Source: Kibdelosporangium sp. MJ126-NF4 (lineage in GTDB: Bacteria > Actinomycetota > Actinomycetes > Mycobacteriales > Pseudonocardiaceae). Taken from it: a DNA stretch of 64,000 nt. Of this stretch, positions 1 through 64,000 are shown one piece after another; within the stretch, counting starts at the first letter, position 1, and each line of letters starts with the position of its first letter. Location of the stretch: the NCBI RefSeq assembly GCF_000826545.1, contig NZ_CDME01000016.1, forward strand, positions 124,001 through 188,000. The letters are read 5' to 3'. The position numbers were made by a program, and so were the translations under genes. The notes below the pieces were generated by a model. It saw only the letters and a list, made by a program, of their open reading frames with translations, ran no database searches and was not told the DNA's origin.

Positions 1-801
1 GAGCCGCCGAGCTGTCTCGCTGCTGGTGATCAGCACGGCCGCGGCGCCGTCGTTGATCGGCGACGAGTTGCCCGCGGTGACGTGCCACCCGATCTGCGGG
101 AACCGTTCGGCCCAGTAGTCGTTGTGGAAAGCCGGTTTCAGTCCGCCGAGGACGTCCACTGTGGTCGACGGCCGGACCGACTCGTCCATCCGCACCTCGT
201 CGGCACCGACCGTCAGCGGCACGACATCCCAGTCGAAATGACCGTCGTTCCACGCGGCCGCGGCCCGCTGGTGTGACATGGCCGCGAACTCGTCGAGCCG
301 CGCGCGCCCCATCTCCCACTTGGCGGCGATCAACTCGGCGCTGATGCCTTGCGGCACAAACCCTTCGGGGTACCGCGCGGCAACAGTCGGGCCGAGGAAA
401 TCCCGGCCGTCGCGCTGGCTGCCGATCGGCACGTGGCTCATCGACTCGATCCCGGACGCGATCACCACGTCGTACGCCCCGGCGAGCACACCCTGGGCGG
501 CGAAGTGGATCGCCTGCTGACTGCTGCCACACTGCCGGTCGACGGTCACGGCGGGCACGGACTCCGGCAACCCCGCGGCGAGCGCGGCCCACCGGGCGGT
601 GTTGCCGCTCTGCTCACCGATCTGGCCGACCGCTCCGGAGATCACGTCGTCGACCAGCGCGGGGTCGATGCCGGTGCGGTCGATCAACGCACGGATGACG
701 TGGGCGTGCAGGTCGACGGGGTGTATGTCGGCGAGCGCCCCACCGGCTTTGCCCTTGCCGATCGGCGTGCGGACCGCGTCGACGATCACAGCGTCCCTCA
801 T
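1..801 (-). CDS. Acetyl-CoA C-acyltransferase (thiolase), C-terminus cut by window edge
   Basis: The 267 visible codons, read on the minus strand, encode the N-terminal part of a thiolase. It starts MRDAVIVDAVRTPIGK and carries the nucleophilic cysteine in DRQCGSSQQA (about Cys91), followed by IASGIESMSHVPIGS and the substrate-loop region. Thiolases make or cleave acetoacetyl/3-ketoacyl-CoA in fatty-acid or branched-chain degradation. The C-terminal catalytic His and second Cys lie outside the window. The start is ATG at 801 with a GGGAGGTT ribosome binding site just upstream. The gene is divergent from an HxlR regulator across an 82-bp spacer with an inverted repeat, so control by that regulator is likely. 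Direction (biosynthetic or degradative) cannot be told. Confidence 0.93.
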   Translation of the reverse strand, partial: MRDAVIVDAVRTPIGKGKAGGALADIHPVDLHAHVIRALIDRTGIDPALVDDVISGAVGQIGEQSGNTARWAALAAGLPESVPAVTVDRQCGSSQQAIHFAAQGVLAGAYDVVIASGIESMSHVPIGSQRDGRDFLGPTVAARYPEGFVPQGISAELIAAKWEMGRARLDEFAAMSHQRAAAAWNDGHFDWDVVPLTVGADEVRMDESVRPSTTVDVLGGLKPAFHNDYWAERFPQIGWHVTAGNSSPINDGAAAVLITSSETARRL

Positions 802-823
802 GGCCAACCTCCCTGTTGACTTT

Positions 824-860
824 CTTCAAGCAAGCGTACTTCTTGTAGGCTTGCTTCGAG
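824..860. promoter_or_regulatory. Inverted-repeat operator between thiolase and HxlR gene
   Basis: CTTCAAGCAAGC (824-835) and GCTTGCTTCGAG (849-860) form an imperfect palindrome with a 13-bp centre. A TTGACT hexamer, resembling a -35 box, sits outside each arm: 816-821 on the plus strand and 863-868 on the minus strand. This is the arrangement expected of a shared operator for the two divergent genes. The binding protein is inferred to be the adjacent HxlR product. Confidence 0.6.
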
Positions 861-883
861 CAAGTCAATGTGAGGAGCGTCCC

Positions 884-1348
884 GTGTTGCGTCAGGACTG
901 GTCGGCCCATCCGTGCCCGATCGCGCGATCGCTCGACGTCGTCGGCGATCCCTGGGTGATGCTCGTACTGCGCGAGGCACTGCTCGGCACGACGAGGTTC
1001 GAGCAGTTCCGCACCATCCTGGAGGTCGCGGACAACGTGCTGTCCCGGCGGTTGACCGACATGGTCGACGCGGGGCTGCTGCGCCGCTCCCGGTACCAGG
1101 GCAAGCAGCGCGCGCACGACGAGTACGTGATCACCGAGGCGGGCGCGGACCTGCTTCCGGTCCTCGACGCGTTGGCACGCTGGGGCGAGCAGTACACCGC
1201 GACGCCCGCACGCCACATGGAGATGTCCATCGCGCACAAGGACACCGGTCACACAACGACCAGCCCGGCGGTCTGCAGCACCTGCGGCGAACCGCTGACG
1301 TCAGCCGACCGCGTCTACCAACGCCAGTGGGCGAAGCAGCTAGTCTGA
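884..1348 (+). CDS. HxlR/MarR-like winged-helix transcriptional regulator
   Basis: A 154-residue protein with the HxlR signature. It has an N-terminal CPIARSLDVVGDPWVMLVLRE with the redox-type cysteine near position 10, an HTH in LSRRLTDMVDAGLLRR, then the wing and an EYVITEAGADLLPVL dimer helix. The C-terminal tail has an extra CSTCGEPL (CxxC) pair that could sense redox state or bind metal. The GTG start at 884 is preceded by GAGGAG at a 6-nt spacing. Longer upstream frames run through the operator and are unlikely. It probably represses the divergent thiolase and itself. The inducer is unknown. Confidence 0.88.
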   Translation: MLRQDWSAHPCPIARSLDVVGDPWVMLVLREALLGTTRFEQFRTILEVADNVLSRRLTDMVDAGLLRRSRYQGKQRAHDEYVITEAGADLLPVLDALARWGEQYTATPARHMEMSIAHKDTGHTTTSPAVCSTCGEPLTSADRVYQRQWAKQLV

Positions 1349-1351
1349 GCG

Positions 1352-1388
1352 TGTGCGGGAACCACGCCCGAAGCGCGGTCCCCGCACA
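1352..1388. terminator. Hairpin between convergent HxlR and chitinase genes
   Basis: TGTGCGGG-A-ACC (1352-1363) pairs with GGT-C-CCCGCACA (1377-1388) around a GC-rich loop. It lies between two converging stop codons, so it can serve both directions. It has no clear U-tract. Confidence 0.5.
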
Positions 1389-1399
1389 TGTCAACGAGT

Positions 1400-3352
1400 T
1401 CAGCCGATGCCCTGGTGCACGGCCGTCATCAGTTCGCCGTTGGGTGTGTCACCGTCCATCGACCAGATCATGGCCCCGCCGAGGCCGTTGGCCTTGATCC
1501 ACGCGGACTTCCTGGCGAGCTCGGTCGGGTCGTCGAACGTCCAGAACGTGCTGCCGTTGAACAACCACGCGTGCCCGGACACGGTGTCCCGGTGCAGTTG
1601 GTAACCGCTGCTGAGCAACGGCTTGATGAGCTTGTAGTCCTGAATGCCCTTCTCATAACGGCCAGGAGCGCCATCCGTTGCCGTCTGATGTAGACCGTTG
1701 TTGGCATTGGTGACACCCGTCCAGCCACGGCTGTAGAACGGCACGCCGAGCACCAGCCGGTTGGCAGGGGCGCCACGGCTGACCCACGCGTCCGTTGCGA
1801 TCTCGACGCTGTACGGCTTCGGCCCGGGGTCGTTGGCAGGCAGTCGCAACGCGGACTGGTTGTTGGTCACCGGGTCCCAGGCGCCGTGCAGGTCGTAACC
1901 CTGCAGCGTCGCGAAGTCGAGCGCGGTGAAGATCTGGCTCACCTCGAAACCCGCGACCACCTTGCCCGGGTCGGCGGGCAGGAACGCGGTCAGCTCGTAG
2001 TGCTTGCCGGTCGTGGCCCCGTACGTGTCGAGCTGCCGACGCCACTCCTGGACCAGCAACGTGAAGTTCTGCTTGTCCTCCGGGCGCACGACGTTCCCGG
2101 TGTTGCCCTCGCTGCCGGGCCATTCCCAGTCGAGGTCGATGCCGTCGAAGACACCGGCCGCGGCACCGGCACCGCCCTGTGGCTCGCCGCCGATCTTCGG
2201 CAGGTTGCCCTTGATCCACATGTCCAGGCACGACGAGACGTGCGCCTGGCGCGACGACGCGGTGAGCGCCGCGTCGGAGAAGTACTTCGACCAGGTCCAG
2301 CCGCCGAGCGACAGGTTGACCTTCAGGTGCGGGTGCTTGGCCTTGAGCTGCTTGATCTGGTTGAGGTTGCCTGCCAGCGGCTGGTTGTAGACGTCGCCCT
2401 GGCCGTTGACGGTCAGGTCCGCGGTGAACCGTCGCTGGTAGTCGGCCCATGCGTCGCCCTGGCCGAACTGGTTGGCCTGGAAGCACCGGCCGCCGGAGTC
2501 GAGGTTGCCGAACGCGTAGTTGATGTGCGTCAGCTTCGCGGCGGACCCGGACGTGTCGAGGTTCTTGATGTAGTAGGCGCGGTCGTAGATGCCCCACTGG
2601 GTGAAGTAGCCGACCTTGCGTTGGCCGCCCGGCCCCGGGTCGCCGAACTCCTTCGTGGTGGCCGAGACCTGGGCACTGAGCGCGGACACGTTGCCCGCCT
2701 TGTCCCGCGCCCGGACGCGGAACGTGTACGCCGTGGAGGGCTGCAGCCCGCCGACCGTGACGGAGGTCGACGGCGTGCTGGCGACCGGAGTCGTCGACGC
2801 GCCCTGGAAAACGTCGTAGCCGACCACCCCGATGTTGTCGGCGGAGGCCGTCCAGCTCAGCGGAACCGTGAAGCTGCCCGTGGTCCCGGCGGCGAGGCCG
2901 GTCGGCGCTGTCGGCGCCTCGGTGTCCGGTACCCCGGACGATCCGTCGCACGGCGTGCCGTTGATCGTGCACGTGTCCGGGTCCGGCGCGCCGGAACCAA
3001 CGCCGTTGAAACCGAAGGTCGCCGAGGCGCCCGCGGCGATGGTGCCGTTGTAGGAACGGCTGACGAACGTGTAGGTGTCGCCCGCGCGGGTCATGCCCGC
3101 GTCCCAGGTCGAGCCGATGCTGGTGCCCGACGGCAGGGTGAACTTCACCGTCCAGCTGGTCAGGCCGGTGGTGTCACCGGCTTTGACGACCACCTGTCCG
3201 GAGAATCCGGTGCCCCAGTCGGACACCTTGCTGAACGTGGCTGTGGGATTGGCGGCGGCCTGTGCGATGCCGACGAAGCCGGGTAACGCGAGCGAGACGG
3301 CGGCAAGGACAACGCCGATGCGCCGTCGGCCCGTCGATGGTCTGAGTGACAT
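1400..3352 (-). CDS. Secreted modular chitinase (CBM2 - FnIII - GH18)
   Basis: A 650-residue extracellular chitinase. It has a signal peptide with a twin-Arg-like n-region and AQA cleavage near residue 31. A family 2 carbohydrate-binding module covers about 35-130 (WGTGFSG, FGFNGVGSG) and one fibronectin type III linker about 142-230. A GH18 domain from about 240 has the catalytic DGIDLDWEWP motif (DxxDxDxE) near residue 403. It would cut chitin to chitooligosaccharides outside the cell. The ATG at 3352 was chosen because it directly precedes the signal peptide. Longer frames read through the promoter. Two DasR-type operators lie 50-90 bp upstream, suggesting N-acetylglucosamine-responsive repression together with the PTS genes near 41 kb. 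Confidence 0.95.
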   Translation of the reverse strand: MSLRPSTGRRRIGVVLAAVSLALPGFVGIAQAAANPTATFSKVSDWGTGFSGQVVVKAGDTTGLTSWTVKFTLPSGTSIGSTWDAGMTRAGDTYTFVSRSYNGTIAAGASATFGFNGVGSGAPDPDTCTINGTPCDGSSGVPDTEAPTAPTGLAAGTTGSFTVPLSWTASADNIGVVGYDVFQGASTTPVASTPSTSVTVGGLQPSTAYTFRVRARDKAGNVSALSAQVSATTKEFGDPGPGGQRKVGYFTQWGIYDRAYYIKNLDTSGSAAKLTHINYAFGNLDSGGRCFQANQFGQGDAWADYQRRFTADLTVNGQGDVYNQPLAGNLNQIKQLKAKHPHLKVNLSLGGWTWSKYFSDAALTASSRQAHVSSCLDMWIKGNLPKIGGEPQGGAGAAAGVFDGIDLDWEWPGSEGNTGNVVRPEDKQNFTLLVQEWRRQLDTYGATTGKHYELTAFLPADPGKVVAGFEVSQIFTALDFATLQGYDLHGAWDPVTNNQSALRLPANDPGPKPYSVEIATDAWVSRGAPANRLVLGVPFYSRGWTGVTNANNGLHQTATDGAPGRYEKGIQDYKLIKPLLSSGYQLHRDTVSGHAWLFNGSTFWTFDDPTELARKSAWIKANGLGGAMIWSMDGDTPNGELMTAVHQGIG

Positions 3353-3403
3353 GAGGTCTCTTCCAGTTGGCAGGGGTTGTGGCAGGGAAGACCACCCCTC
3401 ACT

Positions 3404-3419
3404 AATGGTCCAGACCACG
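3404..3419. promoter_or_regulatory. DasR-responsive element (dre) 1 upstream of chitinase
   Basis: TGGTCCAGACCA is one base off the symmetric core TGGTCTAGACCA of the Streptomyces DasR site. It lies 52-67 bp upstream of the chitinase start. A DasR role is inferred from the motif. No dasR gene is in the window. Confidence 0.75.
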
Positions 3420-3428
3420 TGATCAACA

Positions 3429-3444
3429 CAAGGTCTAGACCAAG
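3429..3444. promoter_or_regulatory. DasR-responsive element (dre) 2 upstream of chitinase
   Basis: AAGGTCTAGACCAA contains the perfect inner palindrome GGTCTAGACC. Its centre is 25 bp (about 2.5 helical turns) from that of dre 1, so two GntR dimers could bind together. Confidence 0.75.
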
Positions 3445-3499
3445 AGTTGTCACCGGACTGTTGCCCAACTGGACGAAAAGACGAACACGGCACAGAAAA

Positions 3500-3541
3500 G
3501 CGGTTCGGCCCGAGCGCCCGAACGCGCCCGAGCCGAACCGC
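3500..3541 (-). terminator. Rho-independent terminator of the ggt gene
   Basis: GCGGTTCGGC (3500-3509) and GCCGAACCGC (3532-3541) form a perfect 10-bp stem. Read on the minus strand the stem is followed by TTTTCTG. It sits 21 bp after the gamma-glutamyltranspeptidase stop codon. Confidence 0.75.
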
Positions 3542-3561
3542 CCTTGACAGCTGACCAATCC

Positions 3562-5349
3562 CTACCAGCGCACGGGGAACAGCACAGCGGCCGATCCGCC
3601 ACCGCGGCGGACGGTCTCGGCGGCAGCGACCCACCGCCCGTCCGGCAGGCGTTCGACGCCCGTCGCCGCGCCGATCTCAGCGGGCGCGTTGCTGAAGCCC
3701 TGCCCGCGCTTGATCAGTTCGGCGGTTTCCGGCTGCGCCAGGAACTCCTTCTCCACCTGGGCCGAAGCCGCGTTGCGCTGTGAGGCGCGCGGAGCCGCGA
3801 TCGCGTTCTTGAGCGACATGCCGCGGTCCACCCGGCCGGTGATCACCTGGGCGACGGTGGAGATGATCGACGCGCCACCCGGCGACCCGGCGGCGAAGAA
3901 GGGCTTGCCGTCGCGCAGCACGATGGTGGGCGCCATCGACGAACGCGGGCGCTTGCCCGCGGCGGGCAGGTTGGGGTCCGGCACGCCGGGGAACAGCGGC
4001 GCGAAGTTGAAGTCCGTCAGTTCGTTGTTGAGCAGGAACCCGCGCCCTGGCACGACGATCCCGTTGCCGCCCTCGGACTCGATGGTCAGCGTGTAGGAAA
4101 CGACGTTGCCCCACATGTCCGCGGTGGTCAGGTGCGTGGTGTGCTGGCTGCCGATCTCGGCGGGCGCGCCCTGGCCGACGGTCGCACACGCCTGCGGGTT
4201 GCGCGGGTCACCCGGCGCGACCGGGCTCTTGAGCGCCTTGGCCGGGTTGATCAGGCACGCGCGGGAGTCCGCGAAACGCTGGGAAAGCAGGTCACGGGTG
4301 GGCACGTCGCCGAACGCCGGGTCGCCGACCCAGCGGTTGCGGTCCGCGAACGCCAACCGGGTCGACTCCAGGAAGTAGTGCAGGTAGTCCGTCTGCGACT
4401 GCTTGGCGACGTTGGTGGACTCGAGGATGTTGAGCGCCTCGCCGACGGTGGTGCCGCCGGAGGACGGCGGCGCCATGCTGTAGACGTCCAGCCCTCGGTA
4501 GTTGGTCCTGCTCGGTTCGCGCAGCGGCGCGTCGAAGCGGGCGAGGTCGGCCTCGGTCATCTTGCCCGGCCGCACCTTCATGGTGGACGCCGGATCCTTC
4601 GGCGGCTGCTGGACGGCCTTGACGATCTCCTTGCCGATCTGACCGCGGTACAGCGACCTCAGGTTGGTGTCGGCCAGCTCGCGGTACGTGGTGGCCATGT
4701 CCGGGTTGCGGAACTTCGTGCCCACCACCGGCGGCTGGCCGCCCGGCAGGTAGAGCTCGCGGGTCGACGGGAACGCCGAGAACCTGGCCGCGTTGTTCGC
4801 GATCTGGTTGCGGAACGTCTCGTCGACGACGAACCCGCTGCGAGCCAGCTGCTCCGCGGGCCTCATCACGTCGCCGAGCGACTTGCGTCCCCACAGCTGC
4901 AGCGCACGCTGCCAGGTGCGCGGTGTGCCGGGAACACCGACGCTCAGGCCACTGGTGACCCCTTCGGCGAACGGGATCGCGGCGCCGTTCTCCTGGAAAA
5001 GCGTTTCGTTCGCGGCCATCGGGGTGGTCTCACGGCCGTCGATCGTGTGCACCTTGCCGGTGCGAGCCTCGTAGAAAACGAAGAACCCGCCGCCGCCGAT
5101 GCCATTGGAGAACGGGTCCGTGATGCCCAGCGCGGCGGCGGTGGCCACGGCCGCGTCGACCGCGTTGCCGCCCTTGCGCAGGACGGAGACGCCGATCGCG
5201 GTCGCGTCGGCGTCGATGCTCGCGACCGCGCCGCCGTAGCCGATCGCCTCGGGAACCTTGGGACGGCTGGGACTCGCGCCTGCCTCGGCCCCACCGACGA
5301 GCACGGTGGACGCGGTGAGCAAGGCGAGTAACGCGGCTGACCTTCGCAC
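3562..5349 (-). CDS. ggt: Gamma-glutamyltranspeptidase, exported
   Basis: A 595-residue Ntn-hydrolase that cleaves gamma-glutamyl bonds, for example in glutathione. The N-terminus VRRSAALLALLTASTVLVGGAEA looks like a signal peptide, so it is probably extracytoplasmic. The family hallmark GNAVDAAVATAAALG is near the N-terminus. The autoprocessing/nucleophile Thr is in SQHTTHLTTAD (about residue 403), followed by NNELTDF and the GKRPRSSMAPTIV and GSPGGASI oxyanion loops. The GTG at 5349 is preferred over the in-frame GTG at 5364 because GGGAGGT lies between them at a correct 7-nt distance. It is followed by a strong terminator. Actinobacteria use mycothiol, so the natural substrate may not be glutathione. 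Confidence 0.93.
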   Translation of the reverse strand: MRRSAALLALLTASTVLVGGAEAGASPSRPKVPEAIGYGGAVASIDADATAIGVSVLRKGGNAVDAAVATAAALGITDPFSNGIGGGGFFVFYEARTGKVHTIDGRETTPMAANETLFQENGAAIPFAEGVTSGLSVGVPGTPRTWQRALQLWGRKSLGDVMRPAEQLARSGFVVDETFRNQIANNAARFSAFPSTRELYLPGGQPPVVGTKFRNPDMATTYRELADTNLRSLYRGQIGKEIVKAVQQPPKDPASTMKVRPGKMTEADLARFDAPLREPSRTNYRGLDVYSMAPPSSGGTTVGEALNILESTNVAKQSQTDYLHYFLESTRLAFADRNRWVGDPAFGDVPTRDLLSQRFADSRACLINPAKALKSPVAPGDPRNPQACATVGQGAPAEIGSQHTTHLTTADMWGNVVSYTLTIESEGGNGIVVPGRGFLLNNELTDFNFAPLFPGVPDPNLPAAGKRPRSSMAPTIVLRDGKPFFAAGSPGGASIISTVAQVITGRVDRGMSLKNAIAAPRASQRNAASAQVEKEFLAQPETAELIKRGQGFSNAPAEIGAATGVERLPDGRWVAAAETVRRGGGSAAVLFPVRW

Positions 5350-5419
5350 GACGTGACCTCCCACAAACGATTGAGGTGGCCCACTTTGCCTCTCCCGCGT
5401 GGCGATCTCAAGCCGAAGG

Positions 5420-6358
5420 TCAATTGTCCACGCCCATGGACAACAGCGTGACCAGGTCGTAGGCCACGTGCGACGCGGCGATGGACGTGATGTCCGCGTG
5501 GTCGTAGGCAGGCGCCACCTCGACCACGTCGGCGGACACCAGGTTCAGTCCGGCGAGACCACGCAGGATCTCCAGCAGTTCCCTGCTGGTCATGCCGCCT
5601 GCCTCGGGTGTGCCCGTGCCGGGCGCGTGCGCGGGGTCCAGGACGTCGATGTCGATCGACACGTACAGCGGGCGGTCGCCGATGCGCGCCCGCAGCGCCT
5701 CGATCACCTCGTCCACGCCCCGGCGCAGCACGTCGGCCGAGGTGACAATGCCGAACCCGAGCCTGGCGTCCTCGGACAGGTCGGCGCGGCCGTACAGCGG
5801 GCCGCGCGTGCCCACGTGGGACAACGCCGACGTGTCGAGAATGCCTTCCTCGACCGCGCGGCGGAACGGGGTTCCGTGCGTGTACGGCTCGCCGAAGTAC
5901 GTGTCCCACGTGTCCAGATGCGCGTCGAAGTGCAGCAACGCCACCGGTCCGTGTTTGGCCGCGACCGAACGCAGCAACGGCAGGGCGATGGTGTGGTCGC
6001 CGCCGACCGTCACCAGTTTCGCGCCGGTGTCCAGCAACTCGGTCGCCTGCTCGGAGATCTCGGTGATCGCCTTGCCGATGTCGAACGGGTTGCACACGAT
6101 GTCCCCGGCGTCCACGACCTGCGCGCGCTCGAACGGCGACACGTCCAGCCCCGGGTTGTACGGCCGGAGCAGACGGCTGGCCTCACGGACCGCTGCCGGG
6201 GCGAACCGGGCACCTGGCCGGTAGGAGACGCCGGTGTCGAACGGAACGCCGACGACCGCGATGTCGGCCTTGTCCACCTGGTCGAGCCTGGGCAGCCGGG
6301 CGAACGTGGCCGGCCCGGCGTACCTGGGCACCTTCGAGCTGTCGACCGGACCGATCAT
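5420..6358 (-). CDS. speB: Agmatinase / guanidino-acid ureohydrolase
   Basis: A 312-residue ureohydrolase with the binuclear Mn ligands in [13 protein letters not shown] and [16 protein letters not shown]. It hydrolyses a guanidino compound to urea plus an amine or amino acid. Agmatine, guanidinobutyrate or guanidinopropionate are all possible from sequence, so speB is used loosely. Its ATG overlaps the stop of the upstream SSS symporter (ATGA), so the two are translationally coupled and probably handle one imported substrate. A PucR regulator diverges from the pair. Confidence 0.9.
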
Positions 6359-7788
6359 GCGGGGCTTTCCTCCTTGTGCTCACCGTTGACACGGCTGTTC
6401 CAGTGCTCGAGTACGGCTTTGTCGGTCGGCGGCGTGAGCAGGCTGACCAGGACGTACGACACGAGGCTGACACCGAGGCCGTAGTAGATGACCTCGTTGG
6501 CCTCCAGTCCGGCGGTGAACATCACGACCACCACGGTGACCACGCCGGTGATCATCGACGCCAGCGCGCCCTGCCGGTTGCCGCGTTTCCACACCATCCC
6601 GCCGACGATCGCCACCAGCAGCCCGCCGACCAGCAGGTTGTACGCCACGGTCAGCGCGGCGACCACGCCTTCGATCAGGATCGCCAGCACGACCGCGACG
6701 ACGCCGAGCACCAGTGTGAACATCCGGTTGGCGTGCACGTCGTCCTTGGCCGCCGCCGCCCGCTTGATCAGTCGGGGCCAGATGTCGTTCGCGGCGACCG
6801 TCGACGCCGCGATCAGCGCCCCGCTCGACGTGGACATCAACGCCGCGAGCGCGGCGGCGAGCACCAGGCCGCGGACGCCCATCGGCAGCAGGTTCTCCAC
6901 CGCGGTCGCGAACGCGTCGTCCCGGCTGGGCAGGTCCGGGTACAGCGCCTTGGTCGCCATCCCGATCAACGCTCCCGCGAACGCGTAGATCACGCAGTAC
7001 AGGCCGGACGTGATCCCGCCCCAGGTCGCGACGGCGGGCGTGCGGGCGGTGAACACCCGCTGCCAGATGTCCTGCCCGATCAGCAGGCCGAGGGTGTAGA
7101 TCACCAGGTAGGTGACGATCGTGTCGGTGCCGATCGCGGTGAAGTCGAAGGCGCTCGCGGCCAGCCGCTGCCGCATGCCCTCGAACCCGCCCGCCTTGAT
7201 CAGCGCGAACGGCAGCAGCAGGAAGAGGATGCCGATGGTCTTGACGACGAACTGGACGATGTCGGTCATCGAGATCGACCACATGCCGCCGAGCACCGAG
7301 TACAGCACCACGATCCCGCCCGCGAGCAGGATGCTCGACCAGCGGTCGAAGCCGAACAGGACCTTGAAGATCGTCGAGGACGCGCCCAACGACGTGACCG
7401 TCAGCATCAGCGCGTACGCCCACATCACGACACCGGACACCGACGCCGACGAACCCCCATATCGGATATCCAGCATGTCGGAGACGGTGTAGACCCGTAG
7501 CCGCTGGATCCGCCGCGCGTACGCCGCGGACAGCAGCAGGATGCCGAGGCCGATCGCCAGCACAAGCCAGGCGCCGGAGATCCCGAACTTGTAGCCAAGG
7601 CCGACCCCGCCGACGGTCGACGCGCCGCCGAGCACGATCGCGGACATCGTGCCCGAGTACATCGGGCCGCCCAGCCGCCGCCCGGCGACCAGGTACTCGC
7701 TCTTGGTGGTCGCACGGCGCATGCCCCACCACCCCATCGCGACCATGCCGAGCAGGTAAGCCACAATCACTGCGTTGTCGAGAGCCAT
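6355..7788 (-). CDS. SSS-family sodium:solute symporter
   Basis: A 477-residue inner-membrane transporter of the solute:sodium symporter family with about 13 hydrophobic segments. It includes the family pattern [19 protein letters not shown] and the later [17 protein letters not shown] segment. The ATG at 7788 has AGGAG six bases upstream. An in-frame start at 7824 would add 12 residues without a better ribosome site. Its stop overlaps the ureohydrolase start. Substrate is inferred from that partner: a guanidino compound, polyamine or related nitrogen source. The family alone does not say which. Confidence 0.88.
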
Positions 7789-7855
7789 GTCGATCTCCTG
7801 CGCGTGGCGTGTCGTTCCGGTCACCGTAGAGACGTGGGTCTGTCTCGTTCAGAGG

Positions 7856-7868
7856 TTGTTCTGCACAA
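7856..7868. promoter_or_regulatory. Possible PucR operator between symporter and regulator genes
   Basis: TTGTTCTGCACAA is a near-palindrome (10 of 13 positions symmetric). It lies in the 125-bp divergent spacer, with a CTGATCAG palindrome just after it. A regulator site is plausible, but the binder is not shown. Confidence 0.35.
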
Positions 7869-7913
7869 TCTGATCAGCCGCCATTGGACGAATCAGCCAT
7901 GGGGAGGTGCACG

Positions 7914-9428
7914 GTGGTGCTCAGGACGATCCCGCTGCGGGCTGTGGTCAGCCGTGCTGACCTCGGCCTCGAGGTGAAGGCGGGCAAGACACGGCTGGAT
8001 CGCCCGATCTGCTGGGCGCACGTCAGCGAGCTCAGGAATCCCATGCCGTACCTGATCGGCCAGGAGCTCCTGCTGACCGCGGGCGTGAACTTCCCCCGAT
8101 CGCCCGCGGAGATCGACGCGTACGTCGAAGGCCTGGTCAACGCGGGTGTGAGCGCGCTGGGCTTCGGTGTCACCCCGGTCCACGACGCGGTTCCCAAGGA
8201 GCTCGTGAAGGCGTGTCGCGACCGTGACCTGCCGCTGCTGGTCGTTCCGGAACGCACCCCGTTCCTCGCCGTCAGCCAGGCCGTGGGGACCGCGCTCGCC
8301 GAGGCGCAGAACGTCGAGTTGCGGGTGATCGCCGACAGCCAGCGCAACCTGACGAGAGCGGCGACGCGCCCTCGGCCGACCGAGACCACGGTGCGTTCCC
8401 TGGCCACGTCCCTCACCGGGTGGGCCATGCTGCTGGATGCCGACGGCTCGGTCGTGACCCGGTCCGGGATGGCGCCCGAGCCGACCGAGGACCTGCTCTC
8501 GCTGGCCACCCGGCTGCGCAGCGGTTCCGGTCCGCGCAGCGCGAGCACCAGTGTCGGCGGCGAGCACATCGTGCTGCACCCGGTCGACCGGTCGTCCGTG
8601 CTCATCGTCGGACGTAGTCGGTCGTTCAGCGTCGGTGACCGCGCGGTGGTGGCCATGGCGCTGGCCATGCTCGGACTGTTGCAACGCGAGACGGACACTT
8701 CTCGTGGTCACGCGTACCGCCTGGCCGCTCGGCTGCTGTTGGCCGCCGGTTCGGCCGCGGAGTCCACTGGCGATCTCCTCGCCGCCTTGTTGGACAACCG
8801 CGCCGGTCAGGACTACCGGGTGCTGGCGGGCGTGGACGTCCGCCGCAGGCACAGCGGGGACGCCGACGGCGACTTCGGCCAACTCGTCCAACTCCTGGGT
8901 ACGCCCCTGGTCGACCTCGCGAACGGGAGCTTCCGCGCGGTCGTGTCCGCCCGCTCGGCTCCGTCGGCGGCCACGTTGGAGACGCTGCACAAACGCGGCT
9001 GGCTCGTCGGGTTGAGTGGCGTTGTCGGCGTCGCCGACCTGCGGCTGGCCGAACGTGAGGCGGTCGCGCTCCGCCGTCGCGCAGCGGCGGCCGGTCATCC
9101 GGTGAGCGCGGACAACGAGTCGGAGAGCGTCTCGTCGCTGATCGACCCGGCCCAGGCGCGCGCGTTCGCCCGACGCACGCTGGCGCCGCTTGCCGAGATC
9201 CGGTCACCCGGTCCGGCGAGTCTCATCGAGACGCTGCGCGTGTGGCTCGCCAACCACGGCAACTGGGACCGGAGCGCGGTCGTACTGGACGTACACCGCA
9301 ACAGCGTCCGGCATCGAATAGGGCAGGTCGAACGCGCGCTGCACGTGGACCTCTCGCAGGCCCAGCACCGGATGGACCTCTGGTACGCGGTCAACTGGCT
9401 GCCGCAGGACTGGCCCGATCCACAGTAG
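7914..9428 (+). CDS. PucR-family transcriptional regulator
   Basis: A 504-residue regulator. It has an N-terminal purine-catabolism/PucR sensory domain (about 10-130, with VSELRNPMPYLIGQELLLT), a middle GGDEF-like CdaR domain and a C-terminal PucR helix-turn-helix (ETLRVWLANHGNWDRSAVVLDVHRNSVRHRI). The family usually activates nitrogen or amino-acid catabolic genes in response to a small ligand. The GTG at 7914 follows GGGGAGG at 6 nt. An upstream TTG at 7884 is weaker. It is divergent from the symporter-ureohydrolase pair, its most likely target. Confidence 0.88.
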   Translation: MVLRTIPLRAVVSRADLGLEVKAGKTRLDRPICWAHVSELRNPMPYLIGQELLLTAGVNFPRSPAEIDAYVEGLVNAGVSALGFGVTPVHDAVPKELVKACRDRDLPLLVVPERTPFLAVSQAVGTALAEAQNVELRVIADSQRNLTRAATRPRPTETTVRSLATSLTGWAMLLDADGSVVTRSGMAPEPTEDLLSLATRLRSGSGPRSASTSVGGEHIVLHPVDRSSVLIVGRSRSFSVGDRAVVAMALAMLGLLQRETDTSRGHAYRLAARLLLAAGSAAESTGDLLAALLDNRAGQDYRVLAGVDVRRRHSGDADGDFGQLVQLLGTPLVDLANGSFRAVVSARSAPSAATLETLHKRGWLVGLSGVVGVADLRLAEREAVALRRRAAAAGHPVSADNESESVSSLIDPAQARAFARRTLAPLAEIRSPGPASLIETLRVWLANHGNWDRSAVVLDVHRNSVRHRIGQVERALHVDLSQAQHRMDLWYAVNWLPQDWPDPQ

Positions 9429-9504
9429 TAGAGCCTAAAGTCATCAGTCCGGCGAAGTCTTCCGGCACTGTCGGTAACCGGCACGGCCGAGCAGGATCAA
9501 CCGT

Positions 9505-10080
9505 GTGGCTACGAACTTGGTCAACTACCTCGACGCCCTGGTGCCGGCGGCGGTCAACGGCGACCCCGAAGCGGTCGGCCGTCTGTTGACGACGATCAGG
9601 CCCATGGTCGTGCGATATTGCCGCGCCCGCGTCGGCCGAGGTGAACGCGCCTACGCCTCGGCCGACGACATCGCGCAGGAGGCCTGCCTGGCGGTGCTCA
9701 CGGCACTGCCACGTTACGAATTCCAAGGACGCCCCTTCTTGGCGTTCGTGTACGGCATCACCGCCCACAAAGTCGCCGACGCCCACCGCGCCGTTGCTCG
9801 TAACCGTGAGCAACCGGTCGCGGACATTCCCGACTCACACGAGGTCGAGGCGAGCCCGATGCAGCACGTCCTGCAGGGCGAGTCCGCCAAGCAGCTCAAT
9901 CACATCCTGAGCAGGTTGCCGGACCGACAACGCGACATCCTCGTGCTGAGGATCGTCGTCGGACTGTCCGCAGAGGAGACAGCGGCGGCCGTCGGCTCAA
10001 CGCCGGGCGCCGTCCGCGTCGCACAACACAGGGCGTTGGCGCGCCTGCGGCGAACAGTGAACATCGCGGAACTTGTCTAG
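9505..10080 (+). CDS. sigD: RNA polymerase sigma factor SigD (ECF type)
   Basis: A 191-residue ECF sigma factor. Region 2 reads IRPMVVRYCRARVG...SADDIAQEACLAVLTALPRY and the conserved GRPFLAFVYGITAHKVADAHR block follows. Region 4 is LPDRQRDILVLRIVVGLSAEETAAAVGSTPGAVRVAQHRALARLR. These blocks match what I recall of mycobacterial SigD closely, including the exact GLSAEETAAAVGST helix. SigD is normally held by the membrane anti-sigma RsdA, which is not next to it here. It starts at GTG 9505; a GTG two bases upstream is out of frame. Confidence 0.9.
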   Translation: MATNLVNYLDALVPAAVNGDPEAVGRLLTTIRPMVVRYCRARVGRGERAYASADDIAQEACLAVLTALPRYEFQGRPFLAFVYGITAHKVADAHRAVARNREQPVADIPDSHEVEASPMQHVLQGESAKQLNHILSRLPDRQRDILVLRIVVGLSAEETAAAVGSTPGAVRVAQHRALARLRRTVNIAELV

Positions 10081-10116
10081 CGCTTGTGCTCGGTCGACGC
10101 GGGCCTGGGGCAGGAT

Positions 10117-10341
10117 TCAGGGCCTGTCCGCCACCAGGCGCGCCTTCTCGCCGTCGACCGCGACGACGTCGCCGTGCCGCAGCTGCCTGCCGCGGCGCAC
10201 CTCGACCTCGTCGTTGACCAGGACATCCTGGGCCTCGATCAGGTCCTTCGCATGCCCGCCGTCCTCAGCCAGACCGGCGAGCTTGAGAAACTGGCCGAGC
10301 CTGATCGACTCGTCGCGGATCGAAACCTCACGGATGCTCAT
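10117..10341 (-). CDS. S4-domain RNA-binding protein
   Basis: A 74-residue single-domain S4 protein (YaaA/RlbA-like). It reads IRLGQFLKLAGLAEDGGHAKDLIEAQDVLVNDEVEVRRGRQLRHGDVV, the alpha-L fold that binds structured RNA. The start is ATG 10341. It lies 22 bp after the glutamate-cysteine ligase stop on the same strand and converges with sigD. Stand-alone S4 proteins act in ribosome or RNA metabolism; the partner here is unknown. Confidence 0.85.
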   Translation of the reverse strand: MSIREVSIRDESIRLGQFLKLAGLAEDGGHAKDLIEAQDVLVNDEVEVRRGRQLRHGDVVAVDGEKARLVADRP

Positions 10342-10363
10342 CGGGCACAAGCCTACTGTCCGG

Positions 10364-11521
10364 TCACACCGACCGTGTCTGGGCGCCGAGGAACCGCACC
10401 ACGCCACCCAACGAGCCGGACCTGGCGAAAGCCGCGCGTTGGCGGGCGGCACCACACCCGTCCAGCACCAGACGTGCCAGCGACTCGTCGACCAGGTCGT
10501 AGTCGCCGGACATCTCCAGCGCCGGACGTATCCAGCGCACCAACGCCCCCGCCAGGTCGGCGGCCGGAGCCAGGTCACCGGTCACGAGGTCGACGCCGAG
10601 ACCTTCCAACCCGTCCCTGGCAGCGCGCCACAACGCCGGGCGCAGGAGATGTTGGGGAACGGCGGGGCCTCGCGCTCCCGAAGCCAGCGCGGTCGCCGCG
10701 ATCCCCCGCACGAGAGCGGCGAGCAGGACCGCGTCGTCCACAGTCGGGGCGACATCACTGACTCGCAGTTCGATCGTCGGCTGATGGGCGGACAGCCGTA
10801 CGTCCCAGTAGAGCATGCCGATGTCCATCGCCGCGCCGCTGGCGACGACCTGGTCACGGGCCGCGTAGTAGTCCGTCGCGGACTCGAACCACGGCGGCGC
10901 ACCCGCTGACGGCCAACGGCTCCACATCACATACCGCCAACTCGCGTAACCGGTGTCCGTGTTGTTGGAGTACGGCGAGTTGGCGCCGATGGCGAGCAAC
11001 GTGGGCAACCAGTAACGAAGGTGGTTGCACACCACGATTCTGGCCTCGTCGTTCGGCAGACCGACGTGCACGTGGCACCCGCACACAGGCAGATCGCCGA
11101 TCAGCGCGCGGAATTCGCGAGTGATCCGGTGGTACCGCGGCAGCGGCGTCAGCGCGTTCGGCGTCCCGTCGTTCGTGGCCTCCAGCACCGGTGTCCCGGA
11201 GGCGACGAGCCACGCACCGTGCCGCATGGCCTCGTCCGCCAGCACACGGCGGGCGTCGCTGAGCTGCGCGTGCAGTTCGGTCATCGTCAGGCAGACGCCA
11301 CTGGCCGATTCCACTTGGCTCAACGCGATTTCCGCCTGCAGGTCGTGATCAAGGCCACCGACGTCCGACAGGACCTCCGGAGCGCGGTCGACCAGCCGGC
11401 CCGACTCGACGTCGACCAGCAGGAACTCCTCCTCAACGCCCACCGTCAGCTGATCCACCGCGACGGCGGTCAGCAGGAAATCCCGGGTGCCGAGCTGGGC
11501 TTCGCTCACGCCTGCCTCCAT
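10364..11521 (-). CDS. YbdK-type carboxylate-amine / glutamate-cysteine ligase
   Basis: A 385-residue member of the ATP-dependent carboxylate-amine ligase family (GCS2). It has LTVGVEEEFLLVD near the N-terminus, DLQAEIALSQVESASGVC, CGCHVHVGLP (substrate site) and NSPYSNNTDTGYASWR. Members join glutamate to cysteine or a similar amine. In an actinobacterium this could feed ergothioneine or another minor thiol rather than mycothiol. The ATG at 11521 is preferred; a GTG at 11620 would extend the protein by 33 poorly conserved residues. It is divergent from an ECF sigma gene. Confidence 0.85.
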   Translation of the reverse strand: MEAGVSEAQLGTRDFLLTAVAVDQLTVGVEEEFLLVDVESGRLVDRAPEVLSDVGGLDHDLQAEIALSQVESASGVCLTMTELHAQLSDARRVLADEAMRHGAWLVASGTPVLEATNDGTPNALTPLPRYHRITREFRALIGDLPVCGCHVHVGLPNDEARIVVCNHLRYWLPTLLAIGANSPYSNNTDTGYASWRYVMWSRWPSAGAPPWFESATDYYAARDQVVASGAAMDIGMLYWDVRLSAHQPTIELRVSDVAPTVDDAVLLAALVRGIAATALASGARGPAVPQHLLRPALWRAARDGLEGLGVDLVTGDLAPAADLAGALVRWIRPALEMSGDYDLVDESLARLVLDGCGAARQRAAFARSGSLGGVVRFLGAQTRSV

Positions 11522-11642
11522 GACGGCCGTCCTGCCTCCGACACTAGGAGCAGGCACCGCCACACCGCATGCGGCGTTGGGCTGAACCAACTGGGAGTTT
11601 CGGGTATGCAACGTTGTCACCCGCTCAGGACATTAAAGGGAT

Positions 11643-12245
11643 GTGACCACCAAGAGCCTCCAGGCTGATCCGCACGCGGATACGCACGGCGACGCTGCGC
11701 TGTGGCAACGGGCCGCTTCAGGCAACAAGGCGGCGTTCGGCGAACTGTTCGAGCGGCACGCACAAGCCGTGTGGAACCACGCGTTCCGACTGACCGGGTC
11801 GTGGTCACTGGCCGAAGATCTGACGTCGATGACGTTCCTGACCGGATGGCGCAAGCTGCACGAGGTGACGCTGATCCGCGACAGCGCGTTGCCGTGGCTG
11901 TACGCGGTCGCGGGGAATCTCGCACGCACGGAGTTCCGCAGCGCCGGACGGTTCACACGGTTGCTGCGCCGGATCCCGGCCGCCGAGACGACCGAGGACC
12001 ACGCGGAGTCCGTTGTCGAGAAGGTCGACGGTGAGGGCCGGATGCGTGTGCTGCTCGCGGCGATCGCGAAGCTGCCGAAGGCGGAGCGCCAGGCGGTGGA
12101 GCTGTGCCTTGTCGGGGAGGTCCCGGTCGCCGAGGCGGCCGAACTGCTCGGCATCGAGGAGGTCAGCATCCGTTCCCGTATCTCCAGAGCCAGATCGCGT
12201 CTGCGCCGCGTGCTGGGAGATGACCTGATGGAGGCAACGTCGTGA
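11643..12245 (+). CDS. ECF-subfamily RNA polymerase sigma factor
   Basis: A 200-residue sigma factor. Region 2 contains FERHAQAVWNHAFRLTGSWSLAEDLTSMTFLTGWRKL. Region 4 contains LPKAERQAVELCLVGEVPVAEAAELLGIEEVSIRSRISRARSRLR. The GTG start at 11643 follows AAAGGGAT. The gene ends inside the start of the next gene (GTGA overlap at 12242-12245), so the two are co-translated. That neighbour has one TM helix and may be its anti-sigma partner. The regulon is unknown. Confidence 0.9.
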   Translation: MTTKSLQADPHADTHGDAALWQRAASGNKAAFGELFERHAQAVWNHAFRLTGSWSLAEDLTSMTFLTGWRKLHEVTLIRDSALPWLYAVAGNLARTEFRSAGRFTRLLRRIPAAETTEDHAESVVEKVDGEGRMRVLLAAIAKLPKAERQAVELCLVGEVPVAEAAELLGIEEVSIRSRISRARSRLRRVLGDDLMEATS

Positions 12246-12955
12246 AGCACCAGACCATGCCACCACGGCGGGAACTGCCGTCCAACGTCCGCGATCGGTT
12301 GCGCCGCAGGCTGTGGAGCGAACTGGACCGGCCGACGGAGCCCCGGCGCAACCGGTTGCGAATACCGGTCTTCGCCGCCGCGTGCGCGGCGGCGGTACTC
12401 GTCGCCGGTTCGGTTGTGTTCGCGCAGAACGCTTCCCAAGCACCGGAACAAATGCAGGCGTCGATGGACCTCGATCCCGCGCCGTCGGCCGCCGACGCCC
12501 AGCTGGATCGTTGCCACAAGGCTGTCTACGGCATCGAGACATCGCCGCTCCGTGCACTGTGGACAGCAGCTGGCAGCTCGACGGTCGACGGGACCACCCT
12601 CACCGCGTTCCGCGCCACGGGAACCCCGATGTTCTGCGAGACAACGGAGAGGACCGTGATTCTCAACAATCCCCTCGCCGATCCCGGCAAGGCGGGAACG
12701 TCGAAAACCAGCCTGCTGATGGCCACCGCGAACGGAAGTGTCGCGGGAGTGGTGGACCCGACGTGGGACTCGTTCCAAGTGCGGGTGACCGTGGCACCGG
12801 ACAAGGTCGTGACCGCCGAACCGGTGGTGGCCGACGGGCTTTTCGTCGCCCACGTGAACGCGACCGTCGGCCCGGAGACCAGAATCGAGGCCGTCCGCGG
12901 CTCCGCGTACACGTTCAGCAACGTCCCCATGGGCACCGTGATGAGGAAGAACTAG
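12242..12955 (+). CDS. One-TM protein coupled to ECF sigma (possible anti-sigma)
   Basis: A 237-residue protein with a basic N-terminal stretch (about 1-38, RELPSNVRDRLRRRLWSELDRP), one TM helix (about 40-62, PVFAAACAAAVLVAGSVVF) and an extracytoplasmic domain of about 175 residues with two cysteines (DRCHKAV, MFCETTE). I see no HxxxCxxC zinc motif, so it is not a classic ZAS anti-sigma factor. Its position and topology still fit a membrane regulator of the sigma factor. Its TAG stop falls in the CTAG at the left edge of a MITE-like element. The function is inferred only from context. Confidence 0.75.
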   Translation: MKHQTMPPRRELPSNVRDRLRRRLWSELDRPTEPRRNRLRIPVFAAACAAAVLVAGSVVFAQNASQAPEQMQASMDLDPAPSAADAQLDRCHKAVYGIETSPLRALWTAAGSSTVDGTTLTAFRATGTPMFCETTERTVILNNPLADPGKAGTSKTSLLMATANGSVAGVVDPTWDSFQVRVTVAPDKVVTAEPVVADGLFVAHVNATVGPETRIEAVRGSAYTFSNVPMGTVMRKN

Positions 12956-13143
12956 GTCGTGTCTCGAAGTCCCCGTTCGATGAGAGTCTGCCCCGGCCGG
13001 AGGCCGGAGTCGGGCCTCAGTGGGGCGGTTCCTGGCGCCGCCGCGGGGACGGCGCGAATACTGGTTGTCTTTGGCTGTTCCCGCGGTGGCGCCAGGGACC
13101 GCATCCGGCCCGGCTATCGCGGACGGGGGCTTTGAGACACGGC
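12956..13143. mobile_element. MITE-like element A (188 bp, CTAG-flanked)
   Basis: The ends are imperfect terminal inverted repeats. The left one begins GTCGTGTCTCGAAG (12956-12979). The right one, read inward, begins GCCGTGTCTCAAAG (13143-13120). 20 of 24 positions match and all four differences are transitions. Both sides are flanked by CTAG (12952-12955 and 13144-13147), which reads as a 4-bp target duplication. There is no transposase inside. The left CTAG contains the stop of the sigma partner gene, and the right CTAG, on the other strand, the stop of priA. CTAG fits the YTAR target described for IS5-type elements; that affiliation is inference. Confidence 0.65.
12977..13064. repeat. 88-bp dispersed repeat, copy 1
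   Basis: This stretch matches 54552-54639 at 80 of 88 positions without gaps. The first 39 bases are identical. It contains a CCGGCC-GGA-GGCCGG hairpin. Here it lies inside MITE-like element A, but the other copy has no such ends, so it is a separate repeat. Confidence 0.8.
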
Positions 13144-15141
13144 CTAGACAAGTTCCAGTGGGTCGAGCCGGACGCGGAGGGATTCCGGTTCTTTGCGCGC
13201 TGTTCGTTCCTTCTGTGCGACGGTGAGCGCCGCCGCCAGCGCACGGCCGTCCGCGCGCGGTGTGCGGACCAACGCGCGCTCGCTTTTCTCACTGATCGGG
13301 ACAGGCCCGAGGATCTCGGCGGACTCCGGCAAAGCGACGTGGTCGAGAAACTCCGCCAACGCGTCCGGTGATCCGTCCACCGACGCCATCCGTACCGCGG
13401 GCGGGAAGCCCAACTCGGTGCGTGCGGCCAGTTCCTGGTGCGCGTGCCAGGCGGGATCCCACCGCACCAACGCCTGGACCGGAGCGAAAGAGGAATCCGC
13501 CACCACGATGACTCGCCCGCCATCCCCGCCAGGACGGACAAGCGCGGCAGCGCCCATCCACCGACGCAGCGTCTCCTCAGTGGCACGCAGGTCCGCACGG
13601 CCGAGCAAAGCCCAGCTGTCCAACAGAAGCGCGGCACCATAGCCGCCCTCCGCGACCGGCTCGGCGCCGGGCGTCGAGACCACGAGCGCGGGCGCGTTGG
13701 ACACGGTGGCGAGCACCTCGTCCGCACCCGATGTCCGCACGGGCACCCCGGGGAAGGCGCGGCCGAGCTCCTCAGCAGTTCGTTTCGAGCCAACGACCAC
13801 GGCCCTGAGCCGTCGTGATCCGCAGTTGCCGCAACGGAAAGCAGCCTCAGCGGCACCGCACCACCGGCACGCGGCCGGGCGCGCCACGCCGTCGTCACGT
13901 CCACCTGGCAACGCCAGCGGCCCCGCGCACCTGCGACACCGCGCGGGCGCACGGCACTGCGCACACGCCAACGCGGGCACGTATCCCCGTCGCGGAACCT
14001 GCACCAGAACCGGCGCTCCCGCGGCCAGGGCGGCACGCGCGGCTTCGAAACTGACCGACGGGAGCCTGGCCGCGCGGGCAGCCGGATCCCTGGCGATCTG
14101 GACGTCGGTCTCCCCGATCGCGGTCACCCGTGGCGCGGACTTCCTGACCTCGTCCCTGGCCGCGATGACCTCGTGCGCCCAGCCGGTGTCCAGCAGCAGC
14201 TGCGCCTCCGCCGTCCGGGCGAATCCACCGATCACCATCGCCGCGCCGGTGTGGTACGCCCGGAGCATCAGCACCTCGCGAACGTGCGCGTAGGGCGACC
14301 GCTGGTCGGCGTGCAGATCGTCGCCGTCGTCCCACACGACGACCAGCCCGGGGTCCTTGACCGGCGCGAACGCCGTCGCCCGGGTGCCGAGGACGATCCG
14401 TGCGGAGCCGCGCAGGACGGAAAGCCACCGCTTGTAGCGCGTAGACGGCCCCAGATCGGCCGACAGTGCGACAACGGCCGTCTCGTGGTCCTTGCCCACC
14501 AGGTCAAGACACGCGGCGTGCAAACGGGCCACGTCACGGTAGTCGGGCACGACCATGACCACGCCCCGGCCGGTCGCCGCCACCGTGACCGCCAGTTCCG
14601 CCAGCCGACGAGGCCAGTCGTCGTCCGGCAACGACTGCCACACGGCGTGCGCGTTGCGACCGGCCTTGAGCGCGTCCAGGAACGCCGGTCCGCGCGGGTA
14701 TCTCCCCCAGCCGGTCTCGGCAGGCGGGTCGAGCTCGACCGGGTCCGGCGACGGCGCCGATTCGGCACGGGCGTGCCGTGGCGGGATGGCCAGCCGCAGG
14801 ACGTCGATCATCGCGCCCGCGTACCGGTCGGCCACTGCCCTGGCCAGCTGGGCGATCTGCGGCGCGAGCACCGGCTCCGGCGAGACGACCTTCTCCAGGA
14901 ACATCGGCTTGGGGTGCTCGGACTCGGCGGCACGCTCGACCACGTAGGCGTCCACGAGCCTGCCGGAGAACCGCACCCGGACCCGGCAGCCGGGGACCAC
15001 TTGCTCGTCCAGCTGCTCCGGGATCAGGTAGTCGAATGGCTTGTCCAGGTGCGCCAGCGGCACGTCGACGTAGACACGGGCAACCGGAAGGGCGGCAGCC
15101 GGGTGCCGTTCGCCCTTGTTTCGGTTACCTGCGTTGACCAC
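13144..15141 (-). CDS. priA: Primosomal protein N' (PriA), helicase motifs lost
   Basis: A 665-residue replication-restart protein. The N-terminal 3'-DNA-binding domain reads ARVYVDVPLAHLDKPFDYLIPEQL. Where classical PriA has the Walker A P-loop, this protein has AHAVWQSLPDDDW, and the DEAH box is replaced by VVWDDGDD, so it cannot hydrolyse ATP as a helicase. The zinc-binding cysteines are kept (CAQCRAPARCRRC, CRWCG, CGNCG). This ATPase-dead form is typical of Actinobacteria; it probably acts as a DNA-binding loader. It lies in the conserved metK-priA neighbourhood, but proline dehydrogenase sits between them. Its TAG stop is part of the CTAG bordering MITE-like element A. Confidence 0.93.
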   Translation of the reverse strand: MVNAGNRNKGERHPAAALPVARVYVDVPLAHLDKPFDYLIPEQLDEQVVPGCRVRVRFSGRLVDAYVVERAAESEHPKPMFLEKVVSPEPVLAPQIAQLARAVADRYAGAMIDVLRLAIPPRHARAESAPSPDPVELDPPAETGWGRYPRGPAFLDALKAGRNAHAVWQSLPDDDWPRRLAELAVTVAATGRGVVMVVPDYRDVARLHAACLDLVGKDHETAVVALSADLGPSTRYKRWLSVLRGSARIVLGTRATAFAPVKDPGLVVVWDDGDDLHADQRSPYAHVREVLMLRAYHTGAAMVIGGFARTAEAQLLLDTGWAHEVIAARDEVRKSAPRVTAIGETDVQIARDPAARAARLPSVSFEAARAALAAGAPVLVQVPRRGYVPALACAQCRAPARCRRCAGPLALPGGRDDGVARPAACRWCGAAEAAFRCGNCGSRRLRAVVVGSKRTAEELGRAFPGVPVRTSGADEVLATVSNAPALVVSTPGAEPVAEGGYGAALLLDSWALLGRADLRATEETLRRWMGAAALVRPGGDGGRVIVVADSSFAPVQALVRWDPAWHAHQELAARTELGFPPAVRMASVDGSPDALAEFLDHVALPESAEILGPVPISEKSERALVRTPRADGRALAAALTVAQKERTARKEPESLRVRLDPLELV

Positions 15142-15168
15142 GTCTGAGGTTTACCAGAGGCTCGAACC

Positions 15169-16107
15169 ATGACGATCTCCACCCAGGCCGCACAGGTGTT
15201 GCGCGGACTTGCTCTCGACGAGGACCTCAAGTGGCGGATCCCATCGGATCCGGTGCTCGGGCCACTCGTCCGCAAGGTCGCCCGCCGCTATGTGGCGGGC
15301 GAGAGCCTCCCCGAAGCCCTCGAACGGGTGACCGGGATCCTCGCCGACGGACATCGCGCGAACGCCGAGTACATGGGCGAGAGTTGCCGCGACGCGCAGC
15401 GCGCCGAAGCGGAGACGGCGGTGTTCGTCGACATGGCGAACACCTTGCCGACCGGCTGTTCGGTGTCTCTGGACCTGTCCCACATCGGGCTGGCGATCGA
15501 CGCGGACCTCGCGGTGTCGAACGCGACCGAGATCGCCACCGCGACCGCGAACACAGGCCGGGAAATGGTCATCTCAGCCGAAGGATCCGACCGCACGGAC
15601 GCGGTGCTCGCGGTGCACGAACAGCTGTGCGCAAGGTTCGAGCACGTCGGCGTCACCATCCAGGCACGCCTGCACCGCACCCGTGCCGACCTGGCTCGTC
15701 TGCTCGACCGCCCGGGACGCATCCGGCTGGTCAAGGGCGCGTTCCTGGAAGGCGAGGACGTCGCCCACCCCAGGGAGTCACCCGAACTGGCCACGGCCTA
15801 CCAGCGGTATGCCGAACGGCTCGCCGACTCCGGGCACCTCTGCTCGTTCGCGACCCACGACTGGGAGCTGATCACGCGGATCGACCGGCATCTCGGCGGA
15901 GCCGGGCGACCGGACGCGCCGTGGGAGTTCGAGACGTTGCTCGGCCTCGGCCCCGACCGGCTGGCGGCGATGGCCAAGAACGGCCACCCGACACGGGAGT
16001 ACGTCGTCTTCGGCACCGAGTGGTGGCTGTATGTCTGCAACCGGATCGCCGAGGACCCGCAGCGACTGCTGCAGGCACTGGTCGACGCGGCCTCCCCCGT
16101 GTGCTGA
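15169..16107 (+). CDS. Proline dehydrogenase
   Basis: A 312-residue monofunctional, FAD-dependent PRODH barrel that oxidises proline to pyrroline-5-carboxylate. Diagnostic segments are SLDLSHIGLAID, TIQARLHRTRADL, RIRLVKGAFLEGEDVA, CSFATHDWELI, EFETLLGLG and VFGTEWWLYVCNRIAE. It begins at ATG 15169, 27 bp from the divergent priA start. No P5C dehydrogenase gene is adjacent. It interrupts the usual metK-priA order and lies opposite to both neighbours. Confidence 0.93.
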   Translation: MTISTQAAQVLRGLALDEDLKWRIPSDPVLGPLVRKVARRYVAGESLPEALERVTGILADGHRANAEYMGESCRDAQRAEAETAVFVDMANTLPTGCSVSLDLSHIGLAIDADLAVSNATEIATATANTGREMVISAEGSDRTDAVLAVHEQLCARFEHVGVTIQARLHRTRADLARLLDRPGRIRLVKGAFLEGEDVAHPRESPELATAYQRYAERLADSGHLCSFATHDWELITRIDRHLGGAGRPDAPWEFETLLGLGPDRLAAMAKNGHPTREYVVFGTEWWLYVCNRIAEDPQRLLQALVDAASPVC

Positions 16108-16116
16108 CACCCGCAA

Positions 16117-16262
16117 CCAAGGCGGCCTTCGGTGCGTTTGGCGTACCAAAGGCCACATTGGTTGCACCGAGAGCCCACGCAACGAAGGTGGCCTTCGGTG
16201 CACTCACCGCACCCAAGGTGGCCTTCGGTGCACTCACTGCACCCAAGGTGGCCTTTGTTGCA
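16117..16262. repeat. 30-bp tandem repeat cluster downstream of proline dehydrogenase
   Basis: AAGGTGGCC starts at 16185, 16215 and 16245, giving an exact 30-bp period of the form AAGGTGGCCTTCGGTGCA plus a CTCAC-GCACC tail. A diverged copy starts at 16119 (AAGGCGGCC). A partly inverted one lies near 16146-16166 (AAAGGCCACATTGGTTGCAC). Each unit can fold AAGG/CCTT and GTGC/GCAC hairpins. The stretch is open in several frames, giving cysteine-rich pseudo-peptides, but shows no start signal or codon bias. Confidence 0.8.
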
Positions 16263-16277
16263 TCCCATCTACGCCGA

Positions 16278-16310
16278 AACGGCGCGGGCGCTGTCAGCGC
16301 CCGCGCCGTT
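16278..16310. terminator. Bidirectional terminator between proline dehydrogenase and metK
   Basis: AACGGCGCGGGCGC (16278-16291) and GCGCCCGCGCCGTT (16297-16310) form a perfect 14-bp stem with a TGTCA loop. It lies between two convergent genes and ends 15 bp after the metK stop. Confidence 0.8.
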
Positions 16311-16325
16311 CGTGTGGCTGAACTG

Positions 16326-17531
16326 TCAGAGACCAGCGGCCTGCTTCAACGCGTCCGCGCGGTCGGTGCGCTCCCACGGCAGGTCGAGCTCCGGACGACC
16401 GAAGTGACCGTACGCGGCGGTCGGCGCGTAGATCGGCCGCAGCAGGTCGAGGTCGCGGATGATCGCGGCCGGGCGCAGGTCGAACACCTGCGAGATGGCT
16501 TCCTGGATCTTGGTCGGGTCGACGACCTCGGTGCCGAAGGTCTCCACGAAGAGACCGACCGGGGCGGCCTTGCCGATCGCGTACGCCACCTGGACCTCGA
16601 CGCGCGTGGCCAAGCCCGCCGCCACCGCGTTCTTGGCGACCCACCGCATCGCGTACGCCGCGGAGCGGTCCACCTTCGACGGGTCCTTGCCGGAGAACGC
16701 GCCACCACCGTGCCGCGCCATACCGCCATAGGTGTCCACGATGATCTTGCGGCCGGTCAGGCCCGCGTCGCCCATCGGACCGCCGATCACGAACCGGCCG
16801 GTCGGGTTGACCAGCAGGCGCACGTTCGACGTGTCCAGAGTCAGGTCCTCGAACTCCGGCACCATGACCTGCTCGCGGATGTCGACGCCGAGCAGGCGCT
16901 CCAGGTCGATGCCGTCGGCGTGCTGCGAGGACACCACGACGGTGTCCAGCCGCACGGCCTGGTCACCGGCGTACTCGATGGTCACCTGGGTCTTGCCGTC
17001 CGGGCGCAGGTACGGCAGCACGCCGTCCTTGCGGACCTTGGTCAGTCGTTTGGAGAGCCGATGCGCGAGCGCGATCGGCAAGGGCATCAGCTCAGGCGTG
17101 TCGTTGCACGCGTAGCCGAACATCAGGCCCTGGTCACCGGCACCCTGACGGTCGATCTCGTCGTCGGCGGACTCGACACGGGACTCGTAGGCGGTGTCCA
17201 CGCCCTGTGCGATGTCCGGCGACTGCGACCCGATGGCGATGTTCACGCCACACGAGTTGCCGTCGAAACCCTTGGCCGACGAGTCGTAGCCGATCTCGAG
17301 GATCTTCTCCCGCACGATGGCCGGGATGTCCGCGTACGCCTCGGTGGTCACCTCACCGGCGACGTGCACCTGGCCGGTGGTCACCATCGTCTCGACGGCG
17401 ACGCGGCTTCGTGGGTCTTTGCGCAGCAGGGCATCCAGGATCGAGTCGCTGATCGCGTCGCAGATCTTGTCGGGGTGCCCCTCCGTGACCGACTCCGACG
17501 TGAACAGCCGGCTGGCCTTGTTTGTCGCCAT
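16326..17531 (-). CDS. metK: S-adenosylmethionine synthetase
   Basis: A 401-residue methionine adenosyltransferase that makes SAM from methionine and ATP. Signatures are [33 protein letters not shown] (methionine/ATP site) and [19 protein letters not shown] (triphosphate loop). It begins at ATG 17531, 51 bp after coaBC on the same strand, and closes the mihF-gmk-rpoZ-coaBC-metK run. The short spacer leaves no room for a SAM riboswitch. Confidence 0.98.
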
Positions 17532-17582
17532 TACCCCTCACTTCATCACGGATGAGCTGCGTGTCTCAGACTACTTAAGGAT

Positions 17583-18836
17583 TCAGTCAGCCGTTCGAGA
17601 AGTGCTCGACTTCATGACGAAGTCCCAGATACCGGCCGCCATTTGCGCCTTCGAGCCCAGTGCGATAGGACGTTCGGAGCCGTCAGCGGCCAGCAGCCAT
17701 CCGGCGTTGTCCTCGACCTCGAAGGCCTTCCCCTCGCCCACGGCGTTGACAACCAGCAGGTCACAGCCCTTGCGAGCCAGCTTCGCGCGGGCGTGCGTGA
17801 GCACGTCGCCGCTCTCGTCACCGGTCTCGGCGGCGAAGCCGACGATGTAGGGATCGAACCTGCCTTCCGACCGGGCGACGACCAGTTCGCGCAGTACGTC
17901 CGGATTGCGGGTCAGTGCGACCGGATCGGGATCCCGGTCGGTCTTCTTGATCTTGTGGTTGGCCAGGCTGGCCGGCCGGAAGTCGGCCACCGCGGCAGCC
18001 ATCACCACGATGTCGGCCTCGACGGCGGCCTTGTGCATGGCCTCGCGCAGCTCCAGCGCCGTCCCGACGTTGACGACGTCCACCCCTGCGGGCTCGGGCA
18101 ACGCGACCGTGTGCGCGGACACCAGCGTGACCTGCGCGCCGCGCTGTGCGGCAACCCGCGCGAGCGCGTAGCCCTGCTTGCCGGATGAACGATTGCCCAG
18201 GTAGCGGACCGGGTCGAGCGGCTCGCGCGTCCCACCGGCGGACACCACGACCCGTTTGCCGTCCATGTCACGCGGCAACGCGTCGGCACGGGCCAGCAGC
18301 AGCCGGGCGAGGTCGACGATCTCGACGGGATCGGCCAGCCTGCCTTTGCCGGTGTCGGTGCCGGTCAGCCGCCCGCTGGCGGGTTCGGTCACCACGATGC
18401 CGCGCGAACGCAGCAGCGCCACGTTGTCGCGGGTCGCGGGGTGCTCCCACATCTCGGTGTGCATCGCCGGGATCATCAGAACCGGGCACCGCGCGGTCAG
18501 CAGGGTGCCGGTGAGCATGTCGTTGGCGTTCCCGTGCGCGGCCCTGGCCAGCAGGTCCGCGGTCGCGGGGACGACGACGACCAGGTCGGCTTCCTTGCCG
18601 ATCCGGACGTGCGCCACCTCGGGAACGTCCTCGAAGACACCGGTGTACACGGGGTTGTGGGACAGCGCCTCGAAGGTGGCCTTGCCGACGAAGTTCAACG
18701 CCGACTCCGTGGGCAGCACCTGAACCTGGTGACCGGACTCGGTCAGGCGGCGCAGGACCTCACAGGCCTTGTACGCGGCGATGCCCCCGCCGACCCCAAG
18801 TACCACTCGGGGACGGTCGGAAGGCGGGGTGGTCAC
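17583..18836 (-). CDS. coaBC: Bifunctional phosphopantothenoylcysteine decarboxylase/synthetase
   Basis: A 417-residue coenzyme A biosynthesis enzyme. The N-terminal flavin-dependent CoaC half (about 1-185) has [13 protein letters not shown] and [13 protein letters not shown]. The C-terminal CoaB half (about 190-400) has [28 protein letters not shown] and [11 protein letters not shown]. CoaB joins cysteine to phosphopantothenate and CoaC decarboxylates the product. PAMH replaces the commoner PAMN. The GTG start overlaps the rpoZ stop (GTGA, 18833-18836). Confidence 0.97.
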
Positions 18837-19114
18837 TCGCCTTCGGTGTGCTCAAGCAGGCCTGCGTGGATCTCGCGAAGCGCGATGGACAGCGGCTTCT
18901 CCCGCGGGCCCGGCTCGACGAGTGGGCCGACGTACTCGAGCAGGCCCTCGCCAAGCTGCGCGTAGTAGTCGTTGATCTGACGAGCGCGCTTGGCGGCGTA
19001 GATCACCAGCGCGTACTTCGAACTGACCTTGTCGAGCAGGTCGTCGATCGGAGGGTTGGTGATGCCTTCCAGGTTGGTGGTCGGCTCGCCCAATGCGCCC
19101 AGCTCGGTGGTCAA
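18833..19114 (-). CDS. rpoZ: RNA polymerase omega subunit
   Basis: A 93-residue omega subunit that stabilises RNA polymerase. The core is [35 protein letters not shown], then a proline-rich linker and the C-terminal [18 protein letters not shown]. It has a TTG start at 19114 and lies 16 bp after gmk. It is coupled to coaBC by a GTGA overlap. The position between gmk and coaBC is the standard actinobacterial arrangement. Confidence 0.97.
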
Positions 19115-19130
19115 GAGGAACTCCAGGGAT

Positions 19131-19736
19131 TCAGACAGCGGTACCAGTCATCAAGGTTAGCAACTCGGCCGCGGCCTGCCGCACGTCGGTGTTCACCACC
19201 AGCGCGTCGAACTCGCCCTGAGCGTCCAGTTCCTTCTCGGCAACGGCCAGCCGATGCCGCACGACCTCGGGATTCTCGGTGCCACGGCCGGTCAGCCTGC
19301 CGACGAGAGTCTCCCACGACGGCGGGACGAGCATCACCAACTGAGCCTCGGGCATCGCGACACGCACCTGCCGCGCGCCCTGCAGCTCGATTTCGAGAAT
19401 CGCGTGCTTGCCCGAAGCCAGCGCGTCGAGCACTGGCTGCCGGGGTGTGCCATAGCAGTTGCCCGCGTACTCGGCCCATTCGAGGAATTCGCCGCGCCCT
19501 GCCATGTCGTCGAACCGCGCACGGTCGACGAAGTGGTAGTGGCTGCCGTCGATCTCACCGGGCCGCTGGGTGCGGGTGGTCATCGAGACACTGAAGAAGA
19601 CGCTCGGGTCCATCCGGCGCAGCTCGGCCACCACAGTGGACTTGCCAACGCCGGACGGACCCGACACAACAGTGAGCCGGGGCCGGGCGCGCACACCCGT
19701 CCCCGGCTCGATGGTGCTCAAGTGACTACCAGTCAC
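19131..19736 (-). CDS. gmk: Guanylate kinase
   Basis: A 201-residue GMP kinase, GMP to GDP with ATP. It has P-loop GPSGVGKST (about 26-34), the GMP-binding [38 protein letters not shown], and the lid R-x-R region [17 protein letters not shown]. It starts at GTG 19736, overlapping the mihF stop (GTGA). The first 20 residues are a variable extension. Confidence 0.97.
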
Positions 19737-20050
19737 TCGCTGCTGAACTCGGCGAGCAGCGCCTTACGCTGCCTGTCGCCGAGGCCCCTGAGGCGGCGGC
19801 TTGGAGCGATCTGCAACCGCTCGATGATCTGAGTGGCGCGCACCTTGCCGACGCCGGGGAGGGCCTCCAGCAGTGCGGTCACCTTCATCTTGCCCAAGAC
19901 CTCGTCGCTGTCGGACTGAGCGAGCACGTCCTTGAGGGTCGTGCCGCCTCGCTTCAGGCGCTCTTTGAGCTCAGCCCGGGCCCGACGAGCGGCAGCCGCC
20001 TTCTCCAGCGCTGCGGCCCGCTGCTCCTCGGTCAGCTGGGGAAGGGCCAC
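19733..20050 (-). CDS. mihF: Actinobacterial integration host factor (mIHF)
   Basis: A 105-residue nucleoid protein unrelated to E. coli IHF. It has a long basic N-terminal helix ([27 protein letters not shown]) and an H2TH-like DNA-binding core ([40 protein letters not shown]). It shapes DNA and supports phage-type integration in mycobacteria. The GTG start at 20050 follows GGAGGAAATC. It is first in the gmk-rpoZ-coaBC-metK run and has its own likely promoter. Confidence 0.95.
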
Positions 20051-20093
20051 GATTTCCTCCGTGGGGTGGGTGTTTCCGGATCGGGTGCAGGCG

Positions 20094-20123
20094 ACCGTAC
20101 CGACACGCCCGGGTCAAGGACAA
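20094..20123 (-). promoter_or_regulatory. Candidate promoter of mihF
   Basis: Read on the minus strand, TTGTCC (20123-20118), an 18-bp spacer and TACGGT (20099-20094) resemble a principal-sigma promoter. They lie 45-75 bp upstream of the mihF start, in the 111-bp gap after pyrF. Confidence 0.4.
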
Positions 20124-20161
20124 CGTGGGTCTGCGATCCTGCGCAGATCACACGTGGTACA

Positions 20162-21006
20162 TCAATGGTGACCCGCGGCCGACACGATCGCGTCACGGGT
20201 GCGTAGAGCCTCGCTACGCAGCGCGAACACGTCCGGCCCCGCTTTCAGGACCCCCCTTGACGAGGTCGGAAGCACGCTACGCAGGGATTTTCCGAAGAGT
20301 GTCCGAATATCGGACAGCGTGCCCCCTTGTGCTCCGAAGCCGGGTACCAGCAAGGGTCCGTTGAGTGCGTCCAGGTCCACGCCCAGCGACCCGATAGTGG
20401 CACCGACAACGAGACCGATTCCCCCGATCGGCTGAACTCCGGCGTTGCGTTCGGCCGCAGCGTCCACGACCGTTTGCGCGATGCTGCGTGGGCCGTTGAG
20501 CGCACGCTGCACCTCCGAAGCCTCAGGGTTCGAGGTCAGAGCGAGGACGAAAACACCCCGCCCGGACTTCTCGGCGGCCTGCAGAGCGGGCTCCAACGAG
20601 CCGAACCCGAGGTACGGCGACAGCGTCACGGCGTCCGCAGCCAACGGCGAACCGTCGGTCAGGTAGGCCGCCGCGTAGGCCGCCATGGTCGAGCCGATGT
20701 CGCCGCGTTTGACGTCCAGCAGGACGATCGAACCGGCCTGCTGGGACTCCGCGACGACCCGCTCGAGCACCGCGACGCCCCTGGAGCCGTGGCGCTCGAA
20801 GAACGCCGACTGCGGCTTGAGGACCGCGATCTCCCCCGCCATGGCCTCGACGCAGGTCATGGCGAACCGTTCGAGCCCGTCGGGGGTGTCGGCGAGGCCC
20901 CACTGCTCCAGCAGCCCCGGGTGCGGGTCGATGCCGACGCAGAGCGGCCCGCGGACCGAGACGAGCGTGGTCAGCCGGGCGCCGAACGGCGCACGTGCCT
21001 GTTGTG

Positions 21007-21010
<4 letters not shown>
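20162..21010 (-). CDS. pyrF: Orotidine 5'-phosphate decarboxylase (type 2)
   Basis: A 282-residue enzyme for the last step to UMP. It is the longer type 2 form typical of actinobacteria and myxobacteria: [57 protein letters not shown] (catalytic Lys/Asp) and VPGFGAQGG near the end. Its ATG overlaps the carB stop (ATGA). It is last in the pyrimidine operon. Confidence 0.96.
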
Positions 21011-24333
<3,323 letters not shown>

Positions 24334-24336
24334 CTG

Positions 24337-25446
24337 TCAGGCCTCATCCATCAACGTCACGAACTGGTCGAACAGGGGCGCGGCGTCGTGTGGACCGGCG
24401 GCCGCCTCCGGGTGGTACTGGACGCTGAACGCGGGCGCGTCCACACAACGCAGGCCCTCGACGGTGCCGTCGTTCGGGCAGTAGTGGCTCACCTCGGCCG
24501 CGCCGTACGGCGTGTCCAGTTTCTGTCCAGCCTCGCCTTCCAGAGCGAAGCCGTGGTTCTGCGCGGTGATCGCGACCCGGCCGGTGGCCGCCTCGATCAC
24601 CGGCACGTTGATGCCGCGGTGGCCGTAGGTCATCTTGTACGTGCCCATGCCCAGCGCCCGGCCGAGGATCTGGTTGCCGAAGCAGATGCCGAACAGCGGG
24701 ATCCGGCGTTCCAGCACCTGCCGGGTCAGCTCGATCGCGTGCTCCTGCGTCTGCGGGTCGCCGGGTCCGTTGGCCAGGAACACGCCGTGCGGCTCGATCG
24801 CCAGCAGGTCGTCGAGGGTCGAGGAGACCGGCATGACGTGGGTCTCGATGCCGCGATGGGCCATCATCCGCGGGGTGTTGAACTTGATCCCCAGGTCGAG
24901 CGCGGCGACGCGGAACCTCCGCTCGCCGTCCGCCGGGACGACGTAGGTGTCCTGGGTGCTGACGGCGCCGGACAGGTCCGCGCCCTTCATCCCCGGGCTG
25001 TCCTGCACGGCCTGGACCATCGTGTCCACGTCGGTCAGCGCGTCGCCCGCGAAGATCGCGGCGCGCATGGCGCCCTGTTCGCGGATGTGCCGGGTGACCG
25101 TGCGGGTGTCGACGCCCGCGATCCCGACGATGCCCTGGTTGACCAGCTCGTCGTTCAGCGAGCGGCGCGACCGCCAGTTGGACGGGATCCGGGCCGGGTC
25201 GCGCACCACGTACCCGGCGACATGGATCTTCCTGGACTCGTCGTCCTCGTCGTTCCAGCCGGTGTTGCCGATCTGCGGGGCCGTCGCGACCACGATCTGG
25301 CCGTGGTAGGACGGGTCGGTCAGCGTCTCCTGGTACCCGGTCATCGCCGTGCAGAACACGACCTCGCCGAGCGTCGACCCGGTCGCCCCGAACGCCTCAC
25401 CCCGGAAGACCCGGCCGTCCTCAAGCACCAATGCAGCTGGTGTCAC
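24337..25446 (-). CDS. carA: Carbamoyl-phosphate synthase small (glutaminase) subunit
   Basis: A 369-residue subunit delivering ammonia from glutamine to CarB. The N-terminal domain begins LVLEDGRVFRGEAFGA and has CTAMTGYQETLTDPSY. The class I amidotransferase domain has the nucleophile in GICFGNQILGRALG (about Cys252) and the His-Glu pair in VQYHPEAAAGP. The GTG start overlaps the preceding gene (GTGA at 25443-25446). Confidence 0.98.
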   Translation of the reverse strand: MTPAALVLEDGRVFRGEAFGATGSTLGEVVFCTAMTGYQETLTDPSYHGQIVVATAPQIGNTGWNDEDDESRKIHVAGYVVRDPARIPSNWRSRRSLNDELVNQGIVGIAGVDTRTVTRHIREQGAMRAAIFAGDALTDVDTMVQAVQDSPGMKGADLSGAVSTQDTYVVPADGERRFRVAALDLGIKFNTPRMMAHRGIETHVMPVSSTLDDLLAIEPHGVFLANGPGDPQTQEHAIELTRQVLERRIPLFGICFGNQILGRALGMGTYKMTYGHRGINVPVIEAATGRVAITAQNHGFALEGEAGQKLDTPYGAAEVSHYCPNDGTVEGLRCVDAPAFSVQYHPEAAAGPHDAAPLFDQFVTLMDEA

Positions 25447-25946
25447 TTCGCCGCTCCTCCTTTGGCCAGGCCGGTCAACGCCTCGACCCAGTCCGCGTAC
25501 ACGTCTTTGTCATCTCCCCGGAAACCGGTGTCGAGTTCGTGCTCGCCCAGCTTCCAGCGCACGACGAGCAACCCGTCGCGCTTCATCACCTTCCCGGCGA
25601 TCGCGCGGTCGGTGCGGGCACTGACCACGGACTCGGCCGGGATCCACACCCGATCCGCGCCCTCCCGGTCGAACAGCACCCCGTCGCCGGTCAGCCGCAC
25701 GGTCGCGGCGGCACGGAACCCGACGTCCCCGATCGCCACCCGGTCCTGCCAGCTCTTGGCCGTCGTCGTGCTGATGTACACGCCGGTCGCGGGTTCGAGC
25801 AGGTCGTCGGCCAGGTTCGCCGGTGGCGCCGGGAACTCGGGCAGGACCGTGTGCTGCCTGCGCGCACGGTTGCGGTAGCCCCACCACATCGCCAGCACGC
25901 ACAGCAGGAAGAAGGCCACGACCGCGATCGTCAACGCAATCCTCAT
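25443..25946 (-). CDS. Membrane-anchored PH-like domain protein in the pyr operon
   Basis: A 167-residue protein with one N-terminal TM helix (about 3-24, [23 protein letters not shown]) and a cytoplasmic PH-like beta domain ([21 protein letters not shown] ... [23 protein letters not shown]). The ATG at 25946 overlaps the pyrC stop, and its own stop overlaps carA. A protein of this kind sits between pyrC and carA in mycobacteria too (the Rv1382 position), often labelled export or membrane protein. The function is unknown. Fixed linkage suggests a role tied to pyrimidine synthesis or the membrane. Confidence 0.85.
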
Positions 25947-27226
25947 CGGACGACCTGCCCATCCCGTGCGGTGAGCTTCCCGCGCAACATCGTCGCCCGG
26001 ACGACGCCCGGCAGCTCCATGCCCTCGTAGGGGGTGTTGCCCGCGAGACTGGCCAACCGCGCGCCATTCACTGTCCACATCGCCTGGGGGTCGACCAGGA
26101 CGAGGTTCGCCGGTTCGCCCACCGCGATCGGACGGCCGTGGTCCGGCAGACCGGCGATCTCGGCGGGCCGCTCGCTCATCACCCTGGCCACGCCGCGCCA
26201 GTCCAGTAATCCGGGCTGGACCATGGTGCGGACGACGATGGACAGCGCGGTCTGCAGACCGAGCATGCCCGGCCGCGCCGCGGACCATTCGCAGTCCTTG
26301 TCCTGCGGGGCGTGCGGCGCGTGGTCGGTCGCGACGCAGTCGATCACGCCCTCGGCGAGCGCCGCCCGCAACGCCTTGGTGTCCGCCGAGGTGCGCAGCG
26401 GCGGGTTGACCTTGTTGACCGGGTCGTAGGTGGTCAGCCGGTCGTCGTCGAGCAGCAGGTGGTGCGGGGTCACCTCGGCGGAGACCTGCGTGCCGCGGGC
26501 CTTCGCCCAGCGCAGCACGTCCGCTGTGCCCGAGGTGGACACGTGACAGACGTGCAGCCGGGCGCCGACGTGACCGGCCAGCAGACAGTCCCGCGCGACG
26601 ATCGACTCCTCGGCGGCCGCGGGCCAACCCGCGAGACCGAGCCGGGCGGCCGTCTCGCCCTCGTGGGCCTGCGCGCCGACGGTCAGCCGCGGTTCTTCGG
26701 CGTGCTGCGCGATGAGCACGTCCAGGCCCCGGCTGTACTCCAGCGCGCGTCGCATGATCAGCGGGTCGGCGACGCACATGCCGTCGTCGGAGAAGATCCG
26801 GACTCCTGCGTTGCTCCTGGCCATCGCGCCGAACTCGGCGAGGCGCTCGCCTTTGAGGCCGACGGTCACCGCGCCGATCGGGTGCACGTCGACCAGGCCA
26901 ACCTCACGCCCGCGTCGCCAGACGTGTTCGACGATGACCGTGTTGTCGGCGACCGGGTCCGTGTTCGCCATGGCGAACACCGCCGTGTACCCGCCGAGCG
27001 CGGCGGCGGCCGACCCGGTCTCGATCGTCTCGGTGTCCTCACGGCCTGGTTCGCGCAGGTGCGTGTGCAGGTCGACGAAGCCGGGGAGCGCGACCAGGCC
27101 GTGCGCGTCGATGACGTCTCCGCCGCTCGACTTCGACGTCCCGATCTCGGCAACGAGACCGTCCTCGACGCGGATGTCGACCGGGTCACCTTCGCCGTAC
27201 GGCACGGCGCCTTTGATCAGCGTCAT
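25943..27226 (-). CDS. pyrC: Dihydroorotase
   Basis: A 427-residue type I dihydroorotase that closes carbamoyl-aspartate to dihydroorotate. It has the zinc-binding [10 protein letters not shown] near residue 54, [27 protein letters not shown] and [15 protein letters not shown] (catalytic Asp). The start is ATG 27226 with an ATGA overlap with pyrB. The upstream and downstream couplings suggest one polycistronic message. Confidence 0.97.
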
Positions 27227-28155
27227 GCGACTTCCTCTTCCCCGGCGAGCAGGTGGTACAGCACGGCCATGCGGACGTGGACTCCGTTTCGTACTTGGTC
27301 GGTGATCGCGGCCTGTGGCGAGTCCGCGACGACGGACGCGATCTCCATGCCGCGCAGCATCGGTCCGGGATGCAGCACGACTGCGTGGTCAGGGAGCAGG
27401 CGCAGGCGCGCCTCGGACAGACCGTATGCGATGGAGTACTCGCGCGCTGAGGGGAAGAAGCCGCCGTGCATCCGTTCTGCCTGCACACGCAGCATCATCA
27501 CGGCGTCCACAGCGGACAGTTCCGCGTCGAGTTCGTGCGACACCGTTACGGGCCAACCGTTTACACCGGCGGGCAGTAACGTCGGCGGCGCGACGAGGAC
27601 GACCTCGGCGCCGAGTGTTGTGAGCAAATGCACGTTCGACCTGGCCACACGGCTGTGCAGCACGTCACCGACGATCGCGACACGGCGTCCGTCCAGACCG
27701 CCGAGGCGCTCCCGCAGAGTCGAGGCGTCGAGCAACGCCTGCGTCGGGTGTTCGTGCGTGCCGTCGCCCGCGTTCACCACGGAGGTGTGCGTGTGCGACA
27801 GCCACTCGGCCAGCCGGTGCGCCGCGCCGGACGCCGGATGGCGCACGATGACGCAGTCCGCGCCCGCGGCCGCCAGCGTGAGAGCGGTGTCGCGCAGCGA
27901 CTCGCCCTTGCTGACCGACGAACCGCTCGACGACACGTTGACGACGTCCGCGCTCATCCACTTGCCCGCGATCTCGAACGACACGCGGGTGCGGGTCGAG
28001 TTCTCGTAGAACATCGTGATGACCGTGCGGCCGCGCAACGTCGGCAGTTTGCGGACCTCGCGGCCCAGCAGCGCCTGCTTCAGCGCGCCTGCGGTGTCCA
28101 GCACGGCAGTGGCCGCGTCACGGCTGAGGCCGTCGCAGCTCAGGAGGTGTTTCAT
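27223..28155 (-). CDS. pyrB: Aspartate carbamoyltransferase catalytic subunit
   Basis: A 310-residue ATCase joining carbamoyl phosphate and aspartate. It shows [13 protein letters not shown] (carbamoyl-phosphate site), [28 protein letters not shown] and [13 protein letters not shown]. No pyrI regulatory subunit is present, as usual in actinobacteria. Its ATG overlaps pyrR (ATGA). Confidence 0.98.
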
Positions 28156-28724
28156 CCGACAAGCTCCACAGCGTCGTGCCCATCCAGTTCCTCGAGCAGC
28201 ACTTCGATGCCTTCCGACCGGGCGGTGGGCACGTTCTTGCCGACGTAGTCGGCGCGGATCGGCAGTTCCCGGTGGCCGCGGTCGACGAGGACCGCCAACT
28301 GCACCGCCCGTGGCCTGCCATGGTCACGCAGCGCATCCAAGGCAGCACGGACGGTTCTGCCCGAATAGAGGACGTCGTCGACCAGAATGACCAGTTTGTC
28401 CTCGATGCCGCCTTCGGGCAGGCTCGTCGGCTCGAGCGGCCGATTGGGGTGGCGACGCAGGTCGTCTCGATAAAGCGTGACGTCAAGCACGCCCGTGGGG
28501 ACGTGGACTCCGCTGAATTCCGCGATCCGTGCGGCCAGTCGCTTGGCCAGCGGTGCGCCTCTGGTCGGAATGCCGATCAGCACGACTGGAGCAGCGTCGG
28601 TACCACCGAGAGTCGTCTTCTCGATGACCTGATGGGCCATTCGGGCGACGGTGCGCGCGACGTCCCCGGCCGAAAGCAGCTCGCGCCGCTCGCCGGGATC
28701 CGCCGCGCCACGGGTGCGTGGCAC
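28152..28724 (-). CDS. pyrR: Pyrimidine operon regulator PyrR / uracil phosphoribosyltransferase
   Basis: A 190-residue PRTase-fold regulator. The core is [36 protein letters not shown] and the PRPP loop [21 protein letters not shown]. PyrR binds pyr mRNA when UMP is high. The GTG at 28724 follows AAGGAGG (9-nt spacing). A consensus PyrR RNA loop abuts that ribosome site, so it likely represses translation of the whole coupled operon, including itself. The first 20 residues are variable. Confidence 0.96.
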
Positions 28725-28733
28725 TGGCGTGGA

Positions 28734-28760
28734 CCTCCTTCCCCGCCTCTCGGGACGGGT
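28734..28760 (-). promoter_or_regulatory. PyrR-binding RNA loop adjoining the pyrR ribosome binding site
   Basis: On the minus strand 28760-28741 forms a CCCG/CGGG stem presenting GTCCCGAGAGGC, which agrees at all 12 positions with RUCCNGNGAGGY, the core of the known PyrR-binding loop. AAGGAGG (28740-28734) follows directly. Binding would cover the ribosome site, a translational control described for mycobacterial pyrR. I see no separate terminator hairpin. Confidence 0.8.
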
Positions 28761-28905
28761 CGTTAAAGGATGTCAAGGACCCTCACTACCAGGGTCATCA
28801 GGCACGTTACCAGGGCACACGGGTAAGCCGTCCGGGTGGTCTTGACGCCGTTCTCGATACTGCAACTGAGCGAGGTGCTTGACCTGGTGGCCACGGCAAG
28901 TAACC

Positions 28906-28920
28906 ATTACTCTGCGTATC
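28906..28920. promoter_or_regulatory. Putative BldD box upstream of bldD
   Basis: ATTACTCTGCGTATC agrees with the Streptomyces BldD consensus nTnACnC(A/T)GnGTnAn at 8 of 9 fixed positions; T stands for A at position 14. It is 66-80 bp upstream of the bldD start, with TTGACC at 28879-28884 as a possible -35. Autoregulation is inferred. Confidence 0.6.
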
Positions 28921-28986
28921 GATCTCAGCAGAGACCCGACGGCTCGCCTTCCCGGCCGCCGGGCGAAGGAAATGGAGAACCGCCAC

Positions 28987-29475
28987 ATGGGCGATTACGC
29001 CAAGGCGCTAGGGGCCAAGCTCCGTGGCATCCGCCAGCAGCAAGGCCTGTCGTTGCACGGCGTCGAGCAGAAGTCCGGCGGACGCTGGAAGGCAGTCGTC
29101 GTCGGCTCCTACGAACGCGGCGACCGTGCGGTGACCGTGCAGAAGCTGGCCGAGCTGGCCGACTTCTACGGGGTACCGGTGGTCGAGCTCCTGCCTGAGG
29201 GAAGGGTCCCCTCCGGTGCCGAGCCCGCCACGAAGATCGTCATAAATCTGGAGCGGCTGCAGCAGCTACCGGCCGAGAAAGTCGGCCCACTGGCACGCTA
29301 CGCGGCCACCATCCAGAGTCAGCGAGGAGACTACAACGGCAAGGTTCTGTCCATCCGGACCGAGGACCTGCGGTCACTCGCCATCATCTACGACATGACC
29401 CCGGGAGAGCTGACCGAGCAGCTCATCGACTGGGGCGTGCTGCCGCCGGAAGCAAGGCCGTCCAAAGAGGACTGA
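28987..29475 (+). CDS. bldD: BldD-type developmental master regulator
   Basis: A 162-residue XRE-type regulator. The N-terminal helix-turn-helix (MGDYAKALGAKLRGIRQQQGLSLHGVEQKSGGRWKAVVVGSYERG) and the C-terminal domain (about 85-162, VINLERLQQLPAEKVGPLARYAATIQSQRGDYNG) match BldD. In Streptomyces it is held on DNA by tetrameric c-di-GMP and represses sporulation genes. The ATG at 28987 has GGAGAA upstream at 7 nt; an in-frame ATG 15 bases earlier lacks one. Many c-di-GMP-contact segments (RSLAIIYDM, linker region) look present. It is divergent from the pyr operon. Confidence 0.93.
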   Translation: MGDYAKALGAKLRGIRQQQGLSLHGVEQKSGGRWKAVVVGSYERGDRAVTVQKLAELADFYGVPVVELLPEGRVPSGAEPATKIVINLERLQQLPAEKVGPLARYAATIQSQRGDYNGKVLSIRTEDLRSLAIIYDMTPGELTEQLIDWGVLPPEARPSKED

Positions 29476-29480
29476 TGTAC

Positions 29481-29532
29481 ACCGGCTGCGCGCTGGGGGA
29501 TCCGTTGGGCAGACGGGTGGCGCGCAGCCGGT
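29481..29532 (+). terminator. Stem downstream of bldD
   Basis: ACCGGCTGCGCGC (29481-29493) pairs perfectly with GCGCGCAGCCGGT (29520-29532) across a 26-nt loop, starting 5 bp after the bldD stop. It has no U-tract, so terminator activity is only likely. Confidence 0.45.
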
Positions 29533-29861
29533 CGGCGCTGAGCCGGTGGTCCCTGATGTCACAAAGGTCGCCCTGCACGACCTGACATCGACAAACCCAC
29601 ATCGGCCCACGCGCGACAACTGCCCGCAAGTGCGCACGCCGGTCGACCGGCTGCGTGCCTGTCGTCGGCCCGCAGCGCAGCTGGCCGCCCAGGCATAGAC
29701 GCATGCCCAACGAACGAAGCCCGCGGACACACACACCTGCTTGCCTGCCGACCGATGTGCCAACCGGAAGTACAGCTCATGCATGCGGCCTGCGCGCCAG
29801 CGCAAGAGCGCAAGGTGTGTGGCTTGCGCGCGCCAGCGCAGGGGTGTGGTTCGTGGGGTGT

Positions 29862-29993
29862 CCCTCCCGTATGGCCTGGGCGCAGCCATACCACGGCGTG
29901 TCGGGAGGTCGGCCCACGAAACCCAACCCACAGCGCAGGCGATACCGACCTCCCGGCACGCCGTGGTTTCCTCCGGCAGGCCATACGGGAGGG
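29862..29993. repeat. Long nested inverted repeat (132 nt)
   Basis: The outer arms CCCTCCCGTATGGCCTG (29862-29878) and 29977-29993 pair perfectly over 17 bp. The inner arms 29890-29912 and 29945-29967 pair at 22 of 23 positions (ACCACGGCGTG core); the one exception is a T:G pair. Unpaired segments of 11 and 9 nt separate the two stems, and the apical loop is 32 nt. It could be a MITE remnant or a structured RNA. Confidence 0.85.
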
Positions 29994-30240
29994 GCGCCCC
30001 GCGCCCCCCACTCGACCCAGGAAATCACGTGAGCTGAGCCAACCGGGGCGAGAAACGAAGCTCTGTTTGTGTCCCCTCTTGGAGGCCTGCCGTCCGGCGA
30101 GGACATGCTTGTCGTGCCACAAGCGAACTCGAGTGTCGGGAACCAGCCCGACGCACCGGGCATCACAATCCCATCCCTGAGGCGAGCCTTCGGCGGTAGC
30201 GCCCGCGCGGCGGCGGCCCTGTTGGGCTGAACCTCGCTCT

Positions 30241-30660
30241 TCAGAGGGTGGCGCGCAGCCGGTCCGCGATTGTGGCGATCCTGCCAAGCAGGCCGTTGAC
30301 GAAGCGCGGCGAGTCGTCGGTCGACAGCATCTTGGCGAGCTGGACAGCCTCGTCGATGGCCACCGCGTCCGGCACGTCCGAAGCCCACAGCAGTTCGTAC
30401 AGACCAAGCCGCAGTACGGCGAGGTCGACCGAGGGCATCCGGTCGAGCGTCCAGCCCTCCGAATGCTCGGCGAGCAGCTCGTCGATCCGCGTCAGGTTCG
30501 ACTGCACGGCCTCGACCAGAGTCACGGTGTAGTCGTTCACCGGCGGCACGTCGGGAGAGCCGACCCGGTCGGCAAGCAAGGTGACCGGGTCGACGTTCCT
30601 GAGCTGCGCTTCGAACAACAGGTCGACGGCGCGTTTGCGAGCTTTGCTCCGAGCGCCCAT
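30241..30660 (-). CDS. nusB: Transcription antitermination factor NusB
   Basis: A 139-residue all-helical protein of the rRNA antitermination complex. It has ARKRAVDLLFEAQLRNVDP at the N-terminus and DLAVLRLGLYELLWASDVPDAVAIDEAVQLAKMLSTDDSPRFVNGLLGRI at the C-terminus. The ATG at 30660 lies 1 nt beyond the efp stop, so it is translated from the pepQ-efp-nusB message. The last 18 bases match a repeat near 29515. Confidence 0.96.
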   Translation of the reverse strand: MGARSKARKRAVDLLFEAQLRNVDPVTLLADRVGSPDVPPVNDYTVTLVEAVQSNLTRIDELLAEHSEGWTLDRMPSVDLAVLRLGLYELLWASDVPDAVAIDEAVQLAKMLSTDDSPRFVNGLLGRIATIADRLRATL

Positions 30661-30661
30661 C

Positions 30662-31228
30662 TCAGCTGGAGACTCGGCCGAGGTACCGGCCGTCCCTGGT
30701 GTCGACCTTGACCTTCTCGCCGGTCGAGAGGAACAGCGGGACCTGGATCTCCGCACCGGTCTCCAGCGTGGCCGGCTTGGTGCCGCCGGTGGACCGGTCG
30801 CCCTGCAGGCCCGGGTCGGTGTGCTGGATGATCAGCTCGAGCGAGGTCGGCAGCTCGACGTAGAGCGGCACGCCCTCGTGCTGGGCCACGGTGACCTCGG
30901 TGTTCTCCAGCAGGTAGTTCGCGCCGTCGGCGACGACCTCCTTGCTCACCGGGATCTGCTCGAAGGTCTCACCGTCCATGAACACGAAGTCCGTGCCGTC
31001 GGCGTAGAGGTACGTCATCGACCGGCGGTCGACGGTCGCGGTCTCCACCTTGGTGCCCGCGTTGAACGTCTTGTCGACGACCTTGCCGGACAGCACGTGC
31101 TTGAGCGTGGTCCGGACGAACGCCGGGCCCTTGCCGGGCTTGACGTGCTGGAACGACACGACCGTCCACAGCTGGCTCTCGATGTTGAGAACCATTCCGT
31201 TCTTCAGGTCGTTGGTGGTGGTGGCCAC
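30662..31228 (-). CDS. efp: Elongation factor P
   Basis: A 188-residue, three-barrel translation factor that rescues ribosomes at proline stretches. It has [34 protein letters not shown] with the apical Lys of [17 protein letters not shown], and the C-terminal [31 protein letters not shown] signature. The GTG start is at 31228. It is downstream of pepQ by 43 bp. No modification enzymes (EpmA, EarP) are nearby. Confidence 0.97.
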
Positions 31229-31271
31229 GGATTCGACTCTCCTGTTGTCAATGTCCAGTTCGTGCTGGTGT

Positions 31272-32381
31272 TCACACGAGCATGAGTTGCTTGGTGGTCA
31301 AGGTGAGGAGTTCGGGACCGGCCTCCCGCACGACAAGCGTGTCCTCGATTCGGACACCGCCCTTGCCGGCCAGGTACACGCCGGGCTCCACGGTGACCGC
31401 CATACCGGCCGAAAGTGTACCTTCACCGGTCTTCGCCAGGCTCGGGGCCTCGTGAATCTGCAGGCCAACGCCATGTCCGAGGCCGTGCAGGAAGTTCTCG
31501 CCGTGCCCGGCGCGCTCGATGACGTCACGGGAGGCGGCGTCGACGTCCTTGCAGGCCGCGCCGATCTTGAGCGCCGCCCGTCCCGCGGCCTGTGATTCCG
31601 CGACGAGCTCGTAGATCTCCTTCTGCCAGTCCGCGGGCTCGCCGAGCACGACCGTGCGGGTCATGTCCGAGTGGTAGCCGTCGACCAACGCGCCGAAGTC
31701 CATCTTCACGAAGTCGCCGTGCTGCAGGACCACGTCCGTCGGGCGGTGGTGCGGGATCGCGGAGTTCACGCCCGCGGCGACGATCGTCTCGAAGGCTGTC
31801 TTGGCGGCGCCGTTGGCCAGCATCCGGTCTTCCAGCTCCCGCGCCACCTCGCGCTCGGTGCGACCGGGCCGCAGGCCACCGTGCTCCAGCAGGTCTGCCA
31901 GCGCGCGATCCGCGGCGGCACACGCCATCCGCAACGCCTCGATCTCGGTGTCGTCCTTGATCAGCCGCAGCTTCTCGATCATGCCCGGTGCGCGGATCAG
32001 CTCGATCCCACCGGCCGCGTCGGCGAGGCCGTCCAGCTGCTCGACGGTGACGTGGTGGCTTTCGTAGCCCGTCCTGCGGTGCTTGCTCTTCTGCGCGGCC
32101 ATCTTGCCGACCAGCGAGGTGGCGCTCGGCCGCTCGATCAGCCGCTCCAGGTCGGGCACCTGCTGCTCGGCCTGAGTCAGATAACGGCCGTCGGTGCAGA
32201 AAACGGTGTTCTTCTCATCGCCGGGGCTGTCCGCGGCGCTCACCGCGAGCGCGGCGTTGGACCCGGTGAAACCGGTGAGGTATCGGATGTTCAACAGGTC
32301 GACGACGAGCAGGGCGTCCAGCCCGCGCTCTCGGAGCTGGGTACGCAGGGCTTCACGGCGGCGGGCGTAGAGCTCAGACAT
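31272..32381 (-). CDS. pepQ: M24 aminopeptidase P / Xaa-Pro dipeptidase
   Basis: A 369-residue cytoplasmic peptidase that removes residues preceding proline. The creatinase N-domain (1-125) includes [17 protein letters not shown]. The pita-bread M24 domain has metal ligands in [36 protein letters not shown] and VTVEPGVYL plus VRIEDTLVV. It starts at ATG 32381 and leads the pepQ-efp-nusB set, as in mycobacteria. Confidence 0.94.
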
Positions 32382-32448
32382 GGCACGAGCTTAACGGTGG
32401 CTCAAGTCCGTGAATCACCGTTCCGGCGCACACTCGTTATAGGGTCTT

Positions 32449-32868
32449 GTGGTGCGGTTTTGGCTGATCCGAGGTGGCGTGCTCGCGTTCGTGCTGGCCG
32501 GGGCGGATGTCGGGCTTGCCGCGATCGCCGTGCACGTCAGTTCGCTCGGCGTGATTCGCTCGATTGTGCTTGGTGTCGTCGCCGGAGTCGCCGCGTTGTG
32601 GGGCGCGCTCGACGGGTGGCGACGGCTCGACGACCGCGCGCGGATCTGGGTGCTGGCCTCGGTCGTGGCCGGATTCGGCAGCGGGCTGCTGCGGGTGGTC
32701 GGCAAGGGGATCTTCGTGGACGAGACCGGGCTGAGTTCGTTGGGCAGCGCGCTGACCGGGGACGCGGCGTTCGGCGCGTTGGTGATCCTCGTGCCCGCTG
32801 GTCTGGGTCTGCTGCTCGGCGGTCGGCTGGCTCAGCGTGAGAAGGCCAAGGCCGGTCCGACGGAGTAG
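32449..32868 (+). CDS. Small four-TM membrane protein (B-4DMT type)
   Basis: A 139-residue hydrophobic protein with four predicted helices (about 5-28, 33-52, 66-85 and 104-125) and a basic C-terminal tail. The pattern WLIRGGVLAFVLAGADV...GALDGWRRLDDRARIWVLAS resembles the actinobacterial B-4DMT transporter family found beside pepQ. Tandem GTG codons begin at 32449; either may be used. The last 37 bp overlap the convergent lipoprotein gene tail to tail. The substrate is unknown. Confidence 0.75.
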   Translation: MVRFWLIRGGVLAFVLAGADVGLAAIAVHVSSLGVIRSIVLGVVAGVAALWGALDGWRRLDDRARIWVLASVVAGFGSGLLRVVGKGIFVDETGLSSLGSALTGDAAFGALVILVPAGLGLLLGGRLAQREKAKAGPTE

Positions 32869-34325
32869 CCGTCCCACGCGGTCGGCGAGATGTCCGTGAT
32901 CGTCGACGAGTTCGCCCCGATCACGCCAGGGGTGACCGGGTAGACGCGGTTGCCGTCCAGCAGCAGCCCCGCTCCCCTGCCTTGCGCGCGCAGAACCGTC
33001 GCACTGGCCCTGACGTGTGCGGTCACCGGCACGCCGTCCAACGCCGCCGCTCGTTGGCCGATCACGATCGCGCCCATGGCCTCCGCCACCGAACGGCGGT
33101 CCACCCGGAAAAGCTGACCGCCCAGCACGATGTCGAGCGTGCGCTGCGGGGAGGGCACCGCGAAGCCCTGCAGCGTCACGAACGCCGACTGCCTGGTCGC
33201 GCAGCCGTCGACGCTGTGCAGGTCGAGGCCGAACCGCTTCAGGTCGGTCGGTTCGGCCTTGTCGCGTGTCGCCCGGATGACGTCGATCGGGACCCGCCCG
33301 CACGGGTCGGTCGCCGAGATCGGCGCGTGCCCGTCGGGCTGCCTGGCCAGTCCCGGCCCCTCCTCCCACGGGCCGGGGATCACCACAGGCTCGTTCGGGT
33401 GCGCGGTGAAATCCCTGTTCCAGAAGGTGATCGTGGTGCCGTCGGCGGTCTCGTGGGCGATGGCGAACGCGTCGAGCGCGTCGATCCACATCCAGTCGGC
33501 GCTGAACGCGTCCGCGACGGATCTTTCCCGGCCGTTCCCCGGCTGAAAACCGTTGGCGCCCAGCGTCTCCACACCGCTGGCGAACACCGGATCCCGGGAC
33601 CGCAGCACGAACTGGCCCGCGCCGTTGTCGTGCGCACCGCGGGCGTTCGTGTCGGTGAACATCAGGTAGAACCAGCCGTCGAGGTACAGCGCCGACGGCT
33701 GGCCCGCGCCGTACGCGTTGCGGCGGGCGACCTCGTTCGACGAACCGACAATCGGCTCGCCGCCCTTCGCACGGGCCCAGGTCAGCCCGTCGGTGCTGGT
33801 GGCCAGGCCGATCGCGTTGCCGGAGCTGTGATCGTTCGGCGCGCCCGTGTAGTAGAGGTAGAACGTCCCGTTGACTTTGATGACCGACGGGTCGCATGTG
33901 TGCCGCCCGTCAAACCCTTGTCCGGCGCCACCGAACACCGCCCGCGCGTTCGTGAACGGCCCCGCGGGCGTTGCCGACTCGGCGTACAGCACGTCGTCGC
34001 CCGGCGGTGGATTGCTGACCAGTTGGCTGCACCACCACATACGCACCCGACCACCGTCGATCATCACCGACGGCGCGTAGTTGTACTGGGCGTTCTCCCC
34101 CGCAGCCGCGACAACGCCACCGTCCAGCCGGTGGTTGTCCTGGGGCAACGCCCTGGGTTTCGGCAGCGGAGCGGCCGCAGGCGCAGGTGGGGCAGCAGGC
34201 GGGGGCGTCTGGGACGTGGAGGCGCCGCCGATGACCGCCGCCCCCACGCCGTCGGCCTGTGGTGACGCTTCCGTACACGACGACAACACCGCCGCACTCA
34301 GCAACACCAACACCACACGGCGCAC
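32832..34325 (-). CDS. Lipoprotein with GH43/beta-fructosidase-like propeller
   Basis: A 497-residue exported lipoprotein. The signal ends in lipobox AVLSSC (Cys17), followed by an Ala/Pro linker (about 30-58) and a five-bladed propeller-like domain (about 65-340) with repeats such as YAPSVMIDGGRVRMWWC, HTCDPSVIKVNGTFYLYYTG, GQPSALYLDGWFYLMFTD and WMWIDALDAFAIAHET. A beta-rich C-terminal region follows. The layout resembles glycoside hydrolase clans F/J, but I cannot place the catalytic acids with confidence. It may bind or cut glycans at the cell surface. GGAAGG precedes GTG 34325. Confidence 0.7.
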   Translation of the reverse strand: MRRVVLVLLSAAVLSSCTEASPQADGVGAAVIGGASTSQTPPPAAPPAPAAAPLPKPRALPQDNHRLDGGVVAAAGENAQYNYAPSVMIDGGRVRMWWCSQLVSNPPPGDDVLYAESATPAGPFTNARAVFGGAGQGFDGRHTCDPSVIKVNGTFYLYYTGAPNDHSSGNAIGLATSTDGLTWARAKGGEPIVGSSNEVARRNAYGAGQPSALYLDGWFYLMFTDTNARGAHDNGAGQFVLRSRDPVFASGVETLGANGFQPGNGRERSVADAFSADWMWIDALDAFAIAHETADGTTITFWNRDFTAHPNEPVVIPGPWEEGPGLARQPDGHAPISATDPCGRVPIDVIRATRDKAEPTDLKRFGLDLHSVDGCATRQSAFVTLQGFAVPSPQRTLDIVLGGQLFRVDRRSVAEAMGAIVIGQRAAALDGVPVTAHVRASATVLRAQGRGAGLLLDGNRVYPVTPGVIGANSSTITDISPTAWDGYSVGPALAFSR

Positions 34326-34416
34326 AACGAGCCTTCCGTCACCCAGTCGCGCGACAGTCTATGACGCCACTATCGGGTGCCGTGACAACTCGACGTGATC
34401 CGCATGCCGGGAAAGT

Positions 34417-35468
34417 TCACACTCTTGTGCGAGGCAACGCGACACACACCTGATGAGGCCCGCCGTAGTGCACGCCGGTGCCGACGTCGAGGAACCCGAG
34501 TCGGTCGGCGAGCTTGATGCTGGCTTGGTTGTCCTTGTGGACCAGCGCCCACACGGCAGGCAGGCGAAGGGTGTGCAGGCCATGGTCCCTGATCGCGGTC
34601 GCGGCCTCCGTCGCCAGACCGCGGCCCTGGTGCTCACGGCCGAGGAACCAGCCGATCTCGACCACCCCGCCGACGAGTTCCGACGAGGGCCGCAGGTGGC
34701 CGATCCCGACGAGGATGTCGTCCTCGACGAACGCCCAGTGCCCCATGCCCGCAGGCCCGGCGAACGCCAGCCGACGGTCGATCATCTCGTCGATCCAGGT
34801 CGGCGGCTGGTCCGCCACCTGCAGGAAACGCGCCACTTCCGGATCGCCGAAGATGTCCCGCACATCGCGTCGGTCGTCCTCGCGCAGTGGCCGGATCACC
34901 AGACGCTCACTGCGCAGAGTGGGCTGCCGGCCGTGGCTGCCGTCGGCGGTGGCCCTGGGGAATTGGGCGCTGGGGAGCAGGACGTGGATCCTGGCCGGTC
35001 CGGCTGGCTGGTAGTGGTCCGCGATGTCGAGGAACCCGAGCGACTTCGCCAGCCGGACGCTCGGTTCGTTGTGCGCGTGGATCAGTGCCCAGATCGCGGG
35101 CAGCCCCAGCACGCGAATGCCGTAGTCGAGCAGCGTCCGCAGCGCCTCGGTCGCGTATCCCTGACCGGCGTACGGGCGGGCGATGAACCACCCGACCTCG
35201 ATCACCTTGCCGGGCAGGCGATCCGACGGGGTGAACCGCCCGACGCCGATCACGAGACCGTTCAGGTCGAGCAGCCACGTGCCCATCCCGTTCGGCGATC
35301 CCCACCCCAGCCACCGCTCGAAGCTGGTGGCCGCGTTCACCGGATCGGACATGTCCCTGGTCAGATACTTGCTGCTGACCGGATCCGCGAAGATCTTGAT
35401 CACCGCGTCCCGGTCGTCGGGACGCATGGGGCGCAACGTCAACCGGGTCGTCTCGAACGTCGGCTGAC

Positions 35469-35472
<4 letters not shown>
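34417..35472 (-). CDS. Tandem-GNAT N-acetyltransferase
   Basis: A 351-residue fusion of two RimJ-type GNAT domains. The first (about 1-170) has [32 protein letters not shown] and [13 protein letters not shown]. The second (about 182-351) has [33 protein letters not shown] and [13 protein letters not shown]. Both keep the acetyl-CoA loop (Q/R-G-x-G/A), so both may be active. The halves are clearly alike, suggesting internal duplication. It is coupled to aroQ through ATGA (35469-35472). The substrate is unknown. Confidence 0.88.
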
Positions 35473-38696
<3,224 letters not shown>

Positions 38697-38785
38697 GACC
38701 GGATCCTTTCACGTCGCGGGACCTCAGCCCCACCCTGGGCCGGTTGTCCAGCTGGATATCGTGCAACCGCGGGGTTGTTTCCGAC

Positions 38786-39679
38786 TCAGACGACGATGAC
38801 GCGGCGCCCGCGCGCGTGACCGGCCTGGCTGTCGATGTGCGCCACCGCGGCATCGGCGAGCGTGTACGACTTCTCGACCGGGATGTGCAGCTTTCCCCGT
38901 GAGATGAGGCTGACGGCCTCGGCGAGCGCGTCCGGCACGCTCCCGGCCACGCCGGAGAACCGGACACCGAACTCCGGCGCACCGAGATCGGCGATGGAGA
39001 CCACCTTCCGCGGATCCCCGGTCAGCTCGACGAGCTCGCGGATCACGCCAGAGCCAGCCAGGTCGAGGGCCCCGTCGACCTGGCCGAGCCCTCGCACCCG
39101 CTCGACCCAGCCCTCGCCGTACGTCGTGCCGACGGCGCCGAGACTCCGCAGGTAGTCCTGGTTCGCGGCCCCGGCCGTGCCGATCACCGTGATGCCGCGG
39201 TCGCGGGCGATCTGCAGCACCGCCGACCCGACTCCCCCGGACGCACCGCTGACCAGCAGCGTCTGCCCAGGCCGCACACCGACCTCGCGGATGACGCGCA
39301 GCGCGGTCTCCACCACCGAGGGGTATCCGGCCGCCTCCTCGAACGTCAGCCCTTCGGGCATCCGCGCCCAGGCCGTCAGCACGGCGAACTCGGCATAGGT
39401 GCTCAGGCCTTCGCCGAACACGTGGTCGCCGACCTCGACCCCTTCGACGCCCGCACCGATCTCGTCCACCACCCCGGCGGCGTCCAGCCCGACTCCGGAC
39501 GGCAGGACGGTCGGATGGGCGCCGAGAACCTGGCCTTCCCGGATCCGCCAGTCGACGGGGTTCACGCCCGCCGCGCGCACGGCGACGCGGACCTGGCCTG
39601 GGCCCGCGTGGGGCTCTTCGGCGTCAAGAAGGTGCAGGACTTCGGGGCCGCCGAACTCGGCGAAGCTCACTCTCTTCAT
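38786..39679 (-). CDS. NADP-dependent medium-chain oxidoreductase (quinone-reductase type)
   Basis: A 297-residue zinc-free MDR protein. The GroES-like N-domain has AAGVNPVDWRIREGQVLG and PSGVGLDAAGVVDEIGAGVEGVEVGDHVFGE. The Rossmann domain has LLVSGASGGVGSAVLQIARDRGITVIGTA. It would reduce quinones or enones with NADPH, possibly in stress or natural-product metabolism. Start ATG 39679. CTAAC-based repeats upstream suggest control by a regulator that is not in the window. Confidence 0.88.
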   Translation of the reverse strand: MKRVSFAEFGGPEVLHLLDAEEPHAGPGQVRVAVRAAGVNPVDWRIREGQVLGAHPTVLPSGVGLDAAGVVDEIGAGVEGVEVGDHVFGEGLSTYAEFAVLTAWARMPEGLTFEEAAGYPSVVETALRVIREVGVRPGQTLLVSGASGGVGSAVLQIARDRGITVIGTAGAANQDYLRSLGAVGTTYGEGWVERVRGLGQVDGALDLAGSGVIRELVELTGDPRKVVSIADLGAPEFGVRFSGVAGSVPDALAEAVSLISRGKLHIPVEKSYTLADAAVAHIDSQAGHARGRRVIVV

Positions 39680-39695
39680 GCGACCGACCGTAGCA

Positions 39696-39706
39696 CTAAC
39701 GGTTAG
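39696..39706. promoter_or_regulatory. CTAAC-G-GTTAG palindrome upstream of the oxidoreductase
   Basis: An 11-bp perfect palindrome lies 17 bp before the start codon. A second CTAAC half-site, with TGTT after it, lies 12 bp farther upstream on the minus strand. It resembles a TetR/MarR operator; the binder is unknown. Confidence 0.4.
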
Positions 39707-39751
39707 GCTTTCAAAACAGTTAGCGTTTTGTATCTGGTAGTGCCAAGCCGC

Positions 39752-40360
39752 TCAGGTCGCCAGCGGGCCGGGAAGCCCGGCAGGCAGTAACGCCAACAAC
39801 CATGTAGCGGCAAGCAAGCCGGGGCCGTGCGGTACGCGATCCGGGTAGCGACCAGCCGAAACGGCGCGTAGTGCCAACGTGATCACGGCGGCCAACATCA
39901 GCCCGACGGACAGCGCGAACCAGCTCACCGCGCCCAGGATCGCCCCCAGACTCCCGGACAGCTTGACGTCGCCACCGCCCAGCGAAGAAGGCGCGACACA
40001 GCGAACAGTCATGTGCAGACACAGGAACAAGGCGGCTCCCATGAGCCCCCGTTCCCAACTGCCCACGAAAGCCAGCAGCAAACCGAAAACGGGGTAGGCC
40101 GAGAGCGTCAACGCGTCCGGAAGCCGACCGTGCACCACATCTGTGACGGTGAGCAGGACCGCGAACCACGACAGCGCCATGAGCACGAGCAACCACGTGG
40201 CCGACACATGGGCCAGACCCGCCAGCGCCCACAGGACGGCGCAAGCACCTTCACACCAGCCATGCCGCACCGTCGCGCCACGCCGCAACCGGCGCAGCAG
40301 CCAACGACCAGCGGCTCCGGCCAGGTAGCCGCCCGCCAGAAGACACACAATGAGGACCAC
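39752..40360 (-). CDS. Prepilin peptidase (A24 family)
   Basis: A 202-residue membrane aspartyl protease with about six TM helices. The two catalytic aspartates are in TDVVHGRLPDALT and LGGGDVKLSG. It lacks the N-terminal methylase domain, as usual in actinobacteria. It would process type IV pilin-like or Flp/Tad prepilins; none is nearby. The start is GTG 40360. The position between aroC and aroE is conserved in related genomes (Rv2551c-like). Confidence 0.88.
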   Translation of the reverse strand: MVLIVCLLAGGYLAGAAGRWLLRRLRRGATVRHGWCEGACAVLWALAGLAHVSATWLLVLMALSWFAVLLTVTDVVHGRLPDALTLSAYPVFGLLLAFVGSWERGLMGAALFLCLHMTVRCVAPSSLGGGDVKLSGSLGAILGAVSWFALSVGLMLAAVITLALRAVSAGRYPDRVPHGPGLLAATWLLALLPAGLPGPLAT

Positions 40361-40461
40361 GGGCCTACCCTGGCCGCGGCAAGGCAGCGACGGCCAGCAG
40401 AAGTCGCAACGAGTCCGTACGAATGGTCCACCGGTACGGTCTCAGCCTGGTTTCGCCCAGG

Positions 40462-40938
40462 TCAGCGGCTATCTCCAGCGGATGGGGAGTGCCACAGGAA
40501 CAGCGGGTCGCCAGCTGCCACAGGCCCATCCGGCGCCAACTCGGTCAGCAGGCTGCCCTGCGTGTCGAGCGCGATCACCGGACACATCGCCGAATACCCG
40601 GCGGCCGTGACCACACCGGGATCCCATCCGATGATCAACTGTCCCGATCGCACCGATTCACCTTTTACGACATGTGGTGTGAAAAATTCCCCCTTCATCT
40701 TTACTGTGTCAATTCCCAAATGAACCAGTACCGCCTGCCCGCTCTTGCCCGCCACAACGAACGCGTGCGAGTGCAGCGTGACCACCACTCCGTCGATGGG
40801 TGCCACAACATCACGGGATTCCGGCGCGGGTTCCACAGCCACACCGGGCCCGACCATCGCCTGGGCGAACACCGGATCAGGCACGGCGGAAAGGGCAACG
40901 ACCGAACCGGCGACCGGGCTGAGAACCCGGACTGTCAC
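40462..40938 (-). CDS. crr: PTS EIIA component (glucose/GlcNAc family)
   Basis: A 158-residue soluble EIIA-Glc-type phosphocarrier. It has SPVAGSVVAL, the first site His in LHSHAFVV (His58) and the phosphorylated His in AVLVHLGIDTVKMKG (His73), then ALDTQGSLLTELAP. It passes phosphate from HPr to EIIB. GTG 40938 overlaps the EIIB stop (GTGA), so the two are coupled. In Streptomyces the same EIIA-Crr serves GlcNAc uptake. Confidence 0.92.
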   Translation of the reverse strand: MTVRVLSPVAGSVVALSAVPDPVFAQAMVGPGVAVEPAPESRDVVAPIDGVVVTLHSHAFVVAGKSGQAVLVHLGIDTVKMKGEFFTPHVVKGESVRSGQLIIGWDPGVVTAAGYSAMCPVIALDTQGSLLTELAPDGPVAAGDPLFLWHSPSAGDSR

Positions 40939-41171
40939 AGAAGATCCTCGATATCACTGGCGATCGTGTCCGCCTCCGGCCCGACCACGATCTGCACAGC
41001 TCCGCCCATCCTGACCACGCCGTGCACGCCCAACGCGCGCAGCGCCCGTTCGTCCACCAGGGATTGGTCCTCCAGTTCACAGCGCAGGCGCGTGATACAC
41101 GGTTCGAGCTCGATCACATTGTCCGCGCCGCCGATGGCGGCAAGAATCTTCGCCGCCCGCTCGTCCGCCAT
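40935..41171 (-). CDS. PTS EIIB component (GlcNAc/glucose type)
   Basis: A 78-residue EIIB domain with the phosphorylated Cys in ELEPCITRLRCEL (about Cys25), then LGVHGVVRMGGAVQIVVGPEAD. It is a stand-alone equivalent of Streptomyces NagF. The start is ATG 41171. It lies divergent from the EIIC gene across a 194-bp control region carrying a DasR operator. Confidence 0.93.
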   Translation of the reverse strand: MADERAAKILAAIGGADNVIELEPCITRLRCELEDQSLVDERALRALGVHGVVRMGGAVQIVVGPEADTIASDIEDLL

Positions 41172-41261
41172 CTGTTCGTCCCTCTCAGTTGTGCAGCCTG
41201 CGCAATTTGTACGCGTGATATACCGACCGAGTCACGCATCGACACAAAGCTGTAACGGACG

Positions 41262-41291
41262 TTGACACTTACCAGTCGTCAGGCGCATAGT
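41262..41291 (+). promoter_or_regulatory. Promoter of the PTS EIIC-HPr genes
   Basis: TTGACA (41262-41267), an 18-bp spacer and CATAGT (41286-41291) match a principal-sigma promoter. The predicted start of transcription, near 41298, lies just before the DasR operator, so bound repressor would block initiation or escape. Confidence 0.6.
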
Positions 41292-41301
41292 CCCGCACCT
41301 A

Positions 41302-41317
41302 CCTGGTCTAGACCAGG
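41302..41317. promoter_or_regulatory. DasR-responsive element (dre) in the PTS control region
   Basis: CCTGGTCTAGACCAGG is a perfect 16-bp palindrome with the full DasR core TGGTCTAGACCA. It lies 48 bp before the EIIC start and 131 bp from the EIIB start, so it could control both directions. Confidence 0.85.
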
Positions 41318-41365
41318 ACAATAGCAACGCGTCAGGACACCCGGCCCCGACACGGGAGATTTCCA

Positions 41366-42661
41366 GTGAGCGCACCACAGATCCAACAGTCCGGCCGCGG
41401 ACTGGCCGGTTTACAACGCTTCGCGCGAAGCCTCATGCTGCCGATCGCCGCCCTGCCCGCGGCGGCCCTGCTGTCCCGCCTCGGCTACGTCGACAGCAGC
41501 GGCAAGGGACAGGGCGAGCTGATCGCCGCCATCCCCGGCACGTTCTTCGACGAGGCCGCGCGGGTGATCGGCGCTGGCGGTGACGCGCTGTTCCAGTTCC
41601 TGCCGTTGCTTTTCGCCATCGGTATCGCCATCGGCTACGCGCGCCGCGCGGACGGCTCGGCCGCGCTCGCCGCGGCCGTCGGCTACCTGGTGTTCCACAA
41701 CGTGCTGATCGCGATCGTCGACCAGTCGCTGACCAAGGACCGCACCTTCATGAACGGTCCGTACGGTGTGCTCGGCGGGATCGTCGCCGGATTGGTCACC
41801 GCCGGTCTGTGGTCCAAGTTCCATCGCATCAAACTGCCGCCCTATCTGGCGTTCTTCGGCGGCAGGCGGTTCGTGCCGATCATCACCGCCGTGACGATGC
41901 TGCTCGTCGGCGTGTTCCTCGGCCTGATCTACAGTTGGTTCAACAGTGGACTCACCGCGGTCGGTGAGGCGGTTTCCGGGCAGACTGTCGTCGGGGCAGG
42001 AATCTACGGGGCCCTCAACCGCTTCCTCATCCCGTTCGGCCTGCACCACATCATCAACTCGTTCGTGTGGTTCGTGTTCGGCGAGGCCAACGGCGTCACC
42101 GGTGACCTCAACCGGTTCTTCGCCGGGGACCCGAACGCGGGCGCGTTCATGTCCGGGTTCTTCCCCATCTTCATGTTCGCGCTGCCCGCCGCGGCACTGG
42201 CGATCTACCACACCGCCCGGCCGGAGAACCGCAGGATGGTCGGTGGGCTGATGCTGGCCGCCGCGCTCGCCTCGTTCCTGACCGGCGTGACCGAGCCGTT
42301 GGAGTTCGCGTTCATCTTCGTGGCGTGGCCGTTGCTGATCGTCCACGCCGTACTCACCGGGGTCTCCCTCGCGGTGACCAACGCGCTGGGCGTGCACGAC
42401 GGGTTCGGTTTCTCCGCCGGGGCGATCGACTACACGTTGAACTGGAACCTCGCCACGAAACCATGGCTGATCATTCCGATCGGCCTGGTGTTCGCGGTGA
42501 TCTACTACGTGGTGTTCCGTTTCGTCATCACCAAGTGGAACCTGCGAACGCCGGGTCGGGAGGCCGAACCGCTCGACGTCGAGACGACGATGGACGCGCC
42601 GACCGAACGAGTCCGGATCCCGACGCACAACCCGCCGCCGTCGCCGGGTCGACGTGCTTGA
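41366..42661 (+). CDS. nagE: PTS EIIC permease, N-acetylglucosamine type
   Basis: A 431-residue membrane permease with about ten TM helices and no fused EIIA/EIIB. Segments such as RFARSLMLPIAALPAAALLSRLG, NGPYGVLGGIVAGL, LIPFGLHHIINSFVWFVFG (sugar-site His) and FLTGVTEPLEFAFIFVAW are typical of the glucose/GlcNAc EIIC family, closest in layout to Streptomyces NagE2. The start is ATG-like GTG 41366 after GAGATTTCC. It overlaps the HPr gene by 8 bp. With the dre site this indicates chitin-derived GlcNAc as substrate. Confidence 0.92.
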   Translation: MSAPQIQQSGRGLAGLQRFARSLMLPIAALPAAALLSRLGYVDSSGKGQGELIAAIPGTFFDEAARVIGAGGDALFQFLPLLFAIGIAIGYARRADGSAALAAAVGYLVFHNVLIAIVDQSLTKDRTFMNGPYGVLGGIVAGLVTAGLWSKFHRIKLPPYLAFFGGRRFVPIITAVTMLLVGVFLGLIYSWFNSGLTAVGEAVSGQTVVGAGIYGALNRFLIPFGLHHIINSFVWFVFGEANGVTGDLNRFFAGDPNAGAFMSGFFPIFMFALPAAALAIYHTARPENRRMVGGLMLAAALASFLTGVTEPLEFAFIFVAWPLLIVHAVLTGVSLAVTNALGVHDGFGFSAGAIDYTLNWNLATKPWLIIPIGLVFAVIYYVVFRFVITKWNLRTPGREAEPLDVETTMDAPTERVRIPTHNPPPSPGRRA

Positions 42662-42920
42662 GATCAGGGTCCGCGTGGCCAGCAAGGTGGGGCTGCACGC
42701 CAGGCCTGCCGCCTTGGTCGCCCGGCTGGCAGCCGAACAGCCGGTCACGGTGACCATTCGCAAGGAGGGCGGCGAGCCGGTGTCGGCGGCGAGCCTGCTC
42801 AACCTGATGACGCTCGGCGCGATGCACGGCGACGAGGTCATCCTCGCCGCGGAAGGCGATGCGGCTCGGTCCAGTTTGGACACACTGGCCGAGCTGATCG
42901 CCACCGATGTGGACGCCTAG
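42654..42920 (+). CDS. ptsH: Phosphocarrier protein HPr
   Basis: An 88-residue HPr. His15 in ASKVGLHARPAALVARLA is the EI-phosphorylated residue, and a Ser-46-like serine occurs in SAASLLNLMTLGA. It relays phosphate from EI (not in the window) to EIIA. GTG 42654 overlaps the EIIC gene by 8 bp. Its TAG stop forms part of the CTAG at the left edge of MITE-like element B. Confidence 0.95.
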   Translation: MLEIRVRVASKVGLHARPAALVARLAAEQPVTVTIRKEGGEPVSAASLLNLMTLGAMHGDEVILAAEGDAARSSLDTLAELIATDVDA

Positions 42921-43083
42921 TGGTTGCGACCGGATGTTCGTTGGGGGTATTCGGCGGATCCAGGTTTCCGCTGGGCGTGCCGGACGAAGGGGCCGGTACC
43001 GCTGTTGTACCGGCCCCTTTGGCCGGTGCGGTCAGCGGGAAGCTGGGCCGTCGAGACCCCCGACAGACATCCGGTCGTGACCA
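42921..43083. mobile_element. MITE-like element B (163 bp, CTAG-flanked)
   Basis: The terminal inverted repeats are TGGTTGCGACCGGATGT... (42921-42948) and, read inward from the right, TGGTCACGACCGGATGT... (43083-43056). They match at 23 of 28 positions and all five differences are transitions. CTAG borders both ends (42917-42920 and 43084-43087). No coding capacity is present. A strong terminator sits in the middle. The repeat ends differ from element A, so it is a second family with the same target. Confidence 0.6.
42987..43020 (+). terminator. Rho-independent terminator after ptsH
   Basis: AAGGGGCCGGTAC (42987-42999) pairs perfectly over 13 bp with GTACCGGCCCCTT (43007-43019) around a 7-nt loop, followed by TTT. 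It ends the EIIC-HPr transcript and lies inside MITE-like element B. Confidence 0.85.
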
Positions 43084-43091
43084 CTAGTTCT

Positions 43092-43277
43092 TCAGCGCCC
43101 GAGCTTGCGCCGCGCGGTGGTTCGTTGGGCCGCCGCGGCGACCGTCCCGACGGCCGCGACCGCACTGAACAACGCCAGGAAACCGGCAAAAAAGACGGCC
43201 ATGACAACAAGCACGACCGCCAGCATGCCCATGGTCAACGCTGTACCCACGCACACCCTCCGTTCAGCGATACTCAC
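43092..43277 (-). CDS. Small two-TM hypothetical protein
   Basis: A 61-residue protein, nearly all one hydrophobic region (about 12-47, LTMGMLAVVLVVMAVFFAGFLALFSAVAAVGTVAAAA) with a basic C-terminal tail (RTTARRKLGR). I do not recognise it. The GTG at 43277 is tentative; a start at the later VGTALTMG is possible. It ends 5 bp from the CTAG of MITE-like element B, and 43 bp separate its start from the aroE stop. Confidence 0.45.
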   Translation of the reverse strand: MSIAERRVCVGTALTMGMLAVVLVVMAVFFAGFLALFSAVAAVGTVAAAAQRTTARRKLGR

Positions 43278-43320
43278 CGCTTCGTGAGATCACTTACCTG
43301 TGTATCACGCCACAGGTCGG

Positions 43321-44181
43321 TCAGGCCAGCGGCAACGGCACGGTTCCGCCTGTCGCTTCGACCAACGCGTCCCGCATCGCTTCCCGGGGCGCCGGGCGGC
43401 CGGTGAACTGGGCGACCTGACCGAACGCCTGATGCAGCAACATGTCCAGCCCCGTGCCGATCCGGCCACCGCGCTCCCGCACCGCGACCGCGAGCGGAGT
43501 GGGCCACGGATGGTAGATCACGTCCACCACGCACGGCGCCGCCGCCAGTTCGGCAACGTGCGCGTCCGCGACACCCGCGGGCACCGTGCTCACGACGACG
43601 TCCGACGACACGACGAGATCCCGGAAGTCCGCGTCAGCCCAGCGATGCACTTCAAGCTTCACGCCAAGGCGTTCAGCGCACAGCAAAGCATCGGCCGCCC
43701 GCGTCGGATCTCTGACGACCAGAGCGAAAGAGCCAATGTCCACACTGGCCATCGCGACCAGCGCCGCCAGCGCCGTGCCACCGGCGCCGAGCAGAAGCGC
43801 CTGCGCACCAGGCTTTTTCCGATATCCGCCCGCGTAAAGCAGTGCGCCCGCAACACCATCCACATCGGTGCAGTCCACCCGCCACCCGCCGTCGGGCAGG
43901 TGCACGAGCGTGTTTCCCGCGCCCACAAGCGAAGCGCGCTCAGTGACGTCCGAGGCCACGGTCAACGCGGCGTGCTTGCCCGGCATGGTCACCGACAGCC
44001 CGGCCCACTCCGGCCCGAGCCCGGCGACCAGATCGGGCAGCCCGGCTTCGTCGCAGGTGATCCGCGAGTACGTCCAGCCCGTCAGGCCCTGGGCCGTATA
44101 GGCGGCCGAGTGCAGGACGGGCGACAACGAGTGTTCAACGGGTTTCCCGACGACAGCCGCCTGGCGGTCAGTAGGCACCAC
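43321..44181 (-). CDS. aroE: Shikimate dehydrogenase
   Basis: A 286-residue NADP-linked reductase, 3-dehydroshikimate to shikimate. It has GKPVEHSLSPVLHSAAY (shikimate site), LSVTMPGKHAAL, GAGNTLVHLPDGG, the nucleotide loop LLLGAGGTALAAL and the C-terminal DMLLHQAFGQVAQFTG. The start is GTG 44181, or the adjacent GTG 44178. It overlaps the end of mltG by 14 bp. It is separated from the other aro genes by the PTS/prepilin segment. Confidence 0.94.
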   Translation of the reverse strand: MVPTDRQAAVVGKPVEHSLSPVLHSAAYTAQGLTGWTYSRITCDEAGLPDLVAGLGPEWAGLSVTMPGKHAALTVASDVTERASLVGAGNTLVHLPDGGWRVDCTDVDGVAGALLYAGGYRKKPGAQALLLGAGGTALAALVAMASVDIGSFALVVRDPTRAADALLCAERLGVKLEVHRWADADFRDLVVSSDVVVSTVPAGVADAHVAELAAAPCVVDVIYHPWPTPLAVAVRERGGRIGTGLDMLLHQAFGQVAQFTGRPAPREAMRDALVEATGGTVPLPLA

Positions 44182-45385
44182 GAGCCCTGGCGTCCTTCTG
44201 GTTCTGGGTGTGTTCCGTCTCCGTCACGGCGAAACACGACGTGCCGTCCTTGTAGCACTTCACGAAGTACACCCACGGCCCGTCTTCCGGCTTCGCCGCG
44301 GCCAGCAACGCGTTCTTGCTGGTGGCCGCGATCGGTGTCGGCGTGAGCCCGAAGTTCAGGTACGTGTTGTACGGACCCGGGGTGTTGCGGGTCGAGGTGG
44401 TGGTCGTGATGACCGGGGCGTCCAGCGGGTAGTTGATCGTCGAGTCGAACCCGAGCCTGATGTTGTCGGCCAACCGCCGGTAGATCACGCGGGAGATCTT
44501 CCCGAAGTCCTTTTCGATGCCTTCACGCTCGACCAGCGAGCCCATGGTCAGCAGCTGGTACGGCGTGTACCCGGTTTTCTCGGCCAGCTTGGGCATCCCC
44601 CAGCCGTCCAGCGTCGTCGCGGAGTCCTTGACCACCTTGGTCAGCAGCTCCTGCGCACTCATCCCCGGCTGCACGTCGTAGACGCCCGGCGTGATCAGGC
44701 CTTCCAGCCTGCGCTTCGGCTCGGCCTGCGCCGCGAACGGCACCGCCCACGCAGGCGCGCCGAGCTGGGCCAGATCGGTGCCCTCGGCGACTTTGCGCAG
44801 TTCCTCGACCGTGGGACCGGTCTTCTTGCCGTCCATCGTCACGGTGCCCGCGTTGGAGATCAGCGTGAAGATGCCAGGGGTGACCTTGTTCTCCGGCAGT
44901 TTGATGTCGTCGAGCTGCGTGCCGGACTTGATCTGCAACTGGCCGACCCGTGCGTCCTTCGAGGTGATCCGGTCGACCGCGGCCTGGCCGGACATCTTGG
45001 TCTTCATCAGGTAGTAGCCCGGCTGGATGGCCTTGACCTTCGGGTTGTCGTCACCGGCCGAGGTGAACGCGCGTGGGCTGGCCACGATGCCCTTCTCCTC
45101 CAGCGACGCGCCGATGCTGGCCGTGCCCTGGCTGGGCTTCACCTCGACCACGATGTCGCTCTCGCCCTTGCCTGCGTAGTCGTCGAAACCGCCGATGCCG
45201 AGCACCTGGGTGATGCCGAACCAGACACCACCGGCGATGAGCGCGACCACCACGACCGCGATCACCCAGAATGTCGGGCCACGGCGTTTGCGCCCTGATT
45301 GGCGCGGTTCGTCGTCGTAGTCGTCATCGTCATCATGGTCGCGACTACGCGAATTGTTGTCGAACAGCCCGAGTCCGTCGGTCAC
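44168..45385 (-). CDS. mltG: Endolytic murein transglycosylase MltG
   Basis: A 405-residue membrane-anchored lytic transglycosylase that ends glycan chains. It has an acidic cytoplasmic tail ([11 protein letters not shown]), one TM helix (about 39-60), a LysM-like region, and the YceG catalytic domain with the conserved Glu in [25 protein letters not shown], followed by [26 protein letters not shown] and [11 protein letters not shown]. The GTG at 45385 overlaps the ruvX stop (GTGA); a longer frame enters ruvX and is rejected. Confidence 0.94.
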
Positions 45386-45906
45386 TCCGCACCCTCCGGT
45401 GAACTCTCCCCGACCCGGTCGTTGTTCCTGCGTATGGCCGCCGCGCGCGCATCCAGCCACGCCTGCAGGATCTCCACGGCAGCGGCCTGGTCGACCACCG
45501 CGCGCTGCTTCTTTCCCCGCACACCACGCTGGGACAGCATCCGCGACGCTGTCACCGTGGTGAGTCGCTCGTCACCGAGCCGGACAGGCACTCCGATCCG
45601 CCCGGAGAGCTGCTCCGCGTAGGCGACCGCGCCGATCGCCGCCGGGCCGTGTCGGCCGGCCAACGTCTTGGGCAACCCGACCACCACCTCGACCACATCG
45701 TGCTCCACGACAAGCCGGGCGAGCTGGTCCAGATCGCTTCCGGCCTTTTCGTCACGGGACAGAGTAACGAGTGGGGTCGCGAGCATCGGAGCTGGATCGC
45801 TCAGCGCGACGCCGACCCGTACCGAGCCGACGTCGACGCCGAGTCTCCGGCCAGGCCCGGGGTCGTCGTCCCCCGGGCGGTGCGCGGCCGGACCGTCCTG
45901 CGTCAC
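45382..45906 (-). CDS. ruvX: Holliday-junction resolvase-like RuvX (YqgF)
   Basis: A 174-residue RNase H-fold nuclease implicated in pre-16S rRNA maturation. It has [51 protein letters not shown] and [20 protein letters not shown]. The start is GTG 45906, overlapping the alaS stop (GTGA). An unusually charged N-terminal extension of about 20 residues precedes the core. Confidence 0.94.
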
Positions 45907-48566
45907 GGGCCGCCCAGTTCCTTGCGCAACAGGGCGATGGCGTCGTCGATCCCGGCGGGCCGGGTGCCGCCGCCCTGGGCCATGTCCGGCTTGCCGCCGC
46001 CGCGGCCTTCGATGGCCGGGGCGAACGAGCCGACCAGCTTGCCGGCGGCGAGGCCCTTGTCCCTGGCCACACTGGTGGTGGCCACGACGAAGCTGACCTT
46101 GTCCCCGGCCGGGACGAACAGGGCGACCACGCCGGGCTCGCCGGTGCCGAGCCGGTTGCGGACGTCGGTGGCCAGCGCACGCAGGGCACCGGCGTCGACG
46201 CCCTCAGGCACCTTCTCGGCGACCAGTCGGACGCCGTTCACGTCGTGGGCCTTGGCGGCCAGGTCACCGGCGGACTGCAGCACCTGGGCGATACGCAGCT
46301 GCTCGATCTCCTTCTCGGCGCTCTTGATCCGGCCGAGCAGGCCCTCGATCCGGCCGGGCAGCTCGACCGAGGGGACCTTCAGCTGGTCGGCGAGTTGGCT
46401 CACGAGCAGCTGCTCCTTGCGGACGTAGCGCAGCGCGTCCGATCCGACCAGGGCCTCGACCCGGTGCACGCCCGACCCGATGGACGCGTCGGCGACCAGC
46501 TTGACGAGGCCGAGCTGGCCGATCCGGCCGACGTGCGTCCCGCCGCACAGCTCGCGGGAGTACTCGCCCATGTCGACCACGCGCACGTTGTCGCCGTACT
46601 TCTCGCCGAACAGGGCGACAGCGCCCAGCTCGAGGGCCTTGGCCTTGGTCGTGGTGAACGTCTGGACCTCGACGTCGGTCTGCAGGTAGTCGTTCACCTC
46701 CTCCTCGACCTCGGTGAGGATGTCGGACGACACAGAGCCGGGCGTGGTGAAGTCGAACCGCATGCGGCCGGGCGAGTTCAGCGACCCGGCCTGGGCGGCG
46801 CGCTGGCCGTAGGCGCCGCGCACAGCGGCGTGCACGAGGTGCGTGGCGGAGTGCGCGCGTTCGATGGCCTTGCGGCGGTCGCGGTCGACCGAGCCGGTGA
46901 CCTCGGCGTCCAAGCCGATCTCGCCCGAGAGGATGGTCACCCGGTGCACGAACAGGCCGGGGACGACTTTCTGCACGTCGTCGACCTGGATCTCGGCGCC
47001 GGAGCCGACCAGCAGGCCGGTGTCGGCGATCTGGCCACCGCTTTCGGCGTAGAACGGCGTCCGGTCGAGGATCAGTTCGGCGTGCTGACCGGCCGTCACC
47101 TTCGACACCGGTCGCCCGTCGACGAGCAGGGCGACCACGCGGGCGGTCGACTGCAGGTCGGTGTAGCCGAGGAACTCGGTGTCACCGTGCTGCTCGAGGA
47201 CCTTGCGGAACTCCGACAGGTCGCCGTGCCCGGTCTTGCGAGTGGCGGCGTCGGCCTTGGCACGCTGCCGCTGCTCCTCCATCAGCTCGCGGAACCGGGT
47301 CTCGTCGACCTGCAGGCCCTGCTCGGAAGCCATCTCCAGGGTGAGGTCGATCGGGAAGCCGTACGTGTCGTGCAGCTGGAAGGCCTTGTCACCGGCCAGT
47401 GTCCTGCTGCCGCTGTCCTTGGTCTGCGAGGCGGCCACGTCGAAGATCCGGGACCCGGTGGTGAGGGTGGCGCGGAAGGCCTCCTCCTCGGTCTTCATCA
47501 CGGCCGAGATCCGGTCGAAGTCGCGGACCAGCTCCGGGTACGACGGGCCCATGGCGTCCCGTACGACAGCGGCGAACTCGGGCAGCACCGGCTCGTCGAC
47601 ACCCAGCAGACGCACCGACCGCACGATCCGGCGCAGCAGGCGGCGCAGCACGTAGCCACGGCCTTCGTTGCCCGGGGTCACACCGTCGCCGATCAGCATC
47701 ACGCCGCTGCGGGCGTGGTCGGCGATGACGCGGAACCGCACGTCGTCGATGTGGTCGGCGCCGTAGCGGCGGTTCGACATCTCCTCGGCCTTGCCGATCA
47801 CCGGGCGGACGAGGTCGGTCTCGTAGACGTTGTCGACGCCCTGCAGCACGTAGGCGACGCGCTCGACGCCCATCCCGGTGTCGATGTTCTTCTTCGGCAG
47901 GGTGCCGATCGGCTTGTGGCCGTACTTCGGGCTCTGCTCGCCGCGGATGTCCTGCATGAAGACCAGGTTCCAGATCTCGAGGTACCTGTCCTCGTCGACG
48001 ACCGGGCCGCCTTCCTTGCCGAACTCGGCGCCGCGGTCGTAGTAGATCTCCGAGCAGGGGCCACCAGGGCCGGGCACGCCCATGTCCCAGTAGTTGTCCA
48101 GGCCGTCGCGGCGCTGGATCCGCTCGTCGGGCAGGCCGGTGATCTTCTTCCAGAGCTCGATGGCCTCGTCGTCGTCGAGGTAGACGGTGGTCCAGATCCG
48201 CTCGGGGTCCAGCCCGTATCCGCCGTCGTCCTGGGAGCCGGTGATCAGGTTCCAGGCGTGCTCGATGGCACCGGCCTTGAAGTAGTCGCCGAACGAGAAG
48301 TTCCCGGCCATCTGGAAGAACGTGTTGTGCCGCGTGGTCTTGCCGACCTCGTCGATGTCACCCGTGCGCACGCACTTCTGCACACTGGTGGCGGTCGGGT
48401 ATGGCGGCGGGGCCTCGCCGAGGAAGTACGGCTTGAACTGCACCATGCCCGCGTTGACGAACAGCAGGTTCGGGTCGTCGAGGATCAGCGAGGCGCTCGG
48501 CACCTCGGTATGCCCGGCGTTCTTGAAGTGGGTCAGGAAACGGTTGCGGATCTCATGCGTCTGCAC
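45903..48566 (-). CDS. alaS: Alanyl-tRNA synthetase
   Basis: An 887-residue class II synthetase. The aminoacylation core includes [18 protein letters not shown] and [21 protein letters not shown]. The editing domain has [13 protein letters not shown] and [13 protein letters not shown] (zinc ligands). The C-terminal C-Ala domain has [12 protein letters not shown]. It begins at ATG 48566. Gene order alaS-ruvX-mltG-aroE matches mycobacteria. The length is normal. Confidence 0.98.
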
Positions 48567-48637
48567 GGCTCATCCCTGCAAGGAGGTGTGGTCAGGTCAG
48601 GTGGCGGGCACGGCGGAACGACGGGCAGCGAGGCGAC

Positions 48638-48904
48638 TCAGTCGTCCGCCCGTCGCGCTCGCGCGCCGTGGAGGCGCACGCCCGACTGCTCGGTCACCAC
48701 GTCCTGCAACTCCTTCTCACGTTCCTGCATCCCCGCGCGCACGTCCGCACCGAACGCGCCCACGGCTCCCGCCAGCTCACGCATGGCGTCGCTGACGTTC
48801 TCGGCCACACCCGCCGGTGTGGCCTGATAGGCCTTCTGCCTCAGTTTACGGGACAGTGCAACTCCGGCCGCGACGCCGAGGCCCATCCAGAACAGCCTGC
48901 TCAT
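48638..48904 (-). CDS. Small membrane-associated protein upstream of alaS
   Basis: An 88-residue conserved-type protein. It has a short N-terminal hydrophobic segment (SRLFWMGLGVAAGVALS), then ATPAGVAENVSDAMRELAGAVGAFGADVRAGMQEREKEL, an amphipathic helix. It overlaps the DUF948 gene (ATGA, 48901-48904) and lies 71 bp before alaS. Proteins of this kind accompany DUF948 beside alaS in related genomes. The function is unknown. Confidence 0.8.
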   Translation of the reverse strand: MSRLFWMGLGVAAGVALSRKLRQKAYQATPAGVAENVSDAMRELAGAVGAFGADVRAGMQEREKELQDVVTEQSGVRLHGARARRADD

Positions 48905-49302
48905 TTGCGACCCCTACGCGTGCGCGTGTGCTTGCCCTCGCGCTCTTCCTTGCGCTTGCGGCGGGCCTTGATCGCCTTGCTCAAGCCGTAGGACACGGCT
49001 GCGACCTTGACGAGCGGGCCACCCAGCGTCGCGGTGAACACCGAGGTCAGCGCGGACACGTTGCCGCTGACCGCCTGCGCGTTGGCCGTGATGCCGTCGA
49101 CCCGCTCAAGCTGCGTGTTGACGTGCGTGAGCGTGGTGTTGGCGCCGGTGAACAACGGGTCTGAGTTCTCATGCGCCTTGCGGATCGCGATGGTGGCCTC
49201 GTCCAGCGTGCGTCCGAGTTTGATCAACGGGCGCGTCACCAGAATCACCAGCAGCAGGAACACGGCTACAGCCGCAGCCGCGATCCATTCCCCTGCGGAC
49301 AC
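48901..49302 (-). CDS. DUF948-domain membrane protein
   Basis: A 133-residue protein with one N-terminal TM helix (about 7-27, IAAAAVAVFLLLVILVTRPLI) and a helical region (LIKLGRTLDEATIAIRKAHENSDPLFTGANTTLTHVNTQLERVDGITANA) that fits DUF948. A very basic C-terminal tail follows (KARRKRKEEREGKHTRTRRGRK). GTG 49302. It is coupled to the following small gene. The role is not known; it may act in envelope stress or division. Confidence 0.85.
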   Translation of the reverse strand: MSAGEWIAAAAVAVFLLLVILVTRPLIKLGRTLDEATIAIRKAHENSDPLFTGANTTLTHVNTQLERVDGITANAQAVSGNVSALTSVFTATLGGPLVKVAAVSYGLSKAIKARRKRKEEREGKHTRTRRGRK

Positions 49303-49361
49303 GAAGCCTCCCGGTAAGGCGGTTGCTCGAATTGGGTGAAGGAAAGGTTACCGGTGCGCTG

Positions 49362-49910
49362 TCAGTCGTCCGGCAGGGCCTCAAGGCCGAGGTCCGCGCG
49401 CATCTCGGCACGCAGCGCCTTGTACCCGGCCTGCGACTCGTCCCACAGTTCCTTCACCCGCTGCCACTCCGGCGCGGGCCCGGTGGTCAGGTACATCGAG
49501 AGCCGTGAGCGGGGCAGCATGGTGTCGCGCATCATGTCCTTGATGCGCTGTGGGGCGAACAAGTTCACCGGTCCGAGTGACAGCCGCAGCTCCTCGCGGG
49601 CCCGCCAGACGTCCGCCTTGTTCTCGTCGGTGAGCTCGGCCTCCCGGCGGACCATCGCGATCACCGGGTAAACCAGCCAGTCATAGGCCTCGACAGAGGC
49701 GATGACCTGCGAGTACGCGTTCTGCCTGCCCTCGTGACCGCGGTTCTCGAGCTCCCTGCCACGCTCGCGGTGCCACTTCTTGTCCTCGCGCTCCTGGTCA
49801 CGCCGCCACCGGCGGTCCTCCCGCCACGCGGCGATGAACTGCGCGCACAGCACGCCGATGAACCCGACCAACGCGACGGCGATCGTCACCCACAACGGCA
49901 CCTGGGACAT
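49362..49910 (-). CDS. Hypothetical membrane coiled-coil protein next to Mrr nuclease
   Basis: A 182-residue protein with one TM helix (about 6-26, LWVTIAVALVGFIGVLCAQFI), then a very charged helix (REDRRWRRDQEREDKKWHRERGRELENR) and a mixed helical domain (ASVEAYDWLVYPVIAMVRREAELT ... FAPQRIKDMMRDTML). I recognise no catalytic motif. It lies 13 bp downstream of the Mrr-type gene and is probably co-transcribed. Such TM-plus-coil proteins are frequent singletons in actinobacteria. Confidence 0.75.
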   Translation of the reverse strand: MSQVPLWVTIAVALVGFIGVLCAQFIAAWREDRRWRRDQEREDKKWHRERGRELENRGHEGRQNAYSQVIASVEAYDWLVYPVIAMVRREAELTDENKADVWRAREELRLSLGPVNLFAPQRIKDMMRDTMLPRSRLSMYLTTGPAPEWQRVKELWDESQAGYKALRAEMRADLGLEALPDD

Positions 49911-49923
49911 CGGGGAAACCTAG

Positions 49924-51516
49924 CTAACTGCCCACCACGACATCCAAACCGAGGTGCTTGGACAACAGGAACTTGAGCTCGCCGCGGTCGATCAGCTGGA
50001 TGCGTCCGTGCCGACTGGCGAAGTCGACCGTCGCCTTGCCGAACCAGGACGTGGTGACGAGCACGCCGCGGCTCGCCCGTTTGTCGTCCATGACACCGGC
50101 GAGCGCCCTGACCGCCTCGACAGGGACGACTTTTCGGTACCGCTTCGCCTGGACCACGCAGAGACCACCCATGATCGGGTCCTCGTTGACCACGACCGCG
50201 TCGACACCGTCGTCACGCGAGGCCTGCGTGGCCCACGACTTCATCCCCATGGCCTCGAACAACTGCTTGACCAGCACCTCGAACTCGAACGGCCGCATCT
50301 CCACCAGCACTGTCCTCGAATCCAGGCCTGCCGCCGCGTCGTGCGCGTCAACGAGGCGGTACTTCGACAGGTCGGGATCGAAGATCGGGCGCACCGCCTC
50401 GAAGTCCCACGGATGTGGGGAAACAAGCGCGTTGAGGTGCCGCAGACACTCCTCGGGTTCGAGCCTGTCCAGTACGAACTGGCCGAACTGTTCGCGAGTC
50501 GCGGACACACTGATGAGACAAGGTCTCTCCGCTTGACCTGTGGCCTTGTTGTGAGTCGAGACGTGACCGTTGACAGCGACCTCGTCCACCACGGTGGGAG
50601 GTTTTATGTCGAAAGCGTCACGCATGGTGCGGAGTACGACTTGGGCGACGAGGTTGGCGTAGCGCTGCTTCACCTCTTTCACCGGTCGGGGTTTGGCCGC
50701 GATCTCGTCACGCGTACGCACATAGGCATACTCACGGGTCTCGGGAATGGCATCCAGCCCCGGCAGGTCCCGAATGATCAAAAGCTTTCGCGCACCCGGC
50801 TGATAAGCGGTCTCCACGTCGACCGGCAGGTCGTCGGGCAGCGGACAGGCTTCGAGAAGCAGTTCGAAATACTCCTCCACCGCTTGCGGCACCCCGGCGT
50901 CGACATCTCGCTGCAACTGGTCGACCCGCGCGTTGTGCTCAGCCACCTCCTGCTGTGCGGCCGCCTCGGCCTGGCTGTGCTTTGACTGGGCCGCCGCGAG
51001 GTGCGAACGCCGCCGCTGCTCCTGCTCCTGGTAGGCCGCCTGTGCCGCCGTGAAGCGTTCCTCAGCCTCCCGGGTGGCGCGTTCCCGGCTTGATTTGCCG
51101 AACACCCGGCCAAGGCCGGTCGCTGCCGCGGGAGCGTACTGCTCCCATTGCGGGGCTTGTTCCGCCACGCCCAACGCCCCTGGCTCGAACGTCGTCGGCG
51201 TATGGGTCCGGCGGAGTTCGTCGAAGGAAAGAACGCGCGGCAGCGTGGACAGCAGTATCGAGTCCAGGTCAGCCACCCGCGTGGCCACAGCGCTCGTCAT
51301 TTCGACAGCCGCGGCCTGCTGATCCTCGAGATGTCGCGTCCGCTGCTCACGCGTGGCATCGACTTCCGCCCGTTTGGCGGCTTGTTCGGCACGCTGCTGT
51401 TCCCTTATAGCTTGCGCCGCGATGCGCTTCTGCTCCGCGTGAAAACGCCGCTCGGCCAACTCCCGTTGTCTACGCTGGTGCTCCAACTCGGCAAAGAATC
51501 CACGCTTCCGCGCCAT
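49924..51516 (-). CDS. Mrr-type restriction endonuclease with long coiled coil
   Basis: A 530-residue protein. The N-terminal 180 residues are a K/R/E/Q-rich coiled coil (ELEHQRRQRELAERRFHAEQKRIAAQAIREQQR). A central domain (about 190-395) is unrecognised. The C-terminal Mrr-cat domain (about 400-525) has the PD-(D/E)xK set: DDGVDAVVVNEDP and VVQAKRYRK (QxK), then GVLVTTSWFGKATVDFASRH. Mrr nucleases cut modified or foreign DNA. No methylase is nearby, so type IV-like restriction is likely. ATG 51516 is chosen over an upstream start at 51573 because it begins the conserved basic helix. Confidence 0.82.
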   Translation of the reverse strand: MARKRGFFAELEHQRRQRELAERRFHAEQKRIAAQAIREQQRAEQAAKRAEVDATREQRTRHLEDQQAAAVEMTSAVATRVADLDSILLSTLPRVLSFDELRRTHTPTTFEPGALGVAEQAPQWEQYAPAAATGLGRVFGKSSRERATREAEERFTAAQAAYQEQEQRRRSHLAAAQSKHSQAEAAAQQEVAEHNARVDQLQRDVDAGVPQAVEEYFELLLEACPLPDDLPVDVETAYQPGARKLLIIRDLPGLDAIPETREYAYVRTRDEIAAKPRPVKEVKQRYANLVAQVVLRTMRDAFDIKPPTVVDEVAVNGHVSTHNKATGQAERPCLISVSATREQFGQFVLDRLEPEECLRHLNALVSPHPWDFEAVRPIFDPDLSKYRLVDAHDAAAGLDSRTVLVEMRPFEFEVLVKQLFEAMGMKSWATQASRDDGVDAVVVNEDPIMGGLCVVQAKRYRKVVPVEAVRALAGVMDDKRASRGVLVTTSWFGKATVDFASRHGRIQLIDRGELKFLLSKHLGLDVVVGS

Positions 51517-51603
51517 GTGAGACCCCACCCTCGATAACGCATTCCCGCTATCCGACGTTAGTGGGTTGGTCAAGCTATTGAATGCGCACCGGTCACCCCA
51601 TGC

Positions 51604-53208
51604 TCACGCGTCGCCGACGTCCGCGCCGAGCGTCAGGGCGCCGAAGTGGAAGCCCGCGGTGCGTTCCAGGACGAACCGGTCGATCTCGGCGCCGGTCGCG
51701 GTGAGCACGCGGGCGGTCAGGCGAGTTGTGCGGCCGGGAAACGCGGGTTCGGAGTCGACGGCGAGGAACGCGTAACCGGTGAACCGCACGCGCGACCACG
51801 GGACGAGTTCGGTGACCTTCTGCTTCCCAGGTGCCCAGTGGTACGACGGCACGTCGGCGTGTGGGATCTCGTGACCGGCGTAGGTGTCGGGCGCCGGGAA
51901 GTCGTAGAGGCTCTTTCCGCCACCGCCGCACGTGGCGTAGACGGTGCCGTCCGTGTCCGGCCGGATCGTGCTGCCGATCGGGACCTGCTTGGTCACGCGA
52001 CCGGCTCGCAACGCGTCACTGCGCTCGTAGACGTGGTTGTGGCCGTTGACGACCAGGTCGACCTTGTAGCGGTCGAACAGCGGGACCCAGTGCTCGCGGA
52101 CGCCGCCCTCGGACGCGTGGCTGTTGGTGGTCGAGTACGCGCAGTGGTGGAAGAAGACGACGATGAAGTCGACGTCCGGCTGCGCGCGCAGGTACGCGAG
52201 GCGCTGTTTGAGCCAGCGGGTCTGCTCGCCGCCGGTGGAGCCGAGGTTCGCCGGGATCTCGTAGGACACGTCGTTGGCGTCCAAGGACACGACGCCGACG
52301 TTGCCGTAGATGAACGAGTACGCGCCAGGGCAGGACCGTGGTCCGGAGCCCGGGAAGTCCCAGCGCGCGGTCTGGCCGCCGTAGCCGTTGTGCGGGTACA
52401 GCGCTTCCATGTCGTGGTTGCCGGTGGTCACCATCCACGGCACGGTGGCGGCCACCGGCTCGATCTGGCCGAAGTACGCGTCCCAGACCTTCGGGTTGAA
52501 CGTGTCGTGCCCCGCGTCCGGTGTGCTGCCGATCGGCAGCCCGGCGCCGTTCGGATCCGCGTACGCGATGTCGCCCGCGAGCAGATGGAACGCCGGATTC
52601 TGGCTGGCGACGGCGCCGTCGTTGGCCAACGCGGCTGTGGTGACTCCTTGGTCGCCGAACGCGGTGAACGTGAACTTGTGCGTCGGGAAACCACGCGGCG
52701 GCGCGGTCCGGAACTTGGCGTCGGCGTATGCGGGGTCGAAGCCCTCATGGCCGACGGCGTAGTAATACTCGGCGCCTGGCCGCAGATTTCCGATCTCGGC
52801 GTGCAGGTAGTACTGGTCCAGAGGCGCGATCACCCCCGTGACCTCGGAGTGCAGCGCCCGGATCTCCGCAGGGACCCGGTGGCCGAGGTCATCCGGATCA
52901 CGGCCGACACGCACGAACGGCTTGCGCACGGGCACAGGGACCTGCCAGCCGACACGCATCCGGGTTCGCGGGTTACGGCCGAACGCGAGATGCCTGCCGG
53001 TCGGCGTCACCCGGTCACCTGACGCGTAGGCCATGCTCGGCAGGAAAGTCGGTCCGGCGACGGCTAATGTCGCCACCGCCGCGCCGCGTCCGAGCAACGA
53101 CCGTCGGCTGAGGTACTCGTACTGTTCCGCCATGGACAGGCGGTCGGCCAAGTCGTCGGGCAGGCCGACACGGGGTATCTCCATGCCGACATGCTTGTCC
53201 GGCGACAT
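51604..53208 (-). CDS. Tat-exported purple-acid-phosphatase-like metallophosphoesterase
   Basis: A 534-residue secreted phosphatase. A twin-arginine signal (SRRSLLGRGAAVATLAVAG, about 37-60) is followed by an N-terminal FnIII-like domain (about 75-170) and a calcineurin-type domain with metal motifs FTAFGDQG, LAGDIAYAD, TTGNHDME, FFHHCAYS and GHNHVYERS. It would release phosphate from organic esters outside the cell, perhaps under phosphate limitation. The start is uncertain: ATG 53208 or ATG 53184, both before the Tat motif. Confidence 0.88.
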   Translation of the reverse strand: MSPDKHVGMEIPRVGLPDDLADRLSMAEQYEYLSRRSLLGRGAAVATLAVAGPTFLPSMAYASGDRVTPTGRHLAFGRNPRTRMRVGWQVPVPVRKPFVRVGRDPDDLGHRVPAEIRALHSEVTGVIAPLDQYYLHAEIGNLRPGAEYYYAVGHEGFDPAYADAKFRTAPPRGFPTHKFTFTAFGDQGVTTAALANDGAVASQNPAFHLLAGDIAYADPNGAGLPIGSTPDAGHDTFNPKVWDAYFGQIEPVAATVPWMVTTGNHDMEALYPHNGYGGQTARWDFPGSGPRSCPGAYSFIYGNVGVVSLDANDVSYEIPANLGSTGGEQTRWLKQRLAYLRAQPDVDFIVVFFHHCAYSTTNSHASEGGVREHWVPLFDRYKVDLVVNGHNHVYERSDALRAGRVTKQVPIGSTIRPDTDGTVYATCGGGGKSLYDFPAPDTYAGHEIPHADVPSYHWAPGKQKVTELVPWSRVRFTGYAFLAVDSEPAFPGRTTRLTARVLTATGAEIDRFVLERTAGFHFGALTLGADVGDA

Positions 53209-53574
53209 GCCCCTTCGGTCACGCCGACATGAACAGCAGCCGTCCACTATGGATGGTTGCGGTCAAGGGATTCCGAAGAGCCCTTTACCTTCCGCCCGTC
53301 CACAAGAGACACACGCACGGACGCGACGCAGTCGGGTGCCCGGCGCCGCAACGGCGAAATTTGTCACATGATGAGTGCTTTCAGGTGCCCGGTCATCGAT
53401 CCCGGAGCGACGACGGAATCTGTGTGTGCCCATGGTCACTCGACGGCGGGCAGGTGCGGTTGCCCACTGGAATGATTGCCGGATCGGATGCGCTTGTTTC
53501 ACTCATCTCGGTGAACGCCTGTGTCCCCGGCAGGGAGCAGCCAGGCGTTTCGCCGCACTGGCAGGGAGCTGCGG
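53209..53574. other. 366-bp spacer between phosphatase and hydrolase genes
   Basis: A divergent intergenic region that must hold the promoters of both genes. I see no PHO-box-like direct repeat, tRNA or credible small ORF with a ribosome site. Confidence 0.5.
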
Positions 53575-54504
53575 ATGCGGGAGTACCGACCAGGCGGCCA
53601 GGGGTTTCGGGCCGCGTTGATCCGGGGGCTCTGCCGGGTTTTCGTGTGGCCCACACTGGCGTGGTGGCCGCTGCGCGGTCCGCTGGCCACGTTGATCCCC
53701 CTGGTGAACCTCGTCATGTCGGTGACACCTCGGCTGCGCTCCACCCGAATGGAACGGGTCGTCGGCGCGAGTTGGCGGGGCGAGTTGGTACGACCGCACG
53801 GTCCCGCGACCAGGGCGGGCGCCCTGCTGTACCTGCATGGCGGAGCCTTCGTCTTCTGCGGGCTGGCCACCCACCGGCGCATTGTGGAGCGCCTGGCCCT
53901 GCGCACGGGTCTGCCCGTGCTGTCAGTCGAATACCGCCAACTCCCGCGAGCACGCCTTGACGAGTCGCTCGCCGATGTGATCGACGCGTTCCGTTGGCTG
54001 GTGGACAACGGGCACGACGGCTCAATCGTCTGCGTCGGCGACTCGGCCGGTGGCCACCTCGCCTTCGCGCTGGCACTCGCGGCCGAGAAAGCCGGGGTGT
54101 CCGGGCCCGCTGGTGTGGTCGGCCTGTCGCCGTGGCTGGATTTCGACAGCCGGACCAAACAAGCCCACCCGAACTCCCGCAAGGACGTGTTCATCCCGAC
54201 CAGGCGGCTGTCCCGGGTGGCCCGGCTGTGCACAGGAACACAGGACCGGGACATCGATCCGCTCCGATCCCCGGTCAACGGCACCCTGGGCTGCCTGCCC
54301 CCGGTACTCCTGCTGTGCGCGGAGGACGAAGTCCTGCGCTGCGACGCGGAACTCATGGCCGAACGGCTCGAAGCCGCCGACGTCGAGTACAAAATCCAGA
54401 TCTGGCAAGGACAAGTCCACGCCTTCCCCGTCCTCGGCCACTTCCTCCCGGAAAGCCGTGCCGCCATCGACGAGATCGCCCACTTCGTCGACGACGTCGT
54501 CTGA
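53575..54504 (+). CDS. Alpha/beta hydrolase, hormone-sensitive-lipase family
   Basis: A 309-residue esterase/acetylhydrolase. It has oxyanion LYLHGGAFVF (about 86-95), the nucleophile in GDSAGGH (Ser157), the acid in LLCAEDEVL and the His in VHAFPVLGHF. ATG 53575 has GGGAG at 8-nt spacing; longer in-frame starts (53521) lack one. Relatives deacetylate esters or lipids; the substrate is unknown. The gene is convergent with the M48 peptidase gene. Confidence 0.87.
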   Translation: MREYRPGGQGFRAALIRGLCRVFVWPTLAWWPLRGPLATLIPLVNLVMSVTPRLRSTRMERVVGASWRGELVRPHGPATRAGALLYLHGGAFVFCGLATHRRIVERLALRTGLPVLSVEYRQLPRARLDESLADVIDAFRWLVDNGHDGSIVCVGDSAGGHLAFALALAAEKAGVSGPAGVVGLSPWLDFDSRTKQAHPNSRKDVFIPTRRLSRVARLCTGTQDRDIDPLRSPVNGTLGCLPPVLLLCAEDEVLRCDAELMAERLEAADVEYKIQIWQGQVHAFPVLGHFLPESRAAIDEIAHFVDDVV

Positions 54505-54819
54505 GTCAGGCCGTGATGTTCGTGCGGAGCCGGACAGTTTCACATGTCTGGTCGATGAGAGTCTGCCCCGGCCGGAGGCCGGAGTCGGGCTTCCGTGGGG
54601 CGGTTCCTGGCGTCGCCGCCGGAATGCCGCGAACACTGGAGCCGCCCACGAGCAGCCTGACCAAACCGGCCAACCCAGGTGGTCACAGCACCAGCTGGGC
54701 GTCAGCCGGTGAGGTTCGCCTGGCATCGTGCTCAGCGGCACCGACCGGGCCTGCAGTTTCTCGTCAGCACCGCAAGCCACCATGGCTACGAGTCGTTCCT
54801 GGGAACCCGTCAATCATTG
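54505..54819. other. 315-bp spacer containing repeat copy 2
   Basis: A convergent intergenic stretch. It holds the second 88-bp dispersed repeat at 54552-54639. I see no gene or clear terminator in the remainder. From here the base composition falls towards that of the M48 gene. Confidence 0.6.
54552..54639. repeat. 88-bp dispersed repeat, copy 2
   Basis: Same orientation as 12977-13064, 80 of 88 identical and ungapped. The similarity stops sharply at both ends, which defines the unit. The CCGGCC-GGA-GGCCGG hairpin is intact. Confidence 0.8.
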
Positions 54820-57612
54820 TTAGCCAGTGCGACTGATCCGTTTCAGCTTAGTGGTGTAGAGTGCCGACCTCAGCTCCAGCTGATCTCGTGAACATGAGAA
54901 TTCTTCTGCAGTGGTGCCCACTATGAGCGGCCGCGTGGAACCAATCTTTTTGTCAACCCGCGATGTTTTGGAACCATTAGATATGGGATTCTCATAGAGG
55001 ATCAGGTTGCTGACAACCTGGTAGCTGCGCCGCAAGCTTCCCGTATATCTAATGGCCACCACGGCCCCGTTGTGTAGGCCACTTTCTGTATTGCCGCTCC
55101 CGAAATCCAGGACAACGAGTCCATTGTCACGAAATCGGTGGAGTCCGCCTGATCGGGACAATCCGACCGTTATTCCGTTATCTAGTGTCAGAGTTCGATT
55201 ATAGGCAGTCTCGACCCATGTGCCGATAAGGCAGTCAGCGGGTGTCTCCTCATAGGTGAACGTGATCCACCGGGACTGGTTGGCGAATGCCGCGGCGAGA
55301 ATGACCGCGATCAGGGTAATCGCCGTTGCAGTGGAGCCGACGCGGAGGCGCAAGCCAGGTTGCTGGACGTCCACCTCGATCGACTGGTCGCCGGAAGCTT
55401 GGGGCTCGCGGTGTGAGCCCTTGGTTCCTGAGCGGAAAATGGCGGCAACTGCCGTGCCGAGAATTGTCACGGGAACTGCAGCGAGAATGCTGAACACGAT
55501 TGCCGCGTGCCAGAATTCGGTGGCAGTCACGAAAGGGAGCGGTTTTCCACACCGGGACACCCATGCTTCGAGCAATGCCATGCAGTTTCCAGGTTGAGCA
55601 CCTAGCCATACAACGCCAGTGGCCAGCGTTCCGGAAACGAACAACGCCAAGAGGCTCAGGATCACCCGGAGCTGTCTAAGCACGATCATGGCCGTGGCCG
55701 CCGTCAGCGCGCCGATTAAGATTGTGATCGCGATGTACGCGTCCATGTTAGTCGTTAACCAAGCCGTAAGTTGAGGCCTGTGGACGACGGGATCGTACGC
55801 CGACTTAACCGCAAACAGTTCTACCAAGAACGCGAAAAGACAGCATGTTCCGCCGGTCACTCCGATGAGTAACGCACGTTTGGTATCTGTTCTTAGGCTG
55901 ACGTGTGCGTGAGCGCCTCTGAACCGTGTGGCTCTTCTGATTGCGACAATCGGTACGAGCCACAACAGAATTATTCCGACGAGCACCCAGGGGACGAAGG
56001 AGCTGGCAACGAGAAACAGATGCTGCTTCGGCCACAAGGTAAGCTGCTCAATCCACTTCAGCAGTACACTATGCCCGCTCGCCAATCCCTCTGGGTGCGG
56101 TGTCGCAATGCGGCTTTCCTTGCCGAGCGCCGCTGCAACGCTTTGGCTGACATCTGAACGCAGTGTCAGCCAAACCTCCAGCCAAGGAGTGCATGTGATG
56201 ACGACCGCTGTCACGAAGGCAAGTACAGTCCTGCTCCGACTTGTTCTGGTCGCGTAGAGTACACCCGAGACGGCGGAACGAGCCCAGATCACCAGCAAGA
56301 GGCCACCAATGAGTAGCGGGGCTATTGTGGTGAGTACAAAAGCAGGCTCGAAGGAGTTACTATGCCCGTATTGACTGAATAGTACCCACGGGCCGGCTGC
56401 AGTATTGACAAGAGCGGTTGCTTCGCCGACCAAGAAGCCGGCTATGAGGAGCAGTGGATATAGCAGTATGCGTAGTGGCGGTCGATATTGAGGCGAGCTG
56501 ACCGCGGACCGCCAAACGGCGAGGACCAAGGTCGTAGCGCCACCGGCTGCTACGATCAGTACGACTAGGAGATTTGCGAGGCCAGAAAGCGTTGGCAAGA
56601 GCATCTGCAACAGCAAGAAGCCGTTCTCCATGAACAACGCGGCAACCATGCCTACAGCAAACAGCTCCCACAGTCGCGGCTGAGACAAGAGAGCGGGCGT
56701 GTTCATGACTTCCACCCGCCGGGCGGGACGCGGATGGTGACCCCAACGTCCGCGAATCGACAACTGATGCACGGCGGCAGGTTTGGCGTTGGTAAAATAG
56801 TCTCGCAAGGCCATGCCTGATGTGGGTTTTTCCCATCGGTCTACGCGAGCGTCGGCGTAATGCTCACGGACCCTCAGCAGAGCGTTTCGCGTTAGTAATA
56901 TGAGTGTGGTCAGTGCAAGCAACGACGCCGAGACCCTTAATGTTCCCCACCAGTCCAGATGCCAGGTTTGTGCATCTACCGACAATCGGCTTGCGATGGC
57001 CACTGTGAGCATCGACGGGATGGCGATCACAGCAAATGACCACCAGAGCCCCACCGTAAGATAGGTGATGTCGACGTCTCGATTCCGCAGGTGGGCCAGT
57101 TCGTGAAGCACAACAGCCCGAAATGTGGCTGGTTTGGTATGCGAGAGCACAACCAGTCCAGCGTCAAGCTTTACGAAGCGATGCCGGACATGGCCGAAGG
57201 TCATTGCCGTCGTAGTTGTGGTGGCGTACGGCGCGAGCATGAACGTCGGTGGGGTTACATGGATCTCCCCGCATAGACCATGGAGTGCCTCGACCAGCTC
57301 CGGATAGTTTGCTTCGGTCAGCTTCTTAAGAGCACCTCGTCGCTTGATCATCGACGGATAAAGCCAGTAGATCGAGAAGGTCACGATCCCGAGGGAACCG
57401 ATTCCACATGCGATCCACTCCGCCTCATTCAAACCGATGATCGGTAGCATGTAGTGAAGCGTGTAGAATACTGTGGAACTACTGGCGAGCACTGCGGCCA
57501 TGAGAAGCACGAATAGCGTGGTGGTGCCAGACGGGATACTGTGCCGGTCTTCATTAGAAGTGTCTACGGTCGTGACTTCGGTTGGACCGTATTGCGTCGT
57601 GCCTGAGCTCAA
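54820..57612 (-). CDS. Giant multi-TM M48-type metallopeptidase with C-terminal beta domain
   Basis: A 930-residue protein. Two TM helices (about 31-60 and 65-86) precede an M48 catalytic region with zinc motif HELAH (His170, Glu171, His174) and the third ligand in REHYADARVD (Glu250). About ten more TM helices follow (360-740). The C-terminal 150 residues after a last TM are extracytoplasmic and beta-rich (CLIGTWVETAYN...), resembling a lipocalin-like sensor. Its TTG start overlaps the companion stop (TTGA). G+C is visibly lower than in neighbours, suggesting transfer. Typical M48 proteases have 250-450 residues, so this is an unusual architecture. Confidence 0.82.
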   Translation of the reverse strand: MSSGTTQYGPTEVTTVDTSNEDRHSIPSGTTTLFVLLMAAVLASSSTVFYTLHYMLPIIGLNEAEWIACGIGSLGIVTFSIYWLYPSMIKRRGALKKLTEANYPELVEALHGLCGEIHVTPPTFMLAPYATTTTTAMTFGHVRHRFVKLDAGLVVLSHTKPATFRAVVLHELAHLRNRDVDITYLTVGLWWSFAVIAIPSMLTVAIASRLSVDAQTWHLDWWGTLRVSASLLALTTLILLTRNALLRVREHYADARVDRWEKPTSGMALRDYFTNAKPAAVHQLSIRGRWGHHPRPARRVEVMNTPALLSQPRLWELFAVGMVAALFMENGFLLLQMLLPTLSGLANLLVVLIVAAGGATTLVLAVWRSAVSSPQYRPPLRILLYPLLLIAGFLVGEATALVNTAAGPWVLFSQYGHSNSFEPAFVLTTIAPLLIGGLLLVIWARSAVSGVLYATRTSRSRTVLAFVTAVVITCTPWLEVWLTLRSDVSQSVAAALGKESRIATPHPEGLASGHSVLLKWIEQLTLWPKQHLFLVASSFVPWVLVGIILLWLVPIVAIRRATRFRGAHAHVSLRTDTKRALLIGVTGGTCCLFAFLVELFAVKSAYDPVVHRPQLTAWLTTNMDAYIAITILIGALTAATAMIVLRQLRVILSLLALFVSGTLATGVVWLGAQPGNCMALLEAWVSRCGKPLPFVTATEFWHAAIVFSILAAVPVTILGTAVAAIFRSGTKGSHREPQASGDQSIEVDVQQPGLRLRVGSTATAITLIAVILAAAFANQSRWITFTYEETPADCLIGTWVETAYNRTLTLDNGITVGLSRSGGLHRFRDNGLVVLDFGSGNTESGLHNGAVVAIRYTGSLRRSYQVVSNLILYENPISNGSKTSRVDKKIGSTRPLIVGTTAEEFSCSRDQLELRSALYTTKLKRISRTG

Positions 57613-58151
57613 CGGTCGCCCGCTTCTCGTGACAGGTCGCCTTCCGGAGGCCGTTCTTCAGCATGTTCAGAATTGCCACCGGCGACGGCGTCCGCGATTC
57701 GCTGGGCGATGTCTTCAGGTTTACCTTTATCGGCCACGTACTCAATGATTATTCGGCGCACTTCTTTTTGGTCTTCCGGAGGCAGATCCAGGAGCGGCGC
57801 AGTCGTGTCAACCGGATGACCTTCAGGACGCCGAAATAGCTTTCGCACTGCGTCGGTAGTTGTTTTACTCCAGCGCGCGACGCCTGGCCGTACGTGTTTC
57901 TTGACCAGATGGAGGACGACGTCGGAAGCAACTGCTAATGCAACCGGCGTGAGAACCTCACTGATTTCGCTCAGGCCGATCCCCAATCGATCGTCGTTTC
58001 GCGAATCACCTTTGAGTGAGCGTTTTGGATCAGCGAAATATGAGTCGCTCAGCAACTGGAAGAGCCGGAGTTCTTCCGGCGCTACTCGCGTTACGATATG
58101 AAGCGCGAAGTCCTGGACCAGATCCTGGTCAATGTCACTGGTGTCGCTCAA
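57609..58151 (-). CDS. Unknown protein coupled to the M48 peptidase
   Basis: A 180-residue soluble, acidic protein. An N-terminal region (about 1-50) is followed by a weakly hydrophobic helix (about 67-88, TPVALAVASDVVLHLVKKHVR), a basic segment (WSKTTTDAVRKLFRRPEGH) and a helix-rich tail (PPEDQKEVRRIIIEYVADKGKPEDIAQRIADAVAGG). I recognise no family. Its stop overlaps the M48 start, so both are made together and likely interact. It may be an adaptor, substrate or regulator. It shares the low G+C of the peptidase gene. Confidence 0.7.
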   Translation of the reverse strand: MSDTSDIDQDLVQDFALHIVTRVAPEELRLFQLLSDSYFADPKRSLKGDSRNDDRLGIGLSEISEVLTPVALAVASDVVLHLVKKHVRPGVARWSKTTTDAVRKLFRRPEGHPVDTTAPLLDLPPEDQKEVRRIIIEYVADKGKPEDIAQRIADAVAGGNSEHAEERPPEGDLSREAGDR

Positions 58152-58843
58152 CCTGCACCCCTCGCATCAGGAACATAACGGCAATGGCGAACGATAGAGG
58201 GCGGCCTGGGTTCGTACTGAGCCGAACGCCCAGATCAGGGCCTGGGATGTATCGCGGCCTCGCCCTGGGCACGCCTCAAGAAGATTGTCGATGCACGTAG
58301 TTCGGTACCCACACGGTGTGCGTTACCGATGTCGACTAACACTTCCTACAGACCACTCGAATGGATGATGTCCACCCCATCATCGGAGGTCTCGCAGCAG
58401 CTCTGGTTAGGTGAGATTTCGACAGAGCCCTCTCATCACATGCTGCGGAGCACGTGTTGAGGTGAGTTCGTGTTACTGCGACCGGAGTGGATTGCTGATG
58501 CTGCGCTCAAGCCCATCCCGGGCTGCTCGTCCTGACGGCGCACCGATCCACATCATTCTGGACAACCTCTCCGCGCACCGCGGCGCCACGATCCGCACCT
58601 GGGCAGCCTCGCAACAAGGTCACACTGTGCTTCACTCCGACCTATTTCTTCCAGCGGACCGCACCCCACAGCGTGTCGTCCCCGACGGAGTAGCAACCGT
58701 GGGACTGCCGGACACCATGCAGTTCGTGATAGCTCGCCGGTAACCGGTCCGGGTGGCCCTTTGCGAGTCCAGCCGGGCCCGTGAGGTCGAGCTTGGTGTC
58801 CCGGTCGGGATCGTTGGTCTCCAGGTCTTCGTCCGCCCGGAGG
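58152..58843. other. 692-bp degenerate region upstream of the M48 pair
   Basis: It contains an IS630-family transposase fragment (58540-58645) and, on the minus strand at about 58642-58840, an open stretch ending ASYHELHGVRQSHGCYSVGDD...VRWKK, possibly the 3' remnant of an unidentified gene. The promoter of the companion/M48 genes should lie at 58152-58300. Nothing else is recognisable. Confidence 0.5.
58540..58645 (+). pseudogene. IS630-family transposase remnant, frameshifted
   Basis: APIHIILDNLSAHRGATIRTWA is the second DDE block of IS630-type transposases. The expected continuation LCFTPTY appears at 58625-58645, but in a different frame, so a small indel lies near 58620. Homology stops after TPTY. 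No start, third catalytic acid or inverted repeats remain. Confidence 0.8.
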
Positions 58844-60253
58844 TCATTCGCCGCGGATGGCCTTCCTGAGTTTCGGCACGCGATCGGCGAGCGCGCGTTC
58901 GGCACCGCGTGCGGTGGGCTCGTAGTAGTCGCGGCCGACCAGACCGTCCGGTGGGTACTGCTGTGCCAGCACGCCTTCCGGCACGTTGTGGGGATAGCGG
59001 TACCCCTTGGCGTTGCCCAGGCTCGCGGCACCGGCGTAGTGGCCGTCGCGCAGGTGCGCCGGGACAGTTCCGGCCGCACCGGAGCGGACGTCGGACAGTG
59101 CCGCGTCGATGGCCAGGATGACCGCGTTGGACTTCGGGGCGGTCGCGAGGTGGATCGTCACCTGGGCCAGTACCAGTCGTCCCTCGGGCATACCGATGAA
59201 CTGCACCGCTTGCTGGGCCGCGACGGCGACTTGCAGCGCCGTCGGGTCCGCCATGCCGATGTCCTCGCTGGCGTGCACGATCAGGCGGCGCGCGATGAAC
59301 CTCGGGTCCTCCCCCGCCTCGATCATGCGCGCGAGGTAGTGCAACGCGGCGTCGACGTCGGAGCCGCGGATGGACTTGATGAACGCGCTCGTCACGTCGT
59401 AGTGCTGGTCGCCCTGCCGGTCATACCGGACGGCGGCCTTGTCGACCGTGGCCTCGACGGTCGCGAGGTCGATCTCCGACAGACCGGTGGACGCCGCCGA
59501 GTCCGCCGCTGCCTCCAGCGCTGTCAGCGCGCGCCGCGCGTCCCCACCGGCCAGCCGCACGAGATGGTTCTCGGCGTCCTCGGCCAGGCCGAGTTGCGCG
59601 TCCAGGCCGCGCGGGTCGGCAACCGTCCGGCGGATCAGCACGCGGACGTCCTCGTCGGTCAACGGGTGCAACTGAAGCACCAGCGACCGCGACAGCAACG
59701 GCGACACGATGGAGAAGAACGGGTTCTCCGTCGTGGCCGCCACCAGCAGCACGATCCGGTCCTCGACCGCGCCGAGCAGCGCGTCCTGCTGGGTCCGGGA
59801 GAAGCGGTGCACCTCGTCGATGAACAGCACGGTCGACTCGCCCGACCTGGTCAGCCTGCGCTTGGCCTCCTCGATCACCGCGCGCACCTCTTTGACACCG
59901 GCCGTCAGCGCCGACAACGCCACGAACCGGCGGCCGATCGACTGGGAGACGAGCGTGGCCAGGGTGGTCTTGCCCGTGCCGGGCGGGCCGTAGAGCAGTA
60001 CCGACGCCGGGGCAGCGCCCTCGACCAGCCGACGCAGCGGCGACCCGGCACCGAGCAGGTGATCCTGGCCGACGACCTCGTCGAGCGACTGCGGACGCAT
60101 CCGGACAGCCAACGGCGCGTTCGCGGCCACGCTGGCCGCGGAGCCCGGGTGCGACTGCGACCCCGACTGTGACCCCAGCGGCGCCGGGTACTCGGGTCGG
60201 GTGGGTTCCGAGACGTCGAACAGGCCTTCATCCACGGTGCGCACGCTACCCAA
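58844..60253 (-). CDS. rarA: Replication-associated recombination protein RarA (MgsA)
   Basis: A 469-residue AAA+ ATPase acting at stalled forks. Walker A is [16 protein letters not shown] (about 88-103) and Walker B is [16 protein letters not shown], then [18 protein letters not shown] (sensor 1) and a C-terminal tetramerisation domain with [32 protein letters not shown] and [20 protein letters not shown] [10 protein letters not shown]. The start is uncertain: TTG 60253 directly follows the upstream stop, with GTG 60244 and 60235 as alternatives. Confidence 0.95.
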
Positions 60254-60733
60254 TCAGGGTCCGCCCACCAGCCCGGCGGGTAACACGTCCGCCAGGTAGC
60301 CGTCGAGATCCGGGTGGTCGGGGGTCAGCACGTGGCGCACCCACGCCGAGCGTTCGTGCACCAGCGCGGGCAGCTCCCAGACGCAGCCGATCAGCGGCTC
60401 GGTCACCTCACCGAACGCAATCGTGTCCAGGCTGGACGACGCGAGGCGGGTGTGCAGGATCGCCTGGTACACCCACGTGTAGAGGTTCAGCCACAGCGCG
60501 TCCGCGCCCTCGTGGAGCACAGCGAAGGCATACCGCGGTGAGGCCTCCTGCTCGTGGGCGAGCGCCGGGTGCGCCAACGACGCCGGGAGGAGCTTGGGCA
60601 GGAACTCGTCCGCGGCCGCGACGACCGGGGCGGCGATCGGTTCCCGGCCGATCGTCACCTGGTAGGGCTTGATGGTCCAGCCGTCGACCACAGTCGCGGG
60701 CAACGGCCTGGAGTAGCGCTCCGTGAAGCTCAT
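60254..60733 (-). CDS. Hypothetical protein upstream of rarA
   Basis: A 159-residue protein starting MSFTERYSRPLP with a compact mixed alpha/beta profile (VVDGWTIKPYQVTIG, SPRYAFAVLHEGADALWLNLYTWVYQAILHTRLA, GCVWELPALVHERSAWVRHVL). I do not recognise the family. No membrane or signal segment is seen. The ATG at 60733 has GCGAGG upstream. It sits 10 bp after an SGNH hydrolase gene and its stop abuts the rarA start. Confidence 0.75.
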   Translation of the reverse strand: MSFTERYSRPLPATVVDGWTIKPYQVTIGREPIAAPVVAAADEFLPKLLPASLAHPALAHEQEASPRYAFAVLHEGADALWLNLYTWVYQAILHTRLASSSLDTIAFGEVTEPLIGCVWELPALVHERSAWVRHVLTPDHPDLDGYLADVLPAGLVGGP

Positions 60734-60743
60734 GCCTCGCACA

Positions 60744-61544
60744 TTAGCGAGGGGGTCCGACAACCTCCTTCACGATGATCGACATCGCGTAGGGCACCAG
60801 GTCGCGGCCGCGTCGCCAGAGCCACGGGATGCCCTTGATGATCAACCACACCACGTGCCCGGTCGTGCCGACCTGGCGTCCGCCGGAGCAGGTCAGGCTC
60901 ACCGGGTTCGGGATGGCGCAGTCGCGGTCGGCAAGCAGCGCGGCGAAGCCCTGTGCGAGCAGCCGGTGCCCGAGTTCGGACGGATGCAGGCGGTCCACGC
61001 TCCACACGGCCATCTCGTAGGCGCCGGGCAGCAGGTCCAGGTCGAGGCACCCGGCGTCGTGCTGCGCCGACACGGAGTCGATCACCGAGTTGAGCGCGGC
61101 GATCCTGCTGCGCAACGCACGCCGCAGCGGGCCGGGCAGCCGGAAAACCTTCGCGTGGTCATGAAAACGCACGGTCAGCACGATCGCGCCTGCCGACCTC
61201 AGTTCGCCGACGACGTGGTCGAGGTCCGCCCGGATGCGGTCGGGGTCGAAATCCGAGCGCAGCGTGTCGTTCATCCCGACGATGATCACGGCGACGTCGG
61301 GCGCCGTGGCCAGCGCCTGCGGCAACTGGATCGTGCGCACGTCCCCCATCCGGGCACCGTTGATCGAGACGTTGGCGAACCGCACCTGTTCGGTGCCGCT
61401 GAGCGCGTCGGCGAGCAACGGCCCAACGCCACGCCATCCACCGCCAGGCAAGGGATCGCCCAGCCCCACTGCAGTCGAATCTCCCAGCACGACGAGGCTA
61501 CGTACCTGACGGAGCCCCTGAGGCGCATACTCCAGCACGGTCAC
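60744..61544 (-). CDS. SGNH/GDSL-type hydrolase
   Basis: A 266-residue esterase. It has block I LVVLGDSTAVGLGD (Ser23), block II Gly region INGARMGDVR, block III VIIVGMNDTLR (oxyanion Asn) and block V SVDRLHPSELGH (catalytic Asp/His). A C-terminal hydrophobic stretch (VVWLIIKGIPWLWRR) could attach it to the membrane. GTG 61544. No signal peptide is seen. Substrate unknown, possibly lipid or acyl ester. Confidence 0.88.
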   Translation of the reverse strand: MTVLEYAPQGLRQVRSLVVLGDSTAVGLGDPLPGGGWRGVGPLLADALSGTEQVRFANVSINGARMGDVRTIQLPQALATAPDVAVIIVGMNDTLRSDFDPDRIRADLDHVVGELRSAGAIVLTVRFHDHAKVFRLPGPLRRALRSRIAALNSVIDSVSAQHDAGCLDLDLLPGAYEMAVWSVDRLHPSELGHRLLAQGFAALLADRDCAIPNPVSLTCSGGRQVGTTGHVVWLIIKGIPWLWRRGRDLVPYAMSIIVKEVVGPPR

Positions 61545-61615
61545 GGCACAACGATCTACGCCGTTCGCTCACCACCGGTGACTTCGGGTTAACCGTCCGA
61601 AGACGCCTATTTGAA

Positions 61616-62812
61616 CTATCGGAACGCCGGGTACATCGGCAGCTCCAGATCGGGCCCGAACTTCTTGGTCAACGCGCCGACCACAGCGTTGGCGTGGTCG
61701 ACGATGTTGCCCACGCCCGCCCGCGCGGCCTCGTCGGCCAGGTGCCGCCAACGCGCCGCGAGCGACACGCTGCGGCGTGGCGAGGGCAGGTGGCTGTCGA
61801 TCGGTCCGTCCTGTTCACCGGGCCGGGGCAGGAACCAGAACGTCGACGCCCACACCCAGAACAGCTGTGCGTCCAGCATCCGCGGCAGCACGACCGAGTC
61901 GTCGGCCAGGTCCGGCCACATCAGTTTGACCTCGGCGCGCCACGCCGCGAACATCGCCTCGGTCATCCCCGCGGGCAACGCGAACGCACACCAGCACGAC
62001 GGGAAGGGAACCCGCAGGTACGCCGCGTCGAGCATGATGTTGCGGACGCAGCCGCCCTCGAAGTCCAGGAACCTGACTCCCCGGCTGGTGATCAGGTTGT
62101 TGTCGGGGCACAGGTCGGACGGGCTGAAGCCGCGGTGCCTGCTGGTCGCCAGCAGCCACCGGGTCCGCTCGGCGCGGTCGAAGACGTGCGCCGGGGTGTC
62201 CACACCGAGCACGTCCTCCAGCAGTTGCGGCAGGCGTTCGATGGCCATCGGCCCGTTGACGGCCAGCGGATCGCCTTTCACCCGCGCCGACGACAGGCGG
62301 CGCATCAACGCGTCGAAGTCCGCTTCCCGGCCCGCGGTCGTCGCGTGCAGGCGCCCCAGGGAACGCGCCCACGACAGCAAGGCGCGTTCGGCGGCTCGCG
62401 CGTCGTCGCCGAGCAGTTTGTCGGCGAGGGTCGGCGCGCGGCCGAGATCTTCGATAACGATCACACCGGCGGTGCCGTCGTGTGCATAAAGTTCCGGGCA
62501 CATCCGTTCGTCCGCGGTCAACGCGGTGAACAGCTGGTAACTGACGGCCTCGCGGACGAATGACTCGGACGGCAGCGGCGGGTTGTAGCGCTTCACCACG
62601 AGCGTGCGGGGCAGCGAGAACGGAGTCGCGGCGACTCGGACCCGTACGACGGTGGAGAGCTTGCTGCCGCCGAGGTCCTCCGGGTCCGCGAGCTGGATCT
62701 TCGCTCCGTAGCGGCGCCTGAGCACGGCCTCCGCCGCGCTCACCGCCTCGGCGATGCCGTTGTCGGGTGGTTGGTCGAGATCGGGCGGGTCGGCGGCGAT
62801 GTCCACACTCAT
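61616..62812 (-). CDS. Aminoglycoside-phosphotransferase-like kinase
   Basis: A 398-residue APH/choline-kinase-fold protein. It has an N-lobe LPRTLVVKRYNPP with the ATP Lys, the hinge VIVIEDLG, a catalytic loop GFSPSDLCPDNNLITSRG (Asp-x4-Asn, in place of HxDxxxxN), and FLDFEGGCV (DFG-like metal Asp). The catalytic-loop His is replaced by Ser, so activity should not be assumed. Its substrate is unknown. ATG 62812. Confidence 0.82.
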   Translation of the reverse strand: MSVDIAADPPDLDQPPDNGIAEAVSAAEAVLRRRYGAKIQLADPEDLGGSKLSTVVRVRVAATPFSLPRTLVVKRYNPPLPSESFVREAVSYQLFTALTADERMCPELYAHDGTAGVIVIEDLGRAPTLADKLLGDDARAAERALLSWARSLGRLHATTAGREADFDALMRRLSSARVKGDPLAVNGPMAIERLPQLLEDVLGVDTPAHVFDRAERTRWLLATSRHRGFSPSDLCPDNNLITSRGVRFLDFEGGCVRNIMLDAAYLRVPFPSCWCAFALPAGMTEAMFAAWRAEVKLMWPDLADDSVVLPRMLDAQLFWVWASTFWFLPRPGEQDGPIDSHLPSPRRSVSLAARWRHLADEAARAGVGNIVDHANAVVGALTKKFGPDLELPMYPAFR

Positions 62813-62919
62813 CTCCTCTGACCCTACTCCCGCGTCGTCGCGGCCCCGACAGTAGTCACAATCAACGATAGAGACGCGCGGTCAGCCCCAACAGGTCACG
62901 ATCTCACCCAGTGGACATC

Positions 62920-63861
62920 TCACCCGGCGGACAGGGGTCGGCCGTTGTCCTTGCGCGTCCACGTCCGCTTGCGCACCATCAACACCAGGGCGGCGGCCAC
63001 GACGATGCCGACCAGGTTCACCACCAGCTGGCCGATCGAGTACAGACATCGCTGCCACTCCCCCAGCACGGCGGCGACAGCCGCGTAACCGGCCGCGGGG
63101 ATGGTCGTCACCGAGATGAACACCCCCACCAACGCAGCGGACTTGGCCGACGTCATCGACAGCATTCCCGCCGCTCCCGCCAACAATGCCACGACGAGGG
63201 AGAACACGCCCACGTCGTAGACGAAATCGACGGTGTGTCCGCCGCGAACGGTGTTCACGTCCAGCAGACCGGCCCACTCGCCGAGCAACGTCCCACCCGC
63301 CGTGACCAGCATGGCCAGCGGAAACCCGATCGCGAGCGCGACCGAGGCCCGGTTGACCAGATCCCACCTGCGGCGCACGATGCCGACGGCGATCGCCGCG
63401 AGGGGGCCGAACTCCGGCCCGACGACCATGGCGCCGACGATCGTGACCGCTGAATCGGTCACGACACCGACTGCAGCCAACAGGCAGGCGATGACCATGA
63501 ACCCGAGGAACGTGGCGTTGAGCCGGGACTCCTCGCCGGTGCGGCTGAGCAGTTCCTCCCAGACCACCGCGTCCGCGGACTCGCCGGGCGCCGCCTCGGC
63601 GGCCTTGTCGGCCGCGTCGGACAGCGCGGTGTCGATCTCCTCGAGCGTGATGGCGCCGATGTGATCGAGGTCCAGTGCGCACAGCTGCTCGATCACGGCA
63701 TCGGCCGCTTCCCTGGCGACGTCGGCTTCGACGACGTCACCGGCGGGCGCGATCGCGGCGCCGCGCAGCACGATCAGGTGCGTCGCGCCCGGCTCGTCCT
63801 CGAGGATGCCGATCACCCGGGTGGTGTGCTCGGGCGGGCACACCACCCGCAGATGCAGCAC
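62920..63861 (-). CDS. DUF389 membrane protein
   Basis: A 313-residue protein. The N-terminal cytoplasmic ACT-like domain (about 1-75, LRVVCPPEHTTRVIGILEDEPGATHLIVLRGAAI) is followed by the DUF389 membrane domain (about 125-300, six TM helices) with IVGAMVVGPEFGPLAAIAVGIV and TSAKSAALVGVFISVTTIPAAGYAAVA. These proteins are widespread; their function is not established. GTG 63861 lies 3 bp after the aspS stop, so it is likely co-transcribed. Confidence 0.9.
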   Translation of the reverse strand: MLHLRVVCPPEHTTRVIGILEDEPGATHLIVLRGAAIAPAGDVVEADVAREAADAVIEQLCALDLDHIGAITLEEIDTALSDAADKAAEAAPGESADAVVWEELLSRTGEESRLNATFLGFMVIACLLAAVGVVTDSAVTIVGAMVVGPEFGPLAAIAVGIVRRRWDLVNRASVALAIGFPLAMLVTAGGTLLGEWAGLLDVNTVRGGHTVDFVYDVGVFSLVVALLAGAAGMLSMTSAKSAALVGVFISVTTIPAAGYAAVAAVLGEWQRCLYSIGQLVVNLVGIVVAAALVLMVRKRTWTRKDNGRPLSAG

Positions 63862-63864
63862 GAC

Positions 63865-64000
63865 TCAGCCTTGGGCCGGTGCGTTCTGCGGCTTGGGCTT
63901 GAAGTCGACGCCCGCTTCCTTGCGCTGGTCGGCGGTGATCGGGGCGGGTGCACCGGTCAGCGGGTCGTAGCCGCCGCCGGACTTCGGGAACGCGATCACG
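63865..64000 (-). CDS. aspS: Aspartyl-tRNA synthetase, C-terminal end (cut by window edge)
   Basis: The visible 45 residues read [22 protein letters not shown] and end [15 protein letters not shown] with the [11 protein letters not shown] tail is diagnostic of bacterial-type AspS. The rest of the gene is outside the window to the right. Confidence 0.9.

Follow-up and report, generated by a model that had tools for sequence, protein, structure and literature searches.

A polytopic M48-family metallopeptidase and its companion protein: a two-gene bacterial system with one copy in Kibdelosporangium sp. MJ126-NF4

The 64,000-nucleotide stretch of Kibdelosporangium sp. MJ126-NF4 analysed here, referred to as the window, holds one representative of a two-gene system that is widespread in bacteria: a polytopic metalloprotease and a small companion protein, encoded as a conserved, closely spaced pair. 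Together with this pairing, the retained zinc motifs of the protease, the predicted cytoplasmic side of these motifs and an outer tail which is the variable part of the protease, or is missing, constitute the computed basis of the mechanism proposed below. The features recognized in the window are detailed in Table 1.

Table 1. Coordinates of the pair, of its features and of the surrounding DNA in the window
Feature	Position	Strand	Basis
DNA stretch of 5549 bp absent from genome G282, which has 457 bp of other DNA there	53295..58843	.	blastn of locus L119 against the window
M48-family metallopeptidase, 930 aa, polytopic, TTG start, 15 predicted TM helices	54820..57612	-	
Outer C-terminal lipocalin-like beta-barrel (predicted), residues 788-927, with Cys794 and Cys907	54832..55251	-	
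Region of 15 predicted TM helices, residues 29-777; zinc motifs predicted cytoplasmic	55282..57528	-	hydropathy, K+R distribution, AlphaFold2 helices
EHYAD motif, residues 250-254; third zinc ligand E250, plus D254	56851..56865	-	
HELAH zinc-binding/catalytic motif, residues 170-174	57091..57105	-	
TTGA, 4-nt overlap of companion stop and protease start	57609..57612	-	
Companion protein, 180 aa, all-helical, without known family	57609..58151	-	
ORF with DDE_3 transposase similarity near the edge of the 5549-bp stretch	58411..58743	+	PF13358, 20.9 bits (cut-off 28.6)

The protease and its companion

The open reading frames of 930 and 180 amino acids, with their TTGA overlap of 4 nt, were present as the preliminary description had given them, and so were the HELAH and EHYAD zinc ligands, whose key residues (H170, E171, H174, E250 and D254) were invariant in 26 aligned proteases, that of the window included. 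The Pfam profile Peptidase_M48 scored just above its cut-off (21.8 versus 20.3 bits); profile and zinc motifs together assign the protein by sequence to family M48, with zinc-dependent proteolysis as its predicted activity. HExxH and RExxAD were each found in 103/103 paired proteases when whole open frames were considered and both motifs had to lie in one frame, in 98/103 when the check was limited to the domain, and in 81/103 with fixed spacing.

A total of 15 transmembrane helices was predicted by hydropathy, in agreement with the more than ten announced earlier. With the N-terminus set inside and the outer C-terminal domain (19 K+R) left out, 48 lysine and arginine residues fell in eight inner segments and 10 in seven outer loops; when the two long catalytic segments were excluded as well, 22 remained on the inner side. 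This distribution predicts that the zinc motifs are cytoplasmic and the C-terminus of the protease is outside. The outer C-terminal domain, described before as beta-rich, contained only strands over residues 797-927 in the AlphaFold2 model of the protease (pLDDT 81.5). Its barrel appears similar in fold to lipocalins and ToxS, ligand binding is putative, and the two cysteines probably form a disulfide. The structural likenesses of the protease rest on a second look with VIA-align, since Foldseek gave none at E ≤ 0.001.

At least 120 homologues of the window protease were retrieved, and those listed were 512-1174 aa long (the search admits 0.55-1.75 times the query length); the remark that M48 enzymes are usually far smaller is therefore corrected, large M48s being a family. 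The protein database entry (P0003) begins at Met55 and, at 876 aa, lacks TM1 together with some of the conserved N-terminal sequence; the predicted form of 930 aa is the one supported by the family alignment.

For the companion of the window, neither Pfam nor PADLOC gave a match at E ≤ 1, and the single NCBIfam match was far under the cut-off; among 71 members of its family, no Pfam family (E ≤ 0.1) was matched by more than two. The libraries searched thus gave no match to a housekeeping family, and the earlier reading was not refuted on this point. In protein searches the companion alone retrieved 2 homologues and its family alignment 160. The glutamate E26 was conserved in 71/71 members, and A23, P24, G58 and A152 in 93-99%. 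In 62/71 members the mean hydropathy exceeded 1.6 over 19 consecutive residues, so the companion may not be plainly cytoplasmic; of the obligate cytoplasmic partner supposed earlier, the fixed pairing stands, the plainly cytoplasmic location is in doubt, and "obligate" is a little too strong because unpaired copies of each gene exist. No signal peptide was seen by eye, the Pfam search recognized neither BlaI nor another DNA-binding domain, and the search for an operator upstream of the companion gave weak inverted repeats only.

Two candidate likenesses of the companion were rejected. That to EF-Ts covered a helical hairpin of about 33 residues (profile E 0.27; Foldseek E 3.2, probability 0.66) and was too short and weak. 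VMAP-M2, of the NTP-dependent VMAP/MoxR ternary conflict systems, was found in 1/71 members at E 7e-4 and was taken as chance; in 15 genomes, its single match overlapping a known companion scored 18.6 bits (cut-off 27.7). Catellatospora tritici has an additional companion-like ORF (L042:8769-9248, +; E 1.2e-19) immediately downstream of its protease gene.

Conservation and distribution of the pair

To define the pairing from the protease side, an alignment of the protease was scanned against one genome per species and the best 80 of 81 candidate loci were taken. With a profile for each protein, the companion adjoined the protease in 72/81 protease loci, the window included, and in 72/77 after leaving out L073, L075, L078 and L080, which are unpaired M48s of 302-532 aa from Halorussus and a proteobacterial MAG. 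No companion was found at the unpaired loci L003, L027 and L058; at L068 and L074 both genes were found outside the distance rule and were counted as unpaired.

On the companion side, 60 genomes of the family of Lentzea cavernae (G002, a centre genome picked for carrying the pair), which we take to be Pseudonocardiaceae, gave 25 companion matches at E ≤ 0.001 in 19 genomes. Dropping three weak ones (E > 1e-5) left 22 matches in 17 genomes, and 17/60 genomes had strong matches (E ≤ 1e-10). The protease adjoined 19/22 strong matches (18/21 fetched loci and L002), on the opposite strand in one of the 18 fetched pairs; the exceptions were L123, L127 and L140. Rare co-occurrence of the two genes is refuted by these counts from both sides.

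Over all 122 loci examined, 103 were paired, 9 counted as unpaired on the companion side and 10 on the protease side; among these 10, L095 and L105 adjoin a divergent gluzincin, leaving eight true orphans. The 41 loci beyond the 81 of the protease scan comprised 12 companion matches from one scan, 21 from the 60-genome family, 4 from the phylum-wide companion sample and 4 of 10 plasmid records. The order companion to protease on one strand was kept in 100/103 pairs. In 90 of these 100, no more than 20 nt separate the companion stop from the closest possible start of the protease, and a 4-nt overlap is possible in 50. Distances among proteases and among companions were correlated (r=0.53 over 101 pairs, versus at most 0.15 in 500 shuffles, kinship ignored). 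Among ten hand-picked genomes with two pairs, the companion shared more nearest neighbours with its own protease in eight and tied in two (G214 and G005).

A third conserved gene was not detected, the next largest neighbour cluster covering 9/77 loci, in a clustering of gene calls of at least 90 aa, filtered by GC3 so that low-GC genes would escape it. Besides the pair itself, there were two clusters, of 46 and 39 loci, located at the pair or close to it in antisense orientation, which look like shadow ORFs.

Two atypical arrangements were observed. Lentzea waywayandensis (G003) carries the protease L003 without companion, and the sole companion found in this genome (L097) is elsewhere without protease; the two are possibly an unlinked pair. 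In Actinoallomurus purpureus (G004; L105:2857-4547), a weak companion (E 1.2e-7) overlaps a gluzincin of 398 aa with M48 and M56 matches below cut-off only, possibly a minimal form of the pair.

The pair occurs in Actinomycetota, in a Chloroflexota MAG and on Caballeronia plasmids. In the family of Streptomyces nigrescens (G007), companion matches were found in 13/61 genomes at E ≤ 1e-10 and in 17/61 at E ≤ 0.001, this being a count of companion matches, with neighbourhoods viewed for G007 and G192 only. A thin phylum-wide sample, in which up to 14 candidates were scored per genome, gave the companion in at least 8/246 genomes at E ≤ 0.001, four of them strong; the phylum of the Chloroflexales MAG gave 8/151 at E ≤ 0.001, with two strong, one of which is the centre genome. 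The protease was matched by 10 plasmid records (7 from Streptomyces, 3 from Caballeronia), none over 80% of its length; a companion homologue lies directly upstream (E 9e-36 to 1e-44) in all four of the records opened, two of them from Caballeronia. Some genomes carry several copies of the pair, sometimes with different outer tails. On plasmid p1 of Caballeronia grimmiae (L146:4172-6962) the pair adjoins genes of type VI secretion (VgrG, Hcp, TssE).

The outer tail, taken as at least 60 aa past the last predicted transmembrane helix, was surveyed in 102 paired proteases, one protease with masked sequence being left out. No tail of this length was found in 47/102, although this hydropathy cut is rough, as L014 and L021 were scored tail-less and have C-termini resembling those of tailed proteases. 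One sequence-linked group, helical-looking by eye, held 30/102 tails; the barrel group, with the window protease, comprised 10/102 and small or single groups 15/102.

Origin and base composition of the copy in the window

Among 60 genomes, G282 (probably Kibdelosporangium phytohabitans) was the closest by RarA (95% identical). In G282 the phosphatase gene and rarA are 457 bp apart, versus 5549 bp in the window, where the extra DNA carries an alpha/beta hydrolase, the pair and the transposase-like fragment, the latter under the Pfam cut-off. G282 has a pair of its own elsewhere (L120).

The G+C content was 56.5% for the protease, 56.0% for the companion and 67.8% for the window. The low G+C reported in the preliminary description therefore holds for this copy (56% versus 68%) and fails as a family trait: over 100 loci the module had a mean of 71.6% versus 70.4% for the flanks, and it was more than 5 points under the flanks in 6/100. 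Horizontal transfer as a hallmark of the family was accordingly rejected, the low G+C being special to this copy.

The hydrolase in the same 5.5 kb (window 53521-54504, +; Abhydrolase_3, E 1.5e-48) has a G+C content of 67.5%; with a hydrolase of normal G+C beside a low-GC pair, the slot may have received DNA on more than one occasion. In G282 the slot holds 457 bp of unrelated DNA (L119:10458-10914), by eye acetyltransferase-like.

Comparison with known systems and proposed mechanism

BlaR1 and MecR1 are the textbook membrane metalloproteases which sense outside and cut inside. With BlaR1/BlaI and MecR1/MecI the pair appears to share a cytoplasmic gluzincin, a polytopic membrane part and an outer C-terminal domain in one chain, as judged from the models. 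On the other hand, the parts differ. BlaR1 and MecR1 belong to family M56, whereas the window protease falls in Pfam M48 without a Pfam M56 match and scored 12.1 bits against the NCBIfam BlaR1 cut-off of 400; some relatives do match M56 below cut-off (e.g., L036, 23.2 versus 31 bits). The sensor of BlaR1/MecR1 is class-D beta-lactamase-like, in contrast to the small outer barrel of about 140 residues, strands only, of the window protease, which has no penicillin-binding or class-D beta-lactamase-like Pfam domain. The 15 predicted transmembrane helices are a further difference from BlaR1. Unlike the winged-helix repressor BlaI, the companion matches no Pfam family, BlaI included, a comparison made by Pfam search and not by fold. 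BlaR1 cleaves its partner directly, according to PMC9834060.

The catalytic core of the window protease is of the HtpX/ZMPSTE24 type. It differs from HtpX in having eleven further transmembrane helices, an outer domain and a fixed partner, and the match to the M48 CAAX proteases ZMPSTE24/Ste24p leaves the helices past residue 305 and the outer barrel uncovered. The likeness of this barrel to outer sensor barrels of the ToxS and VtrA-VtrC type, and to lipocalins, seems to be one of fold only.

A cytoplasmic gluzincin, many transmembrane helices and an outer sensor-like barrel fit a signalling protease. We propose that the pair is a BlaR1-like two-gene transmembrane signalling module built from different parts, with the partner as substrate or regulator, and judge the chances of this reading to be evenly balanced. 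A ligand or envelope stress would be felt by the outer domain or the transmembrane bundle, and the resulting movement would open the active site of the M48 peptidase on the cytoplasmic side. Once active, the protease would act on the companion docked to it, either a substrate or a gatekeeper, which after cleavage or release would serve as the output. Action of the peptidase on the companion is thus presumed; no DNA-binding domain is recognisable in the companion, so the output may occur at the membrane or via another protein instead of by direct de-repression. A more specific form, which we hold to be doubtful, is an undescribed widespread class with an M48 peptidase on a 15-TM scaffold, exchangeable outer sensors and a helical partner that would be a membrane-associated effector or gate cut on signal, not a repressor.

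The main rival is membrane quality control, where an HtpX/Ste24-like enzyme would degrade damaged membrane proteins with the companion as substrate adaptor or chaperone. The type of the core, the many family members without a tail, and the big transmembrane bundle, which could hold membrane substrates, agree with this; moreover, PMC6585502 assigns ordinary HtpX and FtsH to the quality control of membrane proteins and states that insertions in htpX (SCO4609) cut actinorhodin production in Streptomyces coelicolor. Such a role is nevertheless unlikely, as the best NCBIfam score for HtpX is far under the equivalog cut-off (26.6 versus 341 bits; models of 285-338 positions), the patchy spread (17/60 and 13/61 genomes) is unlike that of a housekeeping enzyme, and outer tails of several kinds are not needed for it. 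Very improbable, in our estimation, is a processing or export function, in which the protease would mature the companion or a companion-derived peptide that is then released: conserved points are spread along the whole companion, not one short peptide, and it has no signal peptide by eye, against which stand the small, variable partner adjoining a membrane protease and, according to PMC7159879, a zincin with a small cleaved protein beside some actinobacterial ternary systems.

A conflict system had also been suggested; in such a conflict or abortive-infection module, the companion would be a latent membrane-active effector unleashed by the protease on infection or attack. Neither protein matched a family of PADLOC-DB 2.0.0 (0 at E ≤ 1), and a sample of 125 of the 369 neighbour proteins of paired loci matched 10 PADLOC families versus 31 for 120 of the 167 proteins of random regions, a coarse comparison with rough gene calls, family counts instead of distinct proteins and, as controls, 20 stretches of 10 genomes, mostly of one family. 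Additionally, no phage record matches the window protease, G+C is not unusual family-wide, and the two genes encode no known effector domain such as an NTPase or a nuclease. A patchy distribution with several copies in some genomes, plasmid copies, the position of this copy in a low-GC stretch that a close relative lacks, near a transposase-like fragment, and the hydrophobic stretch of most companions would suit a conflict system; its positive evidence consists of patchiness, mobility and this hydrophobic segment, nothing beyond, so we consider it unsupported and improbable. The earlier interpretation as a signalling or conflict system is in this sense partly supported, signalling fitting the architecture.

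In its more specific form, the signalling reading would place beside BlaR1/BlaI another way by which an external signal leads to proteolysis within the cell. If a system of this sort exists with a partner unrelated to BlaI, sensing outside and cutting inside would prove to be a general design, and antibiotic-producing bacteria would have a layer of signalling that has gone unrecognised; being small and self-contained, the pair lends itself to testing. For the terms tried, no title or abstract on this pair was found in open-licence full-text literature. What we regard as new is the family of the companion together with its fixed pairing; the class of the protease and the type of architecture are already known. 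PMC13118837 mentions, for Streptomyces, an M48 cluster in synteny with whiB7.
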